In this document: piece by piece, positions 1 through 49,181 of the stretch
How the letters are laid out: every line of letters starts with the position of its first letter
Position numbering within the stretch: position 1 is the first letter of the stretch
From: Planosporangium thailandense
Lineage (GTDB): Bacteria; Actinomycetota; Actinomycetes; Mycobacteriales; Micromonosporaceae
NCBI RefSeq assembly: GCF_011947195.1
Contig: NZ_JAATVY010000038.1
Coordinates: forward strand, 1-49,181
Reading direction: 5' to 3'
Length of the DNA: 49,181 nt
The notes under the pieces: model-generated
Told to the model about the DNA's origin: nothing
Database searches by the model: none
The model's input: the letters and a program-made list of their open reading frames with translations, nothing else
Translations under genes and position numbers: made by a program

Positions 1-1263
1 CCCCGCGTGTGGCGGGGTGAGCGTGCCGTCGGCCGTCGACAGGCCCGCGTTCAGCTGCGTGTCGTCCAGCGCGGTGCCGTACACGACGCTCGCCGGCGCC
101 GGCCACACCAGCGTGGGGGCCTTCTTGTTCGCGTTGATCGTGATCGACCGCTGGATGGCCTGCAGGCCGTACTGGTCCGCGGCGGTGAAGTTGAGCGTCG
201 TGGACGCGGCCGTGGCCGGTGTCCAGGTGAACGTCCCGCTCGCCGGATTGGTGCCGGACGTGGCGAACGTCGCGTCCGCCGGCTTGTTGAGCACGCCCAG
301 CGTCACCGTGTTGCCACTGTCGGGGTCCGACGCCGCCACACTGACGGTGATGGGCTTACCGGGCGTGGCGTCGATGATCGTGCCGTCCGCCACGGTCGGG
401 GCCACCCAGGCGGGCGGGTTGTTGGCCTGGTTGGTGATGCGCAGGAAGAAGTCGACGGCGACCGACGACGCCGCACGCCCGTTCACCGATGCGGTGATCG
501 TCACCTGCGCGGAGTAGTACGTGTCCAGCGGCGCCGAGGCCAGTCTCTGGCCGGTTGTGTTCCAGGTGAACAGCCCGCTCGCGCTGACGGCCGCCCCGGA
601 CGGCTGCGTGAAGGCACCCGCGTCCGTCGAGTTGGACAGCCGGTACGACGCGGTCTCGTCCGCCGGCAGGCTGGTCGGGACGGTGAAGTTGCACGGGGAG
701 TTGCGCGGGCAGTCCACGATCGGCGGCAGACTGCTCGACACGCTCGACAAGGCGCCCGAACCCAGGTTCACCAGGCTCTTGATCTGTGTGTTCCCGTCCG
801 GGTTGTTGATGTGGCCACTGGTCGCGCTCAGCCGGCAGCAGCCGCTCAGCATGGCGGTGTAGCTGCCCGTCGCACTCGGGTACGTGTGCAGAAGGTGACC
901 CGAGGTCGGCGACGAGTTGTTGATCGCCTCGGCGGTGAACACGTCGTTCGCCACGTCCACCGTCGTCACCAGCATGTACGGATTTGCCGACGCACCGTCG
1001 CCAAAGGCCAGGGTCATGCCGGTTTGGAGGACGCTCCCGACGTTCGGCAGCGGCGTGTAGTAGCTGCGCCGGAAGGTCTGGGTCATCTCGATGGTGACGA
1101 TCCGCGAGGTGGCGTCCGACCGGCTCCACGACAGCTGGGCGGCCCGGAAGTGGGACGCCCACGCGGGAGCCGACGACACCACCGTCGCGGTGATCGCGGC
1201 GGTCGCCGTGACGACGCAGACGACAACGAACCTGACCAACGCGTTGAACCCGCGTCGGGACAT
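1..1263 (-). CDS. Secreted Ig-like repeat surface protein (3' end outside window)
   Basis: The reading frame is open from an ATG at 1263 to the left edge (421 codons, no stop), so the C-terminus is missing. The first ~36 residues form a signal peptide: Arg-rich start, long Ala/Val/Thr hydrophobic core, then an A-W-A cleavage-like site. The next ~230 residues are a Ser/Thr/Asn-rich beta-type region with a few cysteines. From about residue 280 there are bacterial Ig/cadherin-like modules, recognisable by the A-S-D-P-D-S-G turn, a T-F-T-W-T-P strand and, near the edge, a V-Y-G-T-A-L start of another module. Such proteins are exported and usually act at the cell surface in adhesion or as repeat stalks. 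The specific role here is unknown. The ribosome binding site is weak, so the exact start is moderately sure. Confidence 0.8.
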   Translation of the reverse strand, partial: MSRRGFNALVRFVVVCVVTATAAITATVVSSAPAWASHFRAAQLSWSRSDATSRIVTIEMTQTFRRSYYTPLPNVGSVLQTGMTLAFGDGASANPYMLVTTVDVANDVFTAEAINNSSPTSGHLLHTYPSATGSYTAMLSGCCRLSATSGHINNPDGNTQIKSLVNLGSGALSSVSSSLPPIVDCPRNSPCNFTVPTSLPADETASYRLSNSTDAGAFTQPSGAAVSASGLFTWNTTGQRLASAPLDTYYSAQVTITASVNGRAASSVAVDFFLRITNQANNPPAWVAPTVADGTIIDATPGKPITVSVAASDPDSGNTVTLGVLNKPADATFATSGTNPASGTFTWTPATAASTTLNFTAADQYGLQAIQRSITINANKKAPTLVWPAPASVVYGTALDDTQLNAGLSTADGTLTPPHAG

Positions 1264-1729
1264 GCCTAACAAAGATTGCACGCGACCACCCTCGGTGCTC
1301 CGCAATGACGAGAAAGGGCACCATTGAGCTGGCCCCCGATTTACCGAGTGCAAGTTAGCGTCACCAATGACCCGCCGCGACCTGCCCGTTTGCCCGTTTC
1401 TGACAATTTCGGCCGCCGACAATGTCCGCGCCGGACGGCGTCAGGTACGGACCCTCTGGCGCATTTCCACAGGTCAACCGTCCTCTTAGCCCGTCGACGG
1501 CCCGCTTCCCGCCGCTGGCCTGGTCATCCATCGAGTTGAGGAATGATCAAAGCGTTCAGCACAACCAATACTGGCCGTACACAAGGTGACGGTGGCCGTT
1601 CGGGGTGGCGGGTCGCCGGTTCAGGCGACCACCGCGGCATGACCTGCCGCCGCATCGTCGCGTCGCCGCGCCCACAATGCTCACCGGGTTGCGTGGCGTT
1701 CAGGGCTACCCGTTCGCAGGACGGAAACG
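1264..1729. other. Intergenic region between divergent genes
   Basis: This 466-bp stretch separates the divergently transcribed Ig-repeat gene and the diguanylate cyclase gene and should contain both promoters. I see no convincing protein, RNA, repeat or strong -35/-10 pair in it. Short open frames here have atypical composition and no ribosome binding site. Confidence 0.6.
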
Positions 1730-2815
1730 TTGTCGGTAGGACGACAGGAACCCCTTCTTCCGAGCCGGAATCCGCCGATACGGTGTGATGTGGCTGCGCT
1801 GGAGGAGCGAGCAAAGGCGCGACGACGAAAACTGGTCGTCGGCGCTCTGCTGAACATCGGCAGCCACGGCGTCGCGGCCAGCTACTGCCTGCTGACCTGG
1901 TCCCAAGCGAATCGACCCGTGATGCTCGCCGGGTACTGCGCGGGCATGGCGGTCGGAGTTGTCGGCCTGTGGGCGGCGAAGCGCGAACCCGCGAAGTCGT
2001 TGGGGACCCGCATGTCGTTCGGAATGCTCGTCACCTCCCTCGTCATGGTGGCCCTTGGCGCGTACTGGGACGGCGGAGCCGCCTCCCCGGTCGCCCTGGG
2101 GTTCATGGTGCCCGTACTGTTCGTCGCCAGCACCACGGCCCGAATAGGGCTCATGATCGGGCTCGAAACGAGCATCATCGCCACGTACCTCGTCGTGGCC
2201 GCCGCCGGACAACCCGCGCGCCCGGGCTACATCTACATCCACGTGGCGAGCATGGTGGTCGTCACCGTCGTATCCGGTACCCAGTCGCGAATGGTGGCCC
2301 GACAACGCTCCCAGCTACGCGCACTCGCCGAACTGGACCCGCTCACCGGCGCCTTGAACAGGCGAGGATTGACCGAGTACGCCAAGCAACTGTTCGCCAC
2401 GGACCACAGCATCGGCCCGTCCGTGGTCTGCCTCGATCTCGACAACTTCAAGGTCGTCAACGACTGTTCGGGGCATGCCGCCGGAGACGAGCTGCTGCAA
2501 TGGACCGTCACAACCACCAGGCGCGTGCTGCGTCCGGGGGACGTGATCGCGCGTACCGGCGGTGACGAATTCGTCGTCCTCCTCGACGGCACCGACGAGA
2601 TCATTACCGAAACGATCGCGCACCGGATCGGCGAAGCGCTCCGGAAGCGGACGGACGTCAGCATCGGCTGGGCGTGCGCTCCCCGGGACGGCGTCGCGCT
2701 CCATACCCTCGTACAAGCTGCCGACAGGCGCTTGTACGAGGAGAAGCAGGAGCACCGCCGTGCCCCGAACGGTGAGGCGCGGCGGTCCGCCCTGGACCCA
2801 AGCAGAGAAGCGTAG
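1730..2815 (+). CDS. Membrane-bound diguanylate cyclase (GGDEF)
   Basis: Predicted to make cyclic di-GMP from two GTP at the inner face of the membrane. About residues 35-185 hold roughly six hydrophobic segments forming a membrane sensor region. The GGDEF domain follows at ~200-345. The catalytic motif G-G-D-E-F (277-281) is intact, the metal-binding D-L-D-N-F-K lies at ~236, and R-P-G-D (268-271) sits five residues before GGDEF, exactly where the allosteric product-inhibition I-site is in this family. No EAL domain is present, so this is a synthase only. The TTG start at 1730 follows an AGGACGGA-type ribosome binding site. An internal GTG at about 1790 (residue 21) would also keep all domains. 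The convergent downstream neighbour is a broken methyltransferase. Confidence 0.88.
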   Translation: MSVGRQEPLLPSRNPPIRCDVAALEERAKARRRKLVVGALLNIGSHGVAASYCLLTWSQANRPVMLAGYCAGMAVGVVGLWAAKREPAKSLGTRMSFGMLVTSLVMVALGAYWDGGAASPVALGFMVPVLFVASTTARIGLMIGLETSIIATYLVVAAAGQPARPGYIYIHVASMVVVTVVSGTQSRMVARQRSQLRALAELDPLTGALNRRGLTEYAKQLFATDHSIGPSVVCLDLDNFKVVNDCSGHAAGDELLQWTVTTTRRVLRPGDVIARTGGDEFVVLLDGTDEIITETIAHRIGEALRKRTDVSIGWACAPRDGVALHTLVQAADRRLYEEKQEHRRAPNGEARRSALDPSREA

Positions 2816-2866
2816 GAGCATCGCGCTGGTCCCACCGAGCGGCTACCACTTCCGCTCGCCGCGGTC

Positions 2867-3601
2867 CTACGGCTGGCCGATGCGATCGCAAACTCGTTGA
2901 TCTGTGACGACAGCTTGTTGGTCTGTAGCACCTTGTGGATCTGTGGCACCGCCGACGGGTTTGCGGACCAGCAGGTGGGCCTGCTGGAAACCTCGCCTGC
3001 TGTCTTCGCTCGCGGCGATCACCAGGCGGGCCACCTCGACGAGCCCGGTCCCGCGCAGCAGGTCAGCGACCCGGTCGGGTGACCACCGGTAGGCGGGCGC
3101 CACCGTGTGGTCGAACGCTTCGGCCAACTGTGGAAGCTCGTCGCCGGCCTGGAAGGAGAGCAGCAGGTGCCCGCCCGCCGCGAGGACCCGGTGGAGCTCG
3201 GCGAACGTCCCCGGAAGCTACTCCGGCGGGGTGTGGATGATCGAGTATCGGGCGAGGACGCCGCCGAGCGCGCCATCTTCCAGCTCGAGCGCGGTCATCG
3301 ATCCCACGTCGAACCGCAGGGCCGGATAAGCCTGACGAGCCAACGCGATCATCTCCGGAGAGAGGTCGACGCCGAACGCGGTCAGCCCCAGTGAACACAG
3401 GTACGCGGTCACATAACCCGGTCCGCAGCCGAGATCGGCGACCGGCCCGGCGCCGGTGGCCCGGACGAGTTCGGCGAACGCGACGAGCATCGCCCGGTCC
3501 AGCGGGTGCTCCTCCAGCTGCCCACTGACGAACTCGGCATAGCGGGCGGCGTCCGCGTCGTACGCGTCCCGGGTGGCGCTCAGAAAGCTAGGTTCGACCA
3601 C
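2867..3601 (-). pseudogene. Class I SAM methyltransferase interrupted by an in-frame amber stop
   Basis: One continuous reading frame, broken by a TAG at 3220-3218, encodes a small SAM-dependent methyltransferase of the methyltransferase-11/25 type. Before the stop are motif I (V-A-D-L-G-C-G-P-G-Y), the acidic motif II (F-G-V-D-L-S-P-E-M) and the A-R-Y-S-I-I-H-T-P-P-E segment. After the stop the same frame continues with the expected family C-terminal half (F-A-E-L-H-R-V-L followed by G-G-H-L-L-L-S-F). The TAG replaces what is normally a Glu or Gln codon, as expected for one point mutation. The start is probably the GTG at 3601, because the frame upstream has no methyltransferase character. 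The tail after the conserved domain contains a short repeated peptide. It could be a recent pseudogene or a sequencing error. Termination at the stop would leave an incomplete fold. Confidence 0.8.
2897..2950. repeat. Three 18-bp imperfect tandem repeats
   Basis: Three adjacent 18-bp units start at 2897, 2915 and 2933. Each has the form TTG, then G/T-rich bases, then TCTGT, ending A-C-C or A-G-C. On the minus strand they encode the repeated G-A-T-D-P-Q / G-A-T-D-Q-Q tail of the interrupted methyltransferase. They lie exactly at its 3' end and look like a local slippage expansion. Confidence 0.6.
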
Positions 3602-3731
3602 GGCGGAGCATCGTATTCCCCCCAGCCATCCAGCCGGCCCTCCGCCTCCGGCCCGACGGACCTTCCCCAGTAGATCTCTGCCTATGCGCGCGCGCCGGTG
3701 GCGGCACACACCACCATCCCCTGGCGCGTCC

Positions 3732-3774
3732 AGCCGGCCGAGACTCGAACCCATCAACCGTCCGGCTACAAGCC
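3732..3774 (-). other. Decayed tRNA 3'-half, similar to tRNA-Thr(TGT)
   Basis: Read on the minus strand, this segment has a TTGTA anticodon-loop core, a GGTT variable region and a GGGTTCGAGT T-arm, then an acceptor-like end. It matches the 3' half of the intact tRNA-Thr(TGT) at 12347-12422 in the same orientation, with a shared 10-base block covering the T-arm, shared CAACC, TCCG and TACAAG blocks, and one or two small indels. The anticodon and acceptor stems do not pair properly and no normal 5' half is present, so it is not a working tRNA. A tRNA 3' half in direct orientation is what attachment-site duplications of tRNA-targeted integrating elements leave behind. Confidence 0.45.
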
Positions 3775-3847
3775 TCGGCGCGGCCGTCCGCTGGCGACCA
3801 GGCCCGTCTGGCGCCACTGCTCCACTTAAACCGACTTCGACACCGTC

Positions 3848-4342
3848 CTAATGCGACTGGGCCGGGCTCGGGGTGGCGGGAATGCCCCCGGGCGCGGGGG
3901 GCGATGCGACCGGGCACGGCGTGACAGCAATCCCGTGGTATGCGGGGTTCGTCTGGGTCGGGCACGGCGTGGCGGGAACGCCCGCGCGCGCGGGGGGTGA
4001 CACAGCCGGGCTCGGCGTGACGGGATCGCCCCCGGGCGCGGGGGGCGACACGGCCGGGCTCGGCGTGGCCGGAACGCCCGGCGTGGCGGCCGGGCTCGGC
4101 GTGGCGGGAACGCTCGACGTCCCGGCCGGATTCGAGTTCGCCGGCGGTACGGGGTTGCGACTGCTGGCGAGAGCGAACGGCGTGGCGATGCCCATCGCCA
4201 GCACGGCCGCCGCCGCGGTTACCGTCATCTTCACTGAGCGTCGTCGTGCCCCACGCAATGCCTGGTTGGTGAGATCCACCGGTTGCGCCTCCTTTGCGAT
4301 GTCGGTGAGTGCGGTACGGATCAGGTCGGGGAGGTCGGTCAA
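3848..4342 (-). CDS. Single-pass membrane protein with Pro/Thr-rich repeats, sigma-factor partner
   Basis: A 164-residue protein starting at a TTG that overlaps the stop of the upstream sigma-factor gene (TTGA overlap), so the two are translationally coupled. Residues 1-36 are a charged cytoplasmic segment (D-L-I-R-T-A-L-T-D-I-A-K and a basic G-A-R-R-R-S). Residues ~37-58 form one membrane helix. The exterior is a low-complexity chain of repeated T-P-S-P / A-T-P-S-P-A and V-S-P-P-A-P-G-G units. No enzymatic domain is visible. Coupling to a sigma gene and the single-pass topology suggest an anti-sigma or envelope-sensing role, but no zinc anti-sigma motif (HxxxCxxC) is seen, so this is inference. 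Its cytoplasmic segment resembles that of the partner of the neighbouring sigma factor (5505-6326). Confidence 0.7.
   Translation of the reverse strand: MTDLPDLIRTALTDIAKEAQPVDLTNQALRGARRRSVKMTVTAAAAVLAMGIATPFALASSRNPVPPANSNPAGTSSVPATPSPAATPGVPATPSPAVSPPAPGGDPVTPSPAVSPPARAGVPATPCPTQTNPAYHGIAVTPCPVASPPAPGGIPATPSPAQSH
3870..4125. repeat. G/C-rich minisatellite encoding Pro-Thr-Ser repeats
   Basis: A degenerate tandem repeat with units of roughly 36 to 50 bp, recognisable by recurring CGGGCTCGGCGTG and CGCGGGGGGCGA blocks. Read on the minus strand it encodes about six V-P-A-T-P-S-P-A / P-V-T-P-S-P-A blocks of the sigma-partner protein's external tail. Unit number is likely to vary between strains. 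Confidence 0.7.
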
Positions 4343-4857
4343 CGGAGCACCTCCGTCAGTTGCGCGTCGGTGTCGGCCGGGAGTAGTCCCCGCAACCGGG
4401 TGAGCGCCCGGTAGGTACGGCTGCGGACAGTGCCCACCGAGCAGCCGAGCACCTCGGCCGCTTGGGACTCGGTGAGATCCTCGAAATACCGCAGCACCAG
4501 GACCGCCCGCTGCGCGGGTGGCAGCCCCAGCAGGGCACTCCGTACCGAGAGCCGGAGATCGGTGTTTCCGCTGGTGTCGGCGGCCACCCGATCCGGGGGC
4601 GGGTCGACCGCCACCTCCCGGTACCGGCCGAGCCGGCGCCACCAGCTCACCTGTTCGCGGTACATGACCGTGCGCACATAGCCTTCGGGGTCCTCGTGCC
4701 GCAACGTGCGCCAGCGCGCCGCGGTCTTGGTCAACGCGCTCTGCAGGAGGTCCTCCGCTGCGTGCTGGTCGCCTGTCAGCATGTAGGCAACCCGGATCAG
4801 CGCTTGCGTGCGTGCTGCCACGAATTCGCCGAACCGCGCCCTGGCCTCGTCGTCCAC
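4339..4857 (-). CDS. ECF sigma factor, SigE-family type
   Basis: A 172-residue RNA polymerase sigma factor with the two-domain ECF layout. Region 2 covers ~10-75 (R-V-A-Y-M-L-T-G-D, H-A-A-E-D-L-L-Q and a V-R-T-V-M-Y-R-E core). Region 4 covers ~105-160 with a helix-turn-helix (T-E-S-Q-A-A-E-V-L-G followed by V-G-T-V-R-S-R). Length and motifs fit the short actinobacterial 'SigE family' group. It reads away from a second sigma gene at 4988; the 130-bp gap between them must hold both promoters. The next gene starts inside its stop codon and encodes a membrane protein that probably controls it. No separate anti-sigma signature can be confirmed. Confidence 0.9.
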   Translation of the reverse strand: MDDEARARFGEFVAARTQALIRVAYMLTGDQHAAEDLLQSALTKTAARWRTLRHEDPEGYVRTVMYREQVSWWRRLGRYREVAVDPPPDRVAADTSGNTDLRLSVRSALLGLPPAQRAVLVLRYFEDLTESQAAEVLGCSVGTVRSRTYRALTRLRGLLPADTDAQLTEVLR

Positions 4858-4987
4858 ATCACCCCCGTAACCTGTCCACCTTTACAGACGCCTGCCGGGG
4901 CCGGATCTATCCGCGGGGGAACCCGCTGCCGTTCTCAGGCGTATGAACGGTGGCGGCATGGGGCCGTCGGTGTTCGAGGGAGAAGCG

Positions 4988-5512
4988 ATGCGGGAGACCG
5001 CAGACTTCGATGCGTTCTACGCATCGACCTCGAGACGCGTACTCGGCCAGGTGTTCATGATGACGGGCGGCCGGGCCGAGGCCGAGGACGCGGTCGCCGA
5101 GGCGTACGCGCGGGCCTGGCAGCAATGGGACAAGGTCAGCACTCACGCCGCCCCGGAGGCGTGGGTACGCACCACCGCGTACCGGATCAGCGTCAGCACG
5201 TGGCGTAAGGCGACCAACCGGCTACTGGCCCACCGCCGCCACGGCCAGACTGACGACGTCCCCGGACTCACCCCGGATCACGTCGCCCTGGTGGATGCGC
5301 TCAGGGACATCGCCGCCGAACAACGCCGCGTGATCGTCCTGCACTACTACGTCGGCATGTCCCTCGACGAGATCAGCCGAGAAACCAACTGCCCGGTCAA
5401 CACCGTCAAGACCCGGCTGGCCCGCGCCCGCAAGGCCCTGGCCACCAAGGTCTCGGAGTTCGCCGATGACTCGACCAGTACCTCAGGGTTGGGGGCGCGC
5501 AGCAATGCCTGA
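4988..5512 (+). CDS. ECF sigma factor
   Basis: A 174-residue sigma-70 family factor: region 2 at ~5-70 (F-D-A-F-Y-A, M-T-G-G-R-A-E-A-E-D-A-V, W-V-R-T-T-A-Y-R-I) and region 4 at ~100-155 (Q-R-R-V-I-V-L-H-Y-Y, M-S-L-D-E-I-S, V-N-T-V-K-T-R-L). The ATG at 4988 is preferred over an in-frame ATG at 4943 because a clear GAGGGAGA ribosome binding site precedes it and region 2 begins at once. It is divergent from the sigma gene at 4339-4857. Its stop overlaps the start of the next gene by eight bases, forming a sigma/membrane-partner pair that mirrors the pair on the other strand. Confidence 0.9.
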   Translation: MRETADFDAFYASTSRRVLGQVFMMTGGRAEAEDAVAEAYARAWQQWDKVSTHAAPEAWVRTTAYRISVSTWRKATNRLLAHRRHGQTDDVPGLTPDHVALVDALRDIAAEQRRVIVLHYYVGMSLDEISRETNCPVNTVKTRLARARKALATKVSEFADDSTSTSGLGARSNA

Positions 5513-6326
5513 CCAGTTCGCAACCATGCTCACCGGGATCGCGAAAGCAGCCGAGGAGGTCAGCCCGATGCGGGCATCGTCGGTGATCCGCCGGCGCGGG
5601 GATCAGCGCCGTAACCGTCAGCGCGCCGCCGTAGGCGCGCTGGCCGCCGTCGCGGTGGGCGCCACCATAGCCACGGGCTCCGTCCTCGGGATGCACCGCA
5701 CCGCCAACAACCTGCCCGCCATTCTCCCCAGCGTCACCGCCGGCCCAACCGCTACGCCAGACACCACGGCCACGGCTGCCCCCAGCGCGACACCCACTTC
5801 TGGGCCCTCCTCGACCGGCAGCGGCCAAGCCGACGCGGGGACCGCCACGAGTGCGACTCCGGACCGCTGCCACACTGGCGACCTGCGCGGCGACTTCCAC
5901 CAGTTCGAATGGCCCGGGCACGCCGGATCCGAATCCGATGCCGAACTCGGTCTGACAAACATCAGCGGCCGCACCTGCGTCATCTACGGCTACCCGGGCA
6001 TCCAGTTGATCGGCGCCGACGGACAGCCACGGACCACGACCGTGGTGCGGTCCAAGAGTCAGCCTTCGCGGTCGGTGACCCTCGCACCAGGTGCCACGGC
6101 CTGGGCACTGGTCGTCTCGGTATTCACGCCGTCGCCCGACGAGGCAGACACCAACCCGCTCTGCGGCGGGCCGGTGAACCAGATCAAAGTCATCCCACCG
6201 GATGAAACCAGCCAACTGACTATTAACGCCCAGGTCGGTACGGTGTGCGCGCACGGCGAACTCATAGTCGCGCCTTTTCAGGCGACCCGCCCCAGCGACA
6301 ATCCCCCAACGCCGTCCGGGTCCTGA
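5505..6326 (+). CDS. Membrane-anchored DUF4232-type protein, sigma-factor partner
   Basis: A 273-residue protein from the ATG at 5505, overlapping the sigma gene upstream by eight bases. Residues ~1-45 are cytoplasmic and basic, with I-A-K-A-A-E-E-V and I-R-R-R-G-D-Q-R-R. A single membrane helix follows (~46-66), then a Thr/Pro/Ser-rich linker (~75-120) and an external beta domain (~125-260) with F-E-W-P-G-H, R-T-C-V-I-Y-G-Y-P-G and L-A-P-G-A-T-A motifs and paired cysteines. This is typical of the DUF4232 domain found in secreted actinobacterial proteins, whose function is unknown. Linkage to a sigma factor suggests that the external domain reports envelope conditions. Another in-frame ATG at 5466 lies deep inside the sigma gene and is less likely. 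Confidence 0.82.
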   Translation: MPDQFATMLTGIAKAAEEVSPMRASSVIRRRGDQRRNRQRAAVGALAAVAVGATIATGSVLGMHRTANNLPAILPSVTAGPTATPDTTATAAPSATPTSGPSSTGSGQADAGTATSATPDRCHTGDLRGDFHQFEWPGHAGSESDAELGLTNISGRTCVIYGYPGIQLIGADGQPRTTTVVRSKSQPSRSVTLAPGATAWALVVSVFTPSPDEADTNPLCGGPVNQIKVIPPDETSQLTINAQVGTVCAHGELIVAPFQATRPSDNPPTPSGS

Positions 6327-6365
6327 CCAACGATTTGACGCAACGTGATCTTGCATCCTGCAGCC

Positions 6366-6464
6366 TCACGTCCGCGGCCACGCTGATAGAAGCTTCAAGA
6401 ACTTGATCGGGGTCTGGTCGACATTGCGCTTCACCAGACCCCGAGTGCGAACCGGTTCGGTCAT
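6366..6464 (-). CDS. Possible small coupled ORF (32 residues)
   Basis: A short frame whose ATG overlaps the TGA of the upstream membrane protein gene in an ATGA arrangement and which ends at 6366. The peptide is basic with a hydrophobic I-K-F-L-K-L-L patch. The coupling geometry is the only argument for it; I recognise no family, and it may be chance. Confidence 0.25.
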   Translation of the reverse strand: MTEPVRTRGLVKRNVDQTPIKFLKLLSAWPRT

Positions 6465-7162
6465 GCCTCGACTCCCGCTGTCCGAACCGGTCGGTCTGCC
6501 TGGCTGCTGCCGATCCGGCCGCGCAGGGCCGCAACGGCCACACCCACGATCCAGACGATGGCGAGCAGCCGCCACAAGACTTCCGCTTTGACAAACGGCG
6601 GCCAGACGGTCGAGACCACGGACAGCGCGAGCAGCGGACCGACGACCCGGCCGTAGTGGAAGACCCACCGGGTACGCGTATCGGAGCGCAGGGCCACGCC
6701 CGACGCCGCCGTGACGAGGACGGCGAGCCCCAGCAGGTGCAGCGTGCCGCCGGACAGCAGCGTGGCCTTGCCCAGTCCGGAGACAAGTCCGTCACTGGTC
6801 GTCTGCGCGGTCACCGCCAGCAGGATCGAGCAGATGTCCGACACGAGCAGAAAGCCGGCCGCCGCCACCATCCCCGCGGTCATTACCGGAACGGACCTGC
6901 CCCGACCGACTGTGGCTCGGGCCCCGCAGCCGAACTCGTACAGGGCGAAAGCCGCCAGTGCCTGCAACGCGGACTGGACGAACACCGCGGTGCCGCTGAC
7001 CGTGTAGAAGTCGCGTAACTCGGCCGCCGACGCGCCGGGCAGGTACAGAGTGTTACCCGCCACGAGGGCGCTACCGACGGGAATGCTCGCGACAAAGGCG
7101 ACCACGAACAGGACGCCCCACCATCCCCACCGCCGGCCGGTACGAACCACCACGTTGACCAT
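6461..7162 (-). CDS. Multi-pass membrane protein of unknown function
   Basis: About 233 residues with some six hydrophobic segments (W-W-G-V-L-F-V-V-A-F-V near the start, then alternating Ala/Leu/Val-rich helices, the last near W-R-L-L-A-I-V-W-I-V-G-V). No catalytic or transporter signature is recognised. The ATG at 7162 has a Shine-Dalgarno-like GAAGGG very close to it. A GTG three codons later (7153) would have better spacing, and the reading frame is open further upstream. It lies downstream of the two-component genes on the same strand, separated from them by a hairpin (7289-7314) and a 16-bp palindrome (7265-7280). It is therefore probably a separate unit and a candidate target of that response regulator. 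Confidence 0.65.
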   Translation of the reverse strand: MVNVVVRTGRRWGWWGVLFVVAFVASIPVGSALVAGNTLYLPGASAAELRDFYTVSGTAVFVQSALQALAAFALYEFGCGARATVGRGRSVPVMTAGMVAAAGFLLVSDICSILLAVTAQTTSDGLVSGLGKATLLSGGTLHLLGLAVLVTAASGVALRSDTRTRWVFHYGRVVGPLLALSVVSTVWPPFVKAEVLWRLLAIVWIVGVAVAALRGRIGSSQADRPVRTAGVEA

Positions 7163-7264
7163 TCCCTTCGAAGCAACCGGGCTCGAATCGATCCACGAGC
7201 CATGCTGCCCATCGGGAGACGGCCGGCCATCCCACGCAGCGCGGCCGTTGGCCTGCGCGCGGGA

Positions 7265-7280
7265 ACGTATGGCCATACGT
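7265..7280. promoter_or_regulatory. Perfect 16-bp palindrome, operator candidate
   Basis: ACGTATGGCCATACGT is a perfect, spacer-free palindrome about 100 bp before the start of the membrane protein gene (7162) and just after the hairpin that follows the response-regulator gene. Symmetry and position suggest a binding site for a dimeric regulator. The protein that binds is unknown. Confidence 0.45.
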
Positions 7281-7288
7281 CGGCGCGC

Positions 7289-7314
7289 GTACCCGCCGGG
7301 ATAGCGGCGGGTAC
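7289..7314 (-). terminator. Hairpin after the two-component operon
   Basis: GTACCCGCCG, a six-base loop (GGATAG) and CGGCGGGTAC form a perfect 10-bp stem four bases beyond the response-regulator stop codon. There is no clear U-tract, as is common for actinobacterial terminators. Confidence 0.55.
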
Positions 7315-7317
7315 GGC

Positions 7318-7971
7318 CTACTGGACCAGACCTGACTGGTAAGCGAAGACCACGAGTTGGGCGCGATCACGTGCGCTGAGTTTGACCATGGCCCGGCTGA
7401 CGTGGGTACGCGCGGTCGCCGGGCTGATCGTCAGACGCGCGGCGATCTCCTCGTTGCTCAACCCTTCGGCGACCAACGCCACGATCTCGCGCTCGCGGTC
7501 GGTGAGCGTGTCCAGCTGGGGATGCGGCTTCATGGCCCGGCTGGGACGGCTGGCGAACTCGCGGACCACCCGGCGGGTAACCGACGGGGACAACAGGGCC
7601 TCGCCGTCGGCGACGAGCCGTACCGCGCGCAGCAGTTCCGCCGGTTTGGTGTCTTTGATGAGGAAGCCGCTGGCACCGACCCGCAGCGCGTCGAAGACGT
7701 ACTCGTCGATCTCGAAGGTCGTCAGCACGATCACCCTGGTCGCGGTGAGGTCCGGGTCGGCCACGATCCGGCGGGTCGCCTCGATCCCGTCGATGCCGGG
7801 CATGCGAACGTCCATGAGCACCACGTGCGGGCGCCGCAGCCGGGCAAGCTCCACGGCGCGCAGCCCGTCCGCCGCGTCACCGACGACCTCCAGGTCGTCC
7901 TCGCTGTCCAGCAGCACGCGCAGCCCGAGGCGGACCAGGTCCTGGTCGTCGGCGAGCAGTACCCGGATCAT
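7318..7971 (-). CDS. NarL/FixJ-type response regulator
   Basis: A 217-residue DNA-binding response regulator. The receiver domain (1-120) has the acidic pocket D-D at 8-9, the phospho-acceptor Asp at ~54 in V-L-M-D-V-R-M-P-G and the conserved Lys in F-L-I-K-D. A LuxR-type helix-turn-helix lies at ~150-210 (L-T-D-R-E-R-E-I-V-A-L, then S-N-E-E-I-A and T-A-R-T-H-V). Its start overlaps the end of the histidine kinase gene by four bases (ATGA), so the two form an operon and a cognate pair. The gene ends at a hairpin. The likely targets are its own operon and perhaps the adjacent membrane protein gene; this is inference from position. Confidence 0.95.
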   Translation of the reverse strand: MIRVLLADDQDLVRLGLRVLLDSEDDLEVVGDAADGLRAVELARLRRPHVVLMDVRMPGIDGIEATRRIVADPDLTATRVIVLTTFEIDEYVFDALRVGASGFLIKDTKPAELLRAVRLVADGEALLSPSVTRRVVREFASRPSRAMKPHPQLDTLTDREREIVALVAEGLSNEEIAARLTISPATARTHVSRAMVKLSARDRAQLVVFAYQSGLVQ

Positions 7972-9119
7972 CCTTGCGCCTCCGGTACCGGCAGCCGGGC
8001 CCAGACCCGGAATCCGTTGCCGGGGCGGGGGCCGGCTTCGAAGACGCCGCCCAGCGCGGTGACCCGCGCTGCCATTCCCGGTATCCCGAGCCCACCGTCC
8101 GCGCCGCCGGAACTTCTGCCGCGGCCGTTGTCGGTCACCTCCACGATCAGCTCCCGCAGCTCGTAGGCGATCAGGACCACGGCCGCCGCGGTGTTCGCAT
8201 GTCGCAGCACATTCGTCAGCGCCTCCTGCACGATCCGGTAGGCCGCCAGATCGACCGCGGCCGGCAGATCCCGCCGGGTCCCCGTGATCGTGACCGTCAC
8301 CGCGACACCGGTACCGGACATCCGCGCGACCAGGTCCTCCAGGCGGGCCAGCCCGGACTCGGGTGAGCGTGGCGCGGTGGTGTGGTCCTCGCGGCGTACC
8401 ACGGCGAGGGTCGCGCGCAGCTCGTCGAGAGCCACTTTGCTGGTCCGGCTGATCGCGGCCAGCGCCGTCTCCGCCTGCTCCGGCCGTTTGGGCAACACGT
8501 GCAGCGCAATTTCGGCCTGCATGTGGATCGCCGCGAGACCATGACCAACCACGTCGTGTACCTCCTGCGCGACGCGCAAGCGCTCCTCATAGGAGTGTCG
8601 CCGGATCTCCTCGGTGCGGGCCCGTGTCGAGGACTCCCGGCCGACCCGGATCACCCGCCCCACGGCAAAGGGTAGGACCACCCAGGCCGAGCCCGGCAGC
8701 AATCCGGTCAGCGCGCGGGTGCCAGCGGGACCGAACGCCAGTGCCAGGACGTGGGCCAGCAACGCGACCAGGGCCACGACGCCCCCGAATGTCGCACGTC
8801 CGGCCGTCAGGTGGGCCGCAGCCGTGTACACGGCCACCACCAGGGACAGCAGGATCAGGCCGTAGGGGTATCCGAGGATCAGGTACGCCGAGGTGGCGGT
8901 GGCGGCGATCAGCAGGGTGGCCAGCGGCCAGGACCGGCGCACCGCCAGCGGTAGCGCGGCGCCCACGATAAGCGCAACGCCAAGCGCGTCGATGTGGTGC
9001 GCCGTGCCCTGCCACGTCCACGGCCCGACCGACGTGGCCAGTCCGAGACCGGCGAGCACAAGCGCCAGCACGCCGTCGCCGACCAGCTTCCTCCGCTCCA
9101 ACCACCCCACCCGCGCCAC
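7968..9119 (-). CDS. Sensor histidine kinase (HisKA_3 family)
   Basis: A 383-residue kinase. Residues ~12-155 carry several membrane helices (no large external sensor domain). The HisKA_3 dimerisation domain follows, with the phospho-accepting His at ~188 in V-A-Q-E-V-H-D-V-V-G-H-G-L. The HATPase_c domain at the C-terminus has an N-box-like E-A-L-T-N-V-L-R-H and D-N-G-R-G and G-L-G-I-P-G-M motifs. This architecture pairs with NarL-type regulators, and the regulator gene overlaps its 3' end by four bases. The GTG at 9119 was chosen because sequence upstream of it in the same frame is not protein-like. GTG 9110 is an alternative. The stimulus is unknown. Confidence 0.9.
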   Translation of the reverse strand: MARVGWLERRKLVGDGVLALVLAGLGLATSVGPWTWQGTAHHIDALGVALIVGAALPLAVRRSWPLATLLIAATATSAYLILGYPYGLILLSLVVAVYTAAAHLTAGRATFGGVVALVALLAHVLALAFGPAGTRALTGLLPGSAWVVLPFAVGRVIRVGRESSTRARTEEIRRHSYEERLRVAQEVHDVVGHGLAAIHMQAEIALHVLPKRPEQAETALAAISRTSKVALDELRATLAVVRREDHTTAPRSPESGLARLEDLVARMSGTGVAVTVTITGTRRDLPAAVDLAAYRIVQEALTNVLRHANTAAAVVLIAYELRELIVEVTDNGRGRSSGGADGGLGIPGMAARVTALGGVFEAGPRPGNGFRVWARLPVPEAQG

Positions 9120-9307
9120 TACCCGATCATGCTCCGAACGACCCGCCGCCGGTATCGCCAATGCTCGGATCCTCGCGTACGCCGGTGAGCGCAGCAGGCC
9201 GGGATCGGCTACGTAACCCTGCGTACTCCGACCGACCCCGAGAGGTCGGCACGGCCGCCAGCTGGCTGGCGTCGGCGGCATGACCCGGCGCGATGCGGGT
9301 AGCGGTG

Positions 9308-9353
9308 CTCGATATAGACGCGGCCTCCGGCTCGATAGAGACGCGGCCCCCGG
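9308..9353. repeat. 23-bp tandem direct repeat, two units
   Basis: Two adjacent 23-bp units at 9308-9330 and 9331-9353 (CTCGATA then AGACGCGGCC, ending CCGG) differ at two positions. They lie just before the GGGAGGAAGCG ribosome binding site of the truncated gene starting at 9363, where an operator or upstream promoter element could sit. Confidence 0.6.
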
Positions 9354-9362
9354 GAGGAAGCG

Positions 9363-9422
9363 ATGACCAGCAATCGCGAGACCGGACAGTTGACGGGTAC
9401 CAAGGACAAGGACTACGACATC
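9363..9422 (+). pseudogene. N-terminal stub of a small actinobacterial protein
   Basis: A strong ribosome binding site (GGGAGGAAG) and an ATG at 9363 begin a reading frame whose first 20 residues, with T-G-T-K-D-K-D-Y-D-I, look like the conserved N-terminus of a short (~75-90 residue) helical protein widespread in actinobacteria; this match is recalled from memory. In that family the motif is followed by I-W-Y/F and a long helix. Here homology stops at 9422 and the frame runs into unrelated sequence, which is the reverse strand of a truncated HAD-like gene. The gene was therefore cut by a rearrangement at about 9422. Confidence 0.55.
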
Positions 9423-9699
9423 AGGACAGGAGCCGCCGCACCAGTGCGTTGCGGAGCGCAGCGGCCTGTGCCACCTGCGCCTGTGACGGAAAGCCGCCGA
9501 GCCGCTCTGCCAGGATCTGTACGGTCTGCGCTGCTGTCCATCGGATGAAGCGCTGGCGCCACGTGTCGTGGTATGGCCGGACGAGGGCTGCCAGCTCAAC
9601 GCCGACGATGACGGCCATTTGCGCCACGACGCGATTACGCTCATCGTCCGCGCCGTGTATCAGGGTGTGGAACAGGTCAAAGATCATGTGCCCGGGCAT
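9421..9699 (-). pseudogene. HAD-family hydrolase, N-terminal fragment
   Basis: The frame begins with the HAD motif I region, M-I-F-D-L-F-H-T-L-I. The normal second Asp of DxDxT is replaced (D-L-F-H-T), as in the FDLFGTL subgroup of haloacid-dehalogenase hydrolases. Helical cap-domain sequence follows (R-W-T-A-A-Q-T-V-Q-I-L-A-E-R-L-G, then R-N-A-L-V-R-R-L-L). It stops after 92 residues, before motifs II-IV that carry the catalytic Lys and metal-binding Asp residues. The stop lies at the junction with another truncated gene read in the opposite direction (9363-9422), so it is a remnant. Confidence 0.6.
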
Positions 9700-9769
9700 C
9701 GACGATGATTAGCAGCCGGTTTGGTCGCCTGGATGTAGGTGCGACCATTCCTGAAGGATCGAAGATTAC

Positions 9770-9860
9770 AAGATCGGCTGCGATTAGCGGCTCCCGAGGT
9801 GGCTGCCTCGGGAGCCGCTGTTGCCAGATACCCCGACCGGATCAAGGGAACGAGGGTAGA
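9770..9860 (+). repeat. Hairpin repeat, copy 1
   Basis: The core is a perfect 14-bp stem: AGCGGCTCCCGAGG at 9786-9799, loop TGGCTG, and its complement at 9806-9819. It is followed by a conserved tail ending CCGACCGGATCAAGGGAACG. Compared with copies 2 and 3, the stem differs at paired positions so that pairing is kept, pointing to selection on a folded RNA or DNA structure. The whole 9700-10404 interval has no convincing gene apart from these elements. Confidence 0.65.
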
Positions 9861-10204
9861 ACCGGCGGCCTCGGTGTACCCCGGTGCCCTAGCGCTGAAA
9901 CCTGCCCGAGTCCCAATGGTGGCTGCGCCCGGCGTCAGCCGTTCGACCGTGACTGCGCCACCGCGAACTGCGGTCACACCTCCGCGGATCGGACCAAGGT
10001 CGAGAGTAGGGACGCCGTAATGACAGGTGTCAACAGTCGTCGAAAGCTGACCCCCGGACGACGTGCGGGTTCCAGGGCGTCGCTGGGTCTGTTTCGTGCG
10101 TCGTCTTCGTACGTCGTCGAATGGGTAGGTGCAACGAGGTTTAGGGGCTGGAAAACCGGGAAGCGATGACGGGCGATGCCCGCTCGTTGCGGACGGGATG
10201 GATT

Positions 10205-10292
10205 GGAGCTGCAAGATCCGCAGCGGTTGAACGGCCTCCGAGGTGGCTGCCTCGAAGGCCGCTGCTGTAGGTACCCCCGGCCGGATCAAGAT
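10205..10292 (+). repeat. Hairpin repeat, copy 2
   Basis: CGGCCTCCGAGG (10232-10243), loop TGGCTG and CCTCGAAGGCCG (10250-10261) form a 12-bp stem with one mismatch. The upstream GCAAGATCCGCAGCGGTT and the downstream tail CGGCCGGATCAAG match the other copies. Copy 3 follows directly. Confidence 0.65.
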
Positions 10293-10392
10293 CCACAGCA
10301 GTCAAGGTCTGCAGCGGTTGGTCGGCCTCCGAGGTGGCTGCCTCGGAGGCCGGTGCTGTCGAGCACCTCGACTGGATCAAGGGAACGTGGAA
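10293..10392 (+). repeat. Hairpin repeat, copy 3, leader of a membrane protein gene
   Basis: CGGCCTCCGAGG (10323-10334), loop TGGCTG and CCTCGGAGGCCG (10341-10352) form a perfect 12-bp stem. The tail CTGGATCAAGGGAACG runs straight into the AAGGAAG ribosome binding site of the gene starting at 10405, so at least this copy would lie in that gene's leader. Confidence 0.65.
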
Positions 10393-10404
10393 GGAAGCCC
10401 CAAC

Positions 10405-10752
10405 GTGTCGAACAAACCATCCGACTTTGGTCCGCCACTGAAGGCGATGGGCTGGCTTAGCGTCGTAGCTGGCGGCCTAGCAGGTGCTTCGAAGGAACTT
10501 GGCGTTCCGTGGTTCGTGCTCGTCGGTTTCATGGGACTGTACGCATTGCCGGTCGTCGGATTGGTGCTGGTGGCGATGTACACCACGAACCCGCGTCGTC
10601 ACCGAACTGCGTACCGTGTACTGAAGGTTCTCACACCCCAGTGGCCGGATCTGGCTGAAGCAGTCAAGCCGGATGACGACGAACGGAATCAGCGACCGAC
10701 GCCGGCGGATGAGCACGAGCCGCGACCGGCGCCAACCGACAGTCCTGCTTAA
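10405..10752 (+). CDS. Small two-helix membrane protein, unknown
   Basis: A 115-residue protein from a GTG start preceded by GGAAGGAAG. Residues ~10-70 contain two hydrophobic helices (G-W-L-S-V-V-A-G-G-L-A-G and F-V-L-V-G-F-M-G-L-Y-A-L-P-V-V-G-L-V-L-V). The C-terminal ~45 residues are charged and Pro-rich. No family is recognised. Base composition is less GC-biased than the housekeeping genes, its leader carries the three-copy hairpin repeat, and a strong terminator follows. It therefore appears to be an independent unit in the scarred, probably acquired, zone between 9.3 and 12.3 kb. Confidence 0.6.
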   Translation: MSNKPSDFGPPLKAMGWLSVVAGGLAGASKELGVPWFVLVGFMGLYALPVVGLVLVAMYTTNPRRHRTAYRVLKVLTPQWPDLAEAVKPDDDERNQRPTPADEHEPRPAPTDSPA

Positions 10753-10768
10753 ACTCGCTAACGGAAGC

Positions 10769-10799
10769 GATCCCCGGGGCAGGCCAAGCCCCGGGGATC
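10769..10799 (+). terminator. Strong hairpin terminator
   Basis: GATCCCCGGGGC, a seven-base loop (AGGCCAA) and GCCCCGGGGATC form a perfect 12-bp stem 16 bp after the stop of the small membrane protein gene. From here to about 11050 no gene is seen. Confidence 0.65.
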
Positions 10800-11120
10800 A
10801 GCGTCTCGCGTGAACTTCAACGTCTGATCGCCCTAGTCACCAGCGCGTTCGACGACCGCGGTCGCCTCCGCTTCGTTGTCGAGGTTTACCGCCACGACGG
10901 ACCTTGCGCTCCACCCTCGTGTAACTCCACGTCCATTAGGGCTTGTGGGCGCGCAGGTACACGTCGAGGCGAGCCACTCGTTCCCAGGGTGGAGATGCTG
11001 TACTTACTGGCCCTTATTGACACCAGGTGACGGTAGCTGCGAGGGTCGGCGATGCACGCCCTCTCTGGCACGGCAATGTTCCGTATCGAATGGTCTGGTC
11101 TACGCAGTTCGGGGTCAAAT

Positions 11121-11600
11121 GTGAACGAAGCCGATCGCATCGCCCGTGCGAACGCAGAGAAAGCACGCCAGCAGGAACTTTCCGAGCGCCGCGCCAATGA
11201 GCGACGCCACGCCGAAGAACAGAACGCCAAAATCGCCGCTATTCAGGCGGAAATCCCGGCCGTGATGAAGCTTCTAGCAGGTAACGGCTACCGCGATGGT
11301 GAGCGCGAAGTTCAGCAGGTCGAAGTGAGCGAACACTCGTTCTTTCGGGGATACAAGTATGTGAAGAAGGGTGGGTGGCTCGTGCTCGCCCGCAGCGTGG
11401 ACAAAGGCGACGGGTCCCAAGTCGAACACACAGTCCACCTACTATCTGACGGACGCCTTGTGTACGGCAGCGTCCCGATCGACCTGCGGAAACTCGCGTT
11501 CCCCGAGAAACTGGCGCATGAGAATCCCGTGACCCTAACCGGCATCCTCACTGGGCTGCGTAACATGCGCAAACGTCTTGAAAACGCCGAACGGCAGTAA
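11121..11600 (+). CDS. Coiled-coil protein of unknown function, low GC
   Basis: A 159-residue protein. Residues ~1-45 are an Ala/Glu/Arg/Gln-rich coiled coil (A-N-A-E-K-A-R-Q-Q-E-L-S-E-R-R). The remainder is a compact alpha/beta region with Y-K-Y-V-K-K-G-G-W-L-V-L and H-T-V-H-L-L-S-D-G-R-L, ending in a basic helix (R-N-M-R-K-R-L). I recognise no family. Base composition is clearly below that of neighbouring genes, consistent with acquisition. The GTG at 11121 gives the coiled coil directly; an in-frame ATG at 11052 would add 23 residues of non-conserved look. Confidence 0.55.
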   Translation: MNEADRIARANAEKARQQELSERRANERRHAEEQNAKIAAIQAEIPAVMKLLAGNGYRDGEREVQQVEVSEHSFFRGYKYVKKGGWLVLARSVDKGDGSQVEHTVHLLSDGRLVYGSVPIDLRKLAFPEKLAHENPVTLTGILTGLRNMRKRLENAERQ

Positions 11601-11650
11601 CCTGCGAGAGTCGACCGCATCGGACTTAGAAACAAGTGTGCCGTGGTCCT

Positions 11651-12080
11651 CTAACGTCGGGTGGTCAGCACCGCGAAGGATCGAACGAGGCGTCCGAGTG
11701 CCTGACTTCCCTTGCTCGCCAAACCGAGCGACGGGCGTCCGATGACTCCGGACCTGGTGTAGCCGGTCACGCCGAGGGTGAGCAGGTGTGGGCGGTCGTC
11801 AGGTTGGTAATCGGCTGTCTCGTTGCCCGGACGGATCACTTCTGGGTACGTGGCGAGCAGGATGGAAGTCTCCAGTTCGCCGGCGTGCATGTCCTCGTGG
11901 CCGTTGGTCTCCATGCCGGCGTCCCGACGAGCTTCTTCCCAGTCCTGTCCCGCTGGGAACACCGCCATGCGCGGCCTCCTGGGCGATGTTGGCGAGCACG
12001 TAGTTGCCACCGTGGCCGCTGATGAGCACCAGGCGCTCGATACCCTGCGCCAACGACTCGGCGACATCAGTGACCACCTA
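11651..12080 (-). pseudogene. Creatininase-family amidohydrolase, frameshifted and truncated
   Basis: Two adjacent minus-strand frames together give the C-terminal part of a creatininase-family protein (~250 residues when complete). From ~12077 to ~11972 the sequence reads G-I-E-R-L-V-L-I-S-G-H-G-G-N-Y-V-L, the conserved N/SGHGGN block. From ~11972 to 11651, one frame over, it reads M-A-V-F-P-A-G-Q-D-W, then N-H/G-H-E-D-M-H-A-G-E-L-E-T-S-I-L-L and V-I-G-R-P-S-L-G-L-A. The metal-binding N-terminal part is missing, replaced upstream by an integrase-like fragment, and a frameshift lies near 11972. The family includes creatininase and the mycofactocin peptidase MftE; which one this was cannot be told. 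Confidence 0.75.
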
Positions 12081-12092
12081 GGCGGCGGCGTA

Positions 12093-12269
12093 ATGCGCGA
12101 CGAGCCGGAGAGCAAGTCGGGCCGGCGGTCACGGCCCAGGCTGAAGACGAAGACGAAGACGGCCCGCCGGATCGCCCTGCCGGCGCAGCTGGTGGCCGAG
12201 CTGCGCGCGCACCAGGTTGCGCAGAAGCGCGAGCGACTGGCGGCCGGCGTCTGGCCCGACTGCAACTGA
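12093..12269 (+). pseudogene. Tyrosine-recombinase (integrase) fragment beside tRNA-Thr
   Basis: The frame contains K-T-K-T-A-R-R-I-A-L-P-A-Q-L-V-A-E-L-R-A-H, then A-Q-K-R-E-R-L-A-A-G. This resembles the core-domain entry of actinobacterial phage/AICE tyrosine integrases (PKTxxSxRxxxLP...LRxH). It covers under 60 residues, has no catalytic R-H-R-Y set, and ends shortly after at a TGA. It lies ~78 bp from tRNA-Thr, the usual position of an integrase next to its attachment site, and borders the truncated creatininase. The assignment rests on short motifs, so it is moderate. Confidence 0.5.
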
Positions 12270-12346
12270 TCTTGCAACTGGGGCCGTCCGAGACGGAAAC
12301 GGGCCCGGGGCTGACCGGCATTGCTGCTGGTCATAGCCGCGTACGG

Positions 12347-12422
12347 TGGAGCCGACGGCGGGACTCGAACCCGCAACCTTCCGATTACAAGTCGGGTGCG
12401 CTACCAATTGCGCCACGTCGGC
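12347..12422 (-). tRNA. tRNA-Thr (anticodon TGT)
   Basis: The minus strand folds as a full cloverleaf: acceptor GCCGACG/CGTCGGC, D-arm GCGC...GCGC, anticodon arm CCCGA-CTTGTAA-TCGGA (a slightly irregular stem with anticodon TGT reading ACA), variable AGGTT, and T-arm GCGGG-TTCGAGT-CCCGC. It has an encoded 3' TCCA. The 3' end faces the scarred region with the integrase remnant. Confidence 0.95.
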
Positions 12423-12682
12423 GAGGTACCCGTGAGGTACCCCTGAGATGGTACGCGGCCATCTCGGCCGCACGGCCCGACCCCGCTCCGACGCACCGCG
12501 CGACCGGGCTACCCACCGCGAACCGCCGACCAAATCCAGACATAACGCTCAGAACACCCGTCATGTCTTGGCAAGAGATCAGAAGACATCTACGTTGTGT
12601 TCACCTGGTCGGCACCGCGCCGCCAGGCTCTTTCACTCGGATCGTCCGGCACGTTCCTGCCGGTGAAAGGAAGCAGTACGTC

Positions 12683-13771
12683 ATGGCTACGGTCAGGTAC
12701 GAAAAGGCGACCCGGATCTATCCGGGCACCAACCGTCCCGCGGTGGACGGTCTCGATCTCGAAATCGGCGACGGGGAATTCCTCGTTCTCGTCGGTCCAT
12801 CCGGATGCGGCAAGTCCACGAGCCTGCGGATGCTCGCCGGTCTGGAGGATGTCGACCAGGGCGCCATCTACATCGGCGACCGCGATGTCACCAACCTCCC
12901 GCCCAAGGCGCGCGACATCGCGATGGTGTTCCAGAACTACGCCCTCTACCCGCACATGACGGTGTACGAGAACATGGCGTTCGCCCTGAAGTTGCGCAAG
13001 ACGCCGAAGTCCGAGATCGACCAGCGGGTCAAGAAGGCGGCGAGCCTGCTCCAGCTCGAGGAGTACCTGAGCCGCAAGCCGAAGGCGCTGTCGGGTGGTC
13101 AGCGGCAGCGGGTGGCGATGGGCCGGGCGATCGTACGCGAACCGCAGGTCTTCCTCATGGACGAGCCACTGTCCAACCTGGACGCCAAGCTCCGTGTGCA
13201 GACCCGTTCGCAGATCGCCACCCTGCAGGCCGATCTGGGCATCACGACGGTCTACGTCACGCACGACCAGATCGAGGCCATGACCATGGGCCACCGGGTG
13301 GCCGTGATGCTCGACGGCGTGCTTCAGCAGGTCGACACGCCGCGCGCGCTCTACGACCGGCCGGCCAACGTCTTCGTCGCCGGCTTCATCGGCTCTCCGG
13401 CGATGAACATCAAGACGGTTCCGCTGACCGAGGGCGGCGCCAAGTTCGCCGACATGCTGCTTCCGCTGGAACGGCAGCAGATCGAGACGGCCGCGAACGG
13501 CGGTGACCGCCTCGTTCAGGTGGGCTTCCGGCCCGAGGACACCGACCTGGTCGGCCCCAACGACGGCGGCATGCCGATCCACGTGGACCTCGTCGAGGAG
13601 CTCGGCTCCGACGCGTACGTCTACGGCACGGTCGCCCTGGAGGGCCAGGACGAGCGTTTCGTCGTCCGGGCCGACCCGCGCCAGACGCCGCGTCTGGGCG
13701 AGACCGTGTACGTGAAGCCGCGCGCCGGGCACCACCACGCGTTCCACGCCACGACCGGCCAGCGCCTGTAA
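12683..13771 (+). CDS. msiK: Sugar ABC transporter ATP-binding protein (MsiK/UgpC type)
   Basis: A 362-residue ATPase that would energise carbohydrate importers at the inner membrane face. Walker A is G-P-S-G-C-G-K-S-T (~41-49), the Q-loop V-F-Q-N-Y-A-L-Y-P-H, the signature L-S-G-G-Q-R-Q-R-V, and Walker B V-F-L-M-D-E-P-L-S-N-L-D followed by the switch T-H-D-Q. The C-terminal third is the regulatory OB-fold (V-G-F-R-P-E-D, V-D-L-V-E-E-L-G). It starts at ATG 12683 after GAAAGGAAG. No permease or binding-protein gene is nearby, which fits MsiK, a shared ATPase serving several sugar transporters in actinobacteria. A long hairpin terminator follows. Confidence 0.92.
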   Translation: MATVRYEKATRIYPGTNRPAVDGLDLEIGDGEFLVLVGPSGCGKSTSLRMLAGLEDVDQGAIYIGDRDVTNLPPKARDIAMVFQNYALYPHMTVYENMAFALKLRKTPKSEIDQRVKKAASLLQLEEYLSRKPKALSGGQRQRVAMGRAIVREPQVFLMDEPLSNLDAKLRVQTRSQIATLQADLGITTVYVTHDQIEAMTMGHRVAVMLDGVLQQVDTPRALYDRPANVFVAGFIGSPAMNIKTVPLTEGGAKFADMLLPLERQQIETAANGGDRLVQVGFRPEDTDLVGPNDGGMPIHVDLVEELGSDAYVYGTVALEGQDERFVVRADPRQTPRLGETVYVKPRAGHHHAFHATTGQRL

Positions 13772-13787
13772 ACCCCCGACGACATCG

Positions 13788-13824
13788 AAGGCCGCCGGGG
13801 TCGGTTTCCGACCCCGGCGGCCTT
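13788..13824. terminator. Bidirectional terminator between msiK and the MscS gene
   Basis: A perfect 17-bp stem (13788-13804 with 13808-13824; core GGCCGCCGGGGTCGG) around a three-base TTT loop, starting 17 bp after the msiK stop and 12 bp before the convergent channel gene's stop. AA/TT at the stem base give short U-runs in both directions. Confidence 0.85.
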
Positions 13825-13835
13825 CATCGTGTCCG

Positions 13836-15032
13836 TCAGCGGGTCGAAGCCGCCTCGACCGGCTCCGTCCTGCTGCCGAACGTCTCCCCGCGCGCCCTGC
13901 CGTCGTCACTCCCGCCGAAGACCCGGGAGTCGTCCGGGCCGGTCGCGCTGTCGTCGACATGCTCCTGGCCGTTCCGCTTGAACCGTCGGGAGGCGAACAC
14001 GCCGTCGCCCACCTCGGCACGCATCCGTGGCAGGGCGGCCGGCTGCCGTTCCCGTACCCAGGCGACGAGGTGCTCGCGGACCTGGCAGCGCAGATCCCAC
14101 AGGTTGCCCGCGTTGACCGCGCTGACCAGGGCCCGTAGCCGCACCATGCCGCCGGTCGCGTCGGTGACCTGGAGGGCGCACGCCCGCTCGTCCCACAGGT
14201 CGTTGCCTTCGATGAACCGGCGCGTCTCCTCGCGTACGGCCTGCACCGGCACCGACCAGTCGACGTCGAGCTCGACCGTGCCCAGCACGGCCGACCCGGT
14301 CCGGGTCCAGTTCTCGAACGGCTTGGTCGTGAAGTACGAGGTGGGCAGGATCAACCGGCGGTCGTCCCAGAGGTGCACGACGACGTAGCTGAGAGTGAGC
14401 TCTTCGATGCGTCCCCACTGCCCCTCGACCACGACCACGTCGTCGAGCCGGACCGCACCGCCGAACGCCAGCTGAAGGCCGGCGAGCACGTTGCCCAGGA
14501 TGCTCTGCGCGGCCAGGGCGGCGACGGCACCGATCACACCCGCCGAGGCGAGGACGCTCGCGCCGATCCCACGCACGCTCGGGAACGTCATGAGCATGAT
14601 TCCGACGGTCAGCACGAAGATCACCGCGACGGTGACCCGGCGCAGCATGACTACCTGGGTGTGGATGCGTCGCGCCTGCCGGTTGTTCGGTACGTCCATC
14701 CGGAACCGGGTCAGCGCCCGGTCCTGCACGACGAGCAGCAGGGACGCGACCAGCCAGGCGGTGGCGGCGATGAGAGCCAACGCGATGACGTGCAGGGTGA
14801 CGCGCCGCCAGTACGGGTCCGCCCCGTGGCCGGTCGTTATCTGGACCGCGATCCGGATGGCGGCGAGGGTCGCCACGAGCTGCAGCGGTCGATGTGAGTG
14901 CCGTGACAGCGCGGCGAGCAGGCGGGACCGCCGACCGAGGCGGCAGACGATCCGATGCGTCACCTCGACCAGGCTCAACGCGATCACCGCTCCGGCGACC
15001 GTGGCGACGACGGTCCAGATGATGTCCCGCAC
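13836..15032 (-). CDS. MscS-family mechanosensitive channel
   Basis: A 398-residue membrane protein. Helices lie at ~5-25, 50-70, 82-105 and 128-150. The pore-like helix with Gly/Ala pattern (I-G-A-V-A-A-L-A-A-Q-S-I-L-G-N-V-L-A-G) is at ~175-195, then the MscS beta domain (V-R-L-D-D-V-V-V-V-E-G-Q-W-G-R-I-E-E-L-T-L) and a cytoplasmic alpha/beta domain. It would open under membrane tension and release solutes after osmotic downshock. The last ~50 residues are charged and low complexity. It is a single gene, convergent with msiK; 15033-15278 upstream holds no other gene. Confidence 0.9.
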   Translation of the reverse strand: MRDIIWTVVATVAGAVIALSLVEVTHRIVCRLGRRSRLLAALSRHSHRPLQLVATLAAIRIAVQITTGHGADPYWRRVTLHVIALALIAATAWLVASLLLVVQDRALTRFRMDVPNNRQARRIHTQVVMLRRVTVAVIFVLTVGIMLMTFPSVRGIGASVLASAGVIGAVAALAAQSILGNVLAGLQLAFGGAVRLDDVVVVEGQWGRIEELTLSYVVVHLWDDRRLILPTSYFTTKPFENWTRTGSAVLGTVELDVDWSVPVQAVREETRRFIEGNDLWDERACALQVTDATGGMVRLRALVSAVNAGNLWDLRCQVREHLVAWVRERQPAALPRMRAEVGDGVFASRRFKRNGQEHVDDSATGPDDSRVFGGSDDGRARGETFGSRTEPVEAASTR

Positions 15033-15278
15033 AGATTCAAACCCCCTAAAGACCGACGTATGGGCGCAGGCGCGCCATGTCCCGGCCGCCCACGAAAGAA
15101 CGACGGGCGGCTCTCATCGGCGATATACGCGGGCCGGCCCCTCAGCGTTCGCCGACGGCCAGCCCGCGTGCGTGATCTCGTCTACATCCGCACTCACGTA
15201 CCCGTGATTCATCACCAGCGAAACGGGTCAATTACCGTCGGATGCGACACACCCGCAAGAGGGAACGGTGCTGGGGAC

Positions 15279-16360
15279 CTAGACGGCGGTCGGTTCGATC
15301 GCGCGGCGCCGGGCGACCTCGGCCAGGGTCACCGCGGCGGCCACCGACGCGTTGAGCGACTCGATCTCGGAGGCCATCGGGATGCTCACCCGCAGGTCAC
15401 AGGTCTCCCCGACCAGCCGGGACAGTCCACGCCCCTCGGAGCCGACGACGAGGACGATCGGCTCGACGGCCACCTCGAGGTCGTACAGTTCGACCTCGCC
15501 GTCGGCGTCGAGGCCGACGACCGTGTAGCCCTGGTCCTGGCACACCTTGAGCGCCCGGGTCAGATTGGTCACCTGCGACACCGGGATCCGGGCCGCCGCG
15601 CCGGCGCTGGTGCGCCACGCGGTCGCCGTCATACCGGCGGCTCGCCGTTCGGGGAAGAACACGCCGTGCGCTCCGAACGCGACGGCGGAGCGGACGATCG
15701 CGCCCAGGTTCCGCGGATCGGTGACCCCGTCGAGGGCCACCAGCAGCGGCGCGACCTTCTCGGACGCGGCGGCGACGAGGTCGTCGAACGACTCGTACGC
15801 GAACGGCGGCACCTGCAGCCCGATGCCCTGGTGGAGCACGCCACCGGTCATCCGGTCGAGCTCGCCGCGGCTGACCTCCATGAGCGGGATGCCCCGGTCG
15901 GCGGCGGTACGGACGATCTCGTTGACCCGGTCGTCGATGTCGATGCCCTGCGCGATGTACAGCGCCGTCGCCGGCACGTGCGTGCGCAACGCCTCCAGGA
16001 CGGGGTTACGGCCGACCAGTAGCTCCGGCGCGTCCTTCGGCGGGGTCGACTTGCGTCCCGGCGAGACCCGGGGACCCGCCTTCGAGCCGCCGCCCTTGGC
16101 GGGCGCGCCCTTCCGGCCGGGCGTGCCGACCTTCGGGGCACGCCCCTCGGCCGCCGCCTTGCGCCGCTCCTTCTCCTGCTTCCAGGCGGTGCGCTCGGGC
16201 AGCGGCTCGTCGCCGGAGTACCCCTTGTGCCACGGCCGCTCGGACGCGGGCAGGGTGCGCCCGCGACCGGCCAGCCCCTGCCGGTTCTTGCCGCCGGAGC
16301 CGGCGGTCGGCCCCTTGCGGGACGTCGTGCGCCGACCACGACGCTGGGAGTTACCGGCCA

Positions 16361-16361
<1 letters not shown>
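15279..16361 (-). CDS. rlmB: 23S rRNA (guanosine-2'-O-)-methyltransferase RlmB (SpoU/TrmH)
   Basis: A 360-residue protein. Residues 1-115 are a basic, Gly/Lys-rich extension seen in actinobacterial orthologues. The substrate-binding domain ([12 protein letters not shown]) covers ~115-190. The SPOUT knot at ~205-350 has [21 protein letters not shown] and S-L-N-A-S-V-A-A-A motifs. It uses SAM to 2'-O-methylate a guanosine of 23S rRNA. The ATG at 16361 shares one base with the cysS stop (TGATG), so the pair is coupled; cysS-rlmB is a conserved actinobacterial arrangement. A longer in-frame start inside cysS was rejected. Confidence 0.95.
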
Positions 16362-17773
<1,412 letters not shown>

Positions 17774-17827
17774 ACTGTCAGGGTAGCCGCCGGAGCCGCC
17801 GCTGTAGGCAACGCCCGGTCACCCGGC

Positions 17828-17841
17828 ATCCCTATCGGGAT
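17828..17841. promoter_or_regulatory. Inverted repeat in the cysS/iclR promoter region
   Basis: ATCCC-TATC-GGGAT lies about midway in the 120-bp divergent gap, 53 bp before the IclR-type start. Autoregulation by the adjacent IclR-family protein through such a site is common, but the arms are only 5 bp long. Confidence 0.3.
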
Positions 17842-17893
17842 ATGGACTGAAATCGGTACCCCGTAGCGCGGCCTCGGCGCGTAGATTCTGCGA

Positions 17894-18526
17894 GTGGCAA
17901 TGGAGACGGCCCAGACTCTCGACCGGGGTCTGCGCCTACTGCAACTGGTCGCGGAGGCGTCCGCCGGGCTGACGGTGACCGAGGCGGCGGCCCGTCTCGG
18001 AGTCAGCCGAGCCGTCGTCTACCGGCTCGCGACCACGCTGGGCGAGCACGGCATGATCCGCCGGGACAGCGGCGGCCGGCTCCGGCTGGGCGCCGGAGTT
18101 CTCCAGCTCGCGCGACGGGCACAGCCGCTGATCGCCGACGCCGCGCTGCCGGCGCTGCGGCGCCTCGCGGAGCAGGTCGGCGCGACCGCCCATCTGACGG
18201 TCGCGGAGGGGGGCGAGGGGCTGGCGCTGGTCGTCGTCGAGCCGAGCTGGACGCAGTTCCATGTCGCCTACCGGTCGGGCTCCCGCCATACGCTCGAACT
18301 CGGCGCCGCCGGGCGGGCGATCCTCGCCGGACGCGCCGGCGACTACGGGTACGTGACGAGCGCCGGCCAGCTGCAGCCCGGCGCGTACGGGGTGGCCGCC
18401 GCCGTACCCGGGGTCGAGGGGATGGAGGCGAGCGTGGGCGTGGTGGCGCTCGCCGCCCTCGACGTCGACGTGGTCGGCCCCCACGTGGTGTCGGCCGCGA
18501 CGGCGGTGGCGAAGGCGCTCTCCTAG
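17894..18526 (+). CDS. IclR-family transcriptional regulator
   Basis: A 210-residue regulator. The winged helix-turn-helix covers ~1-65 ([29 protein letters not shown]). The effector domain covers ~80-205 ([24 protein letters not shown]). At 210 residues it is about 40 shorter than typical IclR proteins, mainly in the effector domain, where the central loop is compressed. It starts at GTG 17894 (GTG-GCA-ATG). Its end overlaps the fumC end by four bases, convergently. The ligand is unknown; IclR proteins often control aromatic or organic-acid metabolism, which fits the block it opens. Confidence 0.85.
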
Positions 18527-19923
18527 GACTCCTCGGCCACCGGCCGGGTCATGGCGAGGACGTCCAGCACCCGATCGAGATCCGCTTCGCTGATCTTCCC
18601 GCTCCTCACGTGACCCCGCTCGATCACGACCTCGCGGATCGTCTTGCCTTCCTTGAGCGCCTGTTTGGCGATGGCGGCCGCCTCGTCGTAGCCCACGTAC
18701 CGGTTGAGCGGCGTGACGATCGACGGCGAGCTCTCCGCGTACCGCCGGCAGATCTCCTCGTTCGCCCTCAGGCCGGCGACCATCCGATCGGCGAGCAGCC
18801 TGCTGACGTTGGTGAGCAGCCGGATCGACTCCAGCAGGTTGCGCGCGATCACCGGCACCATGACGTTGAGCTCGAAGTCGCCCTGCGAACCGGCGAACGC
18901 GACGGCGGTGTCGTTGCCGTACACCTGGGCGCAGACCTGGCGGACCGCCTCGGCGACGACCGGGTTGACCTTGCCGGGCATGATCGACGATCCCGGCTGC
19001 AGGTCGGGCAGGGCCAGCTCGCGCAGGCCGGCGCGGGGCCCTGAGCCCATCCACCGGATGTCGTTCGCGATCTTGTACAGGCCGGTGGCGATCGTCCGCA
19101 GCTGACCGGAGGCCTCCACGAGCGCGTCACGGGCACCCTGGGCCTCGAAGTGGTTACGCGCTTCGCTGAGCGGCAGGCCGGTCTCGTAGACGAGCAGCTC
19201 GATGACCATGCGCGCGAAGCCGGGCGGGGTGTTGATGCCGGTTCCGACCGCGGTGCCGCCCAGCGGGAGCTCCGCGACCCGCGGCAGGGTCGTCTGCAAC
19301 CGCTCGATGCCGTAGCGCACCTGCGTGGCGTACCCGGAGAACTCCTGCCCCAGGGTGACCGGCGTGGCGTCCATCAGGTGGGTACGGCCGGCCTTGACGA
19401 CGCCGGTGAACTCCTCGGCCTTGCGCTCGAGCGCGGTCGCCAGATGCTCGAGCGCGGGCACCAGGTCGCACGCGATCGCCTCGGTCGCGGCGAGGTGCAC
19501 CGAGGACGGGAAGACGTCGTTGGACGACTGCGAGGCGTTGACGTCGTCGTTGGGGTGGACCGCGATGGCCAGCCGGTTGGCCGCGATCGACGCGATCACC
19601 TCGTTCATGTTCATGTTCGACGAGGTGCCGGAGCCGGTCTGGAACACGTCCACCGGGAACTGGTCGTCGTGCTGCCCGGCGCACACCTCCTCGGCGGCGG
19701 CGATGATCGCGTCGGCCACCTTCCGGTCGAGCACGCCCAGCTCCGCGTTGACCGCGGCCGCCGCGGCCTTGATGTGGGCCAGCGCCTTGATGTGCCGGCG
19801 CTCCAGCCGGACGCCGGAGATCGGGAAGTTCTCCACGGCCCGCTGGGTCTGGGCCCGGTACAGGGCGTCGGCCGGGACCTGGACCTCACCCATCGTGTCG
19901 CGCTCGATGCGGTACTCCACCAT
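18523..19923 (-). CDS. fumC: Class II fumarase
   Basis: A 466-residue homotetrameric, iron-independent fumarate hydratase (fumarate to L-malate, TCA cycle). It has the superfamily signature [11 protein letters not shown], the [14 protein letters not shown] and [14 protein letters not shown] segments, and [11 protein letters not shown]. The ATG at 19923 follows GAAGGAGGGC; an in-frame ATG at 19941 would place the ribosome binding site inside the coding sequence. A class I fumarase (23401-25044) is encoded 3.5 kb away with a large regulator between them. Confidence 0.95.
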
Positions 19924-19972
19924 GCCCTCCTTCGTGCCCAACCAGGCGGTCAGCCAATCCTGAATCGCCTGC

Positions 19973-22900
19973 TCAGGCGCCTACGCTGTGCGGAGGCCGG
20001 AGGATGCGGGCCGGCACCTCGCGGACGACGCGCTGCCGCGGCACACGCAGCCGGCGCGGCCCGTGATCGAGGTCGGCCAGGCGGCGCTCCGCCTCGTGGC
20101 GTTCCGGGACCCCCAGGTCGGTGAACAGCTGGAGCGCGGCCGTCCATTGCTCGCGGGCCAGCGCCGGGTCGGTGTCCTCCCAGATCTCGGCCAGCCCGCG
20201 GTGCGCCCGCGCCTGGTGGTGCCGCAGACCGAGCCTCTCGGCCAGGGTGAGCGCCTGTCTGTGCATCTCACTCGCCTCGCCGGGCTCACCCACGACGCGG
20301 AGGGTGATCCCGAGGTCGTTGAGGATCTGGCACTCACCGGCCGGGTCGCCGACCTCACACATCAGCCGGAGCGCCTGCCGCTGGCAGTCGACGGCCTCGG
20401 TGTACCGGCCCAGACCCCGGTACGCCGAGCCGAGGTCGGACAGCGACTCGGCCATGCCGTACCGGTTACCGACCTCGACCTTCAACTGCATGACCCGCTT
20501 CAGCAGCAGCACCGCCACCCGGTAATGCCCCATCCGTACATGGGCCGCGGCAATCTCGCTGAGCGCGAGCCCCTGCTGGTACCGGTTGCCGGTCTGCCGG
20601 CTCATGGCCAGATGCTTGCGGTGCTGGCGGAGCGCCTCGTCGTAGCGCCCGAGCAACTGATAGACGTGGCCGAGGTCGGCGAGCCCCCGGCTGAGCACGT
20701 CGGAGGGCAGGCTGCGGGCGAGTACGAGCTGCTGCTGGAAGTGGTCGACCGCCTCCGGATACCGCCCGGTGATGCGGTAGGTCATGCCGAGGTTGCTGAG
20801 GGTCGCCGCCTGCCCGGGCACGTCGCCCAGCCGCCGCCGGATGGCGAGCGCGCGGTGCAGGTGTTCCAGCCCGTCGGTCCAGTGCCCCCGCCGCACCAGG
20901 CCGGCGGCCAGATAGTTGTGCGCCGTGGCGACGGCCGCCTCGTCGCCGAGCGCGCCGGCCGAGGAGAGCGCCAGCTGCTGAATCTCGATCAGCTCGTTGG
21001 CGTAGCCGTTGAGCCAGAGGTAGATCCACAACGCGCGGGCCAGCCCACAGACCTGGCGGTGCAGGCCCAGCCGGGCGGCGAGCCGGGCGACCGCCATCGC
21101 GTTGGACCGTTCGCGCTCGAGCCAGGCGAACGCCTCTCCCTCGCTGGCGATGTCGGGAATCCCGCGGGGCGGGTCGGGCAGCTCGAGCTCCTGCCGGGTG
21201 TAGGTGAGCTCGAGAAAGCCGGTCGCCCGGAAGCCCGTGTGCAGGTAGTGGTCGATCATCCGCCCGGCTGCCGCCTCCCGCTCGACCTCCGGTTCCTCCT
21301 CGACGGCCAGCTCCCAGGCGTACTCGTGGAGCAGGTCGTGCAGCCGGTACCGCCGCGCCGACGGCGATTCGAGCAGGTGCGCGTCGACCAGCTCTTCGAG
21401 GATGTCGTCGGCCCGGTCGACGTCGAGGTCGGCCAGCGCCGCGGCGGCGTAGGCGTCGAACCCGTTGGGTGGATGCACGCCGAGCAGCCGGAACACCCGC
21501 TGCGCCGACTCGTCGAGGTGCTGGTACGACAGGGCGAACGCGGCGGAGACGGTGCGCCCTTCGACGGCCAGTTCGGACAGCGGCGCCCCGGCGCCCCGCA
21601 GCCGGTCGGCCAGGTCACCGACCGTCCATGATGGCCGGTGCACCAGCCGGGCCGCCGCCAGGCGCAGCGCGAGCGGCAGGTAGCCGCACAGCCGTGCGAC
21701 CTCGGCCGCCGCGGCCGGCTCGGTGTCCACCCGGTCACCGGCCACGCGGGCCAGCAGCCGTACGGACTCAGCGGCGTCGAGGACGTCGAGCGACAGGTGG
21801 TGCACGCCGTCGAGGCCGGTCAGCCGCCGCCGGCTGGTGACCAGGGTCAGCCCCCGTGAGCCGCCCGGCAGCAGTGGCAGCACCTGCGCGGAGTCGGCCG
21901 CGTTGTCGAGCACGACCAGCGCGCGGCGGGTCGCCAACTCGCTGCGCCACAGCGTCACGCGTTCGTCGAGCCGTTCGGGGATCCGGTCGGCGGCGATGCC
22001 GAGCTGCCGCAGCAGCGTGTCCAGCGCACGCCCCGGAACGACCGGGGCCCGGTCGCTGTGCCCATGCAGATCGATGAACAGCTGGGCGTCCGGATACCGG
22101 TCGGCGACCAGGTGCGCCACGTGCACCGCGAGGCTGGTCTTACCGGTCCCGGCCATGCCGTCGATGACCTCGATGACGGGGGTGGCGGGACCCTCCTGCG
22201 GATCGGCCGGCACGAAGCCCAACAGCCGGGCGACCTGCTCCTCCCGGCCGGTGAAGTCGACGACGTCGCGTGGCAGGGCGTGCCGCGCGGCCGGCCGGGG
22301 TGCGGCGGTGGGCGGCTCGGCGCCGTCGCCCACCAGCAGGGCCGGATCGCGGTTGAGGATGCGCCGGTGCAGCTCCTGCAGTTGCGGGCCCGGCTCGAGG
22401 CCGAGCTCGTCGGCGAGGGCGTCGCGCCCCTGCCGGTAGACGGCGAGGGCGTCGGCCTGCCGGCCGACCCGGTACAACGCGAGCATGAGCTGACCCCGCA
22501 GCCGCTCCCGGACCGGGAAGCGCTCGACCAGGCCGGTCAGCTCACCCACCAGTTCATGCGCCAGATCCAGCCGGAGCTCGATGTCGACGCAGTCCTCGAG
22601 CACGGCCGAACGCTGCTCCTCCAGACCGGCGGCGGCGATCTCGATCTGACGGCTGCCGATGCCGGCTGCCGCCGGCCCGCGCCACAGCGCGAGCGCGGCG
22701 CGCAGGTGGACCCGTGCCTCCTCGAGCCGACCGGCCGCCGCGGACCGCCGCCCGTCGGCCACCAGCTGCGCGAAGACAAGGGAGTCGAGGTCGCTCGCCG
22801 CGACGCGGGCGACGTACCCGGCCGGATCGGTGACGATGACCTCGTCGTGGATACCGCTGCGGCGCAGCGCCCGGCGCAGCCGCGAGACGCAGCTGTGCAC

Positions 22901-23083
22901 CTGCGCCCGCATCGTGGGCGGTGGTGTCTCGCCCCACACCGCCTCGGCCAGGCGCTCGACGGGCACGACCTTGCCCGCGTACAGCAACAGCATGGCGAGC
23001 ACGGTGCGTTCCCGGCCCGCGACCAGGGTCGTCTCCGTGTCACCTACCCGGATCCGGAGTGCGCCCAGGATGCCGAACCGCAT
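19973..23083 (-). CDS. AfsR/SARP-type regulator: BTAD, NB-ARC ATPase, TPR
   Basis: A 1036-residue multidomain activator. Residues 1-95 are an OmpR-like winged helix ([15 protein letters not shown]). The BTAD transcriptional-activation domain covers ~100-245. The NB-ARC/STAND ATPase covers ~280-600, with Walker [10 protein letters not shown] at 309-317 and Walker B A-L-V-V-L-D-N. From ~720 to 1000 there are tetratricopeptide repeats. The family, known from Streptomyces AfsR, activates secondary metabolism and other genes when nucleotide and signals permit assembly. A GGAGGTGGC ribosome binding site precedes the ATG. Its targets are unknown; the nearby fumarase genes and the polyketide cluster are candidates only by proximity. 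The region 23084-23400 upstream contains just a fumA hairpin. Confidence 0.93.
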
Positions 23084-23352
23084 GCCACCTCCTGCGTGGG
23101 ATGGTGCGTCCGCACACTATCCCGAGGGGCCGACAGTACCCACGTTCCGTCGCCCACGATCAATCACATTTCCTACTGCGGACGGATTGACGACGGTCCA
23201 ACTCGGTAGACCGATGAGAGCGATACGACAGAGGTCTGCGGCAGCATGCTGGTGACGAGCTGAGCGCTGGATTCGCGCGTGAGCGAACCTGGGAGGAAGC
23301 CAGCGCTCGCCCGAGGCAGTGGTCCGAAACGGTGGCTTCGGATCACGAGGTG

Positions 23353-23396
23353 GTGGGTGGTGCCGACCGAACCCTCCAGTGGCCGGCACCACCCAC
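23353..23396 (-). terminator. Hairpin after the class I fumarase gene
   Basis: GTGGGTGGTGCCG and CGGCACCACCCAC form a perfect 13-bp stem with an 18-base loop, starting five bases after the fumarase stop. No U-tract is present. Confidence 0.6.
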
Positions 23397-23400
23397 GGCG

Positions 23401-25044
<1,644 letters not shown>

Positions 25045-25080
25045 GAGCGCGAGCGTAGCGCCGTCGGTCCGGCCTCTTAT

Positions 25081-25133
25081 CACAACTTGCGGGAAGTTGT
25101 GGCCTCGGGACGTGTCGAAGGCCACAACTTCCC
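25081..25133. promoter_or_regulatory. Three-half-site inverted repeat upstream of fumA
   Basis: CACAACTT (25081-25088), AAGTTGTG (25094-25101) and CACAACTT (25123-25130) are alternating copies of one octamer. The last two belong to a perfect 14-bp inverted repeat (GGGAAGTTGTGGCC at 25091-25104, GGCCACAACTTCCC at 25120-25133). The central copy can pair with either neighbour, giving mutually exclusive hairpins of unequal strength. It lies 37 bp before the fumarase start and 90 bp before the divergent reductase-deaminase gene. Confidence 0.55.
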
Positions 25134-25222
25134 TCGAGCCCGGGTGGACGCCACGATCCGGGTACCGTCACCCGGCGTCCGCGCATCACCGCGACCGGCG
25201 CGATGGCAGACTGGTACGCGTG

Positions 25223-26338
25223 ATGAGCCGGCCGTACACGCTGCTCAGCTGCGCGGTCTCCATCGACGGTTACCTCGACGACACGAGCGCCCAGCGACTG
25301 CTGCTGTCCAACGAGGCCGACTTCGACGCCGTGGATCAACTACGCGCCGACTGCGACGCGATCCTGGTCGGCGCCAACACGATCCGCCGGGACAATCCGC
25401 GGCTGGTCGTCCGGGACCCGGCCCGCCGCGCCGCCCGGGTGGCCCGGGCACTGCCGCCGGACCCGCTGAAAGTGGCCGTCACCACCAGCGGCGACCTCGA
25501 TGCGGCCAGCAACTTCTTCACTGTCGGCGACGCCGAGAAGCTGGTCTACGCCCCGACGCCGCCGGCCCGGCTCGCCGGCGTGGCCACCCTCGTCGCCGCC
25601 GACGGCCTGCGCGCGGTCCTCGCCGACCTGGCCGCCCGGGGCGTCCAGCGGCTGCTGGTGGAGGGCGGTGCGGAGATCCTGCGCCAACTGCTCGCCGGCG
25701 ACCTGGCCGACGAGCTGCGACTGGCGGTCGCGCCCCGCCTCGTCGGCGAGCCGGGCGCGCCCCGGTTCACCGGCGCTCCCGGTGGCCGCCAGCCGGTGCT
25801 GGCCGGCGTCACCGACCTGGGCGGCGTCACGGTCCTGCGGTACCTGCTGTCGCAGGCGGCGGTCGACCGGCACTGGCTGCGGGTCGCGATCGCCGAGGCG
25901 TGGCGCTGCCCGCCGTCGCAGACCGCGTACTCGGTCGGCGCGGTCATCGTGGACGCCGCCGGCCGCGAGATCGCACGCGGGTACTCCCGGGAAAGCGACG
26001 AGGTCGTTCACGCCGAGGAGGCGGCCCTGGCCAAGGTCGACCCGGCCGACCCCCGGCTGGCGGGCGCCACCATTTACAGCTCGCTCGAGCCGTGCAGCGT
26101 CCGCAGATCCCGGTCGGCGCCCTGCGCCACCCTGATCCGCGCGGCCGGCATCCCCCGGGTGGTGTACGCGTGGCGGGAACCGGCGCTGTTCGTCAACGGG
26201 CGGGGAGTCGAAGAGCTCGGCACCGCCGGGGTGGAGGTCGTCCAGCTCCCCGAACTGGCGGGCGAGGCGCGCGCGATGAACGCCCACCTGCTCGCCGGCA
26301 CCCCCTCTCATGATCCTGAAGGATTTTCCGTGTCCTGA
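25223..26338 (+). CDS. RibD-like protein with swapped domains (reductase-deaminase)
   Basis: A 371-residue fusion. Residues ~1-215 are a RibD_C/dihydrofolate-reductase-like NADPH reductase (S-C-A-V-S-I-D-G-Y-L-D, V-G-A-N-T-I-R-R-D-N-P-R-L, L-L-V-E-G-G-A-E-I-L). Residues ~220-360 are a CMP/dCMP-type deaminase with zinc motif H-A-E-E-A-A-L and L-E-P-C-S then P-C-A-T-L-I. In canonical RibD (riboflavin synthesis) the deaminase comes first. The reverse order suggests a separate fusion or a different pyrimidine/pterin substrate. No other riboflavin gene is near. The ATG at 25223 directly follows an in-frame GTG at 25220. The last codons lie inside a terminator hairpin shared with the convergent Lrp gene. 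Confidence 0.82.
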   Translation: MSRPYTLLSCAVSIDGYLDDTSAQRLLLSNEADFDAVDQLRADCDAILVGANTIRRDNPRLVVRDPARRAARVARALPPDPLKVAVTTSGDLDAASNFFTVGDAEKLVYAPTPPARLAGVATLVAADGLRAVLADLAARGVQRLLVEGGAEILRQLLAGDLADELRLAVAPRLVGEPGAPRFTGAPGGRQPVLAGVTDLGGVTVLRYLLSQAAVDRHWLRVAIAEAWRCPPSQTAYSVGAVIVDAAGREIARGYSRESDEVVHAEEAALAKVDPADPRLAGATIYSSLEPCSVRRSRSAPCATLIRAAGIPRVVYAWREPALFVNGRGVEELGTAGVEVVQLPELAGEARAMNAHLLAGTPSHDPEGFSVS

Positions 26339-26364
26339 GGCGGAAAATCCTTCGCAGATCATGA
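26308..26364. terminator. Shared hairpin terminator overlapping two convergent gene ends
   Basis: GAAGGATTTTCCG (26318-26330) and CGGAAAATCCTTC (26341-26353) form a perfect 13-bp stem. An outer TCATGATC/GATCATGA stem (26308-26315, 26357-26364) extends it. The structure contains the last codons and stop of the reductase-deaminase gene and the stop of the Lrp gene, so it would serve both strands. Confidence 0.75.
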
Positions 26365-26838
26365 GGAGGGTGGTGCGGCGGCCTCGCGCACCAACGGAAG
26401 CGTGCGGTACGGGATCTGTTCGGCCAGCGCGATGATCGTCGAGGCCCGCACGATCCCCTCGTAGCCGACGACCCGGTCGATCACCCGCTGCAGGTCGCTG
26501 TTGGAGCGCGCGACGATCCGGCAGAGCAGGTCGCCCGAGCCGGTGATCGTGTACGCCTCGAGCACCTCGGGGATCTCGGCGAGGTGGGCGGCGACCGGGT
26601 CGTGCCCATAACGCTGACTGATCTCCAGCGTGACGAACGCCGTCACGCCGTAGCCCAGCGCGGCCGCGTCGATCTCCGGGCCGAAGCCGCGGACGACGCC
26701 GCGCTCGACCAGCTTGTCGAGCCGGGCCTGCACGGTCCCCCGCGCCACCCGCAGCCGCCGGGAACACTCGAGCACCCCGATCCGCGGCTCGTCGGCCAGT
26801 AGCGCAAGCAGGCGCGCGTCCAGTGCGTCGATGGACAA
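26359..26838 (-). CDS. Lrp/AsnC-family regulator, likely of hppD
   Basis: About 159 residues. A helix-turn-helix lies at ~5-50 (L-D-A-R-L-L-A-L-L-A-D-E-P-R, L-R-V-A-R-G-T-V-Q-A-R-L-D-K-L), and an AsnC_trans_reg (RAM) ligand domain at ~65-140 (V-T-A-F-V-T-L-E-I, I-T-G-S-G-D-L-L-C-R-I-V). The family binds amino acids and acts as an octameric DNA-bending regulator. TTG 26838 is preferred because GGAGGGG lies ~8 bases upstream; GTG 26847 sits directly on that sequence. It is divergent from hppD with a ~125-bp gap, an arrangement that suggests control of tyrosine catabolism, perhaps with an aromatic amino acid as ligand (inference). Confidence 0.88.
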   Translation of the reverse strand: MSIDALDARLLALLADEPRIGVLECSRRLRVARGTVQARLDKLVERGVVRGFGPEIDAAALGYGVTAFVTLEISQRYGHDPVAAHLAEIPEVLEAYTITGSGDLLCRIVARSNSDLQRVIDRVVGYEGIVRASTIIALAEQIPYRTLPLVREAAAPPSS

Positions 26839-26898
26839 CTTGACCACCCCTCCACGGGATCCGGTCGACGATCTGTACAAGCTGACCACCGAGAATAG

Positions 26899-28161
<1,263 letters not shown>

Positions 28162-28227
28162 CACTGTCTGGGTGACGCAACCCGCTGGACAGCAGCCCAG
28201 CCGAGCTCCCGTGGTACAGGTGACTCC

Positions 28228-29253
28228 GTGAGCGAGATCAAGCCGGGCTGGTACAAGGACCCGACCGAGCCGACGACCCAGCGGTACTGGGACGGCGAGG
28301 GCTGGGTCGGCGATCCGCTGCCGATCGAGGCCACGCCGCCCCCCGGACCACCACCGCCGAGCGCGCCTCCCGCGGCCGCCCCCGAGGGCCCGACCGCGGC
28401 AGATACCACGGGAGGTACCACCGCGGGAGGCGCGAACACGGGAGGTGCGCAGGCTCCGGAGGCACCGGGTCCGGAGGTGCGGGCCCCGCAGACGCCGGCT
28501 CCCCAGCGAGGGCCGCAGCCGGCCGGTCCGCCACCGCCCCCACCCGGGACCGGTGCGCCCTGGCCGCCGGCCGGTGCGCCCTGGCCGCCGGCCGGTGCGC
28601 CCTGGCCACCGCCTGGCGTACCGGTGCCGCCCGGGGCCCAGCCGCCACCCGGGTACCCGATCCACCCCGCGTACGCGCGGCTCTTCGCGCCGGCGCCGCG
28701 CCCGCACGGGTACCCGATCGCCGACATCGGGCGGCGGCTGGTCGCCCGGCTGGTCGACATCGCGGTCCTGATCCTGATCAACGCGGTGGTCAACGGCTGG
28801 TTCATCTACCAGTTCTGGCGGGAGTTCTGGCCGTACTACCGGGCGGTCCTGCAGCGGGCGCAGGAGCACCTGCCCTACCAGGACGTGCCGCAGCCGCAGA
28901 ACATCTCGTCGTTGACCTTCACGATCACCGCCATCGCCGCCGCGCTGTGGTTCGCGTACGAGGTGCCGGCGGTCGCCAACTCCGGGCAGACGCTCGGAAA
29001 GCGGCTGCTGGGCCTGAAGGTGCTGCGGCTGGAGGCGGACGGCCCGCTCGGCTTCGGCCGCTCGTGGCGCCGCTGGAACCCGATGGGGGTCGCCACGCTC
29101 CTGTGGACCTGTTGCGGCATCGGGTTCGTGTTCCAGTTCATCGACTGCCTGTTCGTCGCCATCAACCAGCCACTGCACCAGGCTCTCCACGACAAGTCGG
29201 CAGCCACCGTGGTCGTGGATGTGAAACATGAGAAGAGCGGAGGACCGCAATGA
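28228..29253 (+). CDS. RDD-family membrane protein with DUF2510 and Pro-rich linker
   Basis: A 341-residue protein. An N-terminal DUF2510 motif ([16 protein letters not shown]) is followed by a ~110-residue Pro/Gly/Ala-rich linker containing three copies of G-A-P-W-P-P-A. The RDD domain covers ~165-325 with three or four helices ([27 protein letters not shown]). Function is unknown; RDD proteins are suspected transporters. It starts at GTG 28228 and overlaps the aminotransferase start by four bases, so it is coupled to the catabolic genes, either by chance operon membership or as a transporter for them. Confidence 0.85.
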
Positions 29254-30302
29254 GCCGCCTGACCCGGCCAGACCTCGACGCCCTGCCTGACTACGTGCCG
29301 GGCCGCAACGTGCCCGGCGCGATCAAGCTGGCCAGCAACGAGGTGCCGTACGGCCCCCTGCCCGGCGTGGTCGAGGCGATCACCGAGGCCGCGGCCGGGG
29401 TCCACCGGTACCCGGACATGGGCGTCGTCGCGCTGCGGGCGGCGCTCGCCGAGCGGTGCGGCGTCGAACCCGACCGGATCGCCACGGGCTGCGGCTCCGT
29501 CGCGCTCGCCGAGCACCTGGCCCGCGTCACCTGCATGCCCGGCGACGAGATCGTGTACTCGTGGCGCTCCTTCGAGGCCTACCCGATCATCGCAGCGACC
29601 GCCGCCACGACCAGCGTGCGGGTGCCGAACACGGCGGAGCACGCCCACGACCTGCCGGCCATGGCCGCCGCGATCACCGACAAGACCCGGCTGGTGCTGG
29701 TCTGCAACCCCAACAACCCGACGGGTACGGCGATCCGCCGGCCGGAGCTGGAGCGCTTCCTCGACGCGGTGCCGGAGGACGTGCTCGTGGTCCTCGACGA
29801 GGCGTACCGCGAGTTCGTCACCGACCCGGAGGTCCCCGACGGCCTGGCCGTCGCGGGTGACCGGCCCAACGTGGTGGTGCTGCGGACCCTGTCGAAGGCG
29901 TGGGGGCTCGCTGGCCTGCGCATCGGGTTCCTGGTGGCCTCTCCGGCCGTGGCGGCCGCGGTCCGCAAGGTAGCGACGCCGTTCTCCACCTCCAGCGCCG
30001 CGCAGGCCGCCGCGCTGGCCGCGCTGGGCCAGTCGGAGGAGATGCAGCGCCGCGCCGACCTGGTCGTCGCCGAACGCGAGCGGTTGCTGCCGGCGCTGCG
30101 CAAGCTGCTGCCCGACGTACCCGAAAGCCAGTCCAACTTCGTGTGGCTGCCCCTCGGCGACCGCGCGCTCGCGTTCGCGGGCGCGTGCGAGCGGGCCGGC
30201 GTGATCGTGCGGCCGTTCGCCGGCGACGGGGTACGCGTCACGGTCGGCACGCCCGAGGAGAACGACACGTTCCTGGCCGCCGCGGAGGCCGCGCTCTCCT
30301 GA
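29250..30302 (+). CDS. HisC-type aminotransferase, probably for aromatic amino acids
   Basis: A 350-residue class I/II PLP aminotransferase. The PLP-lysine lies in [22 protein letters not shown] and L-D-E-A-Y-R-E-F are the cofactor-binding motifs. In sequence type it matches histidinol-phosphate/aromatic aminotransferases (HisC2/Pat). Being coupled to the RDD gene, downstream of hppD and facing fahA, it probably converts tyrosine to 4-hydroxyphenylpyruvate. A role in histidine synthesis cannot be excluded, but no other his gene is in the window. A palindromic repeat follows immediately. Confidence 0.88.
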
Positions 30303-30308
30303 GACGCG

Positions 30309-30360
30309 CGGATCTTGGACACTTGGCGGTGCTATAGGCCCGCTGAGTGTCCAAGATCCG
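30309..30360. repeat. Palindromic interspersed repeat, copy A
   Basis: The 52-bp element begins GATCTTGGACACTTGGCGG (30311-30329), has a 10-base loop (TGCTATAGGC) and a complementary arm with two mismatches (30340-30358). It sits between the convergent stops of the aminotransferase and fahA. A second copy at 33661-33710 is almost identical. Confidence 0.85.
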
Positions 30361-30361
30361 G

Positions 30362-31567
30362 TCAGGTGGACGGCGGCAGGATCCGCCCCACCACCTCGCC
30401 GAAGCCGACGACCGTGCCGGCCGGGCCGGGGGCGGTCGCGGTGAGGGTCACCGTGTCGCCGTCCTCGAGAAAGGTCCGGGTACGGCCGTCCGCCAACGTC
30501 ACCGGCTCGGCGCCACCCCAGGTCAGCTCGATGAACGAGCCGACCTGGCCGCGTTCGGGCCCGGAGACCGTCCCGGAGGCGTACAGGTCACCGGGGCGTA
30601 CGGAGGCGCCATTGACGGTCAGGTGGGCCAGTTGCTGGGCCGGGGTCCAGTACAGGCTGGCGAACGGCGGCCGGGACACCACGGTGCCGTTCCACACCAC
30701 CTCGATGTGGATGTCGTACCCGGTCCGGTCGTCGGCCAGGTAGGGCAGGACCGGCGGTGACTGCGCGGGCGCCGGCACCCGGGCCGCGGCGAGCGCGTCG
30801 AGGGGTACGACCCACGCCGACACCGACGTGGCGAAGGACTTGCCCAGGAACGGCCCGAGCGGCTGGTACTCCCACGCCTGGAGATCACGGGCGGACCAGT
30901 CGTTGACCAGGACCACGCCGAACACGTGGTCCTGGAAGTCCTTGGTGGTCAGCGGCGTACCGAGGCTCGATGCCGCACCCACCACGAAGCCCACCTCGGC
31001 CTCGATGTCGAGGCGCTGGGACGGACCGAAGGTCGGCACCTCCGCCTGCGGCGGCTTGCGCTGCCCGCACGGGCGTACGACGTCCGTGCCGGACACCACG
31101 ACGGTGCCCGCCCGGCCGTGGTACCCGATCGGCAGATGCTTCCAGTTGGGCAGCAATGGCGGCGAACCCGGGCGGAACAGCTTGCCCAGGTTCGTCGCGT
31201 GATCTTCAGACGAGTAGAAGTCCACGTAGTCGCCGACGTCGAACGGCAGCCGCGGGGTCACCTCGGCCAGCGGCAGCAGCAGCCGCTCCACCGGGGCGCG
31301 GAACGCCGTGTCGGTGAGCAGTTCGGTCAGCCGCTCCCGGACGGCGCTCCAGCAGGTACGCCCGAGCGCCATGAACGGGTTGAGCGTGGCCGCCTGCAGG
31401 GTCCCGTCGGCCTCGACCAGGCCGGTCCGCTCCAGCGCCGCGAGGTCGAGTACGCGGTCACCGATCCGCACGCCGAGCCGCGACGACCCGTCGCCGGGGT
31501 CGAACGCGCCGTACGGCAGGTTGTGCACACCGAACGGGTCGTCGGCGGCGATGTCCAGCCAGGTCAC
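30362..31567 (-). CDS. fahA: Fumarylacetoacetase
   Basis: A 401-residue hydrolase splitting fumarylacetoacetate into fumarate and acetoacetate, the last step of tyrosine catabolism. The N-terminal SH3-like domain (P-Y-G-A-F-D, R-I-G-D-R-V-L-D-L) is followed by the catalytic mixed beta-roll with metal ligands in D-F-Y-S-S-E-D-H-A, D-I-E-A-E-V-G-F-V and N-D-W-S-A-R-D. The GTG start at 31567 overlaps the stop of the conserved unknown gene upstream (GTGA), so they are coupled. No maleylacetoacetate isomerase gene is visible; actinobacteria may use a mycothiol-linked or unlinked one. Confidence 0.96.
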   Translation of the reverse strand: MTWLDIAADDPFGVHNLPYGAFDPGDGSSRLGVRIGDRVLDLAALERTGLVEADGTLQAATLNPFMALGRTCWSAVRERLTELLTDTAFRAPVERLLLPLAEVTPRLPFDVGDYVDFYSSEDHATNLGKLFRPGSPPLLPNWKHLPIGYHGRAGTVVVSGTDVVRPCGQRKPPQAEVPTFGPSQRLDIEAEVGFVVGAASSLGTPLTTKDFQDHVFGVVLVNDWSARDLQAWEYQPLGPFLGKSFATSVSAWVVPLDALAAARVPAPAQSPPVLPYLADDRTGYDIHIEVVWNGTVVSRPPFASLYWTPAQQLAHLTVNGASVRPGDLYASGTVSGPERGQVGSFIELTWGGAEPVTLADGRTRTFLEDGDTVTLTATAPGPAGTVVGFGEVVGRILPPST

Positions 31568-32388
31568 GTGAGTGCCTCTCCCGTCGTCGGTAGGAGTCCG
31601 AGTTGACGCAGGTCGGCCACTGGCTCGGCGATGCTGCACGTACCGAAGCCCAGCCACAGTGGCCGGTCCTGCTCCAGCCGGCCGCGCACGGGGGCGACGA
31701 GCGCGGCGGTGTCGGCGGCGGCGAGCAGTGCCGCGACCGCCGCCGGTTCGGCCCCGTCGGCCGCGGCGATCGTGGCCGCCAGGACGTTCAGGAAGCCGTG
31801 GTGGGTGAAGCCGGTTTCCGGGTCGGCGTGCCGGCGCGCGTGGTGCAGGCCGGCGGTCAGCTTGAACGGCAGCGCGCGGTCGCGGCAGGCGCAGATGACG
31901 GCGGCCAGCTCGACCGGGGTGGGGAACAGCTCGGCGGCGAGGCCGCCGGTACGGAACTTCGGGGCGACCGGCAGCCCGGTGGCCCGAGCCTCGGCGATCG
32001 TGTCCAGGGCCGCCGCCAGGCCCCAGGTCAGCGGGGTCTCCGCGTACGCCCGGACTCCGGTCGCGGCGACCAGCGAGAGCAGCGCGCGCAGGCCGGGCTG
32101 GGGGTCCTCGCCGCGCTTGGCGACGGGCACCTCCACCTGGCGGATCGACCGCCCGCTGCCGACGGCCTTGGCGACCGCGTCGCACGGGCCGACCACTCCG
32201 ATCTCCAGATCGGCGGGCACTGCGGCCACGTCGTCGGGGCGGACCAGGAGCGGGCCGACCATTTCCGCGTACGGGGCCGAGCGGTGATCGCGGTGCGCGG
32301 CGACCGCGTCGGCGAGCGGTGCGTTGCCCGGCGGGAACACCGCCGCGTCGTCGAGCAGGCCGACGAGGAACGTGGGTACCGGACGCAT
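31564..32388 (-). CDS. Conserved protein of unknown function in the homogentisate operon
   Basis: A 274-residue soluble protein translationally coupled to fahA by a four-base overlap and divergent from hmgA. It has an alternating alpha/beta pattern with V-G-L-L-D-D-A-A-V-F-P-P-G-N near the start. Later come A-E-T-P-L-T, then P-K-F-R-T-G-G and F-P-T-P-V-E-L-A, L-P-F-K-L-T-A-G-L-H-H-A, and G-F-T-H-H-G-F-L-N-V. The last elements resemble a barrel-type active site rich in His, Lys and Arg. I recall no assigned function for this family, though it recurs with tyrosine-degradation genes. A link to maleylacetoacetate isomerisation is an untested idea from the missing step. Start is ATG 32388, with GTG 32394 as alternative. 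Confidence 0.75.
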   Translation of the reverse strand: MRPVPTFLVGLLDDAAVFPPGNAPLADAVAAHRDHRSAPYAEMVGPLLVRPDDVAAVPADLEIGVVGPCDAVAKAVGSGRSIRQVEVPVAKRGEDPQPGLRALLSLVAATGVRAYAETPLTWGLAAALDTIAEARATGLPVAPKFRTGGLAAELFPTPVELAAVICACRDRALPFKLTAGLHHARRHADPETGFTHHGFLNVLAATIAAADGAEPAAVAALLAAADTAALVAPVRGRLEQDRPLWLGFGTCSIAEPVADLRQLGLLPTTGEALT

Positions 32389-32412
32389 TGACACGAGAAT
32401 TGAACCTAGTGG

Positions 32413-32438
32413 ACGCTACGAATGGCGGACAATAGCGT
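32413..32438. promoter_or_regulatory. Inverted repeat between hmgA and the fahA operon
   Basis: ACGCTA and TAGCGT are separated by 14 bp in the 100-bp gap between divergent hmgA and the unknown gene-fahA operon. The half-sites are short, but the position suits an operator controlling both directions. Confidence 0.3.
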
Positions 32439-32488
32439 TCGATTATCGGACGCCTTGGTTCGTCAAGCGACCAGAGCAGGAGGACGGA

Positions 32489-33655
32489 ATGCCGTACTAC
32501 CGCAGCGTCGGCGACGTGCCCCACAAGCGCCACACCCAGTTCCGGCAGCCCGACGGCAGCCTGTACGCCGAGGAACTGATGGGTCAGGAGGGCTTCTCCA
32601 GCGACTCGTCCCTGCTCTACCACCGGCACCTGCCCACCGCGATCGTCGCGGCGCAGACGTTCTCACCACCGGCCTGGTCGCGTAAACCGAACCTCCCCCT
32701 CAAACCGCGCCATCTGCGTACGCACAAGCTCGACCCGGGCGACGGCGCGGACCCGATCCTGGGCCGGCAGCACCTGCTCGCCAACGACGACTGCCGCATC
32801 TCGTACGCGGTCGCCGACCGGCCCTCGCCGCTGTACCGCAACGCCATCGGCGACGAGTGCGTGTACGTGGAGTCCGGCCGGGCCCGCGTCGAGTCGACGT
32901 TCGGCGCGCTGGAGGTGGGCGCTGGCGACTACGTGATCATCCCGACCTCGGTGATCCACCGGATCGTGCCGCTCGACGGACCGCTGCGCACGCTGGTCAT
33001 CGAGGCGACCGGCCACATCGGTCCACCCAAGCGGTACCTGTCGGTGCGCGGCCAGTTCCTGGAGCACGCCCCGTACTGCGAGCGTGACCTGCGCGGACCG
33101 TCCTCACCCCTGCTGGAAGAAGGCACCGACGTGGACGTCTACGTCCAGCACCGGCGCGGGTGGACGAAGCTCACGTACGCCAACCACCCGTTCGACGTGG
33201 TCGGCTGGGACGGCTGCCTCTACCCGTGGGCCTTCTCGATCCACGACTTCGAGCCGATCACCGGCCGGGTACACCAGCCGCCACCCGTACACCAGACCTT
33301 CGAGGGCCCCAACTTCGTCATCTGCTCGTTCGTGCCGCGCAAGGTCGATTACCACCCACTGTCGATCCCGGTGCCGTACAACCACCACAACGTCGACTCC
33401 GACGAGGTGCTCTTCTACACGGGCGGCAACTACGAGGCGCGCCGCGGCTCGGGCATCGAGCAGGGCTCGATCTCGCTGCACCCGTCCGGCTTCACGCACG
33501 GCCCCCAGCCGGGCGCGGTCGAACGGGCCATCGGAGTGGACTACTTCGACGAGCTGGCGGTCATGGTCGACACGTTCCGGCCGCTCGACCTGTGCGAGCC
33601 GGCACTGGCGTGCGAGGACACCGGGTACGCCTGGACCTGGGCGAAGCGCCCCTGA
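32489..33655 (+). CDS. hmgA: Homogentisate 1,2-dioxygenase
   Basis: A 388-residue cupin-type Fe(II) dioxygenase opening homogentisate to maleylacetoacetate. Conserved landmarks are S-I-H-D-F-E-P-I-T-G-R-V-H-Q-P-P-P, V-I-C-S-F-V-P-R, P-Y-N-H-H-N-V-D-S-D-E (His and Glu iron ligands) and F-T-H-G-P-Q-P-G (third His ligand). It is shorter than the ~440-residue animal enzyme, as usual for actinobacterial forms. ATG 32489 follows GCAGGAGGACGG. It is divergent from the fahA operon and ends at a palindromic repeat. Confidence 0.95.
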   Translation: MPYYRSVGDVPHKRHTQFRQPDGSLYAEELMGQEGFSSDSSLLYHRHLPTAIVAAQTFSPPAWSRKPNLPLKPRHLRTHKLDPGDGADPILGRQHLLANDDCRISYAVADRPSPLYRNAIGDECVYVESGRARVESTFGALEVGAGDYVIIPTSVIHRIVPLDGPLRTLVIEATGHIGPPKRYLSVRGQFLEHAPYCERDLRGPSSPLLEEGTDVDVYVQHRRGWTKLTYANHPFDVVGWDGCLYPWAFSIHDFEPITGRVHQPPPVHQTFEGPNFVICSFVPRKVDYHPLSIPVPYNHHNVDSDEVLFYTGGNYEARRGSGIEQGSISLHPSGFTHGPQPGAVERAIGVDYFDELAVMVDTFRPLDLCEPALACEDTGYAWTWAKRP

Positions 33656-33660
33656 GCCGC

Positions 33661-33710
33661 GATCTTGGACACTTGGCGGTGCCATAGGCCCGCCAAGTGT
33701 CCAAGATCCG
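33661..33710. repeat. Palindromic interspersed repeat, copy B
   Basis: GATCTTGGACACTTGGCGG (33661-33679), loop TGCCATAGGC and the exact complement (33690-33708) form a perfect 19-bp stem between the convergent stops of hmgA and ispF. It differs from copy A (30309-30360) at about three positions, and those in the right arm restore pairing. Confidence 0.9.
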
Positions 33711-33712
33711 AG

Positions 33713-34198
33713 CTAGGACGCTGGGGCGGCGGGGAAGATCAGCGCGGTCGCGATCGCCGCGAGGCCCTCGCCCCGGCCGGTGAAGCCGAGCCCGTCGGTC
33801 GTGGTCCCCGACAGGCGGACCGTGGCCCCGATCGCCTCGCCGAGCAGCGTCTCCGCCTCGGCACGTCGCTTGCCCACCTTCGGCGCGACCCCGATGACCT
33901 GCACGGACACGTTGCCGATCTCGAAGCCGGCCGCCCGCACCCGGCGGGCGGTCTCGGCGAGCAGGGACACCCCGGACGCGCCAGCCCACTCCGGCCGACT
34001 GGTGCCGTAGTTCGCGCCGAGGTCACCGAGGCCCGCCGCGGACAGCAGCGCGTCACAGGCGGCGTGTGCGACCACGTCCCCGTCGGAGTGGCCGGCCAGC
34101 CCGTCCACCCCGTCCCAGCGCAGCCCGGCCACCCAGCACGGCCGGCCCGGTTCGTACGCGTGGACGTCGGTGCCGACACCGACCAGGGGAACGATCAC
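33713..34198 (-). CDS. ispF: 2-C-methyl-D-erythritol 2,4-cyclodiphosphate synthase
   Basis: A 161-residue MEP-pathway enzyme making the cyclic diphosphate intermediate of isoprenoid synthesis. G-V-G-T-D-V-H-A-Y holds the metal-binding Asp and His. [11 protein letters not shown] is the family signature, and [14 protein letters not shown] the C-terminal one. GTG 34198 gives the expected N-terminus. The usual neighbours ispD and carD lie upstream, separated from it here by a VTT membrane protein gene on the other strand. cysS, normally adjacent downstream, is displaced. Confidence 0.96.
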
Positions 34199-34279
34199 GA
34201 CCCAGAGGGTACGCGCCCGGCCGGGTGGACGTGTGCTGGCGCACTGCGGCGCCGCCCGCCCGCGCTTACCCTTGATCTG

Positions 34280-35065
34280 ATGGCACCCCTCGCCCCGACG
34301 GGTCCGGCCAACCCGACCCCCCGCGCAGGTCAGGCCGATCCCCCGCCCCGCCGGCACGTGGCCGCGGCCGTACGGTTCGGCCTGCTGGTCGCCCTGGTCG
34401 CCGGTCTGGGCCTGACCACGGTGCTCACTCATCCCAGCCGGCGCAGCCTGCTCGCCGCCGTGCACTCCAGCCATCTCGTGGCGCCGCTGCTGGCGGTCGT
34501 GGGCAGCGCCGTGCTCGTCATGGCGCTCACCCCCCGTACGCTGCTCGCCTTCGTCGGCGGGGCACTGTTCGGAGCGGTGACCGGCACCGTGTACGTGATC
34601 GTCGGCGTGCTCGCGGGGGCGTGCCTGTCGTTTGCGGTCGGCCGGTTCCTGGGGCGTGCCTTCGTGGCCTCGCAGCTGCGGGGCCGGTTCGCCCTGGTCG
34701 AGCAGGCGGTGGCCCGGCGCGGCCTCATGGCGGTGATCATCGCCCGCCTTATCCCGTTGGTCCCGTTCGGGATCTCCAACTACGCGTTCGGTACGACCTC
34801 GATCGGTTTCCTCGGGTTTCTGGGCGGCACCCTGGTGGGCGCGGCGCCGGCCACCGTGGCGTACGCGGCGCTGGGAGCGGCGACGATGAAGGGCGACCCC
34901 AGCGGCGCGACCTACGCCGGGATCGCCGTGGGTGTGCTCGGGGTCGGCGGCACGATCGGCACTTACCTGGTCTGGCGGCGCCGACCGCGGAACCGGCCGG
35001 AGAAGCCCACGGAGCGGGACGGTGAGACGACCACGAGAGCGCTCACCGGTACCCGGTCCGACTAG
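34280..35065 (+). CDS. TVP38/VTT-domain membrane protein
   Basis: A 261-residue protein with about six hydrophobic segments. After a Pro-rich N-terminus comes a helix at ~32-50, then the VTT/SNARE-associated core ([20 protein letters not shown], and [18 protein letters not shown]). This family is related to DedA proteins and TMEM41B and is linked to lipid scrambling or transport. A charged tail ends the protein. It lies between ispF and ispD on the opposite strand, divergent from ispF, and overlaps the ispD end by four bases. Confidence 0.88.
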
Positions 35066-35766
35066 CTCACGCCGTCGAGCAGCAGTTCGGCGATCGCCAG
35101 ATCGAGCGGTCGCGTGATTTTGAGCGCCGACTCCTCGCCCGGGACCGTCCAGACCGGCACGCCGATCTTCTCGGCCATCCCGGCGTCGTCGGTGTGGTCG
35201 TCCACCGCCGCGGCGTGCGCTTCGACAAGCGCTGACCGGCGAAAACCCTGGGGCGTCTGCACGGCGCGCAGCGCCGAGCGATCCAGCGTGGCCATCACCT
35301 CGCCGCTCGGCTGGACGTGCTTGATGGTGTCAACGACAGGCAGCACGGGTATGACTGCGGCATGGCCCTGCCGGACCGCCCCGGCGACCCGTTCGACCAG
35401 TTCGGGTGGGGCGAGCGCGCGGGCCGCGTCATGTACGAGCACGGTGTCGTACCGGTCGGGCGTGGCCGCGAGCGCCGCGGCCACCGATCGCTGCCGGGAC
35501 GCGCCTCCCGGGACGACCAGCACCTCGACCCGCTCGGAGAGGTGCGAAAGCAGGTCCCGCACGGCGGGCACGGACTCGGGGGGCGCCGCCACGACCACGC
35601 AGCCCACCGACGGGGCGGCGGTCATCCTGCGTACCGCATGCACGAGAAGGGGTTCGCCGCGCAGCGAACGCAGCGCTTTCGGCCCTCCGGGGCCGAGTCG
35701 AACCCCCTGACCCGCCGCCGGAACGAGGACCGCGACGTCACCACGCACACTGTGCTGCGCGGTCAC
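35062..35766 (-). CDS. ispD: 2-C-methyl-D-erythritol 4-phosphate cytidylyltransferase
   Basis: A 234-residue enzyme activating MEP with CTP. The N-terminal nucleotide-binding loop reads [13 protein letters not shown], followed by G-P-K-A-L as the conserved Lys site. V-H-D-A-A-R-A (consensus VHDAARP) and Q-T-P-Q-G-F-R are family motifs. It starts with GTG 35766 and lies downstream of carD on the same strand with a short gap, the standard actinobacterial carD-ispD arrangement. Confidence 0.95.
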
Positions 35767-35805
35767 GTCGCGGTCCTTGATCTACGAAATAGCCGATTCG
35801 ACGGT

Positions 35806-36291
35806 TCAGGCTCCGGTGAGCACCTTGTCGAGGAGCACCTCAGCCTCGTCCTTGGTGCTCTTCTCCGCGAGTGCGACCTCGCCGACCAGAATGTCACGCG
35901 CCTTCGCGAGCATCCGCTTCTCGCCTGCGGACAGGCCCCGCTCACGCTCCCGACGCCACAGGTCACGCACGACCTCCGCAACCTTCAGCGGGTTGCCGGA
36001 AGCCAGCTTCTCCAAGTTCGCCTTGTAACGCCGAGACCAGTTCGTCGGCTCCTCGGTGTGCGGAGCACGGAGGACATCGAAGACCTTCGTAAGACCTTCT
36101 TCGCCGACCACCTCACGCACGCCGACGCTCTCTGCGTTCTCGGCGGGCACCCGCACCGTCAGGTCACCCTGAGCGACCCTCAGGACGAGGTACTGCTTTT
36201 CCTCGCCCTTGACGATCCGGGTCTCGATTGCCTCGATGAGTGCGGCCCCGTGGTGGGGGTAGACAACGGTCTCGCCGACACTGAAAACCAT
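35806..36291 (-). CDS. carD: CarD-family RNA polymerase-binding regulator
   Basis: A 161-residue global transcription factor that binds the RNA polymerase beta subunit and stabilises open complexes at housekeeping and rRNA promoters. The Tudor-like RNAP-interacting domain is N-terminal ([13 protein letters not shown]). The helical DNA-binding domain is C-terminal, with the conserved Trp in N-W-S-R-R-Y-K-A-N and [11 protein letters not shown]. Length and sequence match the essential actinobacterial CarD. ispD follows on the same strand. The 371-bp upstream gap to the next gene holds both divergent promoters and no other gene. Confidence 0.97.
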
Positions 36292-36404
36292 AGGTTCGAA
36301 ACCCCTTTCGCTGTGTCTAGCGTAACACGGCGACAGCGCGTAATCCCAGCCCGAGCTTCACCATTAGTGCTGCTCAGAGCACGTGTGAAGCGCCTTTCTC
36401 CCGC

Positions 36405-36434
36405 TTGACAGAAGACCCAAAACCTGCATATGAC
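36405..36434 (+). promoter_or_regulatory. Candidate sigma-70-type promoter
   Basis: TTGACA (36405-36410) matches the -35 consensus exactly, and TATGAC (36429-36434), 18 bp further, is a fair -10. It points toward the membrane protein gene at 36663, leaving a ~220-base leader. A second TTGACA further on has no good -10. Confidence 0.35.
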
Positions 36435-36662
36435 TGCGTTCAGTGACCGTTTGGTAACCGCCACCCAGAGGGGCGAACCTTCTGATTATTCACCGCTGAA
36501 CCATTGACATACCTGCCGGGTACCTGCGCCAACCACTGTGAGCAGGCATTTCGTGGGACCGGAGCAGACGCTCACATCGGTCATTGCAAGATCTGCGAAC
36601 TGTCCCCTGGCATTCACCGGGGTTAAGGGGGACAGTGGGAGACCAGGTACAAGGAGTCGGCG

Positions 36663-37160
36663 ATGGGGACGCTGAGAGGTGGAAACGGCGGCGGCTGGTC
36701 GCCGGACGAACTACCCGAACTGCCTCCCGAGTGGGGTCCGGTCGTCATACCCGACGACCCGGCTGAGCTGGCACGCGAGGCAAGCAAGGTGCGCCGCGAG
36801 CTGCGCTGGGAGGCCCGCCGGCTACGCTGGAGACGCCGGCTGCACCTGCCCGCGCCCCGGTCCCGCACCGAGGACGCAGCGGCCCTCGGGGTGCCGTTGC
36901 TGGTTGTTCTCATCGCGACGATCGCGACCCTGACCAGTCTCTTCATCATTTCCTGGCCAAGGACGCCGCCACGGCCCGAGCTGCGACCGAGCGCGGTCGC
37001 CAGCCCGTCGGCCGGCACCACCGGCAACAACCCCGGCGGGCCGTCCCCACAAGCCAGCGCGCCCGCCGCACCCGCCGCACCCGCGCCGACGGCCACCGGG
37101 ACACCCCGCACGCTCACACCGGCCCAGCCCGACCCGGCCGGCTCGCCGCCCGGTGGCTAG
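36663..37160 (+). CDS. Conserved single-pass membrane protein, unknown
   Basis: A 165-residue protein after an AAGGAG ribosome binding site. Residues 1-75 are charged (W-S-P-D-E-L-P-E-L-P-P-E-W-G-P-V-V-I-P, then an Arg-rich helix). Residues ~77-97 form one membrane helix (V-P-L-L-V-V-L-I-A-T-I-A-T-L). The rest is a Pro/Ala/Ser-rich tail. No function is assigned. It is divergent from carD and overlaps the end of the polyketide synthase gene convergently by four bases. Confidence 0.75.
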   Translation: MGTLRGGNGGGWSPDELPELPPEWGPVVIPDDPAELAREASKVRRELRWEARRLRWRRRLHLPAPRSRTEDAAALGVPLLVVLIATIATLTSLFIISWPRTPPRPELRPSAVASPSAGTTGNNPGGPSPQASAPAAPAAPAPTATGTPRTLTPAQPDPAGSPPGG

Positions 37161-38236
37161 ACCTCCGATCCGGCCACCGGCTGCACCGCTGACAGGAGCG
37201 CGGCGTACAGCGTCAGCCCGGGCCCGAACGCGGTAGCCACCACCGTCCGGGGCGGCGCCGGTGAGCGCCGCAGCGCGTCCACGATCAGCAGTACCGTCGG
37301 CGACGAACAGTTACCGTGCGTAGTGAGCGTCTGGCGCGACGGCGCCATCCGCTCCTCGGACAGGCCCAGGCCGTCGCGTACGACATCGAGGATCTTCGGG
37401 CCACCCGGGTGCACGGCCCAGCCGTCGACGTCGGATACCTCCAGGCCGTGCCGGCCCAACAGGTCGCTCACCAGCGGTCCGATGTGTTCGGCCAGCACGT
37501 CGGGAACCTGCGGCGACAGCCTCATCCGGAAGCCCTGATCGGTCACGTCCCACGTCATGTGGTCCGCCGTCGCCGTGTCGGTGACCGCGGTGACCTCGCG
37601 CACCGTGTACCCGCCGGAGTGGACGTCGCCGGGCACCACCACGACGGCGGCCGCGGCGTCGGAGAAGAGCGCGTGGGCGACTATCTGCTGCGGATCGCGG
37701 GTCGGCGGCTGCAGGTGCAGCGTGGTCAGTTCCAGGCACAGCAGCAGCGCCGGCTCACCCCGGCTGGCCACGAAGTCGGTGACCGTGCCGAGGCCCGGAA
37801 GCGCCGCGTAGCAGCCCATGTGGCCGATGAACAGCCGCTGCGTGCGCGGCGACATGCCGAGGTCACGGGCGAGCAGGATGTCCAGGCCGGGGGTCGCGTA
37901 GCCGGTGCACGAGCAGACGGCGAACAGCCCGAGCCGCGCCGGGTCGAGTCCGGCCGCGTCGAGCGCGCCGGTCACCGCCTCTTTGCCCAGCGGCAGCGCC
38001 TCGACCAGATACCGCTCCATCCTGGCCTTGGTCGACCAGCGCGACACGTCCTCGAGCAGCGGATTGACGACGCTGTGGCGGGTGGCCACACCGGCGTTGG
38101 CGAAGATTCGTCGCGCCAGCGCACGCTGCGGCCCCGCGTAGTGACCGGCGAAGAAGTCACGCCACAGGTCGTCCTGGCGCAGCGCGGGGGGATGCGTCAC
38201 GCCGACCCCGGCGATGACGGGCCGCGGCTCAGTCAT
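37157..38236 (-). CDS. Type III polyketide synthase
   Basis: A 359-residue chalcone/stilbene-synthase-fold enzyme. The catalytic triad is visible: C142 in G-H-M-G-C-Y-A-A-L-P-G-L, H276 in W-A-V-H-P-G-G-P-K-I-L and N309 in T-H-G-N-C-S-S-P-T. It extends an acyl-CoA starter with malonyl-CoA and cyclises the product to a resorcinol, pyrone or related ring. Together with the flavoprotein, methyltransferase and UbiA genes that follow, it resembles the recalled agq cluster of Actinoplanes missouriensis (alkyl-O-dihydrogeranyl-methoxyhydroquinones), where the synthase makes alkylresorcinols. The starter here cannot be read from the sequence. Confidence 0.94.
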   Translation of the reverse strand: MTEPRPVIAGVGVTHPPALRQDDLWRDFFAGHYAGPQRALARRIFANAGVATRHSVVNPLLEDVSRWSTKARMERYLVEALPLGKEAVTGALDAAGLDPARLGLFAVCSCTGYATPGLDILLARDLGMSPRTQRLFIGHMGCYAALPGLGTVTDFVASRGEPALLLCLELTTLHLQPPTRDPQQIVAHALFSDAAAAVVVVPGDVHSGGYTVREVTAVTDTATADHMTWDVTDQGFRMRLSPQVPDVLAEHIGPLVSDLLGRHGLEVSDVDGWAVHPGGPKILDVVRDGLGLSEERMAPSRQTLTTHGNCSSPTVLLIVDALRRSPAPPRTVVATAFGPGLTLYAALLSAVQPVAGSEV

Positions 38237-38284
38237 CCCGTCGTTCTACCCGTCGGTAACGGAAGGCATGCCGTCCACGCGCGA

Positions 38285-39451
38285 TTACCACCGCGGCCCC
38301 GTACCATCCGCCTCGGGATCGCCACCGAGCGCCGCCACGCCGAGCCAGTCGGCGCAGACGTCCGACGTCGGCGGTTGCAGGGCCCCGCAGCGCGCGTCGC
38401 GGTACAGCCGTTCCAGGGCATGGCCCCGCCGCGTCGCGCTCGTGCCCGCCGCCTCCAGCATGCTCGCCGCCACCTCCGCGGCAGTGGAGCCGGCCAGCAG
38501 CTTCGCCCGCCACACCCACCGGTTCGTCGCGGGCTCGCCCGGCGCCTCGTCGACCCGGCGAGCCGCTTCACGCACCGCCAGCCAGGCCGCCGCGACCGCG
38601 GCGTCCGCCCGCCCGATCCGGCTCCGCACGGCGGGCAACTGCCCCAGCCCGCGCTCGGTGAGGTGGCCGACGGCCGCGTCGATCGCGGCCTGCGCCACGC
38701 CGACGTACACCGCCGCGTAACTGGCCACCATCCAGTGCGGCATCAGCTGCGCCACCAGCAGCGCGAGCCCTTCGACGCCACCGAGCAGCGCGTCGGCCCC
38801 GACAGCCACGTCCAGGTGCAGGTCATGCGATGACGTGGCGCGCATGCCGAGCGCGTCCCAGGTCGGCTCGACGGTGACGCCCGCACTGCCGGCGGGCACC
38901 AGGAACTGCGACACCAGGGACGGATCGGCCGCACTGCGCGCGGCGACCAGATAGGCGTCGGCGTGCCCCGCGCCGGAGACGAACGCCTTCGAACCCTTGA
39001 TGCGGAAACCGTCCCGCTCGGCACTGTACATCGTGGACATCTGAGACAGCCGGGAGCCGACGCCCCGCTCGCTCATCGCCACCGCGTACCAGGCACCTTG
39101 GGCCGCCGCCGCGAGCAGGCGGTCCCGGGCACGCAGGAAGCTCTCGGGCACGCCCAGCGCCTCGATCAGCGCCTGCGGGATGCCGGCGAGCGCGCCGGTG
39201 ACCGAGGTGTGCATGTTGAACACCAGGGCGGTCGCGCCGTTACCGCGCGCCAGTTCGTAAGCGACCTCGGCGTACTCGGAGAAGCCCGCGCCCAGCCCGC
39301 CCAGGTGCGCGGGCGCCATCAGCCCGAGCAGGCCCGCCTCCCGCAGGTCGGCGAAGTCGTCCACGGGAAACGTACCGTCGCGGTCGGACCCGGCGGCGCG
39401 GGCGGCGAACCGTGGCACCAGCCGGCGGGCCGCGGCGAGGGCTTGCGTCAC
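38285..39451 (-). CDS. Acyl-CoA dehydrogenase-fold flavoprotein in polyketide cluster
   Basis: A 388-residue protein with the acyl-CoA dehydrogenase three-domain fold. The N-terminal helical part has R-E-A-G-L-L-G-L-M-A-P-A-H-L-G-G. The middle beta domain has A-M-S-E-R-G-V-G-S, G-S-K-A-F-V-S-G-A and D-A-L-G-M-R-A-T-S-S-H-D. The C-terminal four-helix bundle has R-R-G-H-A-L-E-R-L-Y-R-D-A-R. The G-M-R-A-T and R-D-A-R-C-G-A-L-Q-P-P segments also occur in flavin-dependent monooxygenases of this fold, so it may hydroxylate the aromatic ring or desaturate a chain. The GTG at 39451 overlaps the methyltransferase stop (GTGA), so the genes are coupled. Confidence 0.85.
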   Translation of the reverse strand: MTQALAAARRLVPRFAARAAGSDRDGTFPVDDFADLREAGLLGLMAPAHLGGLGAGFSEYAEVAYELARGNGATALVFNMHTSVTGALAGIPQALIEALGVPESFLRARDRLLAAAAQGAWYAVAMSERGVGSRLSQMSTMYSAERDGFRIKGSKAFVSGAGHADAYLVAARSAADPSLVSQFLVPAGSAGVTVEPTWDALGMRATSSHDLHLDVAVGADALLGGVEGLALLVAQLMPHWMVASYAAVYVGVAQAAIDAAVGHLTERGLGQLPAVRSRIGRADAAVAAAWLAVREAARRVDEAPGEPATNRWVWRAKLLAGSTAAEVAASMLEAAGTSATRRGHALERLYRDARCGALQPPTSDVCADWLGVAALGGDPEADGTGPRW

Positions 39452-40164
39452 GCTGTCTCCTCCTTGGTGCCGATCGCCTGGTAGAGCGCGGCCTTCGACC
39501 AGGTCGGCACCATGGGCGCCGCGCCACGACGGGTCACCAGCCACCGCAACAGCCCGCGTACCTGGGGACGCAGGCCGCGCGTACGCAGCCGGACCCCGTG
39601 CCGGGCGAACTCCGCGACCAGCGCGTCCGGATCGACGAACAGGGCCGGGTCGTGGATGCCGGGCGGCGCACCGCCGGGCATCCGCTCAGCTACCGAGATG
39701 GCCAGGAAGCGGCACACCGCGGTGTCGGCAAGGGTGTCGATGACCACCAGTCCGCCCGGCCGCATGATCCGGCACACCTCGGCCACCGTCGCCGGCAGGT
39801 CGGTGACGTGTTCGAGCAGTTCACCGGCGCTCACCACGTCGGCGCAGCCGTCGGCGAGCGGCAGCCGCGTCACGTCCGCCCGCACCGGGGTGACGCCGTG
39901 GCCGGCCGCCAGTTCGAGCGCCGACCGGACGAGATCGACGCCGACGTGCCGGTACCCCTTGCCGGCGACGTGCGGGGCCAGCAGCCCGCCGCCGCACCCG
40001 AGATCGACCAGGACGGCGTCCGGACGCGACGTCGGCGGCACCAGCCGCCCCCGGGCCGCCGCGATCCAGGCCAGCATCGCGAACCGGCCCTCCGGTCGCC
40101 ACCACTCGCCCACCAGGTCGTCGTACTGACCGACGTCGTTGCGAGGGCGGGTAGACGTCCGCAT
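39448..40164 (-). CDS. SAM methyltransferase (UbiG-like) of the polyketide cluster
   Basis: A 238-residue class I methyltransferase. Motif I is V-L-V-D-L-G-C-G-G-G-L-L; G-V-D-L-V is the acidic motif II; V-S-A-G-E-L-L-E-H-V and R-I-M-R-P-G-G-L-V-V-I follow. The Y-D-D-L-V-G-E-W-W N-terminus is like UbiG-type O-methyltransferases acting on prenylated or alkylated phenols. Its likely role is O-methylation of the polyketide-derived hydroquinone. ATG 40164 is preferred over an upstream in-frame start because the methyltransferase homology begins there. It overlaps the next gene by four bases and is divergent from ubiA by 47 bp. Confidence 0.88.
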   Translation of the reverse strand: MRTSTRPRNDVGQYDDLVGEWWRPEGRFAMLAWIAAARGRLVPPTSRPDAVLVDLGCGGGLLAPHVAGKGYRHVGVDLVRSALELAAGHGVTPVRADVTRLPLADGCADVVSAGELLEHVTDLPATVAEVCRIMRPGGLVVIDTLADTAVCRFLAISVAERMPGGAPPGIHDPALFVDPDALVAEFARHGVRLRTRGLRPQVRGLLRWLVTRRGAAPMVPTWSKAALYQAIGTKEETA

Positions 40165-40211
40165 GAACGCCAGCCTGACACGAAACGATCTGCCAGGCCA
40201 CACTGGACCGC

Positions 40212-41027
40212 ATGCGTACCGCGCTGGGCCTGCTCAGGGCCTGCCACCCGGAACCGACGGCGGCGGTCACCGTGGTGGCGACGCTGCTCGCCCTGGCGAC
40301 CGGGCGCGGGCCCGGCGGCGCGCTCGCCGTCGCCGCCACCGTCCTGGCCAGCCAGCTCGCGGTGGGTTGGTGCAACGACGCCGTCGACGCGGGGCGCGAC
40401 GCGGCCGTGGGGCGCCGGGACAAGCCGATCGTCTCGGGGGCGGTCTCCCGGCGTACCGTCGCGGTCGCGGCCGTGGTGGCCGCGACCGCGACCGTTCCGC
40501 TGGCGTGGGCGTCGGGGCCCCGTGCCGGCTCGGTGGCCGCGGTCGGCCTCGCCGCCGCCCTGCTCTACAACTGGCCGCTGAAGGCCACGGCCGTCTCGGT
40601 GCTGCCCTACGCGGTGTCGTTCGCCGCGCTGCCGGCGTTCGTGGTGATGGCCGTCTCCCGGCCGCCGTGGTGGCTGATCACCGCTGGCGCCCTGCTCGGC
40701 GCCGGCGCCCACTTCGCCAACGTCCTTCCCGATCTGGGCGACGACGCCCGTACCGGCGTCCGCGGCCTGCCGCACCGGGTCGGCGCCCGGGCCAGCGTCG
40801 CCCTCGCCGGCGCGCTGCTGTTCGGGGCGACCACCGCGCTCACGTTCGGCCCACCCGGGTCCCCGTCGTGGATCAGCGCCTGGGCGTTCGGCGGCGCGGC
40901 CGTGACGCTCGCCGTCGGCGGGTACGTGGCGGGGCGCCGGCCGGCCTCGCGCGCCGCGTTCCGGTCGGTGCTGGTCGTGGCGGTGCTCGACGTGGTCCTG
41001 CTGCTGACCGCCGGCGTGCGGGTGTGA
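40212..41027 (+). CDS. UbiA-family prenyltransferase
   Basis: A 271-residue integral membrane enzyme with about eight helices. The first Asp-rich motif is N-D-A-V-D-A-G-R-D (N55-D63, the NDxxDxxxD consensus), and a second Asp-rich loop lies at N-V-L-P-D-L-G-D-D. It transfers an isoprenyl group, such as geranyl, to an aromatic acceptor. Divergent from and 47 bp away from the methyltransferase gene, it completes a polyketide, flavoprotein, methyl and prenyl cassette. The isoprenyl donor would come from the MEP pathway represented here by ispD and ispF. Confidence 0.93.
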   Translation: MRTALGLLRACHPEPTAAVTVVATLLALATGRGPGGALAVAATVLASQLAVGWCNDAVDAGRDAAVGRRDKPIVSGAVSRRTVAVAAVVAATATVPLAWASGPRAGSVAAVGLAAALLYNWPLKATAVSVLPYAVSFAALPAFVVMAVSRPPWWLITAGALLGAGAHFANVLPDLGDDARTGVRGLPHRVGARASVALAGALLFGATTALTFGPPGSPSWISAWAFGGAAVTLAVGGYVAGRRPASRAAFRSVLVVAVLDVVLLLTAGVRV

Positions 41028-41156
41028 CGCGGCACACGCCGTCACGCTTGCGAGGGCGGCCCGGGACACGCGTGAGGCGGGTCGGCGCGGGCGTCTCAGA
41101 GCGGACAACTACGCTGTACTCCGGCTTGTTTCGGGTTGTCGCCGAGGAGGACCGAA

Positions 41157-41960
41157 GTGCCGCGCTCCATTACCGGTACGCCGTCGCGACGTCGTATGTC
41201 GCGCGTCGCCGCGCTGCTCGCCGCACCCGCGGCCGCCGTCTGCCTGCTGTCGGGCTGTGGCGCCGGGCAGGTCAACCAGACCACGTCGATGGTCGCGCCG
41301 ATCGCCGGCGCGGACGTCAACTCCAAGCCGCACGGCCAGGCGTCGCTGCGGGCCGTGGAGGTCAAGTACAACAGCCCGGAGGGCTACTCGGCCGGTGAGA
41401 CCGCGCCGCTGTCGCTGTACATCGCGAACAACGACGCCGGCAAGCCGCTGGTCCTGCGCAGCGTGACGGCCACCGACGCAAGCGGCGCGCCGATCGGCAC
41501 CGTGGTGCTCACCGGCGGTACCCCGAGCGTGGGCACCGGCGCCGCGCCGTCGGCCTCCGCCACCGGGGAGCCCGCCGCCACCGAGGGCGCCGGCGGCCCG
41601 TCGGCGGGCCCGTCCCACCGGGCGTCGGCATCGCCGTCCCGCCGGGCGGCGGCCTCCGCCAACCCCTCCGCCTCGGAGAGCCCGTCGGAGAGCGCCTCGG
41701 AGAGCCCCTCCGAGGCGCCGTCGCCCAGCCCGTCGGCGGCGTCGGTGACGATCCCGGCGAGCGGGTACGCGCGACTCGATCCCGACAGCGGGGCCTACCT
41801 GGCCATCACGAACCTCACCACGTCGCTTCGGCCCGGCTCGTCGGTGCTCGTGACGTTCACGTTCGAGGGCGAGGACCCGCTCCAGGTGCCGGTGTCGTTC
41901 GCCGTCCCGCTGTCGCCCGCGCCGCGGACGGGTGCGCCGTCGGACGCCGCGGCGGAATAA
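41157..41960 (+). CDS. LpqE-like lipoprotein
   Basis: A 267-residue exported lipoprotein. The GTG at 41157 follows GGAGGACCG. The signal peptide ends in the lipobox L-L-S-G-C, giving a lipidated Cys at ~33. A first beta segment (L-R-A-V-E-V-K-Y-N-S-P-E, A-P-L-S-L-Y-I-A-N-N) and a second one (L-A-I-T-N-L-T-T-S-L-R-P-G-S-S-V-L-V-T-F) surround a ~75-residue Ser/Pro/Ala-rich low-complexity insert. Position directly upstream of radA and the domain pattern fit LpqE (Rv3584) of mycobacteria, recalled from memory. Function is unknown; related beta-domains include copper-binding PCuAC proteins, but the Met/His metal sites are not evident here. Confidence 0.8.
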   Translation: MPRSITGTPSRRRMSRVAALLAAPAAAVCLLSGCGAGQVNQTTSMVAPIAGADVNSKPHGQASLRAVEVKYNSPEGYSAGETAPLSLYIANNDAGKPLVLRSVTATDASGAPIGTVVLTGGTPSVGTGAAPSASATGEPAATEGAGGPSAGPSHRASASPSRRAAASANPSASESPSESASESPSEAPSPSPSAASVTIPASGYARLDPDSGAYLAITNLTTSLRPGSSVLVTFTFEGEDPLQVPVSFAVPLSPAPRTGAPSDAAAE

Positions 41961-41995
41961 CGGTTTTCGTCGTACCCGTTCGGTAGGTTTTCGGC

Positions 41996-43432
41996 GTGAC
42001 TGGACGCGCCACCCCATCCCGCTCGTCGACCAAGGCCTCGGGCTCCCGGGCCACCTATGAGTGCGACGCCTGCGGGCACCGGCCACCCAAGTGGGTCGGC
42101 CGCTGCCCGGAGTGCGGCGAGTGGGGGTCGATCGTCGAGGCGGCGTCCAGTACGCCGGCCGCGCTGCGCGCCGTCACCGCCCGCAGGCCGTCGGAGCCCG
42201 CCCGGCCGATCGCCACGATCAGCGCGGCGCCCGCGAAGGCCCGGCCCACCAACGTGCCGGAGTTCGACCGGGTCCTCGGCGGTGGCCTGGTCCCCGGCGG
42301 GGTGGTGCTCCTCGCCGGCGAGCCGGGGGTCGGCAAGTCGACCCTGCTGCTCGAGGTCGCGCAGCAGTGGGCCGCCACCGCCGACACGACGGCCCTGGTG
42401 ATCAGCGGTGAGGAGTCGGTGAGCCAGGTCCGCCTGCGCGCCGAGCGGATCGGCGCGCTGCACGAGCGCCTCTACCTCGCCGCCGAGACCGACCTGGCCG
42501 CCGTCCTCGGCCACCTGGACGCGGTCCAGCCGGGCCTGCTCGTGCTCGACTCGGTGCAGACGATCTCGGCTCCCGGCGCGGACGGGGTCCCCGGCGGTGT
42601 CACACAGGTGCGCGGGGTGACGGCGGCGATCGTCGCGGTGGCCAAGGAGCGCGGCATCGCGACCGTGCTCGTGGGGCACGTCACCAAGGACGGCCAGGTC
42701 GCGGGCCCCCGGGTCCTGGAGCACCTGGTCGACGTCGTGCTCAACTTCGAGGGCGACAAGCACTCCTCGTTGCGGATGGTGCGCGGGCTGAAGAACCGGT
42801 TCGGCGCCGCCGACGAGGTGGGCTGCTTCGAGATGCACGAGGGGGGCATCGCGAGCCTGCCCGACCCGTCCGGGCTGTTCCTGACGCGCTACGCCGACGC
42901 CGTCCCCGGCACCTGCGTCACCGTCGCGATGGAGGGGCGCCGCGCACTCGTGACCGAGGTGCAGGCGCTGATCGGGGCGCCCGTCCCCGGTTCTCCCCGG
43001 CGGACCGTGAGCGGGCTGGACAGCGCCCGGCTGGCGATGGTGCTGGCCGTGCTCCAGCGCCGCTCCAAGCTGCAGCTCCACGACCGGGAGGTGTTCGCGG
43101 CGACCGTGGGCGGCGTCCGGGTCATCGAGCCCGCCGCCGACCTGGGCGTCGCGCTCGCGGTGGCCTCTGCCGCCACCGAGCTTCCAATGGCCCCCGACCT
43201 CGTCGCGCTGGGCGAGGTCGGCCTGACCGGCGAGGTGCGCCGCGTCGGCGCGGTCCCCCGGCGGCTCGCCGAGGCGGCCCGGCTGGGCTTCCGGTTCGCG
43301 CTGGTGCCGCCGGGCTGCGGACCGGCGGCCACCGGCTCGACTCCGCCGGGCATGCGGGTGCTCGAGGTCGGCGACGTCCGCGCCGCCCTGCACTTCGCGG
43401 TGCAGGCCGGCGAGCGCAGCGAGGCGCGTTAA
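41996..43432 (+). CDS. radA: DNA repair protein RadA
   Basis: A 478-residue RecA-like ATPase that helps process recombination intermediates. The N-terminal zinc finger has cysteines at 23, 26, 37 and 40 (C-D-A-C, then C-P-E-C). Walker A is G-E-P-G-V-G-K-S-T at ~108-116. The RadA-specific L-K-N-R-F-G motif follows the core, and a C-terminal Lon-like domain (G-E-V-G-L-T-G-E-V-R) is present. It starts at GTG 41996. disA follows 126 bp downstream on the same strand; the two are commonly adjacent, and RadA is known to affect DisA in other bacteria. Confidence 0.97.
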   Translation: MTGRATPSRSSTKASGSRATYECDACGHRPPKWVGRCPECGEWGSIVEAASSTPAALRAVTARRPSEPARPIATISAAPAKARPTNVPEFDRVLGGGLVPGGVVLLAGEPGVGKSTLLLEVAQQWAATADTTALVISGEESVSQVRLRAERIGALHERLYLAAETDLAAVLGHLDAVQPGLLVLDSVQTISAPGADGVPGGVTQVRGVTAAIVAVAKERGIATVLVGHVTKDGQVAGPRVLEHLVDVVLNFEGDKHSSLRMVRGLKNRFGAADEVGCFEMHEGGIASLPDPSGLFLTRYADAVPGTCVTVAMEGRRALVTEVQALIGAPVPGSPRRTVSGLDSARLAMVLAVLQRRSKLQLHDREVFAATVGGVRVIEPAADLGVALAVASAATELPMAPDLVALGEVGLTGEVRRVGAVPRRLAEAARLGFRFALVPPGCGPAATGSTPPGMRVLEVGDVRAALHFAVQAGERSEAR

Positions 43433-43558
43433 CCGGTGGATCAGGCGACTGACCCGGGAGATGGCCGTCTCGCGCCGCGCCCGGATACCACTTCCGGCAC
43501 CGTCTTACGGGTTTCCGACGTACCGCAACCGCACTGCTGGCGTGGCGGTCCGTAGACT

Positions 43559-44641
43559 ATGCGGGTGCCGATCGACCGCGATGACCCGCTACGCGCGACA
43601 CTGGCGCTCATGGCGCCGGGCACCGCGCTGCGCGACGGCCTGGAGCGCATCCTGCGCGGCCGGACCGGCGCGCTGATCGTGCTGGGCTACGACCAGACGG
43701 TCGAGACGTTGTGCACGGGCGGTTTCCCGCTCGACGTCGAGTTCTCCGCCACCCGACTCCGCGAACTGTGCAAGATGGACGGCGCGGTCGTGCTGTCCAG
43801 CGACGGCACCCGGATCGTACGGGCGGCCGTGCACCTGATGCCCGACCCCGCGATCCCGTCCGAAGAGTCGGGAACCCGTCACCGCACGGCCGAGCGGGTC
43901 GCCAAGCAGACCGGATTCCCGGTCATCTCCGTCAGCCAGTCGATGCGCATCATCGGGCTGTACGTCAACGGGCAGCGCCACGTCCTCGACGACTCGGCCG
44001 CCATCCTGTCCCGGGCCAACCAGGCGCTCGCCACCCTCGAACGCTACAAGCTGCGCCTCGACGAGGTCAGCGGCACCCTGTCGGCGCTGGAGATAGAGGA
44101 CCTCGTCACCGTCCGCGACGCCGTCGCGGTGGTCCAGCGGCTGGAGATGGTGCGCCGGATCGCCGACGAGATCGCCGGATACGTGGTGGAGCTCGGCACC
44201 GACGGCCGGCTCCTGGCGTTGCAGCTCGAAGAGTTGATGGCGGGCGTGGAGGCCGACCGCACGCTGGTGATCCGCGACTACCTGCCGGACGGGCACGGGT
44301 TCGACAACGCCGAGGACGCGCTCGACGAGCTCGACCGGCTGTCGGCCACCGACCTGATCGACCTCGTCGCGGTCGCCAAGGCCCTCGGGTACCCGGGCGC
44401 GAGCGACGCGCTGGAGGCAGCGGTGTCGCCCCGCGGGTTCCGCCTGCTGGCGAAGGTGCCGCGCCTGCCCGGTGCGGTCCTCGACCGGCTCGTCGACCAC
44501 TTCGGCAGCCTGCAGCGGCTGCTCGGCGCCACCGTGGAGGATCTGCAGGCCGTCGAGGGCGTCGGTGACGCCCGCGCCCGCAGCATCCGGGAGGGCCTGT
44601 CCCGCCTGGCCGAGGCGTCGATCCTCGAGCGGTACGTGTAG
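43559..44641 (+). CDS. disA: DNA-integrity scanning diadenylate cyclase
   Basis: A 360-residue octameric enzyme making c-di-AMP from two ATP and sensing branched DNA. The DAC domain has D-G-A at 74-76 and the R-H-R motif at 107-109. A helical spine covers ~145-285, and a C-terminal helix-hairpin-helix DNA-binding region ([15 protein letters not shown]) ends the protein. The ATG at 43559 is followed by an in-frame GTG two codons later, an alternative start. It is next to radA, as in many Gram-positive bacteria. Confidence 0.97.
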
Positions 44642-44646
44642 CCGCC

Positions 44647-45354
44647 CTACTTCACCTCGACGACGACCGGATCGCTCAGCTTGGTGGCGAGCCGGGCCAC
44701 CAGCTCGTACTTTCCGGGCGCCACCTTGCCGCCGGGGCAGCCGTTGTCGGTGGCGTTGCCGTGCCAGTCCAGGTAAAACTCGGCCTCGATGTTCGGACCG
44801 AACATCCGGACGTCCGTGCCGTGCTGCGCATCGCAGCTGTCGGACGACCAGACCTTCGCCTTCGCCGCGTTCTGCAGATACAGCTCCTGCGCGTCGGCCC
44901 CCACGTCCCGGGTGCAGGACCGGCCGGCGATGTTCTTGACGCGCAGGTAGAAGCGCACCGTGCTGCCCTGCGCGACCGAGGTCGAGGCCGCGGCGGCGGT
45001 CACGGCTATCTCACCGTCGGTGCACGGCCCGGACGGTGCCGGTGACGGCTGCGCCGCGGGTACGAGCGACGGCGAGGCAGACGCCGACTGTGAATCACCG
45101 TCGCCAGCCGGGATGTCGATGCCGCCGCCCGAGGTGAACACCGGCGCCGACGGCGACACCGAAGCGGACGGCGTCGGTGTCGGACTGGACGAGTCCCGCC
45201 CGGCCGGCGACTGCGCACCGGTGCGCCGCGACACGTTGGCCGTGCCGGTGCACGAGTAGAGCAGCGCGAACATGGCCAGAAGCAGGGTGCCCGCAACCGC
45301 CGCCCGGCGTCGCCAATAGACGGCCGGGGGCAACGGGCCAACCGTCAGCTTCAT
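44647..45354 (-). CDS. Membrane-anchored secreted protein, Rv3587c-like position
   Basis: A 235-residue protein from ATG 45354. One N-terminal membrane helix (~18-38, R-R-A-A-V-A-G-T-L-L-L-A-M-F-A-L-L) anchors a Ser/Pro-rich linker and a C-terminal beta domain with four or more cysteines (G-R-S-C-T-R-D-V-G, S-D-S-C-D-A, N-G-C-P-G-G), probably disulfide-bonded. It is convergent with disA, five bases apart. A conserved membrane protein at the same place in mycobacteria (Rv3587c, recalled) suggests orthology. Function is unknown. Confidence 0.75.
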   Translation of the reverse strand: MKLTVGPLPPAVYWRRRAAVAGTLLLAMFALLYSCTGTANVSRRTGAQSPAGRDSSSPTPTPSASVSPSAPVFTSGGGIDIPAGDGDSQSASASPSLVPAAQPSPAPSGPCTDGEIAVTAAAASTSVAQGSTVRFYLRVKNIAGRSCTRDVGADAQELYLQNAAKAKVWSSDSCDAQHGTDVRMFGPNIEAEFYLDWHGNATDNGCPGGKVAPGKYELVARLATKLSDPVVVEVK

Positions 45355-45406
45355 GATGGACACACGTTATCGCCGGCCCGCCATATCGAGGGGTCGGCGC
45401 GCCGCC

Positions 45407-45952
45407 TTACAGGTACACCTTTCTTGTGTGTATCGCGTGCGCGCCCGCAACCCGGTCGAGGAACAGCAGGCCAGCGCAGTGGTCGATCTCATGTTGTAAC
45501 GCGCGGGCCTCGAAGGCGTTTGTGGTGATCTCGATCTCACCTCCGCCCGGCAGCTCACCCGCCACGACCACGCGGCCGGCGCGCTTGACATCGCCGGTCA
45601 GGTCGGGCACCGACATGCAGCCCTCCCGCCCCTTCTGCCACTGGCTCGCCTCGACCAGGCGGGCGTTGCACAGCACGAAGGTGCCGTGGACCGTGCGGAC
45701 CTTCGGGTGCCCGGTCACGTCGACGGCGAAGACCTGCGCCGACACTCCTACCTGGGGCGCGGCAAGGCCGACGCAGCCGGGCGACACCCGCATGGTGGCC
45801 ACGAGATCCGCCGCCAGTTGAAGGACGGCGGGATCGTCCGGGTCGACCACCTCGCCGGCCATGGAGAGGACGGCCGCCGGGGCGCGGACCACCGGGCGTA
45901 CGACGCCCTGGCGGCCCAGATCCTCCACTGACCAGTCCACGACGCCGGTCAC
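45407..45952 (-). CDS. def: Peptide deformylase
   Basis: A 181-residue metalloenzyme removing the formyl group from nascent proteins. Motif 1 is C-V-G-L-A-A-P-Q (60-67), where the usual first Gly is Cys. Motif 2 is E-G-C-M-S with metal ligand C112. Motif 3 is H-E-I-D-H (154-158). All catalytic residues are present. It starts at GTG 45952, which overlaps the stop of the ACT-domain gene by four bases (GTGA). As bacteria often carry several deformylases, this may not be the only one. Confidence 0.94.
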   Translation of the reverse strand: MTGVVDWSVEDLGRQGVVRPVVRAPAAVLSMAGEVVDPDDPAVLQLAADLVATMRVSPGCVGLAAPQVGVSAQVFAVDVTGHPKVRTVHGTFVLCNARLVEASQWQKGREGCMSVPDLTGDVKRAGRVVVAGELPGGGEIEITTNAFEARALQHEIDHCAGLLFLDRVAGAHAIHTRKVYL

Positions 45953-46503
45953 AGCACGTCCGTCTCGGCCGGACGCAGCGCGACCTCGACACCCAGGGCG
46001 CGCGAGACGGCTTCCAGGCGCTCACCGATGGCGTCCACATCGGCGCCGGCCGGCAGGTCCAACTCCGCCACCAGCACGTACAGGTCGCCGGACAGCCGGG
46101 TGGTCAGGTCGGTGATGTTGCCACCGAACTCGGCCAGCCCACGGGCCACCGAGGCGACGATCCCCAGCCGGTCGGCGCCGTGCACTGACAGCACGTAGTG
46201 CCCGCCGGGTGGCTCGGGCGTACCCTCCGGGCCCACCTTGCGGACCGTGGTCGCAAGCGTTCCGTCGGCGGTGAGTGGCGCGAGCGCGGCCTCCACGTCC
46301 TCGATCGCCGGCGTACCCGCCTCCGCGCCCGGGCCGCCGCAGATCAGCGTCATCGCGAAGTGCCCGCGCAGCCGGGTCATCGTGGAGTCGGTCAGGTTCA
46401 TCCCCAACCCCGCCAGGACCTCAGCCACGTCGGCGATGATTCCCGGCCGGTCATGCCCGATAACGGTGATCGCGAGCTCGTCCACCCTCGCATCATCGTG
46501 CAT
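45949..46503 (-). CDS. Tandem ACT-domain protein (GcvR-like)
   Basis: About 184 residues with two ACT domains: ~8-85 (L-A-I-T-V-I-G-H-D-R-P-G-I-I-A-D-V-A-E-V-L-A-G-L-G) and ~100-175 (Y-V-L-S-V-H-G-A-D-R-L-G-I-V-A-S-V-A-R-G-L-A). ACT pairs bind amino acids, and the layout is that of glycine cleavage repressor GcvR-type regulators, which lack a DNA-binding domain. Start is ATG 46503, with GTG 46485 possible. It is coupled to def and divergent from mutY by 27 bp. The ligand and partner are unknown. Confidence 0.85.
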   Translation of the reverse strand: MHDDARVDELAITVIGHDRPGIIADVAEVLAGLGMNLTDSTMTRLRGHFAMTLICGGPGAEAGTPAIEDVEAALAPLTADGTLATTVRKVGPEGTPEPPGGHYVLSVHGADRLGIVASVARGLAEFGGNITDLTTRLSGDLYVLVAELDLPAGADVDAIGERLEAVSRALGVEVALRPAETDVL

Positions 46504-46530
46504 CCGGGCCGCCGTGGCAGGATGGGGCCG

Positions 46531-47406
46531 ATGGCCGTCCACGATCTGGCTACCCCCGCCGTCGCCTGGTACGACGCGAACGCCCGCGACCTGCCCTGGC
46601 GCTCCCCGGACGCGACGCCCTGGGGCGTCCTCGTGAGCGAGGTGATGCTTCAACAGACCCCGGTGTCCCGGGTACTGCCGGCGTGGCTGGACTGGATGGC
46701 GCGCTGGCCCACCCCGTCCGACCTGGCGGCAGACGCGCCGGGAGAGGCGATCCGGGCCTGGGGGCGGCTGGGCTACCCGCGCCGGGCGCTGCGCCTGCAC
46801 GAGTGCGCGGTCGCCATCGTCGCCTCCCACGGCGGCGAGGTACCCGCGGACGTGGACGAGCTGCTGCGCCTGCCCGGAATCGGCGCGTACACCGCCCGCG
46901 CGGTCGCCGCGTTCGCGTACCGCCAGCGCCATCCCGTGGTCGACACGAACGTACGCCGCCTGGTGGCCCGCGCGGTCGCCGGCCTACCGGACGCGGGGCC
47001 GACCACGACCGCGCGCGATCTGGTGGCCGTCGCCGACCTGCTGCCCACCGAGCCGGAGCTCGCCGCGCGCACCTCCGTGGCGTTCATGGAGCTGGGCGCT
47101 CTCGTGTGCACGGCGCGCAGCCCGCGCTGTACGGACTGCCCGCTCGTCGCCGTGTGCGAGTTCCGCCGGTCCGGCGCCGCCCTACCGGCGGGTCCGACAC
47201 GGCGACCGCAGCGTTACGCCGGAACCGACCGGCAGGTCCGCGGTCTGATCCTGGCGGTCCTGCGCACGTCGACCGGCCCGGTACCCCGGACCGCGATCGA
47301 CGTGGTGTGGCCCGACGCCGACCAGCGCCACCGGGCGCTGACCGGGCTGGTGGCCGACGGACTGGTCCGCGAAGTGGGATCCGACCGATTCAGCCTGCCC
47401 GGTTAG
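46531..47406 (+). CDS. mutY: A/G-specific adenine glycosylase
   Basis: A 291-residue base-excision enzyme removing adenine mispaired with 8-oxoguanine. E37 lies in S-E-V-M-L-Q-Q-T; the helix-hairpin-helix L-P-G-I-G-A-Y-T-A precedes catalytic D138 in V-V-D-T-N-V-R-R. The [4Fe-4S] cluster cysteines are C193, C200, C203 and C209 (C-x6-C-x2-C-x5-C). The C-terminal NUDIX-like 8-oxoG domain of E. coli MutY is much reduced, as in other actinobacterial forms. ATG 46531 is preferred; ATG 46522 is in frame. Confidence 0.95.
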   Translation: MAVHDLATPAVAWYDANARDLPWRSPDATPWGVLVSEVMLQQTPVSRVLPAWLDWMARWPTPSDLAADAPGEAIRAWGRLGYPRRALRLHECAVAIVASHGGEVPADVDELLRLPGIGAYTARAVAAFAYRQRHPVVDTNVRRLVARAVAGLPDAGPTTTARDLVAVADLLPTEPELAARTSVAFMELGALVCTARSPRCTDCPLVAVCEFRRSGAALPAGPTRRPQRYAGTDRQVRGLILAVLRTSTGPVPRTAIDVVWPDADQRHRALTGLVADGLVREVGSDRFSLPG

Positions 47407-47452
47407 GGCCGACAGGCGGACCCTGTGTCTTGACCCCGGTGGCTACTCTCGC

Positions 47453-48403
47453 ATGGTGCGTCCCCTCGCGCCCCATCTCAATATCTCGTTGCCCCGCGGC
47501 CGGCTCTCCGCACGCGCGGCAGTCGGGATCCTCGTGTCCACATTGGTCGCGTTCAGCGCGTGCGCTGGAGGTGCCGACGCATCCAACCGGTGGGTGGGCG
47601 ACCACGGCCGCCCGGTCGCGCGATCGTCGCCGCCGCGGGGCCCACTGGCCGTCACTGACGACGGTCTGCCCCCATCCGGTCAGCTGCCACCGCACCCGCC
47701 CGGCTCGTCGTCGGTGTCCGCTCCACCGGACGCACCGTCGTCTCCCGGGGCGGCCGGGGCCGACCTTCTCTCGCGGATCCCCACGTTCCCACCCGCTCCA
47801 CCAGCGGAGAAGATCACGCTGCCTGTGGGGCCGGCCGCGGCCTGGCTGACTCACATCCCCACCTCCCAGAAGGTCGCCTTCCTGACGATCGACGACGGTT
47901 GGGTCAAGCAGCCGGAGGCGATCCAGCTCGTCCAGGCGGCACACGTCCCGGTCACGTTGTTCCTGACGATCGACGCGATCCGGAACAATCCCGGGTACTT
48001 CAAGCGGCTCGAAGCGGGTGGGGCGGTGATCGAAGCCCACACGCTCACGCATCCCGAACTGAAGGGCAAGCCGCTCGCCTTCCAGCAACACGAGATCTGC
48101 GGCTCGGCCGACCAGTTGGGCGCTCTGTACGGCCGGCGCCCGGTGCTGTTCCGCCCACCCTTCGGCGACAAGGATCTGACGACGCTTCTGGTGACCCACC
48201 AGTGCGGCATGAAGGCGGCGTTCTTCTGGAAGGAGACGGTCGACAAGGGCGTGGTCCACTTCCAGGAAGGGCACACGGTGCAGCCCGGCGACATCATCCT
48301 GATGCACTTCCGGCCGGCGTTCGCCGCCGACTTCCTCGCCGCCCTCCAGGCCATCCACGATGCCGGCCTGACCCCGGCGCTGCTGGAGAACTACATCCCC
48401 TAG
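47453..48403 (+). CDS. Exported polysaccharide deacetylase (NodB/CE4)
   Basis: A 316-residue protein. The N-terminus has a signal peptide ending in a lipobox-like A-F-S-A-C (Cys ~37), so it may be a lipoprotein. A Pro/Ser-rich linker covers ~45-115. The CE4 domain at ~120-315 has motif 1 T-I-D-D-G-W (catalytic and metal Asp; the usual F-D-D reads I-D-D), motif 2 H-T-L-T-H-P-E-L and motif 3 R-P-P-F-G. It would remove N-acetyl groups from cell-wall glycans. It lies downstream of mutY and is convergent with clpC. Confidence 0.88.
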   Translation: MVRPLAPHLNISLPRGRLSARAAVGILVSTLVAFSACAGGADASNRWVGDHGRPVARSSPPRGPLAVTDDGLPPSGQLPPHPPGSSSVSAPPDAPSSPGAAGADLLSRIPTFPPAPPAEKITLPVGPAAAWLTHIPTSQKVAFLTIDDGWVKQPEAIQLVQAAHVPVTLFLTIDAIRNNPGYFKRLEAGGAVIEAHTLTHPELKGKPLAFQQHEICGSADQLGALYGRRPVLFRPPFGDKDLTTLLVTHQCGMKAAFFWKETVDKGVVHFQEGHTVQPGDIILMHFRPAFAADFLAALQAIHDAGLTPALLENYIP

Positions 48404-48579
48404 TCTCCGGCCCGCGCGGTTCCGTCCCGGGCTGCGCCCCGGCCCGGGCTGCGCCGCCGTCCCGGCCCGCCGCGGCACCGCCGGCCCGGCGCGGCGCCGC
48501 CTAGATCTTGGGGCTAACGCGCTGGTCTGACACGGCACCGCACCGACAGACAGCGGCGCCAACACCGCGGCTCGGACGC

Positions 48580-48619
48580 AAAGGAGCGGGCGGCCGCCGT
48601 AGCGACCGCCCGCTCCTTT
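48580..48619 (-). terminator. clpC terminator
   Basis: AAAGGAGCGGGCGG and CCGCCCGCTCCTTT form a perfect 14-bp stem with a 12-base loop, 31 bp beyond the clpC stop. On the minus strand it ends in TTT. The 48405-48520 stretch next to it is only low-complexity GC-rich sequence. Confidence 0.8.
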
Positions 48620-48649
48620 CGTGCTGTTTGCCTGTTACGACCTAACGAC

Positions 48650-49181
48650 CTACTCGTCGCCGCTGGCGGCGCCACCCAGGTCGGCCGGGACGGCGTCGGG
48701 CACCAGAGCCGGCTTGTCCGCACCGCGGAACACCAGCCGGGCGTGCTCGACGTCGGTCGGGTCGCCTTCGCAGTCGACCACGACGATCTGGCCGGGGCGC
48801 AGCTCGTTGAACAGGATCCGCTCGGACAGGTTGTCCTCGATCTCGCGCTGGATCGTCCGGCGCAGCGGCCGGGCGCCCAGCACCGGGTCGTAGCCCTTCT
48901 TGGCCAGGAACCGCTTCGAGTTGTCGGTCAGCTCCAGACCCATGTCCTTGTTGCGGAGCTGGGTCTCGATCCGGGAGATCATCAGATCCACGATGCTGAG
49001 GATCTCCGGCTCGGTGAGCTGGTGGAACACGATCGTGTCGTCGATGCGGTTGAGGAACTCCGGGCGGAAGTGCTGCTTGAGCTCGTCGTTGACCTTGACC
49101 TTCATCCGCTCGTAGTTGCTCTCGACGTCCTCGCTGGACTGGAAGCCCATCGAGACCGCCTTGGCCACGTCACGCGTACCG
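48650..49181 (-). CDS. clpC: ClpC ATPase, C-terminal part (5' end outside window)
   Basis: The frame is open to the right edge and continues as G-T-R-D-V-A-K-A-V-S-M-G-F, the segment after sensor 1 of the second AAA+ domain of ClpC/HSP100 unfoldases. Then come F-R-P-E-F-L-N-R-I-D-D-T-I-V-F-H-Q-L and G-A-R-P-L-R-R-T-I-Q-R (sensor 2) and the D2-small domain. The Asp/Glu/Ala-rich tail ends ...A-A-S-G-D-E. ClpC feeds unfolded proteins to the ClpP protease. About 177 of an expected ~840 residues are visible; the N-domain, D1 and the ClpP-loop lie outside. Confidence 0.95.
   Translation of the reverse strand, partial: GTRDVAKAVSMGFQSSEDVESNYERMKVKVNDELKQHFRPEFLNRIDDTIVFHQLTEPEILSIVDLMISRIETQLRNKDMGLELTDNSKRFLAKKGYDPVLGARPLRRTIQREIEDNLSERILFNELRPGQIVVVDCEGDPTDVEHARLVFRGADKPALVPDAVPADLGGAASGDE

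Follow-up and report, generated by a model that had tools for sequence, protein, structure and literature searches.

Four adjoining genes of Planosporangium thailandense raise two questions: what their encoded enzymes make together, and whether the flavoprotein among them hydroxylates an aromatic ring or desaturates a side chain. The genes lie at 37157-41027 of the window, the whole 49,181-nucleotide stretch of DNA analysed. An earlier note had read them as a full cassette for a prenylated, O-methylated alkylphenol or hydroquinone and pointed to a likeness to the agq genes of Actinoplanes missouriensis. On the comparisons below, we consider it very probable that they correspond by orthology to the agq/los cluster for phenolic lipids and would make a prenylated methoxyhydroquinone lipid by hydroxylation, methylation and prenylation.

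The four genes and their published relatives

The agq/los-type set consists of four intact open frames, placed as the earlier note had them. The 359-residue agqA/losA-like type III polyketide synthase (PKS; 37157..38236, minus strand) carries both chalcone/stilbene synthase Pfam domains, which score 66.4 and 76.4 bits and so exceed the cut-off of 27. Its Cys142-His276-Asn309 triad, found in the blocks GHMGC, VHPGGP and GNCSSP, is intact as claimed, and domains and triad together place the protein among the type III PKSs. The closest solved structures are PKS18 and PKS11, and the protein is the only PF00195 match found in its own genome. Assignment as DpgA (3,5-dihydroxyphenylacetyl-CoA synthase) was rejected at 144.6 bits versus an NCBIfam cut-off of 425, and PADLOC returned no match for the PKS.

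The flavoprotein gene (38285..39451, minus strand; 388 residues) begins with a GTG that shares four bases with the stop of the methyltransferase gene (39448..40164, minus strand). The latter encodes a 238-residue SAM-dependent enzyme that matched Methyltransf_11 (Pfam) above cut-off; it is UbiG-like, in agreement with the earlier description, but falls under the NCBIfam UbiG cut-off (TIGR01983; 83.4 versus 102.95 bits). UbiA (40212..41027, plus strand; 271 residues), a predicted aromatic O-prenyltransferase, scored 81.7 bits against PF01040 (cut-off 34.2). The anticipated NDxxDxxxD motif starts at residue 55 and is joined by a second aspartate motif, DLGDD, placing the protein in the UbiA superfamily. 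The packing of three genes on one strand with ubiA diverging by 47 bp is exact, given a methyltransferase start at ATG 40164.

Primary-metabolism identities were rejected for all four proteins, since every NCBIfam model matched (5 for the PKS, 19 for the flavoprotein, 17 for the methyltransferase and 9 for UbiA) scored below its cut-off.

Core genes flank the set on both sides: ispF, ispD and carD (33713..36291, minus strand) and radA followed by disA (41996..44641, plus strand). These names are presumed ones, and agree with the gene order in Table 1 of PMC7587189. Among 80 named loci, carD was present in 72, ispD in 71, ispF in 70, radA in 69 and disA in 66. Two flanking frames are less constant. 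A small hypothetical protein between the PKS and carD (36663..37160, plus strand), not counted in the pathway, had no Pfam or NCBIfam match (E 0.001) and a similar stretch in 12 of the 80 loci. Between UbiA and radA, 22 of the 80 loci have a stretch similar to a protein (41136..41960, plus strand) with a weak PCuAC match, under the Pfam cut-off, which its N-terminus marks as a putative lipoprotein.

The srs cluster of Streptomyces griseus reportedly also proceeds from a PKS-made alkylresorcinol to an oxidation, as proposed for the present set. Its flavoprotein is said to be of another type than the acyl-CoA-dehydrogenase-fold protein here, and that cluster is not known to contain a UbiA. The agqA-D genes of A. 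missouriensis were reportedly described by Awakawa in 2011. SrsA is cited in PMC10896814.

Table 1 of PMC7587189 gives the loseolamycin locus of Micromonospora endolithica as disA, radA, a hypothetical gene, UbiA, methyltransferase, acyl-CoA dehydrogenase, losA, two hypothetical genes, carD, ispD and ispF. The four genes, their order and these core neighbours are as in our window; the likeness is one of gene order and annotation, and the losA locus is described there as yielding only alkylresorcinols without tailoring. In Dactylosporangium sp. AC04546, contig 99, 20,966-45,958, has been listed as an agq-like T3PKS region (57%; PMC8538451). The ortholog of our locus on that contig (L066, 32972-45958) falls within it, and no flavoprotein was found there. 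For Phytohabitans suffuscus, Psuf_029220 to 029250 have been published as the agqA and agqB-D orthologs (PMC7692728). Four PF00195 matches occur in that record, and only locus L140, which carries all four genes, lies near the place where the tags would put it by interpolation. The present locus therefore matches one published as agq-like in relatives, by contig for L066 and by interpolation for L140. The suggested likeness to agqA-D, a PKS gene with three adjoining tailoring genes, is thereby borne out indirectly, through the los gene order and the published calls, including the Phytohabitans orthology. The cluster is not new: its kind has been published, and the present copy is an ordinary ortholog.

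The flavoprotein

The acyl-CoA-dehydrogenase fold attributed to the flavoprotein was recovered in all three parts above the Pfam cut-offs, and the solved structures that it matches include dehydrogenases as well as oxygenases sharing that fold. Pro360 occupies the position of the catalytic glutamate of dehydrogenases (361 in the numbering of our searches, which used start 39454, one codon upstream of 39451). This proline is invariant in the aligned flavoprotein orthologs (24 of 24), whereas 13 of 20 distinct aligned paralogs from the same genome carry the glutamate. We take this site to be the YEGT region of acyl-CoA dehydrogenases. A second possible base site, which we place in the helix that supplies the base in isovaleryl-type enzymes, presumably corresponds to residues 229-262 (paralog alignment numbering), and no glutamate was found there. 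With proline at the first site and no glutamate in that helix, a canonical acyl-CoA dehydrogenase was rejected. A missing glutamate is by itself no proof of oxygenation, as the remaining seven paralogs likewise lack it.

Because proline replaces the catalytic glutamate, and because reaching the product from a resorcinol needs one hydroxylation, the question of hydroxylation or desaturation raised by the earlier note leans to ring hydroxylation. The protein would then be a reduced-flavin-dependent monooxygenase hydroxylating the ring, probably beside the alkyl chain. Flavin monooxygenases that have the acyl-CoA dehydrogenase fold in common with it (group D; DszC, nitrososynthases) offer a precedent: the sequence matches 4doy, 3mxl and 3m9v, and the base glutamate is absent as in DszC/nitrososynthase-type enzymes. 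In contrast, the substrate differs from theirs, and the oxygenase role here is a prediction.

Desaturation keeps a case. The flavoprotein is unlikely, in our judgement, to desaturate or reduce the acyl chain or the geranyl donor, with ring hydroxylation left to an enzyme encoded elsewhere; yet the fold itself and the top NCBIfam match, FadE16, a dehydrogenase by name (177.9 bits versus a cut-off of 600), would suit such a role. A dihydrogeranyl group also requires a reduced isoprenoid, and the exact masses that PMC7692728 gives (486.41 among them) imply, by our arithmetic, one unsaturation beyond a saturated chain plus dihydrogeranyl. Moreover, the PKS and methyltransferase are still kept in most carriers that lack the flavoprotein. 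Against this stand the glutamate missing at both sites inspected (the second of them placed by assumption), the invariance of the proline, and the Pfam assignments, by which this protein is the only flavoprotein and the only oxidase candidate among the four genes.

Distribution, descent and the intergenic element

PKS orthologs were present in 74 of 121 related genomes and flavoprotein orthologs in 55. Since orthologs of all four genes recur together in relatives, the gene set goes beyond chance, which upholds the earlier view of the genes as a unit for the most part; it does so less well for the flavoprotein, no ortholog of which was found at the threshold used in 19 of the 74 PKS carriers. 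Two studies place the gene set in all Micromonospora genomes (PMC5765111) and in all Salinispora strains (PMC12838356) that they covered.

Protein distances correlated with those of the flanking RadA (Spearman 0.87 for the PKS, 0.86 for the flavoprotein, 0.74 for the methyltransferase and 0.87 for UbiA, compared with 0.90 for IspD). As the PKS distances track the neighbouring core genes, descent of the cluster appears to have been mainly vertical. The family alignments have between 77 and 105 rows, and in every one of them active-site residues were retained in at least 97% of the rows.

UbiA matches also occurred in 24 genomes without a PKS ortholog. In 6 of the 16 that were fetched UbiA stands alone between carD and radA, with a short frame in two of the six; in 6 of the other 10 its immediate neighbour is a distant type III PKS.

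Comparison of relatives revealed a 33-nt element between the divergent genes (40172..40204, minus strand), AGTSTG-N18-TGYCANNCT, placed 7 nt from either start codon (methyltransferase and UbiA). Its length is constant in 71 of 75 such regions compared.

Product and expression

In the proposed pathway, the type III PKS would take a long fatty acyl group as starter and condense it with three malonyl units, yielding a 5-alkylresorcinol. Three further steps are needed from there, a single hydroxylation, a single methylation and a single prenylation, and the cassette holds one candidate enzyme for each, in line with the product class first suggested. Following ring hydroxylation, the methyltransferase would O-methylate one phenol and UbiA would transfer a dihydrogeranyl or similar group onto a different oxygen; the result would be a membrane lipid of the alkyl-O-prenyl-methoxyhydroquinone type. 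We infer each tailoring step, their order and the product in this organism. A. missouriensis makes such prenylated lipids, its agq products being 6-alkyl-4-O-dihydrogeranyl-2-methoxyhydroquinones (PMC3569393).

PMC7587189 describes LosA as producing alkylresorcinols in a host. Wild-type M. endolithica showed no loseolamycins, and the resorcinols obtained from a BAC with activated losA bore neither a methyl nor a prenyl group, nor an extra ring oxygen. That result, together with UbiA standing alone in the six genomes above, would fit a cluster that stops at unprenylated, loseolamycin-type alkylresorcinols beside a UbiA with its own substrate. We regard this as quite improbable: the strong promoter in that experiment was on losA only, the agq product bears the O-dihydrogeranyl group, and the element that separates UbiA from the methyltransferase is of near-constant length. 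The short frames and the neighbouring distant PKSs among the genomes lacking a PKS ortholog also argue against an independent UbiA.

A silent or decaying cluster without product would explain why several carriers gave no lipid (four Phytohabitans by LC-MS, PMC7692728; wild-type M. endolithica; strain BRA006, whose predicted compounds, loseolamycin among them, were not found according to PMC11965639; and Salinispora, with the product unreported in the available part of PMC12838356), but retention of active-site residues and descent alongside the core flanks make it very hard to credit.

The known gene set lies among core genes and follows vertical descent, yet its lipid is seldom seen, which makes its biological role the point of interest. 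What the A. missouriensis lipid does has been called enigmatic (PMC10896814). A sigma-70 consensus scan of 36400-41200 returned no promoter and no terminator, and so lends no support to a promoter reading of the intergenic element. By its letters, the element resembles a pair of -10-like hexamers set back to back, which may be two leaderless promoters that overlap. Tentatively, and with considerable doubt, the product could be an envelope lipid that belongs to the family's core and is passed on vertically, rather than an optional secondary metabolite. In this reading both arms would be co-expressed from a single divergent promoter whose two halves overlap, the -35 region of each gene coinciding with the -10 of the other, and the leaderless messages for prenylation and for lipid synthesis would be switched jointly.

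The cassette and its counterparts

The four genes that the earlier note had read as a compact cluster are all real and intact in the window. Outward from the divergent gap, the minus strand carries the methyltransferase (39448-40164), the flavoprotein (38285-39451) and the type III polyketide synthase (PKS; 37157-38236), the GTG start of the flavoprotein overlapping the methyltransferase stop by four bases; the UbiA gene (40212-41027) lies on the plus strand. As had been claimed, the PKS possesses an intact triad (Cys142-His276-Asn309) and UbiA its NDxxDxxxD motif, to which both chalcone-synthase domains of the PKS and a second Asp motif of UbiA can be added. PKS18 and PKS11 were the top matches of the PKS among solved structures, and the cassette PKS was the one PF00195 match in the 7.0-Mb source genome. 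Within the best 80 of 282 confirmed PKS-encoding loci (the named loci), the nearest PKS belonged to Planosporangium mesophilum (86%) and to a bin from a metagenome that carries the label Dactylosporangium (87%), which would probably place the source genome in the Micromonosporaceae.

The cassette is very probably the agq/los cluster. Its order disA-radA-lipoprotein-UbiA-methyltransferase-flavoprotein-PKS-hypothetical-carD-ispD-ispF agrees with that printed for the loseolamycin (los) locus of Micromonospora endolithica in Table 1 of PMC7587189, which also describes activation of losA in Streptomyces albus to give alkylresorcinols. Across the named loci, tblastn with set bit thresholds found the methyltransferase in 74/80, the flavoprotein in 70/80 and UbiA in 63/80 (69 unfiltered, as the simple-sequence filter depresses this count), together with the flanking carD (72/80), ispD (71/80), ispF (70/80), radA (69/80) and disA (66/80); a number of these misses are contig ends. 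The ten loci without a flavoprotein match were L064-L068, L086, L129, L104, L119 and L121, and in the last three the contigs stop next to the PKS.

Excerpts of further papers describe agqA and agqB-D orthologs in four Phytohabitans (PMC7692728) and agq-like clusters in all Micromonospora genomes studied in PMC5765111, in all analysed S. arenicola strains (PMC9181873) and, at 57%, on contig 99 of Dactylosporangium sp. AC04546 (PMC8538451), where L066 is located. The agq tag number of P. suffuscus interpolates to ~3.2 Mb, and our locus L140 spans 3.229-3.246 Mb of the 10.15-Mb record, whose remaining three PF00195 matches lie at 7.5 and 9.8 Mb. The excerpt of PMC7692728 gives two type III synthases for this species, in contrast to the four profile matches found here, one of them weak. 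The first reading of the cassette was correct and this kind of cluster was already known; its interest is modest and lies in its conservation.

Near ispF, a homogentisate-dioxygenase-like cupin protein (32324-33655) had a match in 53/80 named loci. It scored 50.6 bits against hmgA, far under the 510.75 cut-off, and one might guess that it acts on hydroquinones.

Role of the flavoprotein

Of 20 acyl-CoA dehydrogenase relatives in the source genome (27 loci giving 23 rows, less the flavoprotein itself and two repeats), 13 keep the base Glu of the YEGT region; in the cassette flavoprotein this residue is Pro360 of 388 (361 when numbering starts one codon upstream, as in the alignments). All 24 sequences in alignment A1 share the Pro. 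No Glu was found in residues 229-262 (numbered one codon upstream), which we take to be the region where isovaleryl-type enzymes have their catalytic Glu. Since seven of the 20 relatives likewise lack the base Glu at this position, its absence alone is no proof of an oxygenase. Both dehydrogenases and oxygenases sharing this fold are among the top solved-structure matches. The Actinoplanes missouriensis product, named in PMC3569393 as 6-alkyl-4-O-dihydrogeranyl-2-methoxyhydroquinones, requires one ring hydroxylation, and no second oxidase was seen among the four cassette genes, which makes ring hydroxylation the likelier role. Two points count against it: the lipid masses, as quoted in excerpt, still have one unsaturation to explain, and no flavoprotein ortholog was detected in 19 of 74 PKS carriers or in loci L064-L068.

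Fourteen of these 19 carriers were fetched. Loci L162-L175 and L064-L068 have PKS and methyltransferase genes and lack the flavoprotein, so that the oxidation step seems to be dispensable or supplied elsewhere. L064-L068 are all the Dactylosporangium loci, five in number, apart from the bin L063, which has the flavoprotein.

The divergent gap

Both neighbours of the gap between UbiA and the methyltransferase gene could be placed in 74 of the 80 named loci, giving 75 regions with the window. An element found with a pattern that permitted 29-39 nt was present in 71/75, missing from L093, L098, L120 and L136, and measured 33 nt in every case; in strict form it reads AGTSTG-N18-TGYCANNCT. In the window it occupies 40172-40204 and is separated from either start codon by seven bases. 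The pattern occurred 73 times in 2.44 Mb (both strands, these loci plus window). As it was composed after viewing twelve regions, and all the loci come from relatives, the constant length is the one feature that counts as partly independent. Among 40 stretches from other fetched genomes the strict pattern was present in five, all of the same family; the 35 without it included more members of that family and every other family fetched.

Each half reads CANNCT with a start 6-7 nt further on, from which we infer that the element may comprise two overlapping leaderless promoters. The first NTG past it was an ATG at 6-7 nt in 54/71 regions, another NTG coming earlier in 17/71, and a sigma-70 scan detected no promoter. 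Alternatively, the element could be the binding site of a regulator.

Distribution and distance correlations

A PKS ortholog (at least 55% identity) was present in 74 of 121 genomes, the source genome and 120 relatives, in two of them in two pieces (G036, G061). The methyltransferase (E 1e-40) was found in 74/121, 72 of these with the PKS, and UbiA (1e-30) in 95/121, 71 with the PKS; all 55 genomes with the flavoprotein (1e-60) were PKS carriers. In a wider sample of the order, 67/298 genomes had the flavoprotein at 1e-100. PKS distances correlated with those of RadA, DisA and IspD at 0.87-0.89 (n=70, 66 and 70 sequences), nearly as high as the core-gene reference of IspD against RadA (0.90, n=65), although the Micromonospora-rich named set favours such correlations. 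Against RadA, the flavoprotein reached 0.86, UbiA 0.87 and the methyltransferase 0.74. In each of ten comparisons, 0/199 permutations reached the observed value.

UbiA matched in 24 genomes without a PKS ortholog, of which 16 were fetched. In six (G084, G114, G106, G019, G012 and G062; L176-L181) it lies between carD and radA with the cassette absent. It is near full length with motifs retained in the first four; a frame of only ~213 aa makes function doubtful in G012 and G062 (L180, L181). Such a lone UbiA would either use a different substrate or mark a lost cassette. The other ten had no carD or radA match near UbiA. In six of these (L142, L143, L145, L146, L149 and L152), without methyltransferase or flavoprotein matches and from other families of the order, UbiA directly and divergently adjoins a distant type III PKS (32-36% identity).
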